DNA from: Aneurinibacillus terranovensis DSM 18919
Lineage (GTDB): Bacteria > Bacillota > Bacilli > Aneurinibacillales > Aneurinibacillaceae
Assembly (NCBI RefSeq): GCF_000430625.1
Contig: NZ_KE387176.1
Span: 45,502 to 84,299, forward strand
Direction: 5' to 3'
DNA length: 38,798 nt
A model generated the notes under the pieces. That model saw only the letters and a list, made by a program, of their open reading frames with translations, ran no database searches and was not told the origin of the DNA. Position numbers and translations under genes: made by a program. Positions 1 through 38,798 of the stretch are shown here, piece by piece; positions within the stretch are counted from its first letter, which is position 1, and the number at the start of each line of letters is the position of its first letter.

Positions 1-143
1 AATCCAACTTGGTTAGCGATATTTTGTCTTACCTGCTGCGCGTTTGTACCGGCAAAACCGGGTTGGAATAGCGCTTGGGGACCTGCAAATGCGGGAATGC
101 CTGTTTGATTCTGTCCTTGGTAATATTGGTTATAGTTATGCAT
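1..143 (-). CDS. Gamma-type small acid-soluble spore protein, partial
   Basis: The 5' end of a minus-strand gene runs off the left edge; 47 codons are visible. The product starts MHNYNQYYQGQ, is rich in Gln, Asn, Gly and Ala, and contains TNAQQVRQNIANQ. That closely matches the TNAQQVRKQN repeat of gamma-type SASPs (SspE family), which store amino acids in the spore core and are degraded on germination. The ATG is preceded by GGAGGTG at a good distance, which fixes the start. The N-terminal segment is more aromatic than in classical SspE, so a coat-associated relative is possible. Family assignment rests on one visible repeat. Confidence 0.6.
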   Translation of the reverse strand, partial: MHNYNQYYQGQNQTGIPAFAGPQALFQPGFAGTNAQQVRQNIANQVG

Positions 144-230
144 TTTAACACCTCCACTCTAATTATTTGTCATCGTTTGAAAATTATTCTATGTGATGAA
201 AAAAAATTATTATTCATTTGGAGGGTTAAA

Positions 231-284
231 ATGAATATGAATTTACCGCCGGAGGATTTATTTCAATCAAAAATGGGTGGCTAA
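231..284 (+). CDS. Possible 17-residue peptide ORF
   Basis: A short ORF, MNMNLPPEDLFQSKMGG, begins at an ATG placed 6 nt after a GGAGGG ribosome site. It ends four bases inside the convergent 3' end of recQ. I recognise no family. The ribosome site is the only positive evidence. It could be a tiny real peptide, the stump of a gene lost by deletion, or chance. AT-rich sequence lies upstream with no clear promoter. Confidence 0.25.
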   Translation: MNMNLPPEDLFQSKMGG

Positions 285-2050
285 GCATTTTTGTATTGTT
301 GAATAACTTCGAGAAATTGCCTGCCGTATTTGACCAGTTTTAATTCGCCAACCCCCTTGACCGCCAGGAGAGAACTCTGGTCTGCAGGAAGGGTTTCACA
401 CATATCGCGCAGCGTGCTGTCTGAAAAAATAACATATGGCGGGACATTTTCCTTTTCTGAAAGAGATTTTCGCAGCTGTCGCAGCTGCTCGAATAAGGCG
501 TCGTCAACGGGTTGTTTCGCTTCGGTCTTACGAACTTTCTGGAAAACCTTTTCTTCTCCTTTGAGAACCGGAATACATCTTTCAGACAGCATAACGACCG
601 GGAATTTGCCTTCGCTGAGCTGTATGTATCCTTCGGCGATAAGCACATTCATTAAATTCGCAATCTCTTTCTCCGTGTATTCTTTTAATAATCCATATGT
701 AGAAAGTTTGTTAAAGCCAAAATCCAAGACTTTTTTGCTTTTCGATCCCTTTAAAACCTGCGCCACCAGTGTAATACCAAATCGTTCATTCATTCTTTTT
801 ACACAGGAAAAAATTTTTTGGGCCTGTACTGTTACATCGACGTACTCTGTGTCATCAAGGCAGGTGCTGCAATTTCCGCATGGCTCATCCCGCATTTCAC
901 CGAAATATTGCAGAATAAAATTGCGGAGGCACCGAGGGGTGTAGCAATAGTCGATCATGTTTTGCAGTTTTTTATACTCTTCCTTCTTTCTCTCCTCTGC
1001 ACTTAAAGACTGTTCGATTAAAAACTTTTGCAGTTGGATATCCTGCGGATTAAAAAGGAGGATGCACTTACCGGGTTCGCCGTCCCTGCCTGCCCGTCCC
1101 GCTTCTTGATAGTAAGATTCCATATTTTTTGGCATGTTGTAATGAATCACATACCGGACATTTGACTTATCTATCCCCATTCCGAAGGCATTCGTCGCAA
1201 TCATAATCCGGATATCGTCGTAGATAAACTTCTCCTGATTATCCATCCGCTCTTCGTCGCTTAATCCCGCATGATATCTTCCAGCAGCGTAGCCTTTTTC
1301 GCACAAATAGGAATACAACTGGTCGGCATTTTTTCTTGTGGCTACATAAATAATCCCAGCTTGGCTTTTATTTTGGTTCACATATTCCAGCAGGGCATCC
1401 CGTTTATTTTCACCGCGTATCACGGTAAAAGAAAGATTCTTCCGGTCAAAACCTGTGATGAACACATTCGGATTTGACAGCGATAATTGGGCGACGATGT
1501 CGTCTTTGACCGCTTCCGTTGCTGTCGCTGTAAAAGCGGTAATGACAGGTCGCTTGGCAAGCTGACCAATAAATGAAGCGACAGATAAATAACTGGGCCG
1601 GAAATCGTGGCCCCACTGTGAGACACAATGGGCTTCGTCAATCGCGATCATAGAAAGAGTGAGCCTCTTTAATAAGGAACGAAACGAATACGATTCCAGC
1701 CTCTCGGGCGCAACATAAATTAATTTATAAACACCGTGCTTAGCTCGTTCCAGATGTTCGTCCGCTTCCTGGCTCGTTAATGAGCTATTAATAAATGCCG
1801 CCCGAATGCCAAGGCTGTTAAGCGTATCTACCTGATCTTTCATCAGGGAAATTAACGGGGAGATGACAAGGGTTGTCCCATTAAGCAAGAGTGCGGGAAC
1901 TTGATAGCAAATGGATTTCCCCCCGCCGGTAGGCATGATGCCAACAGTGTCCCGGCCGCTTAAAATACTTGTAATGATTTTTTCCTGGCCTTCTCTAAAT
2001 GATGAATAGCCGTAATATTTTTTCAACACTTCTATTATTTTTTCCAGCAT
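281..2050 (-). CDS. recQ: ATP-dependent DNA helicase RecQ
   Basis: A 589-residue superfamily 2 helicase that unwinds DNA 3' to 5' during recombination and fork repair. In order: Walker A GIMPTGGGKSICYQ (about residues 37-50), the Walker B box DEAHCVSQWGHDFRP (about 137-151) with the RecQ aromatic-rich loop, helicase motif VI around YYQEAGRAGRDG, a cysteine cluster (CGNCSTC) in the zinc-binding RecQ-Ct region, a winged-helix segment, and a C-terminal HRDC-like domain including AVKGVGELKLVKYG. The length is normal for the shorter Bacillales RecQ. The start has GAGGAG six bases upstream. It is divergent from cvfB and apparently monocistronic. Confidence 0.95.
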   Translation of the reverse strand: MLEKIIEVLKKYYGYSSFREGQEKIITSILSGRDTVGIMPTGGGKSICYQVPALLLNGTTLVISPLISLMKDQVDTLNSLGIRAAFINSSLTSQEADEHLERAKHGVYKLIYVAPERLESYSFRSLLKRLTLSMIAIDEAHCVSQWGHDFRPSYLSVASFIGQLAKRPVITAFTATATEAVKDDIVAQLSLSNPNVFITGFDRKNLSFTVIRGENKRDALLEYVNQNKSQAGIIYVATRKNADQLYSYLCEKGYAAGRYHAGLSDEERMDNQEKFIYDDIRIMIATNAFGMGIDKSNVRYVIHYNMPKNMESYYQEAGRAGRDGEPGKCILLFNPQDIQLQKFLIEQSLSAEERKKEEYKKLQNMIDYCYTPRCLRNFILQYFGEMRDEPCGNCSTCLDDTEYVDVTVQAQKIFSCVKRMNERFGITLVAQVLKGSKSKKVLDFGFNKLSTYGLLKEYTEKEIANLMNVLIAEGYIQLSEGKFPVVMLSERCIPVLKGEEKVFQKVRKTEAKQPVDDALFEQLRQLRKSLSEKENVPPYVIFSDSTLRDMCETLPADQSSLLAVKGVGELKLVKYGRQFLEVIQQYKNA

Positions 2051-2187
2051 ACGTGACTCCTCTATCCATGCCAGGTAATTTATAGTGGTTTTTTATCCAA
2101 TTATATCCAAAAAAATTATTTTCGGCACTAAGAAATATCTTACTATAAATAATAGAAGAAGAACATGCGTTGAAGTGACTACTGCGT

Positions 2188-2216
2188 TTTCTTTAACACG
2201 CAATCACATGTATAAT
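2188..2216 (+). promoter_or_regulatory. Probable SigA promoter of cvfB
   Basis: A perfect TATAAT lies at 2211-2216, about 50 bases before the cvfB start. The hexamer 17 bases upstream (TTTCTT) is a weak -35. The assignment rests mainly on the -10 box and its position. Confidence 0.4.
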
Positions 2217-2266
2217 ATGGTCGACGGCTAAAATGTGTGGATATAACCAGAGGAGGATTTAACGAT

Positions 2267-3121
2267 ATGTTGGAAGCGGGCAAAAAAGTTAAGCTAAGAG
2301 TGGAGCGGCAGGCTCCTTTTGGATATTTTCTGTCAGATGGGGAGACGGATGTTCTGCTCCATGAGAGTGAAATCAATAAGGAAATAACAATAGGCAGTGA
2401 GGTTGAGGTATTTTTATACCACGACAATCAGGAGCGGCTCGCCGCATCGCAATTGGAGCCTTTCATTGCCCTTGACGAGTTCGGCTGGCTGGAAGTTGTC
2501 GACATACACCCGCGAATGGGGGCCTTTTTAAATAACGGATTACATAAGGATTTACTGCTGCCGGCGGATCAGCTACCCGAAATCAAAAGTAAATGGCCGG
2601 AGCCTGGAGACCGGGTGTATGTGCAGGTTGAGCATGATAAACAGGGGAGAATGCTGGCTGTTCTCGGAAAGGAAGATGATTTCGTCCGAATTAGCAAGCC
2701 GGCGCCGGAAAGTTTATTCAATCAGGATGTAAACGGGTATATCTATAAAATTATTAAAATCGGGGCGTTTCTTTTCACAGAGGGGCAGCATCTCGCGTTC
2801 CTTCACCGGGATGAAGCGACCGAACCGCTGCGTGTAGGGCAACGGATTGAGGCGCGCGTTTCAAGGGTCCGGGAAGAAGACGGACGTTTAAACATCACGA
2901 TGCGCCAGCGGAAAGAAGTAAGTTACAGCCAGGATGCTGAGAAAATTTATGCGTATTTACAGGAGAGAGGGGGGCGTATGCCCTACACGGATAAAACGGA
3001 TCCGGACATTATCAAACAGAAGTTTGGTATCAGTAAAGCTGCCTTTAAACGGGCACTCGGCAAATTGATGAAGGAAGGGCGCGCCTACCAGGAAGACGGG
3101 TGGACCATTCTCCACGGGTAG
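2267..3121 (+). CDS. cvfB: S1-domain RNA-binding protein CvfB/YitL
   Basis: A 284-residue CvfB-family protein: tandem S1-like RNA-binding folds followed by a C-terminal winged helix. The N-terminal part has the S1 pattern (GKKVKLRVERQAPFGYFLSD), and two further S1-like folds follow, for example around NGYIYKIIKIGAFLF. Near residues 235-284 is the helix-turn-helix segment DIIKQKFGISKAAFKRALGK, typical of the family's C-terminal domain. In Staphylococcus CvfB affects virulence gene expression through RNA. I chose the ATG at 2267 because AGGAGG lies 10 bases upstream; an in-frame start at 2237 has no ribosome site. Length fits the family. Confidence 0.9.
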   Translation: MLEAGKKVKLRVERQAPFGYFLSDGETDVLLHESEINKEITIGSEVEVFLYHDNQERLAASQLEPFIALDEFGWLEVVDIHPRMGAFLNNGLHKDLLLPADQLPEIKSKWPEPGDRVYVQVEHDKQGRMLAVLGKEDDFVRISKPAPESLFNQDVNGYIYKIIKIGAFLFTEGQHLAFLHRDEATEPLRVGQRIEARVSRVREEDGRLNITMRQRKEVSYSQDAEKIYAYLQERGGRMPYTDKTDPDIIKQKFGISKAAFKRALGKLMKEGRAYQEDGWTILHG

Positions 3122-3260
3122 AAATAACAACACGTAGAGACATCGTCCTCAAACTCCGGAAATCCTTCAGGACAAGATAAGGGAGAAATGAACAAGCACA
3201 TCGGCTAGACTCAATTGTGCGGGAGGATGCTAGCTGAAACATTCGCAGACACATCGAAAT

Positions 3261-3434
3261 CCGTTTATTTTTGCTTTTTTCCCGCTGCTTAGTGTTACGA
3301 AGAAAGGGGGTGTCTTTCTGCCCGACTGTCTCCACCATTGAGATACCCGGATGTTTCGGGCAGGTTCCCCTTTGTTCGTAACACGGACAGTTTCTACTTC
3401 CCTGCAAGGGAAAACCAGCAAAAAATAAAAACGG
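3261..3434. repeat. Long palindromic repeat, copy 1
   Basis: About 174 nt that fold end to end on themselves. The outer arms are CCGTTTATTTTTGC and the complementary GCAAAAAATAAAAACGG. The middle arms are GTGTTACGAA and TTCGTAACAC. The apical stem is CTGCCCGA and TCGGGCAG. It lies between the convergent cvfB and a small membrane-protein gene. It is the reverse orientation of the copy at 14735-14932 (shared apical GCCCGAAACATC and GTCGGGC). No reading frame is supported. It could act as a two-way terminator, a structured RNA or a non-autonomous mobile hairpin. Confidence 0.8.
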
Positions 3435-3476
3435 AGCATTCCATTCGCGTCAAGTTCAGCGTTGCAAACGTAATAT

Positions 3477-3671
3477 TTATGATCCGGGAAATAGCATAGG
3501 TTTGAGGATGAACAGCGAGACGGTAACGCCCATGAGCACAACACCCCATACGGCCAAACTTTTTTGTTTCACCATTCCTTTGCCCGGTTGGGGAAGCAAG
3601 CCGACAATAAACAAAACAATCGACATGAGAGCGGATACAAACAGGAATAAATATAGTGTAGTTCCCGACAT
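3477..3671 (-). CDS. Small two-helix membrane protein
   Basis: A 64-residue protein with two hydrophobic segments, TLYLFLFVSALMSIVLFIVG (about 5-24) and LAVWGVVLMGVTVSLFILK (about 39-57). They are joined by a short basic loop around PGKGMVKQKS. This is a helical hairpin with both ends probably outside. A GGAAAGGAG ribosome site lies just before the ATG. I do not recognise a named family. It stands alone, divergent from fadN, so there is no operon context for function. Confidence 0.65.
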   Translation of the reverse strand: MSGTTLYLFLFVSALMSIVLFIVGLLPQPGKGMVKQKSLAVWGVVLMGVTVSLFILKPMLFPGS

Positions 3672-3833
3672 AATGTTCTCCTTTCCAAGGGAATCCTTAC
3701 TAGTATGTGATTCTTACGCTTATCATACCGAAAGACAAAAGAAAAAGTAAAGCAAATAGTTGTGGAATTCTGACAAAAAATATATTACAATAATTATCAG
3801 AACATACAATGAAAACAGAAATGCGCGAATTAA

Positions 3834-3851
3834 TGAATGAGTATTCATTCA
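3834..3851. promoter_or_regulatory. FadR operator for the fad operon
   Basis: The 18-base palindrome TGAATGAGTATTCATTCA matches the Bacillus FadR consensus TGAATGANTANTCATTCA at every defined position. It ends 37 bases before the fadN ATG. In Bacillus the TetR-family FadR represses beta-oxidation genes and is released by long-chain acyl-CoA. The same control is inferred here. The promoter should lie just upstream, in the AT-rich stretch around 3770-3810, but I could not settle on one -35/-10 pair. Confidence 0.9.
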
Positions 3852-3888
3852 AAAAAATGAATAAAGGCCTGGAAAAGGAGGTAACAAG

Positions 3889-6291
3889 ATGGTCAGGAAT
3901 ATTCAAAAAGCGGCTGTGCTTGGTTCCGGGGTAATGGGGGCTGCCATTGCCGCCCACTTTGCAAATGCGGGAATCGAAACCTATTTGTTGGATATTGTGC
4001 CTGCTTCACTAACTGAACAGGAAGCAAAGAAAGGGTTAACTCTGGAACACCCCGCCGTTCGAAACCGGCTTGCCAGTGAAGCAAAAGCGAGGCTGCTTAA
4101 GACAAAGCCTGCGCCAATGTTTACGAAAAAGAATCTCGATTCCATTATCCCGGGAAATTTTGAGGATCACTTGCATAAGGTAAAAGATGTGGATTGGATT
4201 GTGGAAGCTGTCGTCGAGAATCTGGACATCAAGCGCCAACTGTTAGCGCGGGTCGAGGAGAACTGGACACCGGGAACCATTGTCAGTTCCAACACATCGG
4301 GAGTATCAATTAACCGGATGGCAGAAGAAAGAAGCGAAGCATTCCGCAAGCACTTTCTCGGAACCCATTTTTTTAACCCGCCGCGCTATATGAAACTGCT
4401 CGAAATCATTCCGGGCTGTGAAACCGACAAAAATGTTATCGCTTACATGAAAGAGTTTGGGGAACGAAAGCTCGGTAAAGGTATCGTGACCGCTAAAGAT
4501 ACGCCGAATTTTATAGCAAACCGGATTGGCGTATACGGACTGCTCGTTACGTTGAATGAAATGATAAAGAGCGGTTTTACTGTGGAGGAAGTGGATGCGA
4601 TGACCGGCACGGTTATCGGGCGACCCAAAAGCGCCACCTTCCGGACACTGGACATGGTCGGGCTCGATACATTCGTGCATGTGGCCAGAAATGTGCATGA
4701 CCACGTATCAGACCCTAGAGAAAAAGAGTCGTTTGTGATGCCCAATATTCTGATTGGCTTGTTGAAAAACGGGTGGCTCGGGGACAAAAGCAAACAGGGC
4801 TTTTACAAAAAGCAAACGACAGCTGCGGGAAGGGAAATCCTGGTTCTTAACTACAATACACTTGAATACGCTTCTATTCAGAGAGTAAAGATTCCCGAGA
4901 TCGAACAGGTGAAAGCTGCCGGGGGAGTAAAAAGCCGACTTCAAGCGCTTGCTTATAGCCAATCAAAAGAAGGGCAGTTTATCTGGAATGTGTTAAAAAA
5001 GGTACTGCTTTATTCCGCTAGCAAAATCCCGGAGATTGCCGATGATATCGTGAGTGTGGACCGGGCGATGAAATGGGGGTTTAACTGGGAGCTGGGACCG
5101 TTCGAGACATGGGACGCACTGGGTGCTGCCAAATCCGTCGCCCGAATGAAACAGGAAGGGGAAGCGATTCCAGACTGGGTGGAGGAAATGCTCGCATCCG
5201 GCAAGGAATCATTCTATGAGCATAACAACAGACGGCGCTATTACCATACCATTACCGGTGAACGTACGGAAGAAGAAGCGGGCAAACGGTTAATGGAGTT
5301 GAAATCATACAAAAAAAATGGCGTGGTTCTCTCTAATCCGGGCGCAAGTTTGCTCGATATCGGAGATGGGGTCGCATGCCTCGAATTCCATTCGCCGAAC
5401 AATGCCATCGGTTTTGACATTATCGATATGCTGTATAAATCTCTTGCGGAAGTGGAACGCAACTATCGCGGGATGGTGATCACAAACGAAGCTAAAAACT
5501 TCTGTGTCGGTGCAAACCTGATGATGATCTTAATGGAAGCGCAGGATGAAAACTGGGATGACATTAACCATCTGATCGATCGTTTTCAGCAGGCATCGCT
5601 TGCTATCAAATATGCGAAAAAGCCGGTTGTCTCCGCTCCGTTCGGCATGACGCTAGGCGGAGGCGCGGAAGTATGCCTGCCATCCGCGAAAATTCAGGCA
5701 GCGGCCGAAACGTATATGGGTCTTGTTGAAGTGGGTGTCGGCCTGATCCCTGGTGGGGGTGGAATAAAGGAAATGCTTCTGCGGACCACACAGGGTGCGG
5801 ATGCGGTGGACACTAAAGTCGACCTCCAGCCGTTTGTCAATAAAGCGTTTGAAACGGTAGCGATGGCCAAAGTATCAACAAGTGCGGAAGAAGCGCACGA
5901 ACTTCATTTTTTACGTCCTTGTGACCAGATTACGATGAATCGGGACCACCTGCTGTACGATGCCAAGCAGTCTGTGTTAGCGCTGGATGCAGTCGGCTAT
6001 GAACCGCCGAAACAGGAAAAAATCCGCGTCGTCGGTGCCGATGGAAAGGCTGTGCTCAGCTTGGGTATTTATTCAATGAAGCAAAGCGGGTATATTAGCG
6101 ACCACGATATGAAAATTGCCGGTAAGCTGGCTTATGTCCTCACAGGCGGTAATGTAAACCGCAATACGTATGTGACGGAACAGTACCTGCTTGATTTGGA
6201 GCGCGAGGCATTTTTAAGCCTTTGCGGGGAGCGGAAGAGCCAGGACCGAATGCAGTATATGCTGACCAAAGGAAAGCCATTGCGCAATTAG
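3889..6291 (+). CDS. fadN: 3-hydroxyacyl-CoA dehydrogenase / enoyl-CoA hydratase FadN
   Basis: An 800-residue bifunctional beta-oxidation enzyme that hydrates trans-2-enoyl-CoA and oxidises the 3-hydroxyacyl-CoA with NAD. The N-terminus is a Rossmann fold ([18 protein letters not shown], about 10-27). The dehydrogenase segment [19 protein letters not shown] follows near 158-176. The C-terminal third is a crotonase fold with [18 protein letters not shown] and GLIPGGGG. Dehydrogenase first and hydratase second is the Bacillus FadN (YusL) order, opposite to E. coli FadB, and the length is close to B. subtilis FadN. AAAAGGAGG precedes the ATG. It is the first gene of the operon, 13 bases before fadA. 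Confidence 0.95.
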
Positions 6292-6304
6292 GGAGGGATA
6301 CAAG

Positions 6305-7486
6305 ATGAGAGAAGCGGTAATTGTGTCCGCAGTTCGGACTGCCGTTGGAAAAGCGCCCAGAGGAACATTAAAGAACACCCGGCCCGAAGACCTGGGCGCC
6401 ATTGTTCTGAGAGAAGCGGTGAGGCGTGCCCCTGGCCTTGACCCCGCGATGATCGATGATATTGTGATCGGCTGCGCGATGCCTGAAGGTGAGCAGGGGT
6501 TCAATATGGCACGGATTATTGCGGTTCATGCGGGTTTTCCGACCACGGTTCCTGCGTTTACCATCAATCGCTTTTGTTCATCGGGCTTGCAGTCGATTGC
6601 GATTGCGGCGGAAAAAATTATGTGTGGTTTTGCCGACACGGTGATTGCAGGCGGAGTCGAAAGCATGAGCCATGTGCCGATGACAGGATATAAGCTGGCT
6701 CCCCATCCGGACATCATCGAGAATTATCCCGAAATTTATATGGGAATGGGCCATACGGCGGAAAATGTAGCCGAGCGTTTTCACGTATCGAGGGAAGATA
6801 TGGATCGTTTTGCCGTAGAGAGCCATGAGAAAGCTGCACGGGCCATTCGTGGAGGCAGATTTAACGACGAAATCGTTCCAGTTACCGTTAAAGAAAAATA
6901 TTTGGATGAAAAAGGGCATCTTCAGATTAAAGAATTCATATTCGATACAGATGAGGGAGTTCGTCCAGATACGACCATAGAAGGACTGGCTAAATTAAAA
7001 TCGCCGTTCCGCCTTGGCGGGCAAGTTACGGCGGGGAATTCTTCGCAAACAAGCGATGGGGCCGCGGCTGTCGTTGTCATGTCGCGGGAGAAAGCGGAGC
7101 AACTGGGACTCAAACCACTTGCTATTTTTCGTTCCTTCGCCGTTGGAGGCGTTGACCCGGACATTATGGGTGTGGGCCCTGTTGTCGCTATCCCGAAAGC
7201 GCTGAAATTAGCCGGAATTACGCTTGATGATGTCGACCTGTTTGAAATTAACGAAGCCTTTGCTTCCCAGGCGATCCACGTCGTCCGCCATCTGGAAATT
7301 AACCCGTACAGGGTCAATGTGAACGGTGGTGCTATTGCACTGGGCCATCCTCTCGGCTGCTCCGGAACAAAGCTTACGGTAACCCTTGCTCACGAAGCGG
7401 CGCGCCGCGGGGCAAGGTACGGTGTCGTTTCCATGTGCATAGGCGGCGGCATGGGCGCCGCAGGAGTGTTTGAGTTTATTCAGTAA
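6305..7486 (+). CDS. fadA: Acetyl-CoA acyltransferase (3-ketoacyl-CoA thiolase) FadA
   Basis: A 393-residue degradative thiolase that cleaves 3-ketoacyl-CoA with CoA, the last step of each beta-oxidation cycle. The nucleophilic cysteine is in [10 protein letters not shown] (about residue 91). The other signatures are NEAFASQA, the histidine in [15 protein letters not shown], and the second cysteine in [10 protein letters not shown] near the C-terminus. Length is normal. The start has GGGAGGG before the ATG and follows fadN by 13 bases, which indicates co-transcription and possibly coupled translation. It corresponds to B. subtilis YusK. Confidence 0.95.
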
Positions 7487-7542
7487 AATAACGAAAATAG
7501 CGAAGTTTTTAAAACGAATCCATTTTGAAGGAGGACGAAATC

Positions 7543-9339
7543 ATGAGTGAATCCAAAACGCTGCCGCAGGGCGGGCAGTTTTTGCTGAAAGAAACGGATA
7601 TTCAATCGGTTTATACCCCGGAAGACTTTTCGGATGAACAAAAAATGATAGCGCGCACAACGCGGGATTTTGTGGCAGGTGAAATCGAACCGAAAGCTGA
7701 GCAGATCGAAAAGCTTGATTACGATTTAACCGTGAAGCTGCTGCGCCAGGCGGGTGAGCTGGGCTTGTTAAGCGCGGACATTCCCGAAGCGTTCGGCGGT
7801 CTTGCTCTTGACAAAATCAGCTCCAGCCTGATCGGTGAATATATGGTGCGGGCGGGCTCGTTTGCGCTGAGCCACGGCGCCCATGTTGGAATTGGCACGC
7901 TGCCGATTGTATATTTCGGCACAAGAGAACAAAAAGAGAAATACCTGCCTTTCCTTGCCACCGGTGAAAAAATAGCGGCGTACTGTTTGACGGAGCCGTC
8001 TTCGGGGTCTGATGCGTTAGGGGCAAAAACTACGGCGGTATTAAATGCGGAAGGTACCCATTATATTTTGAACGGATCTAAGCAGTTCATTACGAACGCC
8101 GGATTTGCTGACATCTTCATTGTGTATGCGAAGATTGACGGAGAGAAGTTTACCGCATTTATTGTGGAACGGGATTTCCCGGGACTAAGCATCGGGCCGG
8201 AAGAAAAGAAAATGGGCATAAAAGGTTCATCCACCTGTCCGCTGATTTTTGAAGACTTGCCGGTTCCGGTTGAAAACGTATTGGGGGAAATCGGGAAAGG
8301 CCACCAAATTGCGTTTAACATCTTAAACATTGGACGGTATAAACTGGGCGTAGGCGCCGTTGGTTCCACCAAATGGGCGGTTGAACTCGCTGTCAAATAT
8401 GCGAAAGAGCGCAAACAGTTCAGCACTCCGATTGCAAGCTTCCCGCTTATTCAAAATAAACTGGCGAATATGGCGGTTCGAACGTTTGTTAATGAAAGCG
8501 TTACGTACCGCACAGGCGGGTATCTGGACGAAGCGCTGGCTTCGCTTAACCTGGACGGTTATGCGGCGAAAGAGGCTGCAGAAGCAATCGAAGAACATGC
8601 GATTGAATATTCCATCTGTAAAGTGTTTGGTTCAGAAGCCCTGGATTTCGTCGCTGACGAAGCGCTCCAGATTCACGGAGGATACGGTTATATTCAAGAA
8701 TACAAAGTGGAGCAAATTTACCGTGATTCCCGTATTAATCGAATTTTTGAAGGGACAAATGAAATTAACCGCCTTCTCATTCCCGGAACTCTGTTGAAGC
8801 GGGCGATGAAAGGCCGTCTGCCGCTAGTGCAAGCACTGCAATCCATGCAGCAGGAACTAGCGGGCTATATGCCAACTGTGTATGTGGAAGAATCGGCCGG
8901 TGTGCTGGCGGTAGAAACGAAGATGCTGGAAGCGGCCAAAAAAATCTTTTTGCTGGCTGGCGGTGCTGCTGTTCAAAAATTTATGCAGAAAATCGAACAG
9001 CAGCAAGAAGCGCTCAGTCACTTGTCTAACCTTGCCATCACGATTTACGCCGCTGAATCGGCGCTGCTTCGCGCGAAGAAAACAGCTGCAGCAAAAGGGG
9101 AAGAAACGGCTCGTTTGCAGGTGGACATGGCCCGCGTTTACGTACACGACGTGTGGGGCGACGTGGAGAAATGGGCAAAAGAAGTTCTTGCCGCATCCGC
9201 TGAGGGTGATATTTTGCGAACCCAGCTGTCGATTTTGAAAAAGCTTGTGCGCACTGAACCGCTTGATATAATTCCAATTAAGCGCGGAATCGCCTGTGCT
9301 ATAATCGATGCCGAGCAATATACTGTAACAGTGAAATAA
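7543..9339 (+). CDS. fadE: Acyl-CoA dehydrogenase FadE
   Basis: A 598-residue FAD-dependent acyl-CoA dehydrogenase that introduces the trans-2 double bond. The core ACAD fold includes YCLTEPSSGSDA (flavin and substrate binding) and the C-terminal helical bundle with IHGGYGYIQEY and YRDSRINRIFEGTNEI. The latter contains the catalytic glutamate. About 170 extra C-terminal residues form an additional helical domain, as in B. subtilis FadE (YusJ). I place the start at the ATG at 7543 with GGAGG upstream, not at an in-frame TTG 18 bases earlier. Electrons need ETF, which is not in this window. Confidence 0.93.
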   Translation: MSESKTLPQGGQFLLKETDIQSVYTPEDFSDEQKMIARTTRDFVAGEIEPKAEQIEKLDYDLTVKLLRQAGELGLLSADIPEAFGGLALDKISSSLIGEYMVRAGSFALSHGAHVGIGTLPIVYFGTREQKEKYLPFLATGEKIAAYCLTEPSSGSDALGAKTTAVLNAEGTHYILNGSKQFITNAGFADIFIVYAKIDGEKFTAFIVERDFPGLSIGPEEKKMGIKGSSTCPLIFEDLPVPVENVLGEIGKGHQIAFNILNIGRYKLGVGAVGSTKWAVELAVKYAKERKQFSTPIASFPLIQNKLANMAVRTFVNESVTYRTGGYLDEALASLNLDGYAAKEAAEAIEEHAIEYSICKVFGSEALDFVADEALQIHGGYGYIQEYKVEQIYRDSRINRIFEGTNEINRLLIPGTLLKRAMKGRLPLVQALQSMQQELAGYMPTVYVEESAGVLAVETKMLEAAKKIFLLAGGAAVQKFMQKIEQQQEALSHLSNLAITIYAAESALLRAKKTAAAKGEETARLQVDMARVYVHDVWGDVEKWAKEVLAASAEGDILRTQLSILKKLVRTEPLDIIPIKRGIACAIIDAEQYTVTVK

Positions 9340-9343
9340 AAAT

Positions 9344-9366
9344 AGCGGGCGGGACAACCGCCCGCT
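9344..9366 (+). terminator. GC-rich hairpin between fadE and lcfB
   Basis: GCGGGCGG and CCGCCCGC pair across GACAA just after the fadE stop. The T-run that should follow is poor (TTCTCCC). It may be a leaky terminator or an mRNA-stabilising hairpin that lowers expression of the ligase relative to fadNAE. Confidence 0.55.
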
Positions 9367-9424
9367 TCTCCCATAAACGTAAAAAAACGTGCTGTTATTA
9401 TAAGAAATCGTGAGGTGAAGGCAT

Positions 9425-10942
9425 ATGACGTTAGTTGACAACCTTAAAAACACGACGGCTGCCTACCCTGATACGTTCGCTTATTTGTTTCTTGGCGATA
9501 CGTGTACATACGGCGAATTTTTTGAACAGGTAAAAAACGCCGCGGCCTATCTGGCGGATCTCGGTATCGGAAAAGGCGATAACGTGGCTCTGCTTCTCGG
9601 CAATTCTCCTCATTTTGTTGTTTCTTTTTATGGGACGTTGCTAACAGGGGCAACGGTTGTTCCCATTAATCCAATCTATACTCCCCATGAAATTGAATTT
9701 ATTTTGAAAAACAGCGGTGCGAGGGTTGTGTTCGCAGTCGAACAGTTGCTTCCCGTTTTTGAAAATCTTAAACCTCAACTACCTGAGCTGGAACATGTGG
9801 TTTTCACATCCGGTCAGACTCCGCATGATTGGACTCACCCGTACGATGAACTTTCTTTGCGGGCCAACCGGGACTGGGAAGGGCCTCTTGTTCAAGAAGA
9901 AGATGTGGCAGTCATTTTATATACGTCAGGTACGACCGGGACGCCTAAGGGAGCCATGCTCACTCATCGAAATCTGACATCCAATGCCGAATCCATTGCG
10001 AGATATTTAAAGGTGGACCGCAGTGACCGTGTAGTGGCCGTGCTGCCAATGTTTCATGTATTCTGTATGACCGTCTGCCTGAATGCGGCCGTTGTGCTCG
10101 GATCAACCTTGGTCATTATTCCCCGCTTCAGCCCCGGAGACGTAATGAAAACAATCAGGGAAACAAAGGCAACCATTTTCGCGGGTGTTCCTACCATGTA
10201 TAATTTCCTGCTGCACACCCCCGATGGAAAGCCTGAGGATTTGTCCTCCCTCCGAGTTTGCATTTCCGGAGGTGCAGCGCTCCCTGTTGCTCTTATGCAG
10301 AGTTTTGAAGCCAAATTTAATAAAGTCATTTATGAAGGATACGGGTTATCAGAAGCTTCTCCTGTAACCGCATTCAATCCGGTGGATGGCGTGCGCAAAC
10401 CCGGCTCAATAGGTATCAGTATTCCTGATGTAGAGAGTAAAATTGTGGATGAAGAAGATCTGGAAGTACCGCTCGGGCAAGTTGGCGAACTCGTCGTGCG
10501 CGGTCCCAATGTAATGAAGGGATACTTCAGGATGCCTGAAGAAACAGCGATGGCTTTGCGCAACGGATGGCTGCACACCGGGGATATGGCGCGAATGGAC
10601 GAGGATGGATATATTTTTATTGTCGACCGCAAAAAAGATATGATTATTGTTGGCGGTTTTAATGTGTACCCGCGTGAGGTTGAAGAAGCGCTGTACCAGC
10701 ATTCGTCGATCGTTGAAGCGGTGGTTATAGGTGTTCCGGATGAAAATTTTGGGGAGGCTGTCCATGCCTATGTCGTAACAAAGGACCATACGTTAACGGA
10801 GGAATCCATCCAGGAATACTGCCGGGGAGAACTGGCCAAGTACAAAGTGCCCCACAAAGTCATTTTTATTGAAGATCTTCCCAAGAACACAACAGGGAAA
10901 ATTATGCGGCGGGTGCTGCGTGACCAGGTTATGAGAGGATAG
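9425..10942 (+). CDS. lcfB: Long-chain fatty acid-CoA ligase
   Basis: A 505-residue AMP-forming acyl-CoA synthetase that activates fatty acids for the FadNAE cycle. Motifs: the P-loop YTSGTTGTPKGAMLTH (about 167-182), the adenylate motif YEGYGLSEASP, the HTGD hinge region (LHTGDMARMDEDGYI), and the C-terminal lysine in PKNTTGKIMRR. The size fits the LcfB/YhfL group, shorter than LcfA. A GAGGTG ribosome site precedes the ATG. It is 85 bases after fadE with a hairpin between. No separate FadR box is visible, so expression probably depends on readthrough from the fadN promoter. Confidence 0.9.
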   Translation: MTLVDNLKNTTAAYPDTFAYLFLGDTCTYGEFFEQVKNAAAYLADLGIGKGDNVALLLGNSPHFVVSFYGTLLTGATVVPINPIYTPHEIEFILKNSGARVVFAVEQLLPVFENLKPQLPELEHVVFTSGQTPHDWTHPYDELSLRANRDWEGPLVQEEDVAVILYTSGTTGTPKGAMLTHRNLTSNAESIARYLKVDRSDRVVAVLPMFHVFCMTVCLNAAVVLGSTLVIIPRFSPGDVMKTIRETKATIFAGVPTMYNFLLHTPDGKPEDLSSLRVCISGGAALPVALMQSFEAKFNKVIYEGYGLSEASPVTAFNPVDGVRKPGSIGISIPDVESKIVDEEDLEVPLGQVGELVVRGPNVMKGYFRMPEETAMALRNGWLHTGDMARMDEDGYIFIVDRKKDMIIVGGFNVYPREVEEALYQHSSIVEAVVIGVPDENFGEAVHAYVVTKDHTLTEESIQEYCRGELAKYKVPHKVIFIEDLPKNTTGKIMRRVLRDQVMRG

Positions 10943-10976
10943 GGGGAAGAATCAGTGTAAGAATCCTCTTGTTTTT
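10934..10976 (+). terminator. Probable terminator of the fad operon
   Basis: AGAGGAT, overlapping the lcfB stop, pairs with ATCCTCT 22 bases on, followed by TGTTTTT. The loop is long, so confidence is moderate. Confidence 0.5.
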
Positions 10977-10998
10977 AGCTTTAGGCTGCTTATGCAGA

Positions 10999-11074
10999 TC
11001 TTCCATTTGGGGACAGGGAGATACCGGATTCGGATAATGATACTCCGGGCGTCTGCCGTATCCCCGATGGAAGA
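10999..11074. repeat. Long inverted repeat between convergent genes
   Basis: TCTTCCAT and ATGGAAGA form the base of a 76-nt imperfect hairpin. GGGGA/TCCCC comes next, then further GC pairing around ACCGG and CCGGG. It separates lcfB from the convergent 80-residue ORF. It may be a bidirectional terminator. It does not clearly share sequence with the palindromes at 3261 and 14735. Confidence 0.6.
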
Positions 11075-11081
11075 GATGGAA

Positions 11082-11324
11082 CTAGATGTTCTTGAACGAT
11101 TCCATAATCTGGTTGTAATCATCTTCGCGTCCGACGTAGTCTTCCGGGAGAAAGCGGCTTTTTGCCCACTCCATCATTTCATGCCGGGTAGTAAAAATAT
11201 ACGTGTCCTCGCCCCACTCGGTTGAAATTTCACGAACCGTGATTTTAGCCCCTTCCGCTTCCACCGTCATCATATTCCAATTATCCTGTTTATAAATAAT
11301 GTGTTTTTTTGCCATTTGTTCCAT
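11082..11324 (-). CDS. Hypothetical 80-residue protein
   Basis: A short soluble protein beginning MEQMAKKHIIYKQDNWN, mixed alpha/beta in appearance, with Trp and acidic residues (ISTEWGEDTYIFTT, FLPEDYVGREDDY). An AAAGG ribosome site precedes the first ATG; an alternative ATG three codons later (MAKK) is possible. There are no signal peptide or membrane segments. I recognise no family. It is divergent from nth and could share its regulatory region. Confidence 0.6.
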   Translation of the reverse strand: MEQMAKKHIIYKQDNWNMMTVEAEGAKITVREISTEWGEDTYIFTTRHEMMEWAKSRFLPEDYVGREDDYNQIMESFKNI

Positions 11325-11369
11325 TTCAAACCTTTCATTTTCTTAATATTTTCCTTCTAAGTGTAGCTA

Positions 11370-11398
11370 TTGACGAAAAAATTAGCAACTGCTACATT
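11370..11398 (+). promoter_or_regulatory. SigA promoter of nth
   Basis: TTGACG and TACATT are separated by exactly 17 bases and lie 40 bases before the nth ATG. It is a good vegetative promoter. Confidence 0.75.
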
Positions 11399-11437
11399 CG
11401 ATAGTGTATACGAAAATCTGTCAGAATAAAAGGATGA

Positions 11438-12094
11438 ATGGCCTTGTTAACGAAAGCACAAATCCGCAGGGTATTGGATACGATGGGAGAAATGTTTCCC
11501 GATGCTCACTGCGAACTCAACCATAGCAATCCATTTGAACTAACGATTGCGGTTCTTCTATCCGCCCAATGCACGGATGCGCTTGTCAATAAAGTAACCC
11601 CGCATTTGTTTGCAAAATATAAAACTCCCCACGATTATGTAAATGTGCCGTTGGAAGAACTGGAGCAGGATATTCACAGTATCGGTCTTTTCCGGAATAA
11701 AGCAAAAAATATTCAGAAACTGTGCCGCCTTCTCCTTGAAGACTACAATGGAGAGATTCCCCGCGATCATGCCGAACTCGTTAAATTGCCGGGCGTTGGC
11801 CGTAAAACAGCAAATGTGGTGGTCTCTACCGCGTTCGGCGTTCCGGCGATCGCAGTAGATACGCATGTGGAACGTGTTTCAAAGCGTCTAGGTATTGCAC
11901 GCTGGAAGGACACGCCTCTTCAAGTAGAAGAAACGTTGATGAAAAAAGTTCCACGCGATGAATGGTCTGCAACGCATCACCGGATGATTTTTTTCGGACG
12001 CTACCACTGTAAAGCGCAGAATCCGCAGTGCCAAGTGTGTCCTCTGTTAGACCTGTGCCGTGAAGGTCAAAAGCGGTTAAAAATAAAAGAATAG
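11438..12094 (+). CDS. nth: Endonuclease III (DNA glycosylase/AP lyase)
   Basis: A 218-residue base-excision repair enzyme that removes oxidised pyrimidines and cleaves the abasic site. The helix-hairpin-helix LVKLPGVGRKTANVV carries the catalytic lysine, and VDTHVERVSKRLG carries the catalytic aspartate. The C-terminal cysteines in CKAQNPQCQVCPLLDLC follow the C-x6-C-x2-C-x5-C pattern of the 4Fe-4S cluster. Length is typical. AAAGG sits only four bases before the ATG, a tight but usable spacing. In B. subtilis nth is near dnaD; here it stands alone behind its own promoter. Confidence 0.95.
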   Translation: MALLTKAQIRRVLDTMGEMFPDAHCELNHSNPFELTIAVLLSAQCTDALVNKVTPHLFAKYKTPHDYVNVPLEELEQDIHSIGLFRNKAKNIQKLCRLLLEDYNGEIPRDHAELVKLPGVGRKTANVVVSTAFGVPAIAVDTHVERVSKRLGIARWKDTPLQVEETLMKKVPRDEWSATHHRMIFFGRYHCKAQNPQCQVCPLLDLCREGQKRLKIKE

Positions 12095-12146
12095 AAGGGT
12101 TACGTTATAAAAATTTGCACATCTAACTCTTGACGATCGATCGTAG

Positions 12147-12191
12147 TTAGCCTAAACTAATTCTTGTATTAGTCAGGGCTAATTTTCTTTT
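12147..12191 (+). terminator. Terminator after nth
   Basis: TTAGCC pairs with GGCTAA, and inside it ACTAAT pairs with ATTAGT over a TCTTGT loop. TTTTCTTTT follows. It begins about 50 bases after the nth stop. The TTAGCCTAA core also resembles half of a DtxR/IdeR box, but the hairpin and T-run explain it better. Confidence 0.7.
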
Positions 12192-12237
12192 AAGTTAAAG
12201 CGCTGAAAATGTATTTTAAGTTTTTTTTATTTAGTTA

Positions 12238-12266
12238 TTGAGAATGATTATTGTTTTTGTTTAAAT
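12238..12266 (+). promoter_or_regulatory. Candidate iron-regulated promoter of efeU
   Basis: TTGAGA and TTAAAT are separated by 17 bases. The -35 hexamer overlaps the first Fur box, which is the expected layout for repression by iron-loaded Fur. The -10 is only a moderate match. Confidence 0.5.
12239..12253. promoter_or_regulatory. Fur box 1
   Basis: TGAGAATGATTATTG matches 11 of the 14 defined positions of the Bacillus 7-1-7 Fur consensus TGATAATNATTATCA. It overlaps the putative -35 of the efeU promoter. Confidence 0.8.
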
Positions 12267-12348
12267 GGAAGGTGTTGATGATCACACATCATGAAATTAG
12301 TTCATGAAATAATTTTATTAGCGAGGAGATTTTTTTAATTTTTTATAT

Positions 12349-12363
12349 TGAGAATGATTATTG
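12349..12363. promoter_or_regulatory. Fur box 2
   Basis: An identical copy of Fur box 1 lies 110 bases downstream, 37 bases before the efeU start. The matching context extends to ATTGAGAATGATTATTG in both. Paired boxes suggest tight repression, or a second start point. Confidence 0.8.
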
Positions 12364-12400
12364 ATTTTATTTATTGGTGGAGATTGCGAGGAGGGGGATT

Positions 12401-13879
12401 ATGATAAATCGTTTATATGGTGTGACAATGGTGTTTTTGGTAGCGGTCTTCTGCCTTGCGCCCGGTATGGTACGGGCAGAAAGCCAGGGAGCCGAGAATA
12501 TGGCGAAGGCTGAGCAATACGTTATTGAGGCATTAAACAATGCGAGACAAGGGAATCTGGCGGAAGCCCAGAAAAACTTTCAGAAGTTCAACGAGACGTG
12601 GCTCGACATTGAAAGCACTGTCAAACCGGAATCAGGGAAGGCGTATAGCGACATTGAATCCAACATGGGTCAGGTGGAATATGCCTTCATGCAGAATAAG
12701 CAGCAGGATATCGTTAAGGCATTACAGGGTCTGCAAAGCACAAATGAAAAATTTATTCAGGGCGGGTACGCCAAGAGAGAAGGATTCAAGAAACAAAACA
12801 TAACGCTATCAGATTTCGTTGCCATGCTGCAGCAAACGAAAGATAAGGTGCAGAACCATGACCGGCAGTCAGCCCTTTCTGGCATTGCAAAAGCCCGGGA
12901 GTCTTGGCTTAGTGTCGAAGGTGTTGTAGTGGCACAATCAGCTACGATATACAGTGATTCAGAGCGGGATATGGTAACCGTGAATGCGATGATTTCCGAC
13001 GGGAATTACAAGGGTGCCGCCGGGATACTTGACAAAATGATTGGATATTTGACACCGCTGACGGCTAAATCCGGGTACACCATTTGGGATGCTGCCATGA
13101 TTCCAATCCGGGAAGGAATGGAAGCACTTCTAGTTGTCGGTGCGCTGTTAGCCTTTGTTAAAAAATCCAATCAAGGTGTCGGAAAGGGTTGGATTTGGGG
13201 CGGGGTTTTTGCAGGCCTTGGGCTAAGCGGTGTCTTGGCAATCATTGTTAAATTTGTTTTTTCATCAGGAGCCTTCGGCCGGAACAATTTCCTTATCTCG
13301 GGATGGACGGGTGTGTTTGCGGCGGTAATGCTTTTATATATGAGCTATTGGCTGCATAGTAAGTCTAATGTTGCGGAGTGGAACCGGTACATTCAAACAA
13401 AAAGCCAATCGGCAGTCAATACCGGACGAATGATATCCCTCGGTGTTTTAACGTTCCTTGCTGTCTTTCGGGAGGGAACAGAGACTGTGTTATTTGTTAT
13501 TGGTATGGTAAATCAAATTAGCTTTCAACAATTGATATTTGGGATTTTAATTGGTTTAGGCATTTTGGCGGTCATTGCTTATCTCATGCTGTTTATTGGC
13601 CTAAAGCTGCCTATGCGGCCGTTTTTCCTCGTATCAAGCTTAATTGTATTCTATTTATGTGTGAAATTCACGGGGCTTGGCATCCACAGTCTCCAACTCG
13701 CAGGCTCACTGCCATCGACAACATCAACCAACTTGCCAAGTATTGATTTCCTGGGGTTCTACCCATCATGGCAGAGTGCCATCCCGCAAATCGCATTAGC
13801 CTTGTTTGCGGTGGTGGTAGTACTGTGGAAGCGAATGAATAAACGGCGGCAGACGCTTAAAGAAACAACGCAAATGTAG
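12401..13879 (+). CDS. efeU: FTR1-family iron permease EfeU with extracytoplasmic domain
   Basis: A 492-residue membrane protein with a signal peptide (FLVAVFCLAPGMVRAES), then about 200 extracytoplasmic residues, then the multi-helix FTR1 permease. The two iron-binding REGxE motifs are REGMEALLVVG (about 237) and REGTETVLFVIG (about 357). The extracytoplasmic part holds two copies of a helical repeat marked by ETWLDIE (about 66) and ESWLSVE (about 168). Length is close to B. subtilis EfeU (YwbL). GAGGAGGGGG directly before the ATG at 12401 fixes the start; an in-frame start 27 bases upstream has none. Two Fur boxes precede it. EfeO and EfeB do not follow. Confidence 0.9.
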   Translation: MINRLYGVTMVFLVAVFCLAPGMVRAESQGAENMAKAEQYVIEALNNARQGNLAEAQKNFQKFNETWLDIESTVKPESGKAYSDIESNMGQVEYAFMQNKQQDIVKALQGLQSTNEKFIQGGYAKREGFKKQNITLSDFVAMLQQTKDKVQNHDRQSALSGIAKARESWLSVEGVVVAQSATIYSDSERDMVTVNAMISDGNYKGAAGILDKMIGYLTPLTAKSGYTIWDAAMIPIREGMEALLVVGALLAFVKKSNQGVGKGWIWGGVFAGLGLSGVLAIIVKFVFSSGAFGRNNFLISGWTGVFAAVMLLYMSYWLHSKSNVAEWNRYIQTKSQSAVNTGRMISLGVLTFLAVFREGTETVLFVIGMVNQISFQQLIFGILIGLGILAVIAYLMLFIGLKLPMRPFFLVSSLIVFYLCVKFTGLGIHSLQLAGSLPSTTSTNLPSIDFLGFYPSWQSAIPQIALALFAVVVVLWKRMNKRRQTLKETTQM

Positions 13880-13915
13880 AACATCATTTTTATAGAAAAT
13901 TAGGGGGAAAATTAG

Positions 13916-14692
13916 ATGATAACTTTCAGAACCATTCTTTCATTAGCTTTAATCAGCACAGCAGCTCTAACCGGGTGTGGCTTGACCAACAATGCCGCGT
14001 CCAACACTTCAACGACTACGACCAGTACCACTACAACCAGTACGACTGCTCAATCAGATACCGCGAAAACACCTTCAAACGGGCAGACAGAGGCGCCGAA
14101 TGTGAAAGATGGTGTTGGGAAGTTCCTTCATAATGCTAAACAATTAAGAAAGGCCATTAAAGCGGGGGACGAAACAAAAATCAAGGAGATCGGTCCAAAA
14201 TTAGAAGAAAACTGGAAATTCTTTGAGGATGGTGTTAAATCCCAGTACCCAGACCAGTACGCTGAAGTAGAAAAATATCTTGACCCGACTGTTGCGGGAT
14301 CGAAAGCTTCTGCTATTGATAAAAACACGCTCTTAAAGCTCGATAATCAACTGATTGATGTTTTATACAGCCTTTCCGAGAAGCTAATTCCTGTTGAGCA
14401 AGTCCAAGATGGTGTTTCAACGATGTTAGCGGCGACGAAGGAACTAAAACAAAAAATTAACACTGGTGACCAGGCAAAGGTTAAGGAGATTGGACCAAAG
14501 CTGGAAGAGGCATGGAGCACTTTTGAAGATGGCCTTCAGCCAAGACAGCCGGATTTCTATGAGAAGATCGAAAAATATCTTAATCCGGAAGTTGCCGGCT
14601 CTCAGGTAAGCCCGCTGGATAAACAAACACTGGGACAATTGAATGACCAGTTATCTCAAACACTCAGCGAGCTTCAGCAAAAGCTTAAGTAG
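13916..14692 (+). CDS. Iron-operon lipoprotein with tandem repeats
   Basis: A 258-residue lipoprotein: signal peptide ending in lipobox LTGC (Cys21), then a Thr/Ser-rich linker (about 26-50), then two similar repeats of about 95 residues. Each repeat contains KEIGPKLEE, W-x2-FEDG, EKYL and VAGS. The repeats resemble the W-containing extracytoplasmic repeats of the preceding EfeU, so it probably presents iron to EfeU, in place of EfeO. This role is inferred from position and repeat similarity. I see no M75 peptidase HxxE motif and no haem or Cys ligands. GGGGG precedes the ATG; the gap to efeU is 36 bases, so they are probably co-transcribed under Fur. Confidence 0.75.
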   Translation: MITFRTILSLALISTAALTGCGLTNNAASNTSTTTTSTTTTSTTAQSDTAKTPSNGQTEAPNVKDGVGKFLHNAKQLRKAIKAGDETKIKEIGPKLEENWKFFEDGVKSQYPDQYAEVEKYLDPTVAGSKASAIDKNTLLKLDNQLIDVLYSLSEKLIPVEQVQDGVSTMLAATKELKQKINTGDQAKVKEIGPKLEEAWSTFEDGLQPRQPDFYEKIEKYLNPEVAGSQVSPLDKQTLGQLNDQLSQTLSELQQKLK

Positions 14693-14734
14693 ATCTGGCG
14701 CAGCCAAAAACATCCGCGTGTGATGCATCGAAAT

Positions 14735-14932
14735 CCGTTGTGTTTTTGCGGGTTTTCCCTTGCGGAGAAGCGTTGACTGTCCGTGATTCTCTTCCGTGTG
14801 GAGACGGCCCGAAACATCTGGATATTTCGAGGATGCAGCCAGTCGGGCCTAAAAGCACCTCCAAACGGAAGAGAGTTACGGACAGTTTATGCTTACATAC
14901 AAGGAAAGACCTCCGAAAAAAATAAAAATCGG
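14735..14932. repeat. Long palindromic repeat, copy 2
   Basis: About 198 nt of end-to-end palindrome between the convergent lipoprotein gene and the DtxR-family gene. Middle arms: ACTGTCCGTGATTCTCTTCC and GGAAGAGAGTTACGGACAGT. Apical stem: GGCCCGA and TCGGGCC around a 30-base loop. Outer arms: CCGTTGTGTTTTTG and AAAAATAAAAATCGG. It matches the reverse complement of the copy at 3261-3434, most clearly at GGTTTTCCCTTGC, ACTGTCCGTG and GCCCGAAACATC. Short ORFs crossing it are by-products of the palindrome. Confidence 0.8.
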
Positions 14933-14961
14933 TCTATTTCAATGCCCAATATCTCCTGGTT

Positions 14962-15630
14962 TTACTTTCGGTCAACCTCCACAGCAAGAATTCGTTCCGC
15001 TAATTCAATTGGAATAAGCACAGAAGCTCCGTTTATAAAAGCCGTGATTGTATGTTCAGAAGGAGACGAGGAAATCAATCCAATTTCCGCGCCAGGAACA
15101 AATCCGTTCCCTTCTAAAAAACGCAGGATATCCATGTCTTCCTCTGCATGTTCAAAAATTCGGTTGATTTTAACGGTAGCAGGGATCGGCATTTGTGATA
15201 ACGGGGTTGCGTTAGCGACAAATCCGCCCGACCCGGGGATAACGTTTCCATGGGGACATGTGGTTGGATTTCCCAGGGCCTGGGCCAACCGTTTTTCGAC
15301 TCGTTCCGATAGAGCCGATTCCAAACGGCTTGCTTCTTCATGTGCTTCCGCCCAATCAAACCCTAACACGTCCGTCAGCCATCTTTCGAGTAATCGATGG
15401 CGTCGAATGATCGTTTCCGCCCGCTGGACTCCAGCATCTGAAAGTATAATTTCACGGGTATCGGTATCGGCTACATAACCCAAAGCAATCAACCGCTGTA
15501 CGGTTTGAGATACAGTCGGCCTTGCCACCCCTAAATAATCCGCAAGTTTTGACCCAATCACGTTTTGGCCTTCCGTATGTAAAATATATATCGCCTCAAG
15601 GTATTTATCCATTCCCTGTTTTTTATTCAT
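14962..15630 (-). CDS. DtxR/MntR-family metal-dependent repressor
   Basis: A 222-residue regulator. It has an N-terminal winged helix (MDKYLEAIYIL, then VARPTVSQTVQRLIALGYV as recognition helix), a metal-binding dimerisation domain (RHRLLERWLTDVLGFDWAEAH; CPHGNVIP), and a C-terminal SH3/FeoA-like domain from about residue 145. The third domain and the length fit the iron-type DtxR/IdeR group better than the 140-residue B. subtilis MntR, though manganese cannot be excluded. GGAGGGAG precedes the ATG. It faces the Fur-controlled iron operon, consistent with a metal-homeostasis neighbourhood. A small inverted repeat ATTAG-AG-CTAAT lies in its promoter region (15676-15687) and might be its own operator. 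Confidence 0.85.
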   Translation of the reverse strand: MNKKQGMDKYLEAIYILHTEGQNVIGSKLADYLGVARPTVSQTVQRLIALGYVADTDTREIILSDAGVQRAETIIRRHRLLERWLTDVLGFDWAEAHEEASRLESALSERVEKRLAQALGNPTTCPHGNVIPGSGGFVANATPLSQMPIPATVKINRIFEHAEEDMDILRFLEGNGFVPGAEIGLISSSPSEHTITAFINGASVLIPIELAERILAVEVDRK

Positions 15631-15774
15631 TTACTCCCTCCAAATTCATGTCCCTTCTCTTATTATACACCGTTTATTAGAGCTAATTGTGATGTCCGGC
15701 AATCCAGACAGGATAAGGACTGAGAGGGATAGGGGGAAAATTTTCACCTGATCTAATTCTTCTAAACTCCAAGT

Positions 15775-17451
15775 CTAAAATCTCCCTGACTTAAAAATCG
15801 AATATAATAGCCACAAGAACATTAGTGTCGCCATACCAAAACCTATCTCTATTGCGGGAATTTTCCACAGCAATGTGGATTGTCTGCCCAGAGAAGAACC
15901 GATTATAACACCCACCATGATGATACTGAAGGCTAACAAAACGATACTAAATGACAATCGATTGCTGATCCGATCCAATTTCTTCAAAAAAAGATCCAGT
16001 TCGGGGATGGCGATCTCAATACGAAGTCTCCCCCGTTTGATCAAAGAGGTTAATTCTTTCATGTGTTTGGGAAGATCGAACAACAACTCCCCGTAATCGG
16101 AAACACGCTTCCATACCGTTTCCGCAACACTTTTGGGATGCAGTCGTTCCTTTAACAGTTTACGCCCAAATGGCTCCGCAATGTCGAAGATACTAAAAAC
16201 AGGATCCAGTTTTTCAACAACGCCTTCAACCGTCAACAAAGTCTTCCCCAATAACGTTAAGTCTGCAGGAATCCGGATGTCGTGTTGAAACGCTGTGCGA
16301 AACAGGTCATTGACAGCCTCCCCGAGACTTATTTGATTTAACGGGACACCGTAATACTTTTCCCTCAATTGTTCTACATCGCCGCGCAACTGCACCATAT
16401 TCACATCTTCAGACACTAATCCCATGCGGAGGATGGCTTTGATTACCCCGTCTGTACTTTGACGCATCAAGGCAATGACCAAAGAAGAAAAATGGTATTT
16501 CATCTCGGGAGTAAGTCGTCCTACCATGCCAAAATCTATAAACGCGATCACTTCTCCTGGTAATACGAACACATTTCCGGGGTGAGGATCCCCATGAAAG
16601 AAACCGTTGTTGAAAATTTGGTGAAAAATCGCTTTCGCCAGACGTTCCGCCAGACTCTTCGGATTGTACCCGTTTTGCTTAAGTTTATCGAGCTCATTGA
16701 GTTTTACACCATCAACGTATTCCATGGTTAATACTTTCTTGGTGGAATACTCCAAAAATACTTTTGGAACATAGATAGAAGGGTCATTCCAGAACTGATT
16801 AGAGATTTTCTCCGCATTGCGGCTTTCCATTGTAAAATCGAGTTCTGCTCGAAGGGACTTGGAGAATTCATCCACCATATCCCGGATTTGATATCTTGCC
16901 GCCCATTTCAGACGGTATTCAGCGAGAGCGGCCAAATCCTGAAGGATTTCCAAATCCGTTTCAATCACACTGGTGATATTCGGACGTTGGATTTTTACCG
17001 CCACTTTTTCGCCGGACTGTAAGAACGCTTGATGGACTTGTCCAATTGACGCGGCAGCTAATGGAGCATCGTCAAAATGACGAAAAATGTTTTCCAGTTC
17101 ATCCCCCAATTCCTCCTGAACAATGTCTCGCACTTCTTGAAAAGAAAAAGGAGGGACCTGGTCCTGTAATTTTTCTAATTCACAAATGATCTCTTCGGGA
17201 AGCAAGTCGGGGCGCGTACTTGCTATTTGCCCCAATTTCACGAAAGTTGGTCCCAATTCTTGCAGAACAAGCCTGATCCGTTCGCCAACGGTTTTTGAAT
17301 CCTTTTTCTTTGGCTCGAAGAACAGTCTCTGGGGGAAGGAGAGAAACTGAGCAAAACCGATTTCCTTGACCACGATTCCAAATCCATGGCGAATCAAAGC
17401 AATTGCAATATCACGATAACGGCTGATATGGCGCATCCTTTTTCCATTCAT
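15775..17451 (-). CDS. AarF/UbiB (ABC1) family atypical kinase
   Basis: A 558-residue ABC1-family protein. The KxGQ motif is in FVKLGQIASTRPD (about 72-84), the Ala-rich nucleotide loop is AAASIGQVHQA, and the conserved lysine is in VAVKIQRPN. The catalytic and metal-binding motifs are FFHGDPHPGN and IAFIDFGMVGRL. Two transmembrane helices close the C-terminus (about 505-555). The family supports isoprenoid quinone biosynthesis or lipid homeostasis as an ATPase/kinase. Firmicutes make menaquinone, so its substrate here is unknown. AAGGGGA precedes the ATG. It follows the phasin-like gene by 16 bases, a pairing common in Firmicutes. Confidence 0.9.
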   Translation of the reverse strand: MNGKRMRHISRYRDIAIALIRHGFGIVVKEIGFAQFLSFPQRLFFEPKKKDSKTVGERIRLVLQELGPTFVKLGQIASTRPDLLPEEIICELEKLQDQVPPFSFQEVRDIVQEELGDELENIFRHFDDAPLAAASIGQVHQAFLQSGEKVAVKIQRPNITSVIETDLEILQDLAALAEYRLKWAARYQIRDMVDEFSKSLRAELDFTMESRNAEKISNQFWNDPSIYVPKVFLEYSTKKVLTMEYVDGVKLNELDKLKQNGYNPKSLAERLAKAIFHQIFNNGFFHGDPHPGNVFVLPGEVIAFIDFGMVGRLTPEMKYHFSSLVIALMRQSTDGVIKAILRMGLVSEDVNMVQLRGDVEQLREKYYGVPLNQISLGEAVNDLFRTAFQHDIRIPADLTLLGKTLLTVEGVVEKLDPVFSIFDIAEPFGRKLLKERLHPKSVAETVWKRVSDYGELLFDLPKHMKELTSLIKRGRLRIEIAIPELDLFLKKLDRISNRLSFSIVLLAFSIIMVGVIIGSSLGRQSTLLWKIPAIEIGFGMATLMFLWLLYSIFKSGRF

Positions 17452-17467
17452 CAGTACGTCCCCTTAT

Positions 17468-17761
17468 TTACTCGCCTCGTTTTTCCAGGTTCTGAATTCG
17501 CTGCTCCAACCAGTGGATATCTTCTTTTGTGGCTACATCCAATTCGTCCATCATTTGTTTCAGCTGCTCACGCATGATGCGTTTCAATTCGTCTTTTTGT
17601 TCTTCACCTCGTTGAATCAGTTGATTGATCATATCCTTAGACTCTTCCTTGGACAGGTCCCCTTTTTTCACCCATTCATTGACAAGCTTTTCCGCTTGTT
17701 CCTTGCTTGTAACGGCCAAACCCAGTCCAAACGCCAATCCTTTTTTGATAAAATCCATCAT
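17468..17761 (-). CDS. Phasin-like coiled-coil protein
   Basis: A 97-residue protein beginning MMDFIKKGLAFGLGLAVTSK. It has a short amphipathic or hydrophobic N-terminus followed by a long charged helix ending in a coiled coil (DIHWLEQRIQNLEKRGE). This layout matches the small proteins annotated as phasin or polyhydroxyalkanoate-synthesis regulators that precede AarF-type genes. I chose the start at 17761 because AAAGGAGG lies just upstream; the longer frame to 17857 has no ribosome site. Function is inferred from neighbour and shape only. It is co-directional with the kinase. Confidence 0.75.
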   Translation of the reverse strand: MMDFIKKGLAFGLGLAVTSKEQAEKLVNEWVKKGDLSKEESKDMINQLIQRGEEQKDELKRIMREQLKQMMDELDVATKEDIHWLEQRIQNLEKRGE

Positions 17762-17985
17762 GGCCAAGACCTCCTTTTTCTGTTTCATTTCAGCATACTT
17801 GAGATTTGCACGTCGTTGTTCTGTGGTCATAATCGTAAAGGAACGACGGTAGACCACTTCAAAAAGATTACGTGGTTCCTGTTCTTTATGTTCTCTTTCC
17901 GGCTAAAATCCCATACTTTCGAATTCCAAGATCCATGTTTCGATAGGATAAGGTCGTAAGCACAAACTCCTCAATTTCCTCGACG

Positions 17986-18162
17986 TCAATATTGCACTGA
18001 CTTGATAGGATCCGTTTTTAAAATAAAACGAACTTCCCTTCCGCCCCCTTGTAGCTTGCCGAGAAATGTATCGTATTGTGCCGCGACTGTATTGGATTGA
18101 TTCAAAACAGCTTCTCCTTCATACAGTTTATCCAATCCGGTTAACCTTAACTGGACTGCCAT
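17986..18162 (-). CDS. Small ORF coupled to the MFS exporter gene
   Basis: A 58-residue ORF beginning MAVQLRLTGLDKLYEGEAVL and ending in LKTDPIKSVQY. Its ATG starts 2 bases after the stop of the upstream MFS gene on the same strand. It has no good Shine-Dalgarno of its own, so translation would rely on reinitiation after the MFS stop. The composition looks like a folded soluble protein (alternating hydrophobic strand-like segments such as GREVRFILKT). I recognise no family. It is below common length cut-offs and easy to miss. Confidence 0.45.
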   Translation of the reverse strand: MAVQLRLTGLDKLYEGEAVLNQSNTVAAQYDTFLGKLQGGGREVRFILKTDPIKSVQY

Positions 18163-18164
18163 CC

Positions 18165-19733
18165 TTATAAGGCGTCGTTTGGATTTTCAACCACTTGATC
18201 GCTACTTAGCAACCCGCTATCTACATGAACCCGAACATGAAATTGATTTTTTCGGTATAGAAACAACGCAGGGATAATTGCAAGTAACCCGAAAATCAAC
18301 GATATAAAAAAGGCATTTTGAAAAGCCGAAATACTGGCGGTTGTTTGAATCTGCTTTAAAATAACGGCCATACCCAATTGATATGATTGTTCCGATGCAT
18401 GACCTATTGATTGAAAATAAGATGCGAGTTGCCGCAAATACATTTCTGCATTTGACCCTGGCGTTATGGAATCCGATAATTGGTGATAATAAATCGGCAT
18501 ACGTTGTTGAATCACACTATTCAATATGGCAACACCTAATGCGCTTCCGAATTGTCTTATCAAATTCAAGAACGCGGAACCTTGGTTTACCAAATTTTCA
18601 GGAAGGGAACTGTATGCCAATGTAATCGACGGCATAATTCCTAGCCCCAGCCCCATTCCGATGATTAGCAAATTCCTTTTGACTTCCTCAATATCCGTGT
18701 TCACTTGCAGATCGACCAAAAAATACGATCCAATTGTCATGATAACAATTCCTGTAATCGTTAATACGGGTCCTCCTAACCGTGGCAGCAAAACGGAACT
18801 GATTGGAAGAAACAGCATGGCTCCGATAGCCTCATAGATCAAAAGCATACCCGTCTCTATTGCTCCAAGCCCTCTTAACTCCTGCATGAATAAAGGTACT
18901 AAATATAAACTTCCATACAAAGCAATCATAAAAAAGAATGTAACGCCTATGGATGCTGAGTATATCCGGCTTTTAAAAATTTGTAAATCAAGAAGGGGAT
19001 CAGAAGTACAGGCTTCCAAAAGAAAAAAAGACAGTAAGCTTATTCCTGACAGAAAAAACAGGAAAATGATGCTCGCGGATGTCCATCCATCACTTGCTCC
19101 ATTGCTAAGAGCCAACAATAATGAACCAAATCCGATGGCCGACAAAATAAACCCCCACACATCCAATTTCTTTTTCACGGTTTCAAACTCACGCAATAAT
19201 ACATAGGAAAGAGAGACTGCCAACAATCCGAGCGGAACATTTATCCAAAAAATCCATCTCCAATTCAAGCGTTCCACCAGATAACCGCCCAATGTAGGAC
19301 CGATAGCTGGTGCAATCAATAAGGGGAGCCCCATCAATCCCATTGCGAGCGGAAGTTCTTCCTTATTAAAGCTTTTTTCAATGATCGATAGAGCTACGGG
19401 CATAATCATTCCTCCACCGACCGCTTGCAAAATCCGGAAAACAATCAACGTGTCAATATTCCAAGACAAAGCGCAAAAGATCGAACTTAGCGTAAAAATC
19501 AAAAGACTGATGATATAGACCTTTTTCATTCCGCGTGTGTCCGCCCAGTACGCGGTAATTGGCTCGAAGACTCCGATGGTAATCATATAGGCAGTAATAA
19601 TATATTGCGTTAAATCAATATCACTTCCAAATTCTATCATAATATTAGGGAGTGCTACTTCGATAATAGTCATATCCAGTAAATCCATAGATAATCCCAG
19701 GATGATGGGGATAAGAATCAACCACTTTCCCAA
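18165..19733 (-). CDS. DHA2-family MFS drug/proton antiporter
   Basis: A 522-residue 14-helix major facilitator of the EmrB/QacA type. The first helix contains GLSMDLLDMTIIEVALPNI, with the membrane acid typical of DHA2. Motif A is around YWADTRGMKKVY. Motif C is PAIGPTLGGYLVERLNWRWI. Paired helices continue to about residue 495, then a short polar tail. An in-frame TTG at 19763 is possible, but GGTGGAGGT lies correctly before the TTG at 19733, which I prefer. Substrates are probably lipophilic drugs or cations. The upstream co-directional regulator gene may control it, though a broken gene fragment lies between. Confidence 0.88.
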   Translation of the reverse strand: MGKWLILIPIILGLSMDLLDMTIIEVALPNIMIEFGSDIDLTQYIITAYMITIGVFEPITAYWADTRGMKKVYIISLLIFTLSSIFCALSWNIDTLIVFRILQAVGGGMIMPVALSIIEKSFNKEELPLAMGLMGLPLLIAPAIGPTLGGYLVERLNWRWIFWINVPLGLLAVSLSYVLLREFETVKKKLDVWGFILSAIGFGSLLLALSNGASDGWTSASIIFLFFLSGISLLSFFLLEACTSDPLLDLQIFKSRIYSASIGVTFFFMIALYGSLYLVPLFMQELRGLGAIETGMLLIYEAIGAMLFLPISSVLLPRLGGPVLTITGIVIMTIGSYFLVDLQVNTDIEEVKRNLLIIGMGLGLGIMPSITLAYSSLPENLVNQGSAFLNLIRQFGSALGVAILNSVIQQRMPIYYHQLSDSITPGSNAEMYLRQLASYFQSIGHASEQSYQLGMAVILKQIQTTASISAFQNAFFISLIFGLLAIIPALFLYRKNQFHVRVHVDSGLLSSDQVVENPNDAL

Positions 19734-19779
19734 CTTTTTATACCTCCACCCCAAAATTGACAACCAGTCAGCTAACTTT

Positions 19780-19985
19780 TTAGAATAAATACTTTTGAAC
19801 CATTTTTAAACAAAGGGATTGATAGAGACGGGTGCTTGGAATGCTGATCAAAAGATACACCGCATTAAAGGCAAGAACAATAATCGTTGCCGACCATGTT
19901 CGCCGCAATATCTAAAACAGTGATCCCAAGGATGAAAACAATTGGTATTGAGCCGGATGATATAACCACATTGATCCATTAAACA
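19780..19985 (-). pseudogene. Frameshifted remnant of a membrane protein
   Basis: One minus-strand frame reads INVVISSGSIPIVFILGITV and DIAANMVG, then runs into a stop. The next frame picks up directly with TIIVLAFNAVYLLISIPSTR, then LYQSLCLKM and a stop at 19780. Both pieces are strongly hydrophobic, look like two adjacent transmembrane helices, and join with a single-base shift near 19887. No start codon with a ribosome site is present upstream. It is best read as the decayed 3' end of a transporter-like gene. The family is not identifiable. Confidence 0.4.
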
Positions 19986-20080
19986 TTCAGAGCCTATTCA
20001 ATAAAACCATCCCTTCCTTTCTTAAACATAGATGCAAAAAACACAATTAACACAAAAGACCAAAAAACTATCAAAAAAGT

Positions 20081-20103
20081 GGCCACGGTATAATACCGTG
20101 GCC
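20081..20103 (-). terminator. Terminator of the regulator gene
   Basis: A perfect 10-bp stem, GGCCACGGTA and TACCGTGGCC, with a three-base loop. On the minus strand it is followed by ACTTTTTTG. It lies four bases after the regulator stop, so the regulator is probably not co-transcribed with the MFS gene. Confidence 0.9.
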
Positions 20104-20106
20104 CCA

Positions 20107-20784
20107 TCAGGCCAAAGCTTCATAAAGAAAGTCGGAGAGCATTCCCCTTTCATGATCAGAAAGATCGTTAATCGATTTCAGATACCGGCTGACCAAATCG
20201 GTTACCTCGATTCCAATCTCGTGGTTCATCGTTTGAATGATGGTACCGAGGACGGTCCCCACAAACATCGTCATCCGCATTTCGTTTGTTGGTGCGTTTT
20301 GAACAAAACTTTGAATCAATGACTCGGTTCTCCCGCCCAGCTTGCGAAGATAAACAAGAAGAAGCCCGATGATGTATGCGCAGAAGGCGACCCGAACCTG
20401 CACTTTTGGAATCTCTTCCAAAACCTTTTGAATGGCGTCGCTGATACTGCAACCCTTTAGGCTGTTGAGAAACTGAAGCAGTTTCGCTTTTGTATTATCC
20501 CACTCTTTTGGATTTATGACTTCAGAACGTTCCTGTTCGAACAGGAACGTTGCTTTGACCGTCGGCAGAAAAACGATTTGGGAACGTCCTGTTTCGCCAG
20601 GGTTCACAGCGTAATCACGGGTGAGATAACCGTGCTTTTCAAGTTCCTTCAGCATATCGTACGCCGTCCATTTGCTGACACCGATCGCTTTCGCTAACGT
20701 TTCGTAATGAACAGGCCCGTTGGTTTTTTGGTATAAGTCGATTAACTTCTGAAGAAATTGTTTGCGTCGTTCAGTCAAAATCAT
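20107..20784 (-). CDS. Winged-helix transcriptional regulator
   Basis: A 225-residue protein with an N-terminal helix-turn-helix (HYETLAKAIGVSKWTAYDML, then KELEKHGYL; about 25-55) of winged-helix type. A wing with RSQIVFLP follows, then a long, mostly helical ligand or dimerisation domain reminiscent of TetR-type C-termini. I do not recognise a named subfamily. It lies upstream of a DHA2 exporter on the same strand, so control of an efflux pump is plausible but unproven. GGGGGTGAG precedes the ATG. A perfect 26-bp palindrome lies inside the coding region at 20526-20551. Confidence 0.75.
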   Translation of the reverse strand: MILTERRKQFLQKLIDLYQKTNGPVHYETLAKAIGVSKWTAYDMLKELEKHGYLTRDYAVNPGETGRSQIVFLPTVKATFLFEQERSEVINPKEWDNTKAKLLQFLNSLKGCSISDAIQKVLEEIPKVQVRVAFCAYIIGLLLVYLRKLGGRTESLIQSFVQNAPTNEMRMTMFVGTVLGTIIQTMNHEIGIEVTDLVSRYLKSINDLSDHERGMLSDFLYEALA

Positions 20785-20827
20785 TCCATTCTCACCCCCA
20801 AAAAACCAAAAAATATATTACAATCTA

Positions 20828-20857
20828 AATATAAAGCGAGTGAAAACCGATTGTCAA
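20828..20857 (-). promoter_or_regulatory. SigA promoter of the regulator
   Basis: On the minus strand TTGACA (20857-20852) and TATATT (20833-20828) are 18 bases apart and lie 44 bases before the regulator ATG. Confidence 0.7.
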
Positions 20858-20951
20858 TAAATAATCCCCAAAAAGAAAAAACATGTATAACTTTGGCTGC
20901 TTCTACGGCTATCCATTCGCTGACTTCACTCAGAATCGATCACCGAGCCGC

Positions 20952-20980
20952 TTGCGAAAGTTCGTCATAATAGATAGAAT
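20952..20980 (+). promoter_or_regulatory. SigA promoter of pepF
   Basis: TTGCGA and TAGAAT with 17-base spacing lie 158 bases before the pepF ATG at 21138, leaving a leader of about 150 nt. Confidence 0.6.
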
Positions 20981-21009
20981 ACGAAAAAAAGAAAGGGTTT
21001 ATTTTTTTT

Positions 21010-21039
21010 AAAGCGAAGTCTTATAAAGCGAAGTGTTAT
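21010..21039. repeat. Tandem 15-base direct repeat in pepF leader
   Basis: AAAGCGAAGTCTTAT is followed immediately by AAAGCGAAGTGTTAT (14 of 15 identical), then AAGGATAG. It lies in the transcribed leader of pepF. Function unknown. Confidence 0.6.
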
Positions 21040-21137
21040 AAGGATAGAATGGGTAAGTAATGAAGAAACAACGAAACGGATGTGCACAATCACCATCCCG
21101 AAAGGAGGCAGCGGTTTACGTAGGACCGCACAAAACG

Positions 21138-22955
21138 ATGACACAAACATCACATAAAGAATTGCCAAAAAGAAGCGACGTAAATACCGAATTAACCTGG
21201 AAGCTTGAAGATATGTTCTCGTCGGATGAGGCATGGGAAGAGGAGTTTAAAAAAGTTAAAGATCTGGTTGAGAAAATAAAGGGTTTCCATGGTAAACTCA
21301 GTGAGTCTCCGGCAGTGTTAGCTGACTGTATGAAGGTGTATGAGGAAATGGGGCTCGCTATGGAGCGGGTGTACGTATATGCAAAAATGCGGCGGGATGA
21401 AGATAACGGTAATACCAAGTATCAGGCTCTGACGGATCGGGCAGCCTCATTAAACGTCCATGTCTCCAGCGCGATTTCATTTCTTGTACCTGAAATTCTG
21501 GACATGCCGGAAGAGAGGCTGGAATCGTTTATCCGCAATGAAAAGCTTGCTGACTATAAATTTTATCTGGAGGAGATCAAGCGCCAGAAGGAGCACGTAT
21601 TGAGTGCACAGGAGGAAGAGATCATTGCCAGAATGGGGGAAATCGCGCAGGCTCCCCAAAATATTTTTGGGATGTTAAACAATGCGGATATGGTTTTCCC
21701 GACCATTAAAGATGAAAACGGGGAAGACATTCAAATTACCCACGGACGTTTTTTGCAGCTCATGGAAAACCAGAATCGCGATGTGCGAAAATCGGCTTTT
21801 ACCGCCTTGTATGACACATACAAAAAGCAAAAAAATACAATCGCCGCCACGCTTAATGCCAGCGTGAAAAAGGATGTGTTCTATGCAAGGGTCCGCAAAT
21901 ATCCTTCTGCGCTTGCTGCCGCATTAGACGGTGACAATATTCCGATCGATGTATACACGAACCTGATTAAGGCGGTACGCGACAATTTACCGGCGATGTA
22001 CCGCTACGTTTCGCTGCGCAAAAAACTGCTTGGCGTGGATCAACTGCATATGTACGATTTGTATGTGCCGATGGTTAAGGCGGTCGATTTCAAGGTGGAA
22101 TACAACGAGGCGATGAATCTGGTGGAACAGGGGCTTGCTCCTCTTGGTGCGGAATATCAAAGCGTTTTAAAAGAGGCGTTCGGGTCCAGATGGATTGATG
22201 TATACGAGAATCAGGGAAAAACGAGCGGCGCGTATTCCTGGGGCGCATACGGCACACACCCGTACGTTCTGCTCAACTATCAAAACAATGTAAACAATTT
22301 ATTTACTCTGGCGCATGAAATGGGCCATGCACTGCACAGCTATTATAGCGACCATAACCAGCCGTACTTGTATGCCCAGTATAAAATTTTTGTGGCGGAG
22401 GTTGCATCCACGTGCAACGAGTCTCTGTTGATGAATCATATGCTGAAAATAACGGAAGACCCACGCAAAAGGATGTATCTGCTCAACTATTATCTGGAGC
22501 AATTCCGCGGCACTGTGTATCGCCAGACGATGTTTGCCGAATTTGAAAAAATGATCCACGAAAAAGTCGAGCAGGGTGAAGCGTTAACGCCAGAAACGCT
22601 TTGCAGTATGTATTACGACCTGAATGTGGACTATTACGGCCCGGACATGGTCGTTGACGAAGACATCAAAATGGAATGGGCACGCATTCCCCACTTCTAC
22701 AATGAATTTTATGTATACCAGTATGCGACCGGCTTCTCGGCTGCGACAGCTCTTTCCCAGCAAATCCTTAAAGAGGGCCAGCCGGCTGTCGACCGTTACC
22801 TTTCCTTCCTAAAGAGCGGCGGGTCGGATTATCCAATTCAGCTTCTGCGCAAAGCGGGTGTGGATATGGCTTCTCCCGAACCGGTAGTCGAAGCCCTGCG
22901 CGTATTTGCGGATGTGCTTGAAGAGATGGAAAAACTTGCTGAAGAAATTAAATAA
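21138..22955 (+). CDS. pepF: Oligoendopeptidase F (M3 metallopeptidase)
   Basis: A 605-residue cytoplasmic zinc endopeptidase of family M3B that degrades peptides of moderate length. The zinc site HEMGH is in TLAHEMGHALHSYYSD, with the third ligand expected in the downstream VAEVASTCNESL segment. The N-terminal helical domain begins RSDVNTELTWKLEDMFSSD, which aligns with the usual PepF start region. I chose the ATG at 21138 because an upstream in-frame ATG (21060) would add 26 residues not typical of the family. AAAGGAGG is 29 bases upstream, but a small hairpin (21111-21129) between them could bring it close. Confidence 0.92.
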   Translation: MTQTSHKELPKRSDVNTELTWKLEDMFSSDEAWEEEFKKVKDLVEKIKGFHGKLSESPAVLADCMKVYEEMGLAMERVYVYAKMRRDEDNGNTKYQALTDRAASLNVHVSSAISFLVPEILDMPEERLESFIRNEKLADYKFYLEEIKRQKEHVLSAQEEEIIARMGEIAQAPQNIFGMLNNADMVFPTIKDENGEDIQITHGRFLQLMENQNRDVRKSAFTALYDTYKKQKNTIAATLNASVKKDVFYARVRKYPSALAAALDGDNIPIDVYTNLIKAVRDNLPAMYRYVSLRKKLLGVDQLHMYDLYVPMVKAVDFKVEYNEAMNLVEQGLAPLGAEYQSVLKEAFGSRWIDVYENQGKTSGAYSWGAYGTHPYVLLNYQNNVNNLFTLAHEMGHALHSYYSDHNQPYLYAQYKIFVAEVASTCNESLLMNHMLKITEDPRKRMYLLNYYLEQFRGTVYRQTMFAEFEKMIHEKVEQGEALTPETLCSMYYDLNVDYYGPDMVVDEDIKMEWARIPHFYNEFYVYQYATGFSAATALSQQILKEGQPAVDRYLSFLKSGGSDYPIQLLRKAGVDMASPEPVVEALRVFADVLEEMEKLAEEIK

Positions 22956-22974
22956 TTGATATGAAACGTTCCAA

Positions 22975-23005
22975 CCCTCCGGTGACTCGTAACCGGAGGG
23001 TTTTT
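22975..23005 (+). terminator. Terminator of pepF
   Basis: CCCTCCGGT and ACCGGAGGG form a 9-bp stem with an 8-base loop, followed by TTTTT. Confidence 0.95.
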
Positions 23006-23185
23006 ATGGTTCGATTTACACTAATGATCCAATCAAGAAAAATAGTCCTTATGGCGGGTAACAATTCCATGTATTATCGCGTCTAATTATATTAGGTTTG
23101 TCCAAGCGTATATACAGTACATACCACCCTCGTTTCAGAAAGGAGTAGTGTCTCTGGCAACTTAGAAAGGATAAGGGAGCGAAAA

Positions 23186-24844
23186 ATGATTATGAAAAAA
23201 ATAAGCATACTGCTGTGGCCATTTCTGCTGATATTGCTGTGGATAGGGGTTCCGGCAGCCGTGCACGCCTCATCCCCGTTAACCGTTGTTGTAAACGGAA
23301 ACGTTATGAAGTCTGATGTTCCGCCGCAGGTGATCAATGACCGGACAGTTGTGCCCATTTATTTCGTCGGCGATGCTTATGGGGTGAAAGTCAGTTGGGA
23401 TAAGACAACAGGTACCGCTATAGTCGATGACGGAAAAGGCAATATTATAAAATTAAAAAATAACCAGAACAATGCGTATGTCAATGACAAGGCTGTGTGG
23501 CTTGATCAGGCCCCGGTTATTATAAATGACCGGATGTTTCTTCCTTTCAGAAACATCGGTGAATTTCTGGGCGCGACAGTTGGTTGGGAAGGATCCTCCA
23601 ATACGGTAATTGTGAATAAGCCTAAAAAAATAACCGTTAATGGCTCAGATGTTATCGGAGTGAATGTGTATCAATTGCCGTCGGGACATTTTGTCGATAT
23701 CGGTCCGGTCGCTAAAGTGCTTGGATATGATGTACAAACATCCGGCGGGAAAGTAATTCTCGAGCAAGGAACAGAGAAGTATACACTTAACCCGAGTTCC
23801 GGTTATGGAACAGACGGGTACCGGACCATAGACGGTCACTCTGTTATTTCTCCAGAGTTTCTTTCACAACTCATCGACGGAAAAATCAACTGGAACGAGG
23901 ATCAAACAGTATGCACGCTGGACAAGCTGCAGCATATTAAAGGCATTACACGGACGAGTGCAGGAATCGCCATTCAAACAGACGGACAGATGACTCCAAG
24001 CACCTTTACACTTGACAATCCGGATCGCATTGTAATGGACTTTAACCATGCGAAACTCGATTTTGACACTTCAGACGTAAACTCGGCTTTAATGAAAGAC
24101 ATACGTGTGAGTCAGACGAGTGAGTCACCTTACCGTGTCCGTATTGTTATAGATTTATGGTCGCCTGCTATCTATAGCGTTACGACAAATACAGGAGAAA
24201 CGGATGTAGCGCTGAAAGAGAGCGATTCACCTGTTCCCGCCACAAACCCGGATTCAAACCAGGATCCGAGTGCAGCGCCGACCCCGGCTCCAACAACAGG
24301 CTCTGGAAAATACACGATCGTTGTCGATCCAGGGCATGGTGGTAAGGACACGGGCGCCGTCGGAATTGCTGGTAATTATGAAAAAGATTTAACGCTTGCT
24401 GTGGCGTTAAAACTGCAGGCGGATTTAGCGAAAAACCCAAATTTCAACGTGATTATGACACGTGAAGCGGACACCTATCCGACATTACAGGACCGTGTTG
24501 ACATCGCGAATAACGACCACGCGGATTTGTTTTTATCGATTCACGCCAATTCTGCTGTGCCCAGCGCGCATGGAACGGAATCGTATTATACGCGTTCCGA
24601 CAGCCAGGAATACGCGTCGATTATGTACAACCACCTGATAAATGCTACCGGTTTTACCGATCGTGGATTACGTACCGCTAATTTTTATGTAATAAAATAT
24701 ACTAAAATGCCTGCAACTCTCGTTGAGTTGGGTTTCGTAACGAACTCAGCTGAGAATAAAGAAATGCTTACTTCTGATTTCCAACAGCGAACAGCAGACG
24801 CACTTGCAGCTGGTATTACGGAGTATTATAATAAACACCATTAA
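23186..24844 (+). CDS. N-acetylmuramoyl-L-alanine amidase with stalk and AMIN domains
   Basis: A 552-residue secreted cell-wall hydrolase. Order: signal peptide ending near AAVHAS (about 31); copper-amine-oxidase-N type stalk repeats (VVVNGNVMKSDVPPQVINDR and RMFLPFRNIGEFLGATVGW); an AMIN domain (about 250-340, TFTLDNPDRIVMDFNHAKL); a Pro/Thr linker; then Amidase_3. The catalytic domain keeps the zinc ligands in DPGHGGKDTGA, NYEKDLTL and IHANS, and the catalytic glutamate in LVELGFVTN. It cleaves the amide between MurNAc and L-Ala in peptidoglycan. GGGAG precedes the ATG. Stalk and AMIN parts probably anchor it to the wall. It is monocistronic with its own terminator. Confidence 0.9.
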   Translation: MIMKKISILLWPFLLILLWIGVPAAVHASSPLTVVVNGNVMKSDVPPQVINDRTVVPIYFVGDAYGVKVSWDKTTGTAIVDDGKGNIIKLKNNQNNAYVNDKAVWLDQAPVIINDRMFLPFRNIGEFLGATVGWEGSSNTVIVNKPKKITVNGSDVIGVNVYQLPSGHFVDIGPVAKVLGYDVQTSGGKVILEQGTEKYTLNPSSGYGTDGYRTIDGHSVISPEFLSQLIDGKINWNEDQTVCTLDKLQHIKGITRTSAGIAIQTDGQMTPSTFTLDNPDRIVMDFNHAKLDFDTSDVNSALMKDIRVSQTSESPYRVRIVIDLWSPAIYSVTTNTGETDVALKESDSPVPATNPDSNQDPSAAPTPAPTTGSGKYTIVVDPGHGGKDTGAVGIAGNYEKDLTLAVALKLQADLAKNPNFNVIMTREADTYPTLQDRVDIANNDHADLFLSIHANSAVPSAHGTESYYTRSDSQEYASIMYNHLINATGFTDRGLRTANFYVIKYTKMPATLVELGFVTNSAENKEMLTSDFQQRTADALAAGITEYYNKHH

Positions 24845-24857
24845 TATACTATTAAGG

Positions 24858-24891
24858 AAGGTTCTTATCATAGTGAACCTTTCTTTTTTTT
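24858..24891 (+). terminator. Terminator of the amidase gene
   Basis: AAGGTTC and GAACCTT pair across 10 bases, followed by TCTTTTTTTT. Confidence 0.9.
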
Positions 24892-24906
24892 GAGCGCATA
24901 AGTGCA

Positions 24907-24949
24907 ACTTAGGCTATCGCCTGCGCCTTTGGCCCGGCGTTAGCCAAGT
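24907..24949 (+). other. Hairpin in the leader before yitT-like gene
   Basis: ACTT-A-GGCTATCGCC pairs with GGCGTTAGCC-AAGT with one mismatch and one bulge. It sits between the amidase terminator and the YitT-family gene. It could be a second terminator, an attenuator or a structured leader. The following TTCTTT is a poor U-tract. Confidence 0.45.
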
Positions 24950-24977
24950 CTTCTTTATTGAAAGAGGAGAGATGAAT

Positions 24978-25847
24978 ATGGTATGGAAACGAATACGTCC
25001 TTTTATTTTCATTACCTTTGGCAGTTTGTTATATTCGATTGCGGTTAATCTGTTCTTTGTCAGTAATCATCTGGCCCAGGGAGGGATTACCGGCATTTCG
25101 ATGCTGCTGCACTACTTATTTAACACACCGGTGGGTCTTTTGATTATTGTAATGAATATACCGGTTTTTATCCTGGGATATCTTGTCCTTGGAAAAGGAT
25201 TTCTTTTACTGAGTGCCTACGGTATGATTAGTACTTCTGTTTTCATTGATGTTACTTCACGCTGGCATATCGCACCCTTACATAACGTCATTCTCGCTCC
25301 TATATATGGAGGCATTATTGCGGGGGCGGGTATCGGTTTAATTTTTCGTGTCGGGGGGACGACGGGGGGCGGTGACATTATTGCCCGCGTACTTCAGCAG
25401 AAATATCGCACAATCGAAATCGGGAAATTTATGTTTTTGATTGATTTCGCCATTATATCGCTGTCTTCGGCTATCATTGGTATAGAGAAAGCGATGCTAA
25501 CCATCGTGGCTGTTTTTGTGAGCGCCCGTGTCGTTGACACCCTGCTTTCCGGCCAAACCAAACAGCGAACTGCTCTTATCATTTCCAGCAAGCCGAATGA
25601 AATTAATGAACAAATCCAGAAAAGGCTTGTTCGGGGTGTGACCATGCTGCATTCTATGGGGGGATACTCCAAGAGGGAAGGGGAAGTTCTGCTCGTTGTT
25701 GTTTCTGTGCACGAGTTAGACAAACTGCGGCGAATTATCCGTGAAGTGGATGAAAGGGCGTTTATCCTCATTTTTGACGCAAAGGAAGTGCACGGCGAGG
25801 GATTCAGCATTCCGTCGGCCGTCCGCCAGCATCTGGATGGCGCGTAA
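24978..25847 (+). CDS. YitT-family membrane protein (DUF161/DUF2179)
   Basis: A 289-residue protein with five or six transmembrane helices in the first 190 residues. They include the conserved LAQGGITGISMLLHYLF and FRVGGTTGGGDIIARVL segments of the YitT_membrane domain. A cytoplasmic C-terminal DUF2179 domain follows (VRGVTMLHSMGGYSKREGEV, then LDKLRRIIREVDERAFI). The transport or signalling role of the family is unknown. Two ATGs compete: the one at 24972 is only 2 bases from GAGGAG, so I prefer 24978 at 8 bases. It is convergent with the broken GH18 gene. Confidence 0.88.
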   Translation: MVWKRIRPFIFITFGSLLYSIAVNLFFVSNHLAQGGITGISMLLHYLFNTPVGLLIIVMNIPVFILGYLVLGKGFLLLSAYGMISTSVFIDVTSRWHIAPLHNVILAPIYGGIIAGAGIGLIFRVGGTTGGGDIIARVLQQKYRTIEIGKFMFLIDFAIISLSSAIIGIEKAMLTIVAVFVSARVVDTLLSGQTKQRTALIISSKPNEINEQIQKRLVRGVTMLHSMGGYSKREGEVLLVVVSVHELDKLRRIIREVDERAFILIFDAKEVHGEGFSIPSAVRQHLDGA

Positions 25848-25930
25848 CCGGGTCCATTCTTATTCATTTACTTATTTATTTGTTTGCTGTGCGAAATAAT
25901 GAGGGGAAAACAAAAATATAAATGGACCGG
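25848..25930. terminator. Possible bidirectional terminator
   Basis: GGTCCATT (25851) pairs with AATGGACC (25921) at the base of an AT-rich loop. It lies between the convergent YitT-family gene and the GH18 remnant. The stem is short relative to the loop, so this is tentative. Confidence 0.35.
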
Positions 25931-25945
25931 CCGCGCGTCTTGTGT

Positions 25946-26404
25946 TTAGAGTAATTTTCTAATGGTAAACATATCTTCAAGCACAAGCCAATTCTGGGGA
26001 AATTCATTACCAAGCACCCAGTAGCTGACGCCGCGCAAACCATAGCGGATAACGAGTTGATAGCGGGCTCTCATACTCCGCGCGTCTTCGAACCAAACGA
26101 TATGGTCTTTCCCCTCCTTGTCGCGGTAGCTAAAATGAGGCGCCTGCGCTTTCTTATCATATTCAATGGCGGCATTGTTTGCCGCGGCGATATCAATCGC
26201 TTCCTGGGGGCTAATGCTTCGGGCGAATTTTCCTCCCTCTACATACGGAAGCGTCCAGTCATACCCATAAAGATTGATTCCCATCATAATCTTATTTGCC
26301 GGGATTTGTGAAACGGCAAAACGAATCACATTTTCCACCTGATCAATCGGGGAAACAGGCATAGGAGGTCCTCCTCCCTTGACCATAGGCATACTTTGGT
26401 ATGT
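25946..26404 (-). pseudogene. 3' half of a spore GH18 hydrolase (YaaH/YdhD type), split by an element
   Basis: The visible 153 codons give the C-terminal third of a GH18 domain of the spore cortex or peptidoglycan type: GGGPPMPVSPIDQVENVIRF, KIMMGINLYGYDW, RYGLRGVSYWVLGNEFPQNW. The upstream catalytic strand (DxxDxE) and the LysM repeats expected at the N-terminus are absent. The frame continues upstream without interruption to ACA TAC CAA AGT and meets the stop codon of the serine recombinase at 26405-26407. The 5' half is not elsewhere in this window. I read it as a gene interrupted by an integrated element whose recombinase sits at this end. If excision occurs in the mother cell it could be functional. 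Confidence 0.7.
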
Positions 26405-27871
26405 TTAATTAAACTCCATCTCTTTTATGATGACTTTTTTATTCTTACGGTTTTTCCTTTGCTCGTCAGGAAGGTCGAGAACGATCTTCTTGACGAGAAT
26501 GTAGACCATTTGTTTTTTCTCTTTTGCACTGGCCTTTTCCCACACTTTTTTGGTATTCGTGATAATCTCTATGATTTCATTTTCCGAAAGAGCAGCATGA
26601 TCGGCTTCGTGCATGTTGAGCTCATTTTTAATGCGCTCCTCTTTCTCCCTCAGCTCATTCACACGCTCCCGTAAATCCTCAATCTCCATGAGTCCCTCGG
26701 AAAACAAAATCTGAAACCTTTTGCGCTGCTGCCCGATTTTTTTCAGTTCAGCTTCCAGGTGTTTCGTATTCATTGGAGACTTCTTATGCTTCTTTAGCTC
26801 CGATGTTTTGGCAACACTCGAATAGGATTCAATGATGGAGTCTAACTTCTCAACGAAAGACTCTTCCACAAAATAATCGGTGAGGGCAGGGGCGTTACAT
26901 TTTTTCATCCGGGCATTTTGACAGATGTAACGACGGATGACGTAATCGGAGTTCTTTTTTGTCATGGTGTGGCCAACCATTTTAGCGCCGCATCTGGCGC
27001 AGTAGGCTATACCGGAAAAGATATAATCAGAACCGATTTGGCGGGGGTGTTTGGGCTTTTTATTTTCATGTATCCTTTCCGCGGCCTCAAACATTTCTTT
27101 ATCGATGATTGCGGGGTGGGTATCTTCTAAGAGAATCCAATCCTCGGGGTGATTTACCGTGTGTTTTCCTTCGCGATAATTCCACCGGAGCGCTCCGAAA
27201 TACGCATGGTTATGTAAGATATGATAAATAGCGGTTCGGCTAAATTCTTTTCCTGATTTGGTTCGGTAACCGAGCTGATTGCATTCGATTGCAATGTTAT
27301 TCATCCCCACACCATTGAGATACCGGTTAAAAATGTATCGTACAACGACGGCTTCATTCTGATTAATGACCAGCTTTCGATCAACAAGATCATATCCGTA
27401 GGGCGGCGGCCCCCCCGGGCGTTTTTCCTGATGCACCATTTGCTCCATACCGAATCGTACACGTTCGGCAAGGTTTTCCCTTTCCCATTGGGCCAGCGCG
27501 GCTACAAGCGTCAAAAACAGGCGACCTATAGCGCTTGTCGTGTCATATACCTCGGTTGCACTTTTGAACTTTACCTCGTACTTTTCAAATTCCTGCAGCA
27601 ACCGGTACAAATCAAGGACCGATCGGGTTAGCCGGTCCAGGCGGTACACCAGAACAATATCAATTTTTTTCTTTCGTATATCGTCCATCATTCGTTGGAG
27701 TTCGGGTCTGTTTGTGTCTTTGGCCGAGAAGCCCTCCTCTATATAATAGTCGTACAGATCCCAATCCTGGGATTGCACATACTGCGTGAGCCGTTCTTTC
27801 TGCGCGGGGATGGAAAAGCCTTCCTTGGCCTGTTCATCTGTACTAACACGAATATAAATCGCTGTACGCAT
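26405..27871 (-). CDS. Large serine site-specific recombinase (SpoIVCA-like)
   Basis: A 488-residue large serine recombinase. The N-terminal resolvase fold contains MRTAIYIRVSTDEQAKEGF, with the nucleophilic serine near residue 10, and the LVYRLDRLTRS arginine motif. The recombinase domain (GGPPPYGYDLV onwards) is followed by a zinc ribbon (YCARCGAKM and the later CQNARMKKCNAP), then a coiled coil and a basic C-terminus. Length and layout match SpoIVCA/CcrB-type integrases. GGAGG lies before the ATG at 27871; the longer frame to 27994 has none. Its stop abuts the GH18 fragment, typical of an integrase next to its attachment site. Confidence 0.88.
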   Translation of the reverse strand: MRTAIYIRVSTDEQAKEGFSIPAQKERLTQYVQSQDWDLYDYYIEEGFSAKDTNRPELQRMMDDIRKKKIDIVLVYRLDRLTRSVLDLYRLLQEFEKYEVKFKSATEVYDTTSAIGRLFLTLVAALAQWERENLAERVRFGMEQMVHQEKRPGGPPPYGYDLVDRKLVINQNEAVVVRYIFNRYLNGVGMNNIAIECNQLGYRTKSGKEFSRTAIYHILHNHAYFGALRWNYREGKHTVNHPEDWILLEDTHPAIIDKEMFEAAERIHENKKPKHPRQIGSDYIFSGIAYCARCGAKMVGHTMTKKNSDYVIRRYICQNARMKKCNAPALTDYFVEESFVEKLDSIIESYSSVAKTSELKKHKKSPMNTKHLEAELKKIGQQRKRFQILFSEGLMEIEDLRERVNELREKEERIKNELNMHEADHAALSENEIIEIITNTKKVWEKASAKEKKQMVYILVKKIVLDLPDEQRKNRKNKKVIIKEMEFN

Positions 27872-27937
27872 CAGATACCTCCAATAAGATATGCAAGTAG
27901 AGCGTTTGTTCTTATTAAAATTTTCGATTAAGTTTAA

Positions 27938-28489
27938 CGTTTTTCCTGCCAAGGGTACATTTCGCATTTTGAATTTAATAAAAAACATCAGCATTTAGAT
28001 GTTTATCTTAAATTCCGTAGAGGGGCTTTGTTTGTCTGTTCAGGGTGCAGTACTGCCAATCAACCTGTCTATGATGTAGCGGATCAAAATCGAACATGGC
28101 GCCATTTAAATTTTTTTGAATATCCCTGCTACCTTCATTCGGAACTCCCACGGACAAAATGTGAGAAGTGTGGGAAAATTTTAAGAGTAAATGTTCCGTG
28201 GGCGATTAATCCTCGCCATTATTTTACGCTGAACTTTGATGCACTCGTTATGACCATGGCAAAGGATATGCCGATGAACGCGATTGCCCGTCTTCTTGGG
28301 GAACATGATACCAGGTTATGGCGAATTTTGCATTATTACGTAGAACAAGCGATTGAAGCACAAGATCTTTCTCATGTAACGAAAATCAGCACGGATGAAA
28401 CGTCATCTAAAAGGGGGCATAATTATATCACCATCTTTATGGATGCGGATCAAAAGGTCGTCATTTGTGCTACGGAAGGTCATGTATAA
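27938..28489 (+). pseudogene. ISL3-family transposase remnant
   Basis: An N-terminal piece of an ISL3-type transposase. In-frame sequence runs from about 27938 (HFEFNKKHQHLDVYLKF) through FVCSGCSTANQPVYDV, TWRHLNFFEYPCYLHSELPR and TKCEKCGKIL, with the family's zinc-finger cysteines. It continues into the start of the catalytic part (KISTDETSSKRGHNY) and stops at 28489 after ATEGHV. No start codon is available upstream, where recombinase leader sequence begins, and the C-terminal two thirds are missing. No terminal repeat is seen. It is inactive. Confidence 0.75.
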
Positions 28490-28634
28490 AGTCATTCCGC
28501 TACGCACTACAGCTATTCGCTCTTTGGCAAACAACTGGGTTCGTATTATCTTCGCAATGTGGAAGAATAACACTCCTTATGAGTCACAAATTTTTTCTAA
28601 AGCTCAAAAGAAACACTACCAAAATATAGCATAA
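28490..28634 (+). pseudogene. IS110-family transposase C-terminal remnant
   Basis: About 45 codons with TTAIRSLANNWVRIIFAMWK, then PYESQIFSKAQKKHYQNIA and a stop. This resembles the extreme C-terminus of IS110/IS1111-type transposases (ANxLVRIIYxxWKxxxPY). It is joined directly to the broken ISL3 gene. The rest of the gene is gone. Assignment rests on the tail motif only. Confidence 0.5.
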
Positions 28635-29047
28635 TTCTTTAGATAACTATGCTAAGATTCTTGCACCTATAAAATCGAACATATATTCCTATTGACATAG
28701 AGGGTCTTGCCTTGAGCTAATGGCTACTACTGCCTTCACCATTCGGGACTCTAACTCTATAGATAATGCCCATGACGGGCGCACTAACAAGCAGCCAAGC
28801 AGGTATACTGCTTGGCTATCAGGTTGTTGAGAAACTGCATATTTAAAAGCAAAGTGTATAACGGTGTATAAAATGCCATGAAAAACCATTTCCATAAAAT
28901 TATGGCATAAAATTAGAAGTTGCACTCCGTGCAGGATATTTTTGCATCATTTAAGAGCTCCCTTTTACTATATAATAGAAAAGGAGATGCACTTGTGTTT
29001 GAGAAAACAAAAAGTCATGAGTGTGCGGGCGTATTTCATCAATTTAC
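28635..29047. other. Non-coding stretch, probably an IS110-type element end
   Basis: About 400 bases without a supported gene. They hold several hairpins: CAAGCAG/CTGCTTG at 28791-28817, GCCAT/ATGGC near 28870-28910, and TGCAC/GTGCA at 28921. They follow an IS110-type transposase tail. In IS1111/IS110 elements such flanking non-coding ends encode the bridge RNA; that reading here is an inference. TATAAT (28971), AAGGAG and a GTG at 28995 open a 46-codon plus-strand ORF that runs antisense into the next gene. I do not consider it supported. Confidence 0.35.
28791..28817. repeat. 27-base palindromic repeat, copy A
   Basis: A short palindrome, AGCCAAGCAG-GTATA-CTGCTTGGCT with shared outer bases. 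It is 26 of 27 identical to 34817-34843, six kilobases away. Such identity is not expected by chance in a non-coding region. Confidence 0.85.
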
Positions 29048-29554
29048 TTATGAAACTTTTAGTTCTGATAGATTCCCATTCGATTTGTCCATGACGATTC
29101 CGCGAACGTTCACATTGGATGGAATAAGTGGATGATTTCGAATGATCTGGACACTTGTTTGTACACCATCCGTTATCGTTTTGCTGCCCTCTAACCATTC
29201 ACGCATAGAGGTCTCAGGAAATTCAGGCATACAAGCTTTAAATAGATAATCTAATACTTCTCTTTGTTTTCGTAATTCTTCTTTTTCATAAATTTTGTCC
29301 AATACTTCTTGCATATTAACTGCATTTGTTGGTTTGCCTTTTGTGCCGACTACATAAATTTCCTCAACGTTTTCCTCATACACCAAAAGGATGATATCTC
29401 GCATGAGATCACTATAGGGTTCTGTGATAACAGGACCATAAATTTGTAACACTAACATATCATCAGAATGGATATTGAACGCTTTTTGTAACAGTTCTAT
29501 TGTGTTATCCATTCCTATAATAAATAAGCTTTTATTTGTTTCTTCTTTAATCAT
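29048..29554 (-). CDS. Carbonic-anhydrase-like protein lacking zinc ligands (YbcF type)
   Basis: A 168-residue protein with the general plan of a beta-carbonic anhydrase: a strand SLFIIGMDNTIE where the Cys-x-Asp-x-Arg motif would be, a hydrophobic LQIYGPV segment, a helix with RDIILLVYEENVEEIYVVG, and then TKGKPT where His-x2-Cys-Gly would be. None of the three zinc ligands is present. A carbonic-anhydrase-like gene also follows the DabA homologue in B. subtilis (ybcF). It may be a regulatory or structural partner of the bicarbonate pump. I prefer the ATG at 29554 (8 bases after GGGG) over the GTG at 29563. Confidence 0.6.
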   Translation of the reverse strand: MIKEETNKSLFIIGMDNTIELLQKAFNIHSDDMLVLQIYGPVITEPYSDLMRDIILLVYEENVEEIYVVGTKGKPTNAVNMQEVLDKIYEKEELRKQREVLDYLFKACMPEFPETSMREWLEGSKTITDGVQTSVQIIRNHPLIPSNVNVRGIVMDKSNGNLSELKVS

Positions 29555-29590
29555 TTCATTCACCCCTATAATAAAATTATATGAATCGAT

Positions 29591-29956
29591 TTATGAAAAT
29601 TGGGTTTCCAAATTCTTTGCAAGTTTAAAAACCATGAGTCGTTCTCCCGTATGTGTACTAATATCGGTGTGGAAACTGGCGACCTCTTGCCCTGTAATTG
29701 TCATGATGATTTCTTTTAATTGTTCAATCCCCGATTCTACCAAGCCATTTCGGTTGTTTTTTACGGATAACATTCCATCTTTATCTTTGCATAAGGAATA
29801 TTCAGCGGGAGTCAAGATGTGATGCAATTGAACAATAATCATGTCTCGTAAGATATCGGATTTTACGGATGCCGAGCCAACCCCCAAGTAATTTTTTTCC
29901 CATTGTGTTAATGCTTTACTGATTTCAGCTTCTATAGCCCCTTTTGATTTACTCAT
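29591..29956 (-). CDS. DUF2294 protein (YbcI-like)
   Basis: A 121-residue protein with the DUF2294 signature: an N-terminal SKGAIEAEISKALTQWEKNY, then MIIVQLHHILTPAEYSL, and the C-terminal VASFHTDISTHTGERLMVFK. Function is unknown. Members are found in bicarbonate-uptake (ndhF-ybcC type) operons and also elsewhere. AGAGGGAT lies 14 bases before the ATG, a long spacing. It sits between dabA (115 bases upstream) and the carbonic-anhydrase-like gene (36 bases downstream), all co-directional. Confidence 0.8.
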   Translation of the reverse strand: MSKSKGAIEAEISKALTQWEKNYLGVGSASVKSDILRDMIIVQLHHILTPAEYSLCKDKDGMLSVKNNRNGLVESGIEQLKEIIMTITGQEVASFHTDISTHTGERLMVFKLAKNLETQFS

Positions 29957-30025
29957 ACTTATTTTCTTATCCCTCTTTCATAAAAGTGACCTAATCAAGG
30001 AACACATTGGTATAGTATTGGAAAA

Positions 30026-30061
30026 ACCAATCCTTTCTAACCATGCTCCCAGTCGATTGGT
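30026..30061 (-). terminator. Possible intra-operon hairpin after dabA
   Basis: On the minus strand ACCAATC pairs with GATTGGT over 22 bases, then TTTTTCC. It begins 11 bases after the dabA stop. It could partly terminate transcription before the DUF2294 gene. Confidence 0.4.
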
Positions 30062-30071
30062 GGGAAAGATA

Positions 30072-32663
30072 TCATGACCAACTTTCCCAATTTCCTTCTG
30101 GATCTATGGATGCAAGCCGAATCCATCCGTTTTGGACTTTTTGACGAAACTCAGGCACTTGTTCCAACAACCGCTCCACGTACTTTCTTGGCGCTTGAAT
30201 CACCACCAACAAACGCAAGGGTTCATGGTACATTTCGTCATCCGATTGTGCGACAGACTGCCAAGGAAGTCCCGTCAATAAGTCGCTGGCGTTCCCCTGC
30301 ATAACACCAATCCCAGAGGTTACGGTTTGAGTCGCTTTATTCCCGCTCCCGTAATAATGAGGGGCAACGGTAGATGCGTAATATTGCAGATTAATCCATT
30401 GAGCAACCGTTACCGGACCCGTAATGATGTTGGAAAGCAACGTGCCGGTCCTATCCTTTTGCCAGTCGTAGGTTTGGAGAAACGCTCTTCCATCCAAGTT
30501 GCAATTTCGGGTAAGTGTACGACTTCCAATGATAAAGGAGGCGTTACGCGCTAACCCCCATTCTGGTCGTATCTCACTCCAATCCTCAGCAAAGCGTTGT
30601 GCCTCTGCCTTTGGATTTTTGAGCTGTGTGCGAATGTTTGGTAAGCGTGAGAGCCGTTCTGCATTTGCCTTCTCACTCACCCTTTGCATCGTAGATTCAA
30701 TTTTATCCAAAGCTTCTTGCGCTGCAGGAGAAAGTGTGGGAACATACAGCCAACGGAGCGTATCCAGTGATGTGATATGTTCGGCAGCCGCAAATAAGGT
30801 ATCATCGGGAATCTCAATACCCTCAGTTTTAAGTGCTTGCCTGACGCTTGGCAGATTGCATAAGGTCGCAAGTACCCGGGCATTGAATCCACTTGACGTT
30901 CCTCCACATGCCCCACAATCCAAAGATGAAGCATAAGCATTATTGGTGCTGTGGCTACCGTGACCGCAAATAACCACCAAAGGAGCGAAACGCTCGGTAA
31001 GCCCCATCATTTTTAGAGCTTGCCGTACATAGTACACTTTTTCTTTCTCGGAAAAACCAATCGTTAACTCCGTTCCCGTAGTGTGTGTCTGACTGAGTGT
31101 GAGTTCTGTTGAAGGTTTACGGAGCCATGTTTTCCGAAGTCTGCGCAAGGAAATTCCTATGCCCCTTGGAACAAAGCAACGAGCCAAGGTCTGTAAACAA
31201 AGCCAAGGTCCGCTAATCTCTGGCAGTACGAGACTTGTAAACATGTTGTGTTTCATTGCGTGAAACGTAAAACTGAGAGAATTAGCCGCCTGTTGTCTCT
31301 GAAGATAGGAGTCATAGTCCTTATCATGTAACATTTCTTTGACTTTGTATTTGGGCTGAAACATCACTGGTAACGAGTTATGGTTGTGTTGGCTCCCAAG
31401 TGTACGGATTTGAATCGGAAGTCCGAAAAAACCAGCTGTCCCAAACGTTTCAAAAGGACCTTCCTGTTCAAGGTGGCGACGAAATGGCTCAGAACGTGTA
31501 TCAATACAAAATACAAATTGCGCCAATGCAGGCAGCATAGATTTGATTTCTGTGTGTGCTTGAGATGTGATCCTCTTCTTAACACTTTCTTCGTAGGTTT
31601 GTTCCCAAGCTTCCAGCCAAAGCCGATTCTGTACCGTTTTATCGAAACGGTAAGCAAGAGTCAACCGTGCTTTTAATTCGGAATAGGATACCTTCGTCCA
31701 TTCGTGAATTGGCAGGTCCCCCCATTGTACACAGGCAGCAATCAATGATTCTAAAAGTATGGATTGCTTTGTTCGTTCCTTCGACAAAGGAAGATACGGA
31801 TTGAGGAAGGCCCACTCCATGCAAATTCGAACAGCCAAATATTCCATAAGCAGGGAACGTTCTCGATCGTTTTGTTGGGAACGCCAAAGCATCATCCCTG
31901 CCCACCCAGGCATGGCAAGCAAATGGGCTTCCAGGTAACCTTGTATATTCGACTCAGGGATTTCAAGTTTCAACAGAACTTCTTGTAATGCCTGGTCCGC
32001 TCCACTCGGCAGTCCTACCAGTTGTTTCCGTACGACGGATGGTATTGCTGGGTCAAACTGAACAAATCTCTTCCACGCTTGGTAGAATCCTTTTTCTCGT
32101 TGGGGCATGGACCAAACCGCTTGGGATTCATCCAAGAATAATTTGCACCACTTGATACAATGGCGATTGAGATTGGAAGCTACCTCTTTCATCCCATCCT
32201 GTTCCAAACGCTGACTGTAGGTTCGTACAACATCTGGTTTGGTAATCTGGGGTTTAAACCGGTTTAGTCGTTTTGCCAACCGTTTTACCTCAGGTGTTGT
32301 CAGAAGTTTCGAAGATGGCGCATTTAGTAAAGCAGCCAGGCAGAACCGTTCGGCAACTTTTCGCGGTAGGTTTAACGACTGAGAATCAAGCCATTTTTGA
32401 AGACCCATTTCAAGAAACGACATGTGAATCTCGCCATGATTCCACGCAGACTGGAATACGAAATCGCTCGGATATATATCTACATCACACGTCTCTTTGA
32501 ATCGTCGTGCCACTTGCTCAAAAGAGTACCGCTCCAATCCCATCCACGGGTGACGTGCCGCAAATGTTTGTATAGGGCCAAGAGGTGCGATTACTTCACT
32601 CGCGGATTTCACATACTGCTCAATTTCTTGAATTTGGAAACCTGATTTCTTTTTTACCTGCAC
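30072..32663 (-). CDS. dabA: Inorganic carbon pump subunit DabA (DUF2309)
   Basis: An 863-residue soluble, beta-carbonic-anhydrase-like subunit of the DAB bicarbonate accumulation pump. It is thought to hydrate CO2 in one direction, driven by cation flux through DabB. The zinc site is intact. FCIDTRSEPFRRHLE gives Cys386 and Asp388. CGHGSHSTNNAYASSLDCGA gives His568 and Cys583, with the same 15-residue spacing as the characterised Halothiobacillus DabA. It starts at a GTG with GAGGAGG upstream, four bases after the dabB stop, so translation is probably coupled. It corresponds to B. subtilis YbcC. Confidence 0.93.
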   Translation of the reverse strand: MQVKKKSGFQIQEIEQYVKSASEVIAPLGPIQTFAARHPWMGLERYSFEQVARRFKETCDVDIYPSDFVFQSAWNHGEIHMSFLEMGLQKWLDSQSLNLPRKVAERFCLAALLNAPSSKLLTTPEVKRLAKRLNRFKPQITKPDVVRTYSQRLEQDGMKEVASNLNRHCIKWCKLFLDESQAVWSMPQREKGFYQAWKRFVQFDPAIPSVVRKQLVGLPSGADQALQEVLLKLEIPESNIQGYLEAHLLAMPGWAGMMLWRSQQNDRERSLLMEYLAVRICMEWAFLNPYLPLSKERTKQSILLESLIAACVQWGDLPIHEWTKVSYSELKARLTLAYRFDKTVQNRLWLEAWEQTYEESVKKRITSQAHTEIKSMLPALAQFVFCIDTRSEPFRRHLEQEGPFETFGTAGFFGLPIQIRTLGSQHNHNSLPVMFQPKYKVKEMLHDKDYDSYLQRQQAANSLSFTFHAMKHNMFTSLVLPEISGPWLCLQTLARCFVPRGIGISLRRLRKTWLRKPSTELTLSQTHTTGTELTIGFSEKEKVYYVRQALKMMGLTERFAPLVVICGHGSHSTNNAYASSLDCGACGGTSSGFNARVLATLCNLPSVRQALKTEGIEIPDDTLFAAAEHITSLDTLRWLYVPTLSPAAQEALDKIESTMQRVSEKANAERLSRLPNIRTQLKNPKAEAQRFAEDWSEIRPEWGLARNASFIIGSRTLTRNCNLDGRAFLQTYDWQKDRTGTLLSNIITGPVTVAQWINLQYYASTVAPHYYGSGNKATQTVTSGIGVMQGNASDLLTGLPWQSVAQSDDEMYHEPLRLLVVIQAPRKYVERLLEQVPEFRQKVQNGWIRLASIDPEGNWESWS

Positions 32664-32667
32664 TAGA

Positions 32668-34185
32668 TTACCTCCTCGATATGGATTTTATTAGATATGT
32701 TGGATGGGTTTCGACGGAATCGTTTTGAGGTTCACTCAAATGCACAAGCCATAAATAAAAAATGGCAAAAGACGTTGATGACTGCCGACGAACGAACCAC
32801 GATCCTATAAAGCTTCCAAGGAACAATAGAAACATAAGCAAAGTACCCGATAATATTGGCGGTTGAAATCCTTTTTGTATGGTTGCCTGTAACACTAGAT
32901 AAAAGGCGGTATGGGTCATGTAAAATACGACTGCAACTCCTGCAAATAGGGAAGCCCCTGCAATACGCCCAATGCGGCCATACCCTTGAGCCACAAGTTT
33001 TGTCCATGCCAATGATACAGACCAACCTAAGAATATGGCACTTACCAATTGATACACGTCACCGCGGGACGTAAGCCAAACAACTATACCCACGATAAGC
33101 CCTAGTACAACGCCAATGACGTTCCAAAAAAGGGAATATGGTACATTGCGAGATAGGGGTTTATCGTGCTGGATTGCAGAACCAGCTCGTAAGAACAAAG
33201 TCGCTTTGAAGACTCCGTGTAATATGGCGTGAGCAATCGCTGCCCAATATGCACCTAATGCACACTGAATTAACATGAAACCCATTTGTGCCATCGTAGA
33301 TCCTACGAGTTGTCGTTTATAATCCACCTGAACCAACATGATTCCGCTCCCCATCAGGACTGAAAGGCTACACCACACGAGCAAAACCATCTGTGCCGCA
33401 CTGTCGTTAAAATTTGGAGCAAAAAGAGTCAGCAGAAGTCCTCCGGCATTCACAATGCCCGCATGCATGATAGCGGAAATTGGTGTGGGAGCCACGACCG
33501 AATCAAACAACCAGCGTTGGAACGGCCATTGAGCGGCTGGAATCATGACAGCTATGACAAGAAGTAGATTGATAGATGTCCTCTCCCATGAACTGAGCTT
33601 TGCAAGACTGGTTGGAGTTAGAACAAGTGACAACTGCCAATGACCTGTAACGTTCGCTACCCAAAGTATCGCGGCGAGTAAGATAAGCCAACTCATTAAA
33701 AACAGTCGCCCGGAAAGAAAAGCTGCATTTCGGGCTACATACCACTCTTTTTTCAAACGGATGAGCCACGTGAGTCCAAGAAGTGTAGCTCCCCAACAGA
33801 CCAAAAGCCACCGTAGATCGTCGCTTAGCCAAGCAACGGAATCCGCAACCGTAGTGAAGGTAAGAAGCGCAAAATAGGTTCGGTACGAACGATCACCCAG
33901 TAAGTAATGAACCGAGTAACGCTGTACAAATAAACCAATGGTAAGGACGAATAATGCAATGAGCCAGGATAATGAATCAAACCGCCAAGGACCAAAAAAG
34001 ACATTTCTATGACCAAAAACAAGAGCTAATAAAGCAACTATTGGCGGTAACGATATAAGGCCGATATGAATTCGAACAAAAGTTACGGGAACCCGAGGGT
34101 ATAACAGAAATATCGCGCTAAGCAAAGAAACTGCAAGTACGATAAAAAATGCGGTTGGGAATAAAACAAAGCTAAGGCCTACCAT
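32668..34185 (-). CDS. dabB: Inorganic carbon pump membrane subunit DabB (NdhF/NuoL-like)
   Basis: A 505-residue membrane protein of the proton-conducting transporter family (complex I NuoL / Mrp antiporter type) with about 13-14 helices. Family hallmarks are the core segment WPFQRWLFDSVVAPTPISAI, then MHAGIVNAGGLLLTLFAPNF, with conserved Lys/His around GSTMAQMGFML and AIAHAILHGVFKATLFLRAG. It energises DabA. I place the start at the ATG at 34185, ten bases after AAGGGGG; an in-frame start 13 codons earlier has no site. It is first gene of the dab operon, preceded by a 325-base leader with a terminator. Confidence 0.9.
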   Translation of the reverse strand: MVGLSFVLFPTAFFIVLAVSLLSAIFLLYPRVPVTFVRIHIGLISLPPIVALLALVFGHRNVFFGPWRFDSLSWLIALFVLTIGLFVQRYSVHYLLGDRSYRTYFALLTFTTVADSVAWLSDDLRWLLVCWGATLLGLTWLIRLKKEWYVARNAAFLSGRLFLMSWLILLAAILWVANVTGHWQLSLVLTPTSLAKLSSWERTSINLLLVIAVMIPAAQWPFQRWLFDSVVAPTPISAIMHAGIVNAGGLLLTLFAPNFNDSAAQMVLLVWCSLSVLMGSGIMLVQVDYKRQLVGSTMAQMGFMLIQCALGAYWAAIAHAILHGVFKATLFLRAGSAIQHDKPLSRNVPYSLFWNVIGVVLGLIVGIVVWLTSRGDVYQLVSAIFLGWSVSLAWTKLVAQGYGRIGRIAGASLFAGVAVVFYMTHTAFYLVLQATIQKGFQPPILSGTLLMFLLFLGSFIGSWFVRRQSSTSFAIFYLWLVHLSEPQNDSVETHPTYLIKSISRR

Positions 34186-34301
34186 CCGGTTTTCCCCCTT
34201 GGAAGAACTGGATGAAAGCAACAAAAATACTAAAACTAGAAATAACCATTCGTATCATTTTAAAAACGTTCCTTTCCTCGTTTAACCCCTTTTTTTCAAA
34301 T

Positions 34302-34365
34302 AAAAAAACCGACAAATCCAGAATTCATGGTCTTATAACCATTAATCTCTGGAACTTGTCGGTTT
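34302..34365 (-). terminator. Leader terminator (attenuator) of the dab operon
   Basis: On the minus strand AAACCGACAA pairs with TTGTCGGTTT, with inner stems TCCAGA/TCTGGA and ATGGT/ACCAT. Seven U residues follow at once. It lies between the dab promoter and the dabB start, so full-length message needs readthrough or antitermination. Confidence 0.85.
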
Positions 34366-34516
34366 ACTGTCAACTAACCAATTGGTTTTTTGAAAAGTCT
34401 ACCTGCTCTTCCATATTGAATTGCATTCGAAACTGCGTAAATATCTTAACACCATTCATAATAGATTTCATGAATAGAGTATACGTAAGGATTCCACTTA
34501 ATGAGTTTCTGCCTAT

Positions 34517-34545
34517 ATTCTAGTACTTATTGTATACCCCGTCAA
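34517..34545 (-). promoter_or_regulatory. SigA promoter of the dab operon
   Basis: On the minus strand TTGACG and TAGAAT are separated by exactly 17 bases. This predicts transcription from about 34510 and a 325-base untranslated leader. A small palindrome, GGTTTTATTAAACC (34547-34560), sits directly upstream and may be an operator. Confidence 0.8.
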
Positions 34546-34721
34546 GGGTTTAATAAAACCAATTAAAAATCCCATCCTTTCTTTGTCATGGGAGCTTTGC
34601 AGGTTATTCTGTTCTTATTTATGAATATCCACGCCTGTTTATGTATTAATATACATCAATTACAAAGAGGCACAATTGCGGAATCCTGCTCGATAGTTAA
34701 ATAAAATAGAAAAACACAAGT

Positions 34722-34745
34722 AAAAAACCCCTCTAGGTAGAGGGG
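34722..34745 (-). terminator. Minus-strand terminator upstream of the dab promoter
   Basis: CCCCTCT and AGAGGGG form a 7-bp stem with a 4-base loop, followed on the minus strand by TTTTTT. No supported protein gene ends here, so it may close a small RNA that starts near 35000. Confidence 0.8.
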
Positions 34746-34816
34746 GGGATCTTTAATTAATATATATCCATAAATGTTTCTGAAAATACAGTTAAAACAA
34801 GTTTATCGACACTCTG

Positions 34817-34843
34817 GCAGCCAAGCAGGTATACTGATTGGCT
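34817..34843. repeat. 27-base palindromic repeat, copy B
   Basis: The same palindrome as at 28791-28817 with one difference (CTGATTGG instead of CTGCTTGG). It lies between the minus-strand terminator and the long hairpin. The two copies bracket the dab operon. Confidence 0.85.
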
Positions 34844-34852
34844 GTTTACATA

Positions 34853-34914
34853 TTTATGAATTAGCCGAGAACACTCATGACTGAAGTCACGAGTGTTCTC
34901 GGCTAATTCATAAA
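34853..34914. repeat. 24-bp perfect inverted repeat (long hairpin)
   Basis: Arms TTTATGAATTAGCCGAGAAC plus ACTC, and the exact complement at 34891-34914, with a 14-base loop that itself pairs TGAC/GTCA around TGAA. It is effectively one 62-nt hairpin. No U-tract follows on either strand, so it is not a normal terminator. An 85-codon minus-strand frame crosses it but lacks a convincing start. Confidence 0.85.
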
Positions 34915-35043
34915 AATTCCTTTTCTGTATCGTGTTCAAAAATGGATAAAAAATATTCAACGTATTTGTGCTCAAAACAAGCAAATCCGTAACTCTAAAA
35001 GATAAATCGGTCAAAAAGTCTGAAAATGTAATATAATCTATTA

Positions 35044-35072
35044 TTGTATGCTAAATATTTACATGGTATGAT
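35044..35072 (+). promoter_or_regulatory. Promoter of the toxin-antitoxin operon
   Basis: TTGTAT and TATGAT with 17-base spacing and an extended -10 (TGGTATGAT). It lies about 140 bases before the antitoxin start. Confidence 0.65.
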
Positions 35073-35116
35073 ATATTAAATAAAAAAACTGGCGAACGAT
35101 TTTTAATCTATTAGGC

Positions 35117-35152
35117 TATGTTCTCTATTAAAATGAATGAATAGAGAACATA
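35117..35152. promoter_or_regulatory. 13-bp inverted repeat, possible TA operator
   Basis: TATGTTCTCTATT and AATAGAGAACATA are perfect arms 10 bases apart, between the predicted promoter and the antitoxin gene. It could be the binding site for autorepression by the antitoxin, or a leader hairpin. Confidence 0.55.
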
Positions 35153-35210
35153 TGGCTAATTAATTGGACAAGCAGCCCTATGCTATTCTTCTTAAAGGAG
35201 ATGATAGTGT

Positions 35211-35417
35211 ATGTGCGATGAAAAAGGGAAGGGTGATGATAATATGTTAGTTTCCCCCACTAAAGCAAAAAACCTAAAAAGAAAAGTTACGCGTGGATAT
35301 CGTTCAAACCTTTTGGCTAAAGCTACACCCGAACAACTACGTGTCGCTAATGAAATGGCTAAAAAAAGCCGTGGAATCAGCAATCTGACATATAGAGATG
35401 TTTACGGGGAGGATTAA
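35211..35417 (+). CDS. Putative antitoxin of a PemK/MazF-type pair
   Basis: A 68-residue, very basic and polar protein beginning MCDEKGKGDDNM. A lysine/arginine-rich middle follows (KAKNLKRKVTRGYRSNLL) and a helical C-terminus (QLRVANEMAKKSRGISNLTY, then RDVYGED). AAAGGAG lies 10 bases before the ATG; an internal ATG 11 codons later (MLVSP) is the alternative. It ends 2 bases before the toxin-like gene. I do not recognise a named antitoxin family. The role is inferred from size, order and tight coupling. Confidence 0.55.
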   Translation: MCDEKGKGDDNMLVSPTKAKNLKRKVTRGYRSNLLAKATPEQLRVANEMAKKSRGISNLTYRDVYGED

Positions 35418-35419
35418 AG

Positions 35420-36019
35420 GTGTTCAGAGATAAAGATAACTGGTTTTTTATTGAACGCGGAAAAGTATTCCAGGCTGCTATGTATTATCTTTCTGATACA
35501 AAGCGGCCTTTATCTTTTTTCATACCCGATAATGATGACAAATATCGTGGTACAATATTCGGAATGGACGGAGATTTTTCTCCAGAATTTAAAGATGGTA
35601 AATACTCTGCTAAAGAACACGAAGTTATATTTAAAATAAAGCCAAGACCAGTAGTTATTGTATCAAACGATACAAATAATCAATCAGACTATGAATATGT
35701 TCAAATTGCTCCGATAATGGGATTGTCAGAAGACGACAAACAAAATGGTCAGTTTTATACCGAGTTAAAAGAAGATAGGCATCCTTTATTTGTTTTTCTT
35801 CCCGAAAACTGTACAAAAGGAATCTCAAAAGAGTCATACATAGATGTTAGTGAATTAACATCTATACATAAGAGCCTCCTTTTAAAAATGGAAGGAAAAT
35901 TACCGAACGAAAGAATAGAAATGACAGAGCAACGTATATTAGACTGGTTAGATATCGGAGAGAAGGTAGAGGATGATGAAACAACCCCTAATTCTAACAG
36001 CTTTGAAAATATGAAATGA
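35420..36019 (+). CDS. PemK/MazF-like toxin, enlarged
   Basis: A 199-residue protein whose central and C-terminal parts resemble PemK/MazF ribonucleases. KPRPVVIVSNDTNN corresponds to the RPVVVVSND strand. ISKESYIDVSELTSIHKSLL, then KMEGKLPNERIEMTEQRIL, corresponds to the family's C-terminal SYV...TI.K..L....G.L segment. It is far longer than the usual 110-120 residues: about 70 extra N-terminal residues (FFIERGKVFQAAMYYLSD onward) and a polar tail. GTG start with GGGGAGG seven bases upstream. If active it would cleave mRNA when the labile upstream protein is lost. Confidence 0.65.
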   Translation: MFRDKDNWFFIERGKVFQAAMYYLSDTKRPLSFFIPDNDDKYRGTIFGMDGDFSPEFKDGKYSAKEHEVIFKIKPRPVVIVSNDTNNQSDYEYVQIAPIMGLSEDDKQNGQFYTELKEDRHPLFVFLPENCTKGISKESYIDVSELTSIHKSLLLKMEGKLPNERIEMTEQRILDWLDIGEKVEDDETTPNSNSFENMK

Positions 36020-36034
36020 AAGAAAAAGGGGCTG

Positions 36035-36073
36035 ACCAAAAAGAACGTACCTTGATGATACGCTCTTTTTGGT
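36035..36073 (+). terminator. Terminator after the toxin gene
   Basis: ACCAAAAAGA-A-CGTA pairs with TACG-C-TCTTTTTGGT over a 9-base loop. The T-rich right arm and following TTTAAGG give a weak U-tract. Confidence 0.6.
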
Positions 36074-36210
36074 TTAAGGATTCTTTAATCCGTGATTATA
36101 AATTCAAATCCAATAGGCATTTTTCTAACTGAAGGCGATGCTTCTTCTAAAGTATCAGATAATTATCGACACTATAACAATGCGCATAACTGCATAATTA
36201 CTCATTCTGA

Positions 36211-36235
36211 GACTACCTTTTCGGTGGTCTTTTTT
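36211..36235 (+). terminator. Orphan rho-independent terminator
   Basis: GACTACC and GGTGGTC (one G-U pair) with a five-base loop, then TTTTTT. No intact gene precedes it between 36075 and 36210. It may end readthrough from the toxin operon or mark a deleted gene. Confidence 0.7.
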
Positions 36236-36315
36236 GATGGAAAAATTATTATTTAACCTTCTTGACTTCTTGAAGTCTTGAATTATATGATTTAGATATC
36301 AAGGAGGTGAATATT

Positions 36316-36459
36316 ATAAAAACGCTAACGTTACGAATGGATGATGAACTCCATAAACAGATAAAACTCAAAACTGTAATGGAGGAATGCACCATTCAAG
36401 ACTATATCATGTCACTGATTAAGAAAGACCTGCAACAAGACGAACAAAAAGCAAAATAA
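36316..36459 (+). CDS. Ribbon-helix-helix DNA-binding protein, unusual start
   Basis: About 47 codons reading KTLTLRMDDELHKQIKLKTV, then MEECTIQDYIMSLIKKDLQQ. This is an Arc/CopG/HicB-like ribbon-helix-helix: one strand then two helices. A strong AAGGAGG ends at 36307, but no ATG follows in frame at usable distance. ATT (36313, 5 bases away) and ATA (36316, 8 bases away) are the only codons in position. The in-frame GTG at 36307 overlaps the ribosome site itself, and the in-frame ATG at 36340 would remove the strand. I list the ATA start. It may be a plasmid- or phage-type repressor or antitoxin. Confidence 0.6.
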   Translation: MKTLTLRMDDELHKQIKLKTVMEECTIQDYIMSLIKKDLQQDEQKAK

Positions 36460-36460
36460 A

Positions 36461-36500
36461 AAGGGAAGTCGCATCCCCACCAAGAGAGTCGACTTCCCTT
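36461..36500. terminator. Hairpin after the RHH gene
   Basis: AAGGGAAGTCG and CGACTTCCCTT form a perfect 11-bp stem. A U-tract is present only on the minus-strand side (TTTTTATTTT). On the plus strand it may still protect or terminate the RHH message. Confidence 0.6.
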
Positions 36501-36591
36501 CACATCAGCACAACCCTCCGAAGAGGTTGCCTTATTATTATAACAAGGGAATCCTCCTAACGGCAAGGGTTGTCAAATAAGAGGAATACCT

Positions 36592-37380
36592 ATGAATAAG
36601 CTTGAGAAAATTTTCAGTTATCAAGGTCAATCCGTTAGAGTGATTATAAAAGATGGAGAGCCATGGTGGGTTTCAAAGGACGTATGTGATGCTTTATCAA
36701 TCGCTCGTACACAGATTAGAAGACTAGACGATGATGAAAAGGGTGTGCATTTAATGCACACCCCTGGCGGACAGCAAGATATTGCCATTGTAAATGAATA
36801 CGGTCTTTACTCTCTTATTCTTGGCAGCCGTAAACCCGAAGCAAAAGTCTTCAAACGCTGGATTACACATGAAGTTCTCCTAGCCATCCGCACAACAGGG
36901 GAATATAGTGTCATACAGAAACCCACTGTACCGGCTCTGGCTATCCAAAAGCCTAGCCACACGAATTCGAAAATACGAGAGGCGAAACAACTTTTTGCTA
37001 TTCTCCGTGAAAATCAGTATGTGATGACACCTGAAGCACACCATGCCATTCTCTCTCACGTCACGGAATTACTCACGGGTAAGCCATTATCTCAACCGAT
37101 GCCCGAAGAAAGTATTCAAGTACCCATAAAATCATGGAAGAGAGATAGTAAACGCCCACCTGCCAATGAGTTCTGGCGATTCATTTGTGATCTTTCAGAT
37201 GAAATCGGAGTGGCTCGTCCACGGACGAAGGATTTGGGTGAATGGTGGGAGCATGCGTTACAACAAATGGATGAGAAATGGCTTGATTTGCTGTCGGAGA
37301 AACTTGATAACTCATCCAATTGGGTGCTCCAATTTTTAAAGAAAAAGTTGGAACAACACAAACAAAACCATTTGAATTAA
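36592..37380 (+). CDS. BRO-type phage antirepressor
   Basis: A 262-residue protein with an N-terminal BRO/ANT domain: VIIKDGEPWWVSKDVCDALS (about 17-36), then GGQQDIAIVNEYGLYSLILG (about 59-78) and SRKPEAKVFKRWITHEVL. This is the usual fold of prophage antirepressors. The middle (about 110-165) is helical. The C-terminal third, with DSKRPPANEFWRFICDLSDE and the Trp-rich WWEHALQQMDEKWLDLL, I do not recognise. GAGG lies eight bases before the ATG. It stands after RHH and toxin-antitoxin genes, consistent with a prophage or plasmid remnant. Confidence 0.8.
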   Translation: MNKLEKIFSYQGQSVRVIIKDGEPWWVSKDVCDALSIARTQIRRLDDDEKGVHLMHTPGGQQDIAIVNEYGLYSLILGSRKPEAKVFKRWITHEVLLAIRTTGEYSVIQKPTVPALAIQKPSHTNSKIREAKQLFAILRENQYVMTPEAHHAILSHVTELLTGKPLSQPMPEESIQVPIKSWKRDSKRPPANEFWRFICDLSDEIGVARPRTKDLGEWWEHALQQMDEKWLDLLSEKLDNSSNWVLQFLKKKLEQHKQNHLN

Positions 37381-37598
37381 TTAACAGCCGGTGGAGTGAA
37401 GTAGCTCCACCCATTCTGTTTAAGGAGGTGACATTCAGTGTCCTGTCTGAACCGTGAAACTTTCAAAAACGCGAACTTTTTATGTACTGTTTTTCTTAAA
37501 ATTCCATTGTAAAATAGTAGTGTGTAAAAAATTGTATAACGACTTCAAGAGGCCACTGCCATTGATATCATACATATTCAAGCAAAGGAGGCATTACG

Positions 37599-38648
37599 AT
37601 GAAACGTGCGTTAAAAATGGCTACGTTTGGCACAATCGTTGCGGCAACAGCCTTTACCCCGCTGTTCGCCTACGCGGAATCCTTTAAAGATATTCCAGCC
37701 AACCACTGGGCGAAAAATACCATTACGTGGGGAACGCAAAACCATGTCGTACACGGCTACCCGGATGGCACCTTCCATCCGGATAATCAGGTAAGCGAAG
37801 ACGAATTCCTTGCCATGCTTGTCAATTCGTTTGCCGGGGTACAAGCGAAAACCGATGCCCGTTGGGACAGCGGCTATTACACGTATGCTGTGAAGATGAA
37901 CTACCCAACCCAGGGAGCTGCAAATGAAACGGCACGGGGGTGGAAAATCAACCGCGGTCAAGTGGCGGAAATTCTCGCCGGAGCCACTGGGGTGAACTAC
38001 ACAGGAGATGACGCCGTGAAATACCTACTGGCAAAAGGATTAGCAAAGGGGAAAGATCCAAGCCAGGTCAGCATCGAAGCATATAAGGCTAGCGATTACC
38101 TGACACGCGCGGAAGCTGTGCAGTTTATCAAAACGGCGAAACAGCAGGGCCTAACCGAGCTGAAAGCCCGCCCGGCTCAACCGTCTGATCCGGCGCTGAT
38201 CCCACCGCTGCCACAACCGGCACCACCCGTGCCTCAACCTGCGCCACAGCCAACGAATCCCACGATTGAACAAAACCTTGAACGTGCAGCAAATGCATTA
38301 CAAAACTCGAACGTCCCTGATGGCACAATAGCCAAATATGCACGGCTGCTGTATCAATCCGCGAAGGGAGCCGTGGTGGAAGGCGACAAGGTGAAAATCA
38401 CGTTGCCACCCATCGAAAAGGGCTATTTAATAACCATCGGCTGGGGAACAGGGCATGTGGATTACGGAACGAATACCAAGAATCCGGTGGTCCCCTCAAC
38501 GGTAGAAATTCCGAAGACCAATTTTTTTGGTATGGGAGTATATTACCAGGGGCACGGTACATCAGGGGTTGGTGATGCCTATGCTTACTATAACAACATC
38601 AATGGAATAAAGGTAAATGACATTCTAATTGAAAACTTTCAGAAGTAG
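37599..38648 (+). CDS. SLH-domain surface protein
   Basis: A 349-residue secreted protein. The signal peptide ends near PLFAYAES (about 27). An SLH domain follows (FKDIPANHWAKNTITWGTQN, then HGYPDGTFHPDNQVSEDEFL), with a second degenerate SLH-like stretch (about 105-190) including YLTRAEAVQFIK. SLH domains bind pyruvylated wall polymers. A Pro/Gln-rich linker (about 198-225) leads to a C-terminal domain of about 125 residues (YLITIGWGTGHVDYGT, VYYQGHGTSGVGDAYAYYN) that I do not recognise. It has aromatic and Gly-rich character. AAAGGAGG precedes the ATG. No clear promoter was identified in 37381-37580. Confidence 0.82.
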   Translation: MKRALKMATFGTIVAATAFTPLFAYAESFKDIPANHWAKNTITWGTQNHVVHGYPDGTFHPDNQVSEDEFLAMLVNSFAGVQAKTDARWDSGYYTYAVKMNYPTQGAANETARGWKINRGQVAEILAGATGVNYTGDDAVKYLLAKGLAKGKDPSQVSIEAYKASDYLTRAEAVQFIKTAKQQGLTELKARPAQPSDPALIPPLPQPAPPVPQPAPQPTNPTIEQNLERAANALQNSNVPDGTIAKYARLLYQSAKGAVVEGDKVKITLPPIEKGYLITIGWGTGHVDYGTNTKNPVVPSTVEIPKTNFFGMGVYYQGHGTSGVGDAYAYYNNINGIKVNDILIENFQK

Positions 38649-38654
38649 GTTTAA

Positions 38655-38685
38655 ACCGCATCTCATGGAGGTGCGGTATTTTTTT
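38655..38685 (+). terminator. Terminator of the SLH gene
   Basis: ACCGCATCTC and GAGGTGCGGT pair (one mismatch) over ATG, followed by ATTTTTTT. Confidence 0.9.
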
Positions 38686-38712
38686 ACCCAATTAAAGAGA
38701 GGAGATGATAAA

Positions 38713-38798
38713 ATGCAGAGAAAAAAAACGATTCGAAAATGGGGCAGTCTTCTTACGGCGGCAAGCCTTCTGGTTCTCCAGCCTGTCACAGCGCTGGC
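38713..38798 (+). CDS. Secreted protein, partial
   Basis: The first 28 codons of a gene cut by the right edge: MQRKKTIRKWGSLLTAA, then a hydrophobic stretch and a likely cleavage site near VTALA. It is a classical signal peptide. GAGGAG precedes the ATG. It follows the SLH gene after a terminator and may be another surface protein. The mature part is not visible. Confidence 0.75.
   Translation, partial: MQRKKTIRKWGSLLTAASLLVLQPVTAL

Follow-up and report, generated by a model that had tools for sequence, protein, structure and literature searches.

In the window, by which we mean the whole 38,798-nucleotide stretch of DNA analysed here (G000:C14:45502-84299, where G000 labels the window genome, an assembly of 98 contigs, and the right edge is the end of contig C14), a GH18 frame without its N-terminal part lies just beyond the stop codon of a serine recombinase gene. 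This raises the question whether the frame is the remnant of a destroyed gene or one half of a gene that is interrupted by an excisable element and can be restored. A first-pass annotation of the sequence had proposed the latter. The features on which the answer depends are the following:

25946-26374, minus strand: 3′ part of a SleL/YaaH-type gene, including the stop codon (C-terminal third of GH18; assigned by Pfam, homologs and purifying selection)
26364-26374, minus strand: putative attR core GGAGGACCTCC, 11 bp that recur unchanged where the 5′ half ends on contig C26
26383-26395, minus strand: putative attR arm AGTATGCCTATGG, which in the deduced excised circle faces CCATAGGCATGC, its inverted copy from the other end
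26405-27871, minus strand: complete large serine recombinase of 488 aa (Pfam Resolvase, Recombinase and Zn_ribbon_recom), predicted to excise and insert the element
26375-38798, no strand assigned: part of the element within the window; beyond a stretch missing from the assembly, it continues on C26 (57505-60106)

The divided GH18 gene

The C-terminal third of GH18 was located in the minus frame 25946-26392 (Pfam profile positions 215-316 of 317, E 5e-12). The truncation described in the first-pass annotation, and the completeness of the recombinase next to it, were confirmed, but the boundary was not the recombinase stop codon itself: the GH18 sequence starts at the core (26374-26367), about 31 bp further on. 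The open frame runs from the recombinase stop (TAA, 26407-26405) via ACA TAC CAA AGT into GH18, and the residues between the stop and GH18, TYQSMPMVKG, derive from the recombination-site arm of the element.

If the gene is split, a 5′ half with LysM domains and the catalytic acidic motif should exist elsewhere in the genome in a matching orientation, as the first-pass annotation had predicted. Indeed, when the 5′ part of the intact gene of the relative G004 was used as a query, such a half was found in the expected orientation at G000:C26:56647-57516, near the end of that contig at 60106. It encodes two LysM domains and the catalytic half with the acidic motif NIDFE, the split lying inside the GH18 barrel. 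Furthermore, this half ends in the core that it shares with 26364-26374, both halves in G000 having a GGAGGACC-type core at their ends, and joining them restores the frame. The crossover dinucleotide is predicted to be the GG at 26370-26371, inside GGAGGACC, where the centre of the G000 dyad also falls.

The joined G000 protein is an intact protein of 429 aa with two LysM domains and a GH18 barrel of the SleL/YaaH type. Among solved SleL/YaaH structures it matched 4s3j over its full length (residues 2-427, E 1e-117) and 4s3k, followed by YdhD (3cz8). The YaaH/YdhD-type cortex hydrolase named as host gene in the first-pass annotation could thus be specified as SleL/YaaH-type on the basis of structure matches. 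In B. subtilis, sigma-E RNA polymerase transcribes yaaH (Kodama 1999, as cited in PMC6282716), and sleL/yaaH is for this reason regarded here as a sporulation gene. No convincing sigma-E or sigma-K consensus emerged from scans of the regions preceding the 5′ half and the recombinase gene, and neither an excised circle nor a rejoined gene was visible in any assembly examined.

Recurrence, age and selection in related genomes

The 3′ half was searched against 60 relatives and the window genome. While the full gene of about 380-490 aa was present in most of them, the frame measured only 152-164 aa in G001, G002, G005, G007 and G008. Of these, Aneurinibacillus sp. Ricciae_BoGa-3 (G001), of the same genus as the window genome, and A. 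thermoaerophilus L 420-91 (G008) are what we take to be the nearest named relatives. In all five further carriers the 3′ fragment follows a related recombinase gene, and a 5′ half in the expected orientation was found in 6/6 genomes. The same junction in five further genomes is not attributable to chance, which upheld the reading of the GH18 gene as split by an element. The detached 3′ halves of G001, G005, G007 and G008 were 71-80% identical to that of the window, and the intact G004 gene 73%. Both halves lie on a single contig in the five further carriers and on two contigs in G000; in G001, G005 and G007, where the assembled chromosome is unbroken at the locus, 5-13 kb separates the two halves, which share one orientation.

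Cutting and joining at the core gave open frames in all six genomes, with products of 427-431 aa. In each of them the insertion lies at the same codon, within conserved codons for Gly-Gly-Pro midway through the GH18 barrel. Nearly all six elements have a TGCCTAT-type arm at attR and an inverted ATA(A/G)GCA-type arm at attL, the weakest being those of G002. The element ends form a junction in which inverted arms flank the core, as they should in an attP site of a serine integrase. The location on one strand and in one frame across the recombinase TAA, as noted in the first-pass annotation, holds for the window, but the frame relation is not kept among the carriers: the gap of G008 is wider, and CarD-like and cold-shock genes separate the recombinase from the 3′ fragment in G005 and G007.

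The carriers span three genera, and their elements are 7.4 kb (G001), 3.8 kb (G002), 5.0 kb (G005), 12.8 kb (G007) and 9.6 kb (G008) in size. They share little beyond the recombinase and one small ORF, except in the closely related G005 and G007, the cargo being mostly unrelated. In a protein tree of joined and intact sequences, five of the split genes grouped with the intact G004 ortholog and the G002 gene with different paralogs; forcing all six host genes together was rejected (AU test, p = 2.4e-5). Since the G002 host gene is another paralog that is interrupted at the same codon, the trees indicate that insertion at this codon took place at least twice. The recombinases linked to the five orthologs branched in the same order as the host genes, (G000, G001) and (G008, (G005, G007)). 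This fits a long residence of the element in the host gene, because the recombinase tree follows that of the host gene. Family members with an intact gene (G004) or without the gene also exist, and the element is therefore not essential to the lineage.

For the pair G005-G007, dN/dS amounted to 0.094 in the 5′ half and 0.029 in the detached 3′ half, with 25-33% of synonymous sites differing. In most other pairs synonymous sites were saturated, dN was moderate and the amino acids were conserved. Internal stop codons were absent from the 5′ and 3′ halves. Judged by these substitution patterns, both detached halves are under purifying selection.

Other candidate interpretations were rejected. Simple deletion or decay is contradicted by the 5′ half, the shared core, the restored frame and the low dN/dS; a read-through fusion of recombinase and GH18 by the lack of conservation of the frame relation and the gap; and an assembly artefact by the recurrence of the structure in chromosomes without an assembly break. 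A short frame in Calidifontibacillus (L074) proved to be a frameshifted second copy of the gene and not an element.

Recombinase, small protein and cargo

The window recombinase matched the integrase family phrog_95 (E 7.5e-142), and the six GH18-linked recombinases formed one clade (SH-aLRT 99). The sister of this clade, an integrase encoded in a prophage-like G001 region (L171, G001:C1:4213000-4232900), is 62% identical to the window recombinase; this region also has a copy of the small protein described below. The best-matching phage integrases, of Geobacillus phage PK5.2, Parageobacillus phage NIIg3.2 and thermophilic phage D6E, were 43-45% identical, and viral contigs of IMG/VR yielded distant recombinases only. 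The first-pass annotation had called the enzyme SpoIVCA-type. It is a large serine recombinase as this implies, but it is close to phage integrases and very distant from the sigK-element recombinases of these Aneurinibacillus genomes: in a tree built without B. subtilis SpoIVCA, it did not group with the sigK-linked recombinases, those of G000 and G001 falling outside on very long branches. In G002 the reading frame of the recombinase is broken, with 408 of about 489 aa in one frame (L129, G002:C12:88500-99500). This is the recombinase of the smallest element, and the apparent frameshift is either real or a sequencing error. Besides this recombinase and the small ORF, an SLH-like protein is the only long ORF of the G002 element.

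The small ORF encodes a protein of a family of 43-59 aa (alignment A1). Five of the six elements contain it, encoded in the orientation opposite to the recombinase gene; the single copy of G000 lies on C50, a contig that may or may not belong to the element. Phages PK5.2, D6E and NIIg3.2, whose integrases best match the window recombinase, carry a copy as well. Among the 17 genomes searched, the small protein was present in 6/6 genomes with the element and in 0/5 family genomes without it, and elsewhere hits were weak, with E values above 0.07. The phage version corresponds to phrog_30936, which is listed in PHROGs as of unknown function. Upstream of the small ORF, the arrangement GTCC-14 nt-CATA was invariant in all seven sequences compared and is promoter-like in its fixed spacing; promoters recognised by sigma-E and sigma-K have a -10 box that begins with CATA. 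In this upstream region the sigma-E score did not exceed that of shuffled sequence, and consensus scans were not above background. We consider the protein of about 50 aa a candidate recombination directionality (excision) factor. It is similarly small as the known factors of such elements, such as C. difficile CD1234 (72 aa), the expression of which is driven by sigma-E and SpoIIID.

In G000 the element comprises at least 15.0 kb (2,597 + 12,429 bp) plus the unassembled gap. In G001, where the locus is on one chromosome contig, the gene order to the left of the 5′ half is that of C26 and the order to the right of the 3′ half is that of the window. Because of this synteny on both flanks, G001 supports an arrangement C26 - element - C14 in G000 across the assembly gap. 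The accessory genes to the right of the recombinase would hence be cargo, as the first-pass annotation had suspected, because they are placed between both att sites by contig orientation and G001 synteny. These genes include:

28028-28489, plus strand: truncated ISL3-family transposase (Pfam)
29048-29563, minus strand: 171-aa ORF adjoining dabAB, without a Pfam match and carbonic-anhydrase-like by eye only
30072-32663, minus strand: DabA, inorganic carbon transporter subunit (Pfam DabA, E 1.6e-260)
32668-34224, minus strand: DabB-like proton-antiporter subunit (Pfam Proton_antipo_M/N)
35420-36019, plus strand: protein with a PemK/MazF-like toxin domain (Pfam)
36592-37380, plus strand: BRO-N family protein of the phage antirepressor type (Pfam)
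37599-38648, plus strand: S-layer-homology protein (Pfam SLH)

A dabA-dabB operon for inorganic carbon uptake (29048-34224) is thus carried as cargo. The S-layer-homology protein weakly matches the SLH-like cargo of the G002 element. Capsid, tail and terminase genes were not recognised in the six elements, as judged by Pfam for the window genes and by eye for the rest, with the gap in G000.

Explanations for the split gene and wider meaning

The six loci share three features with sporulation gene-intervening elements: gene halves in the same orientation at the two ends, a shared core that restores the frame, and a large serine recombinase, interrupted in G002. In the papers examined, the sporulation genes reported as hosts of excisable elements that split them are sigK, spsM, spoVFB and spoVR (PMC4191935), gerE (PMC5595907) and yabG (PMC10747680). 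Our searches of the literature outside subscription papers and preprints retrieved no element splitting yaaH/sleL, and within the literature searched sleL/yaaH is a newly recognised target of what appears to be a gene-splitting element. The known element that most resembles it is gin in gerE of Bacillus cereus ATCC10987 (PMC5595907). Both have largely non-phage cargo that varies among strains or genomes while the recombinases stay, a large serine recombinase, and a short core in both gene halves, which are in frame when joined; gin employs the small extra factor GirX, to which the candidate factor of about 50 aa may correspond. In contrast, gin interrupts the gene for a transcription factor, measures 28.6 kb and has three recombinases, whereas the sleL element has one recombinase, ranges from 3.8 to more than 15 kb and interrupts a cortex hydrolase gene, its excision being predicted. 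The skin element of B. subtilis and C. difficile (PMC5025042) likewise carries its own serine recombinase and splits a sporulation gene that is rejoined, with a 72-aa directionality factor in C. difficile, but its host gene is sigK and its content is prophage-like. SP-beta in spsM (PMC4191935), vfbin in spoVFB, vrin in spoVR and yin in yabG (PMC10747680) split other sporulation genes, and most of them are prophages or remnants of prophages; yin has been reported from a single strain (PMC10747680), whereas the sleL element occurs over three genera. Phages PK5.2, NIIg3.2 and D6E have a related integrase and a homolog of the small protein, but are complete phages with no known gene-restoring role.

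Taken together, these findings make it highly probable that a site-specific recombinase-encoding element is located in the SleL/YaaH-type cortex hydrolase gene and is excised by its recombinase to restore this gene, presumably at sporulation. With the element in place, the gene would consist of two useless pieces, one with both LysM domains and the catalytic-acid half and one with the remaining half of the barrel. The serine recombinase and the small directionality protein would then recombine attL with attR at the 2-bp GG crossover in GGAGGACC, by which the circle would be released and the reading frame restored. We infer excision, its timing in the mother cell during sporulation, the directional role of the small protein, and the subsequent action of the restored enzyme in cortex breakdown at germination.

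Conceivably, the sleL element could be an ordinary integrative element in a dispensable gene, the excision of which is tied to its own biology, such as stress or transfer, rather than to sporulation, the gene being off in carriers. The closest integrases are indeed those of phages and of the prophage-like region of G001, the sigma-E and sigma-K promoter scans were unconvincing, and spore formers possess other cortex hydrolases. However, both halves are conserved over three genera despite saturated synonymous sites, the congruent trees of the five orthologs imply that the element has long been in place, and its recombinase, att sites and small protein were kept amid little phage content and mostly unrelated cargo. 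We therefore regard this explanation as improbable.

It is very unlikely that the hydrolase gene was inactivated by an insertion or deletion and left as two decaying pieces. A dead gene would agree with the inability of either piece alone to fold a complete barrel and with the absence of the gene from some relatives, but not with a 5′ half that ends in the shared core, a frame restored in 6/6 genomes, low dN/dS in both halves and the absence of stop codons. Even less credible is that the halves are translated separately and that the two chains together form an active enzyme without DNA rearrangement. Both halves are open frames under selection, as this would demand; yet the 3′ half has no conserved start codon or ribosome-binding site, the sequence upstream of it differs among genomes, and selection also kept the matching att cores and the recombinase.

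Excision of the sleL element may not be the only event of this kind in these genomes. In G000, sigK is in three pieces, covering model positions of about 2-70 and 62-117 on C47 (L195, G000:C47:20000-32486) and 112-227 on C38 (L196, G000:C38:1-14000). Each later piece is preceded by its own serine recombinase gene, and C38 is phage-like by eye. Through the cores AAGA (site 1) and GAGAT(T/C)(C/T)TAATG (site 2), the pieces would join in frame; with three pieces and two core sites, this would take two excisions. The sigK gene is also split in G001 (L197), G002 (L198), G007 (L199-L200) and G008 (L203-L204), and G005 (L201-L202) has, in the vicinity of an intact sigK, several N-terminal fragments as well as a single 3′ fragment.

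Related recombinases, about 44-49% identical to that of the window, were also found just upstream of the C-terminal half of an HtrA-like protease, which contains the GNSGGP serine, at 22 of 24 loci (L147-L168, L172-L174) in genomes that appear Paenibacillaceae-like. In G054 and G311 the N-terminal half with the His/Asp part is 2.1-3.2 kb away, and joining at a GGTTC(C/T)CC core restores the gene. By this reconstruction, a related branch of recombinases splits another gene, that of the HtrA-like protease.

The occurrence of the split in three genera, at least two insertions at the same codon and selection on both halves together provide strong sequence evidence that such splits serve a function and persist for long periods. 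As an enzyme of germination and not of the building of the spore, a cortex-lytic hydrolase would represent a target of a new kind for these elements. The small linked protein is a testable candidate for the switch that times excision. More tentatively, and with the balance of our judgement leaning slightly against it, programmed excision may form a layer of spore control that acts on several genes at once, namely sigK in up to three pieces with two excisions, sleL, and the HtrA-like protease in Paenibacillaceae-like genomes. On this view, the benefit of restoring these genes at the right time would have kept the elements in their host genes on a genus-level time scale, and the small protein would act as the mother-cell trigger.

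Follow-up and report, generated by a model that had tools for sequence, protein, structure and literature searches.

A conserved attenuator-like RNA ahead of bicarbonate transporter genes in Bacilli

The leader of the dab bicarbonate-pump operon of Aneurinibacillus terranovensis DSM 18919 is an attenuated leader that is real and far more general than an initial annotation, made from one stretch of DNA, could see. In this leader and in its counterparts in other Bacilli, two mutually exclusive conserved hairpins have bases in common, which is the mark of an attenuator. Judging from sequence, it is likely that the leader acts as a transcription attenuator controlling inorganic-carbon uptake, which some factor would turn on by stabilising the antiterminator. 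The sequence basis of this reading covers the structure, its conservation, the overlap of the hairpins and the link to the dab and sbt genes, and we infer the nature of the factor and its signal.

The dab locus and its leader

The window, that is, the whole stretch of 38,798 nucleotides that was analysed, carries a leader of about 325 nt that ends at the dabB ATG at 34185 (-). The sigma-A-type promoter proposed initially (TTGACG, 17 nt, TAGAAT) is found at 34517..34545 (-), which would place the transcript start near 34510, and it persists in L003 and L004, the two nearest relatives; promoter-like sites in the region show no excess as such, with 7 observed and 7.0 expected from shuffles (sd 2.1). 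The whole element, composed of antiterminator and terminator, spans about 107 nt (34302..34408 (-)) and scores 78.3 bits with the covariance model R1; it was the sole sense-strand copy found by covariance model search in the source genome, and comparison of the whole leader stretch with the rest of that genome gave no other match.

The leader is followed by dabB (32668..34185 (-); NF006373 and PF00361), encoding the NuoL-like subunit of the DabAB bicarbonate pump, with dabA directly next to it (30072..32663 (-); PF10070, E 1.6e-260), and by mpsC (29591..29956 (-); PF10057), whose product is the candidate trans-acting partner of the RNA. Beyond mpsC lies a gene for a degenerate beta-carbonic-anhydrase-like protein (29048..29563 (-)), which itself has no Pfam match and is 28% identical to a relative at L155:3398-3856(-) that matches Pro_CA at 2.4e-16. 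Relatives of this protein come after sbtA in L153, L155 and L156, and it could possibly act as a sensor.

Other features were noted in passing. A small frame beginning MIRMVISSFSIF, with a ribosome-site-like stretch, overlaps the dabB start at 34172-34258 (-); it ends after 16 residues in L003 and L004, and Neobacillus leaders have another small frame at its position (MKEIGQS..FGM..SSIH..GE), also overlapping dabB. Elsewhere the window holds a PemK/MazF-like toxin domain (35420-36019 (+); PF02452, E 1.6e-9) and, recognised by eye only, a large serine-recombinase-like gene (26405-27994 (-)), an apparent broken glycosidase fragment adjoining it (25946-26392 (-)) and a transposase-like fragment (28028-28489).

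Two hairpins that share three bases

The antiterminator is a hairpin of 43 nt (34361..34403 (-)), supported by covariation in 100 copies and by computed energies. From its base, it consists of a GGU:ACC closing pair (GGU 34403-34401 with ACC 34363-34361), an AG/AA internal loop, the stems ACU:AGU and UCAA:UUGA, an AA/AG internal loop and an ACC:GGU apical stem, the latter belonging to the palindrome AACCAATTGGTT (34376..34387 (-)), which had been seen in the window at the outset and proved to be the apical stem-loop of the conserved, covarying hairpin. The intrinsic terminator, likewise supported by covariation and energies, occupies 34302..34365 (-) and runs into a U tract at 34308-34302, and A34363, C34362 and C34361 are common to the antiterminator and to the 5' arm of the terminator. 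The strong terminator that the initial annotation had placed in the leader before dabB was borne out, since the region 34295-34400 (-) folds at -36.9 kcal/mol (z = -6.65), which none of 200 shuffles equalled. A simple terminator scan of the window did not report this terminator, presumably because its stem is interrupted.

An attenuator built from this terminator and an antiterminator had also been proposed, and this much stands, but with a different antiterminator. If the window sequence is taken by itself, the suggested UUGGUU:AACCGA pairing can form; among 100 copies it is paired in 72.5% of cells compared with 74.2% in shuffles, and it shows no double changes, so that it was rejected in favour of GGU:ACC.

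Covariation was evaluated in an alignment of 100 copies (A6), one for each chosen locus, the loci being selected rather than random. The antiterminator was paired in 93.1% of cells compared with 79.1% in shuffles, changes on both sides occurred in 12 of its 15 pairs, and double-change cells numbered 241 compared with 72 in shuffles and at most 47 in slid-partner controls; these pair counts favour the modelled structure, A6 having been realigned with R1, from which GGU:ACC was absent. The terminator was paired in 96.0% of cells, with changes on both sides in 16 of 19 pairs, and alignment columns 78-80 pair in both structures. The outcome was alike in a MAFFT alignment of 24 sequences picked by hand, where the antiterminator was paired in 90.0% of cells compared with 79.5% in shuffles, with 53 double-change cells compared with 19.

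As for the closing pairs, the upper one (columns 8/78) is something other than U-A and yet paired in 21 copies (UG in 19 and GC in 2) and is broken in 13 of 100, whereas the GG:CC pairs are invariant and hence provide no covariation evidence. The isolated antiterminators fold with GG:CC closed in all 100 copies. All 100 copies have the same base in columns G6, G7, G10, A22, G66, U67, A76, C79, C80 and G81, and other bases of the internal loops hardly vary. When RNAalifold was applied to the plain MAFFT alignment A3, the terminator alone was recovered, as the 5' strand has 8 bases in some sequences and 9 in others and these had been misaligned. Therefore, 24 sequences of the 8-base kind, picked by eye, were taken for alignment A4, from which R1 was built, and all copies were then realigned.

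Conservation and distribution in Bacilli

Conservation in relatives, whose lack had been named as refuting the attenuated leader, was looked for, and the element was found to be conserved. It is present in all 79 testable loci among 80 named dabB loci, the remaining one (L086) being left out of the count with just 58 bases ahead of dabB. When 77 of the named loci were searched with R1, each gave one match at the expected place, 24 of these loci being the building set of the model and 53 independent of it; the RNA was matched as well in L032 and L033, taken as G001 and G002. The named loci with the RNA include those of Neobacillus, the B. subtilis group, Lysinibacillus, Cohnella, Laceyella and Alicyclobacillus. 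In Aneurinibacillus sp. Ricciae_BoGa-3, a group II intron domain (RF00029; L032:3876-3946 (+)) was noted just 5' of the dab operon.

In a scan of 398 Bacilli genomes, R1 was positive in 40 at E <= 0.01, a threshold at which about four chance matches are expected; of the four weakest genomes (G033, G270, G271 and G245), all but G033 have the match just 5' of dabB. After removal of seven opposite-strand matches to true copies, 44 copies were counted. The downstream gene is dabB in 30 of them (28 read in the sequence and 2 judged from DabA coordinates) and sbtA, encoding a bicarbonate transporter unrelated to DabAB, in 10. One copy, the weak match in G033, lies 5' of an oxalate/formate-type MFS gene, and two (G077 and G015) lie 3' of mpsC with no carbon transporter directly next to them. 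The last is a strong copy in G343 (L145:4996-5107 (+), E 1.8e-17), found 5' of a DUF6671 gene (PF20376), DUF6671 being no known carbon transporter.

A second model, R2, added rightly placed copies ranging from strong to weak (L192-L195, L175, L167, L012, L013, L168/L196, L177 and L159), as well as the Staphylococcus-like L165 and L170, which R1 had missed. In L192 the layout is kept with a quite different stem sequence (ACUUUCAG:CUGAAAGU), and the Staphylococcus-like match in G046 is weak (E 1.7e-4). On the other hand, the RNA was not matched in L160, L162, L163, L164, L169, L176, L183, L186 or L189. Applied to 299 genomes of the phylum, R2 found the source genome and four weak others (E 2e-4 to 9e-3), which is near chance, and for this reason we take the RNA to be confined to Bacilli.

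Association with transporter genes and mpsC

Among the 398 genomes, DabA is above the cut-off in 60, Sbt_1 in 43 and either of them in 101, whereas in the RNA-positive set the proportion with DabA or Sbt_1 is 39 of 40 (hypergeometric P 2.7e-25, with phylogeny ignored). PF10057 is found in 40 of 40 RNA-positive genomes compared with 223 of 398 overall, its matches mixing clades such that the score alone cannot separate MpsC from its paralogues. An mpsC gene in the same orientation lies near 37 of the 44 copies: upstream of the RNA by 14-46 nt in 15 cases and by 125-701 nt in 4, and downstream of it by 4.2-5.2 kb in the other 18; in other words, the RNA is usually found directly 3' of mpsC or at the head of an operon that closes with mpsC. 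As read from these arrangements, the module comprises mpsC, the RNA and a transporter gene, either dabBA or sbtA, and in many cases a pseudo carbonic anhydrase as well. As evidence against the proposed switch, pairs of mpsC and sbtA with no matching RNA were found in L160 and in L183, L186 and L189, which we take to be Exiguobacterium-like. The mpsC-sbtA pairs of L183-L191, presumably from the same kind of organism, are separated by 280 nt that hold a promoter of their own and a structured leader of another kind.

Proposed switch and alternative explanations

In the window, the antiterminator has a computed energy of -9.8 kcal/mol, or -6.7 without GGU:ACC, and the terminator one of -29.8 kcal/mol, or -22.2 without ACC. 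Summing such energies, the terminator state (hairpin plus full terminator, -36.5) is about 4.5 kcal/mol better than the antiterminator state (antiterminator plus shortened terminator, -32.0). We therefore read the leader as off by default, a setting that folding during transcription could alter.

In the proposed mechanism, the antiterminator hairpin would form first as RNA polymerase transcribes the leader. If not stabilised, it would yield its closing GGU:ACC to the terminator, and transcription would end ahead of dabB. A factor that recognises both conserved internal loops, AG/AA and AA/NG, would instead hold the closing pair, moving the terminator stem three bases off its U tract and allowing readthrough into dabB-dabA-mpsC. 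Such a factor would be expected to act when inorganic carbon is short, and it could be MpsC, another protein or a small ligand, MpsC being the leading candidate by gene association.

The last of these options, that the hairpin itself is an aptamer whose ligand is bicarbonate, a CO2-linked metabolite or some other small molecule, with MpsC a mere transporter partner, is possible, if doubtful. Such a riboswitch would account for the ten invariant columns and the nearly invariant loop bases and for the sharing of one RNA by two unrelated transporters of one substrate; it would also suit the G343 copy, on whose contig no mpsC is found, and the c-di-AMP riboswitch located 5' of an mpsC paralogue in L161, L166 and L172 indicates that riboswitches do occur at such loci. 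However, the core is short (43 nt), its two internal loops are small and nothing points to a pseudoknot; no Rfam family is matched at the gathering score, and an importer switched on by bound bicarbonate would be regulated in the wrong direction. It is improbable, too, that a constitutive terminator and an accidental hairpin merely lower expression. The terminator is indeed strong and conserved in the aligned copies, but a second hairpin with 12 of 15 pairs covarying and with invariant loop bases would not be expected of a plain terminator, nor would the retention of the shared CC in all 100 copies.

It is much less credible that a BglG/LicT-family RNA-binding antiterminator treats the hairpin as a RAT sequence, despite the similar layout, in which a hairpin overlaps the 5' arm of a terminator, and an Rfam match to bglG-cis-reg (31.3 bits, E 6e-4). 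This match lies far below the gathering score of 80 and is aligned mostly on the terminator, the regulated genes are not sugar genes, and the RNA-binding domain CAT_RBD was detected in 9 of 12 RNA-positive genomes tested, being absent in G013, G042 and G063. The least credible explanation is a translated leader peptide, with the ribosome position choosing between the two hairpins. The 33-residue frame of the initial annotation does exist in the window, where it overlaps the antiterminator, but it is not kept in L003 and L004, in which it starts with GTG and closes early at a conserved GGTAG; in addition, the distance from the mpsC domain to the RNA is just 14-46 nt in many copies, too short for a leader frame. 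The leader peptide was thus rejected, and attenuation through a factor that stabilises the antiterminator is the reading retained below.

MpsC and its paralogues

MpsC is favoured as the factor because its paralogues often have other attenuator-like leaders 3' of them. Between a PF10057 paralogue and potassium-transporter genes, which we take to be KimA/Kdp/Ktr-like from sequence likeness seen by eye, a leader is found in L203-L207, L219, L161, L172 and L229; this second leader type reads ACACAGGG...CGGGUGU and then a terminator. A leader also follows PF10057 paralogues near genes presumed in the same manner to be FdhD- or MoaA-like, or near MFS-like genes, in L147 (4485-4596 (-); here the MFS gene was scanned), L216-L218, L242, L243 and L247-L250; this third type shows UUGGNACUUGGUAGCGNACCUGCUAAAGNCUAACC and then a terminator. 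In L238 and L246, structured leaders lie 3' of PF10057 paralogues and 5' of oxalate/formate-type MFS genes. Counter-examples to a role of MpsC were met as well. A leader of classes 2-4, which were judged by eye on few sequences (alignments A8 and A9, 8 each), was seen by eye in only 9 of 30 further PF10057 3' flanks, most others having a plain terminator, and in 9 of 16 flanks of another set. The second PF10057 gene of the source genome abuts, by eye, an FdhD-like gene with no RNA between them.

In a tree of 90 proteins, the RNA-type labels need 8 changes compared with a shuffled mean of 42.5, in a poorly resolved tree whose labels are synteny, such that shared synteny alone could give the clustering. 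It is tentatively conceivable that PF10057 (DUF2294/MpsC) is an RNA-binding antitermination family, in which each paralogue group would read the attenuator beside its own gene: the RNA described here for bicarbonate transporters, the second type for potassium transporters (KimA/Kdp/Ktr-like), and the third and fourth for formate, molybdenum-cofactor or oxalate/formate-type genes.

The structural model of MpsC (pLDDT 92.3) gave no Foldseek match at E <= 0.001, only weak matches to ribosomal proteins, presumably resembling uL23, and its best VIA-align hit was an FtsK motor domain (Z 8.2). Neither a clear fold match nor a hint of RNA binding thus emerged from the model, and a PDB search with the MpsC profile gave no match. 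Counted against a role of MpsC are its neutral pI (about 6.4) and the finding that mpsAB suffices to complement an E. coli mutant (PMC6689103, echoed in PMC10269494). Moreover, S. aureus HG001 lacking mpsC shows normal growth in air (PMC6689103), so that MpsC cannot be strictly required as an activator in that strain.

Relation to known systems

One close likeness is to antitermination of the BglG/LicT type, in which a short antiterminator hairpin with internal loops (RAT) overlaps the first terminator bases, and its stabilisation results in readthrough. The RNA described here differs in its sequence and internal loops and in preceding bicarbonate transporters. The initial annotation knew of no riboswitch or attenuator for DabAB operons, and none was found in Rfam or in the literature searched. 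Rfam gave no match at the gathering score in the window, the best leader match by E-value lying below it, and the matches to bglG-cis-reg, OTKONC and others in the leader were treated as chance or terminator likeness. The c-di-AMP riboswitch (RF00379) shares with the dab/sbt RNA an occurrence at such loci, being found 5' of mpsC paralogues near potassium transporters, but the dab/sbt RNA does not match RF00379.

The mpsABC operon of S. aureus and the ndhF-ybcC operon of B. subtilis comprise the same regulated genes, with mpsC in the operon, and the literature searched describes no leader RNA for MpsABC/DabAB operons. In S. aureus HG001, mpsA is lower at 5% CO2, a decrease found in only one of three strains (PMC6689103), while a different paper describes more mpsA message in responsive strains given NaHCO3; both findings count against the proposed switch. 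Expression of B. subtilis ndhF-ybcC goes up sevenfold when c-di-AMP is lost (PMC7857571), and ndhF-ybcCFHI makes up a separate, uncharacterised module of the transcriptome (PMC7732839). Within the literature searched, a prior description was hinted at only in PMC4448311, a structural-entropy scan in which the stretch 205252-205408 before B. subtilis ndhF appears among many candidates, listed in the passages concerning it without structure, alignment or function.

Significance for carbon uptake in Bacilli

An RNA element found before both DabAB and SbtA represents a concrete candidate switch, and it is probably by this switch that these Bacilli adjust carbon uptake. S. aureus needs DabAB for growth in air, and we know of no account of how inorganic-carbon uptake is sensed or adjusted in heterotrophic Bacillota, the B. 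subtilis operon being a transcriptome module without a known regulator. The analysis also offers, for the first time, a hypothesis on what mpsC does, a gene that is widespread and whose loss gave no growth phenotype, and this hypothesis would extend to a family of structured leaders near mpsC paralogues.
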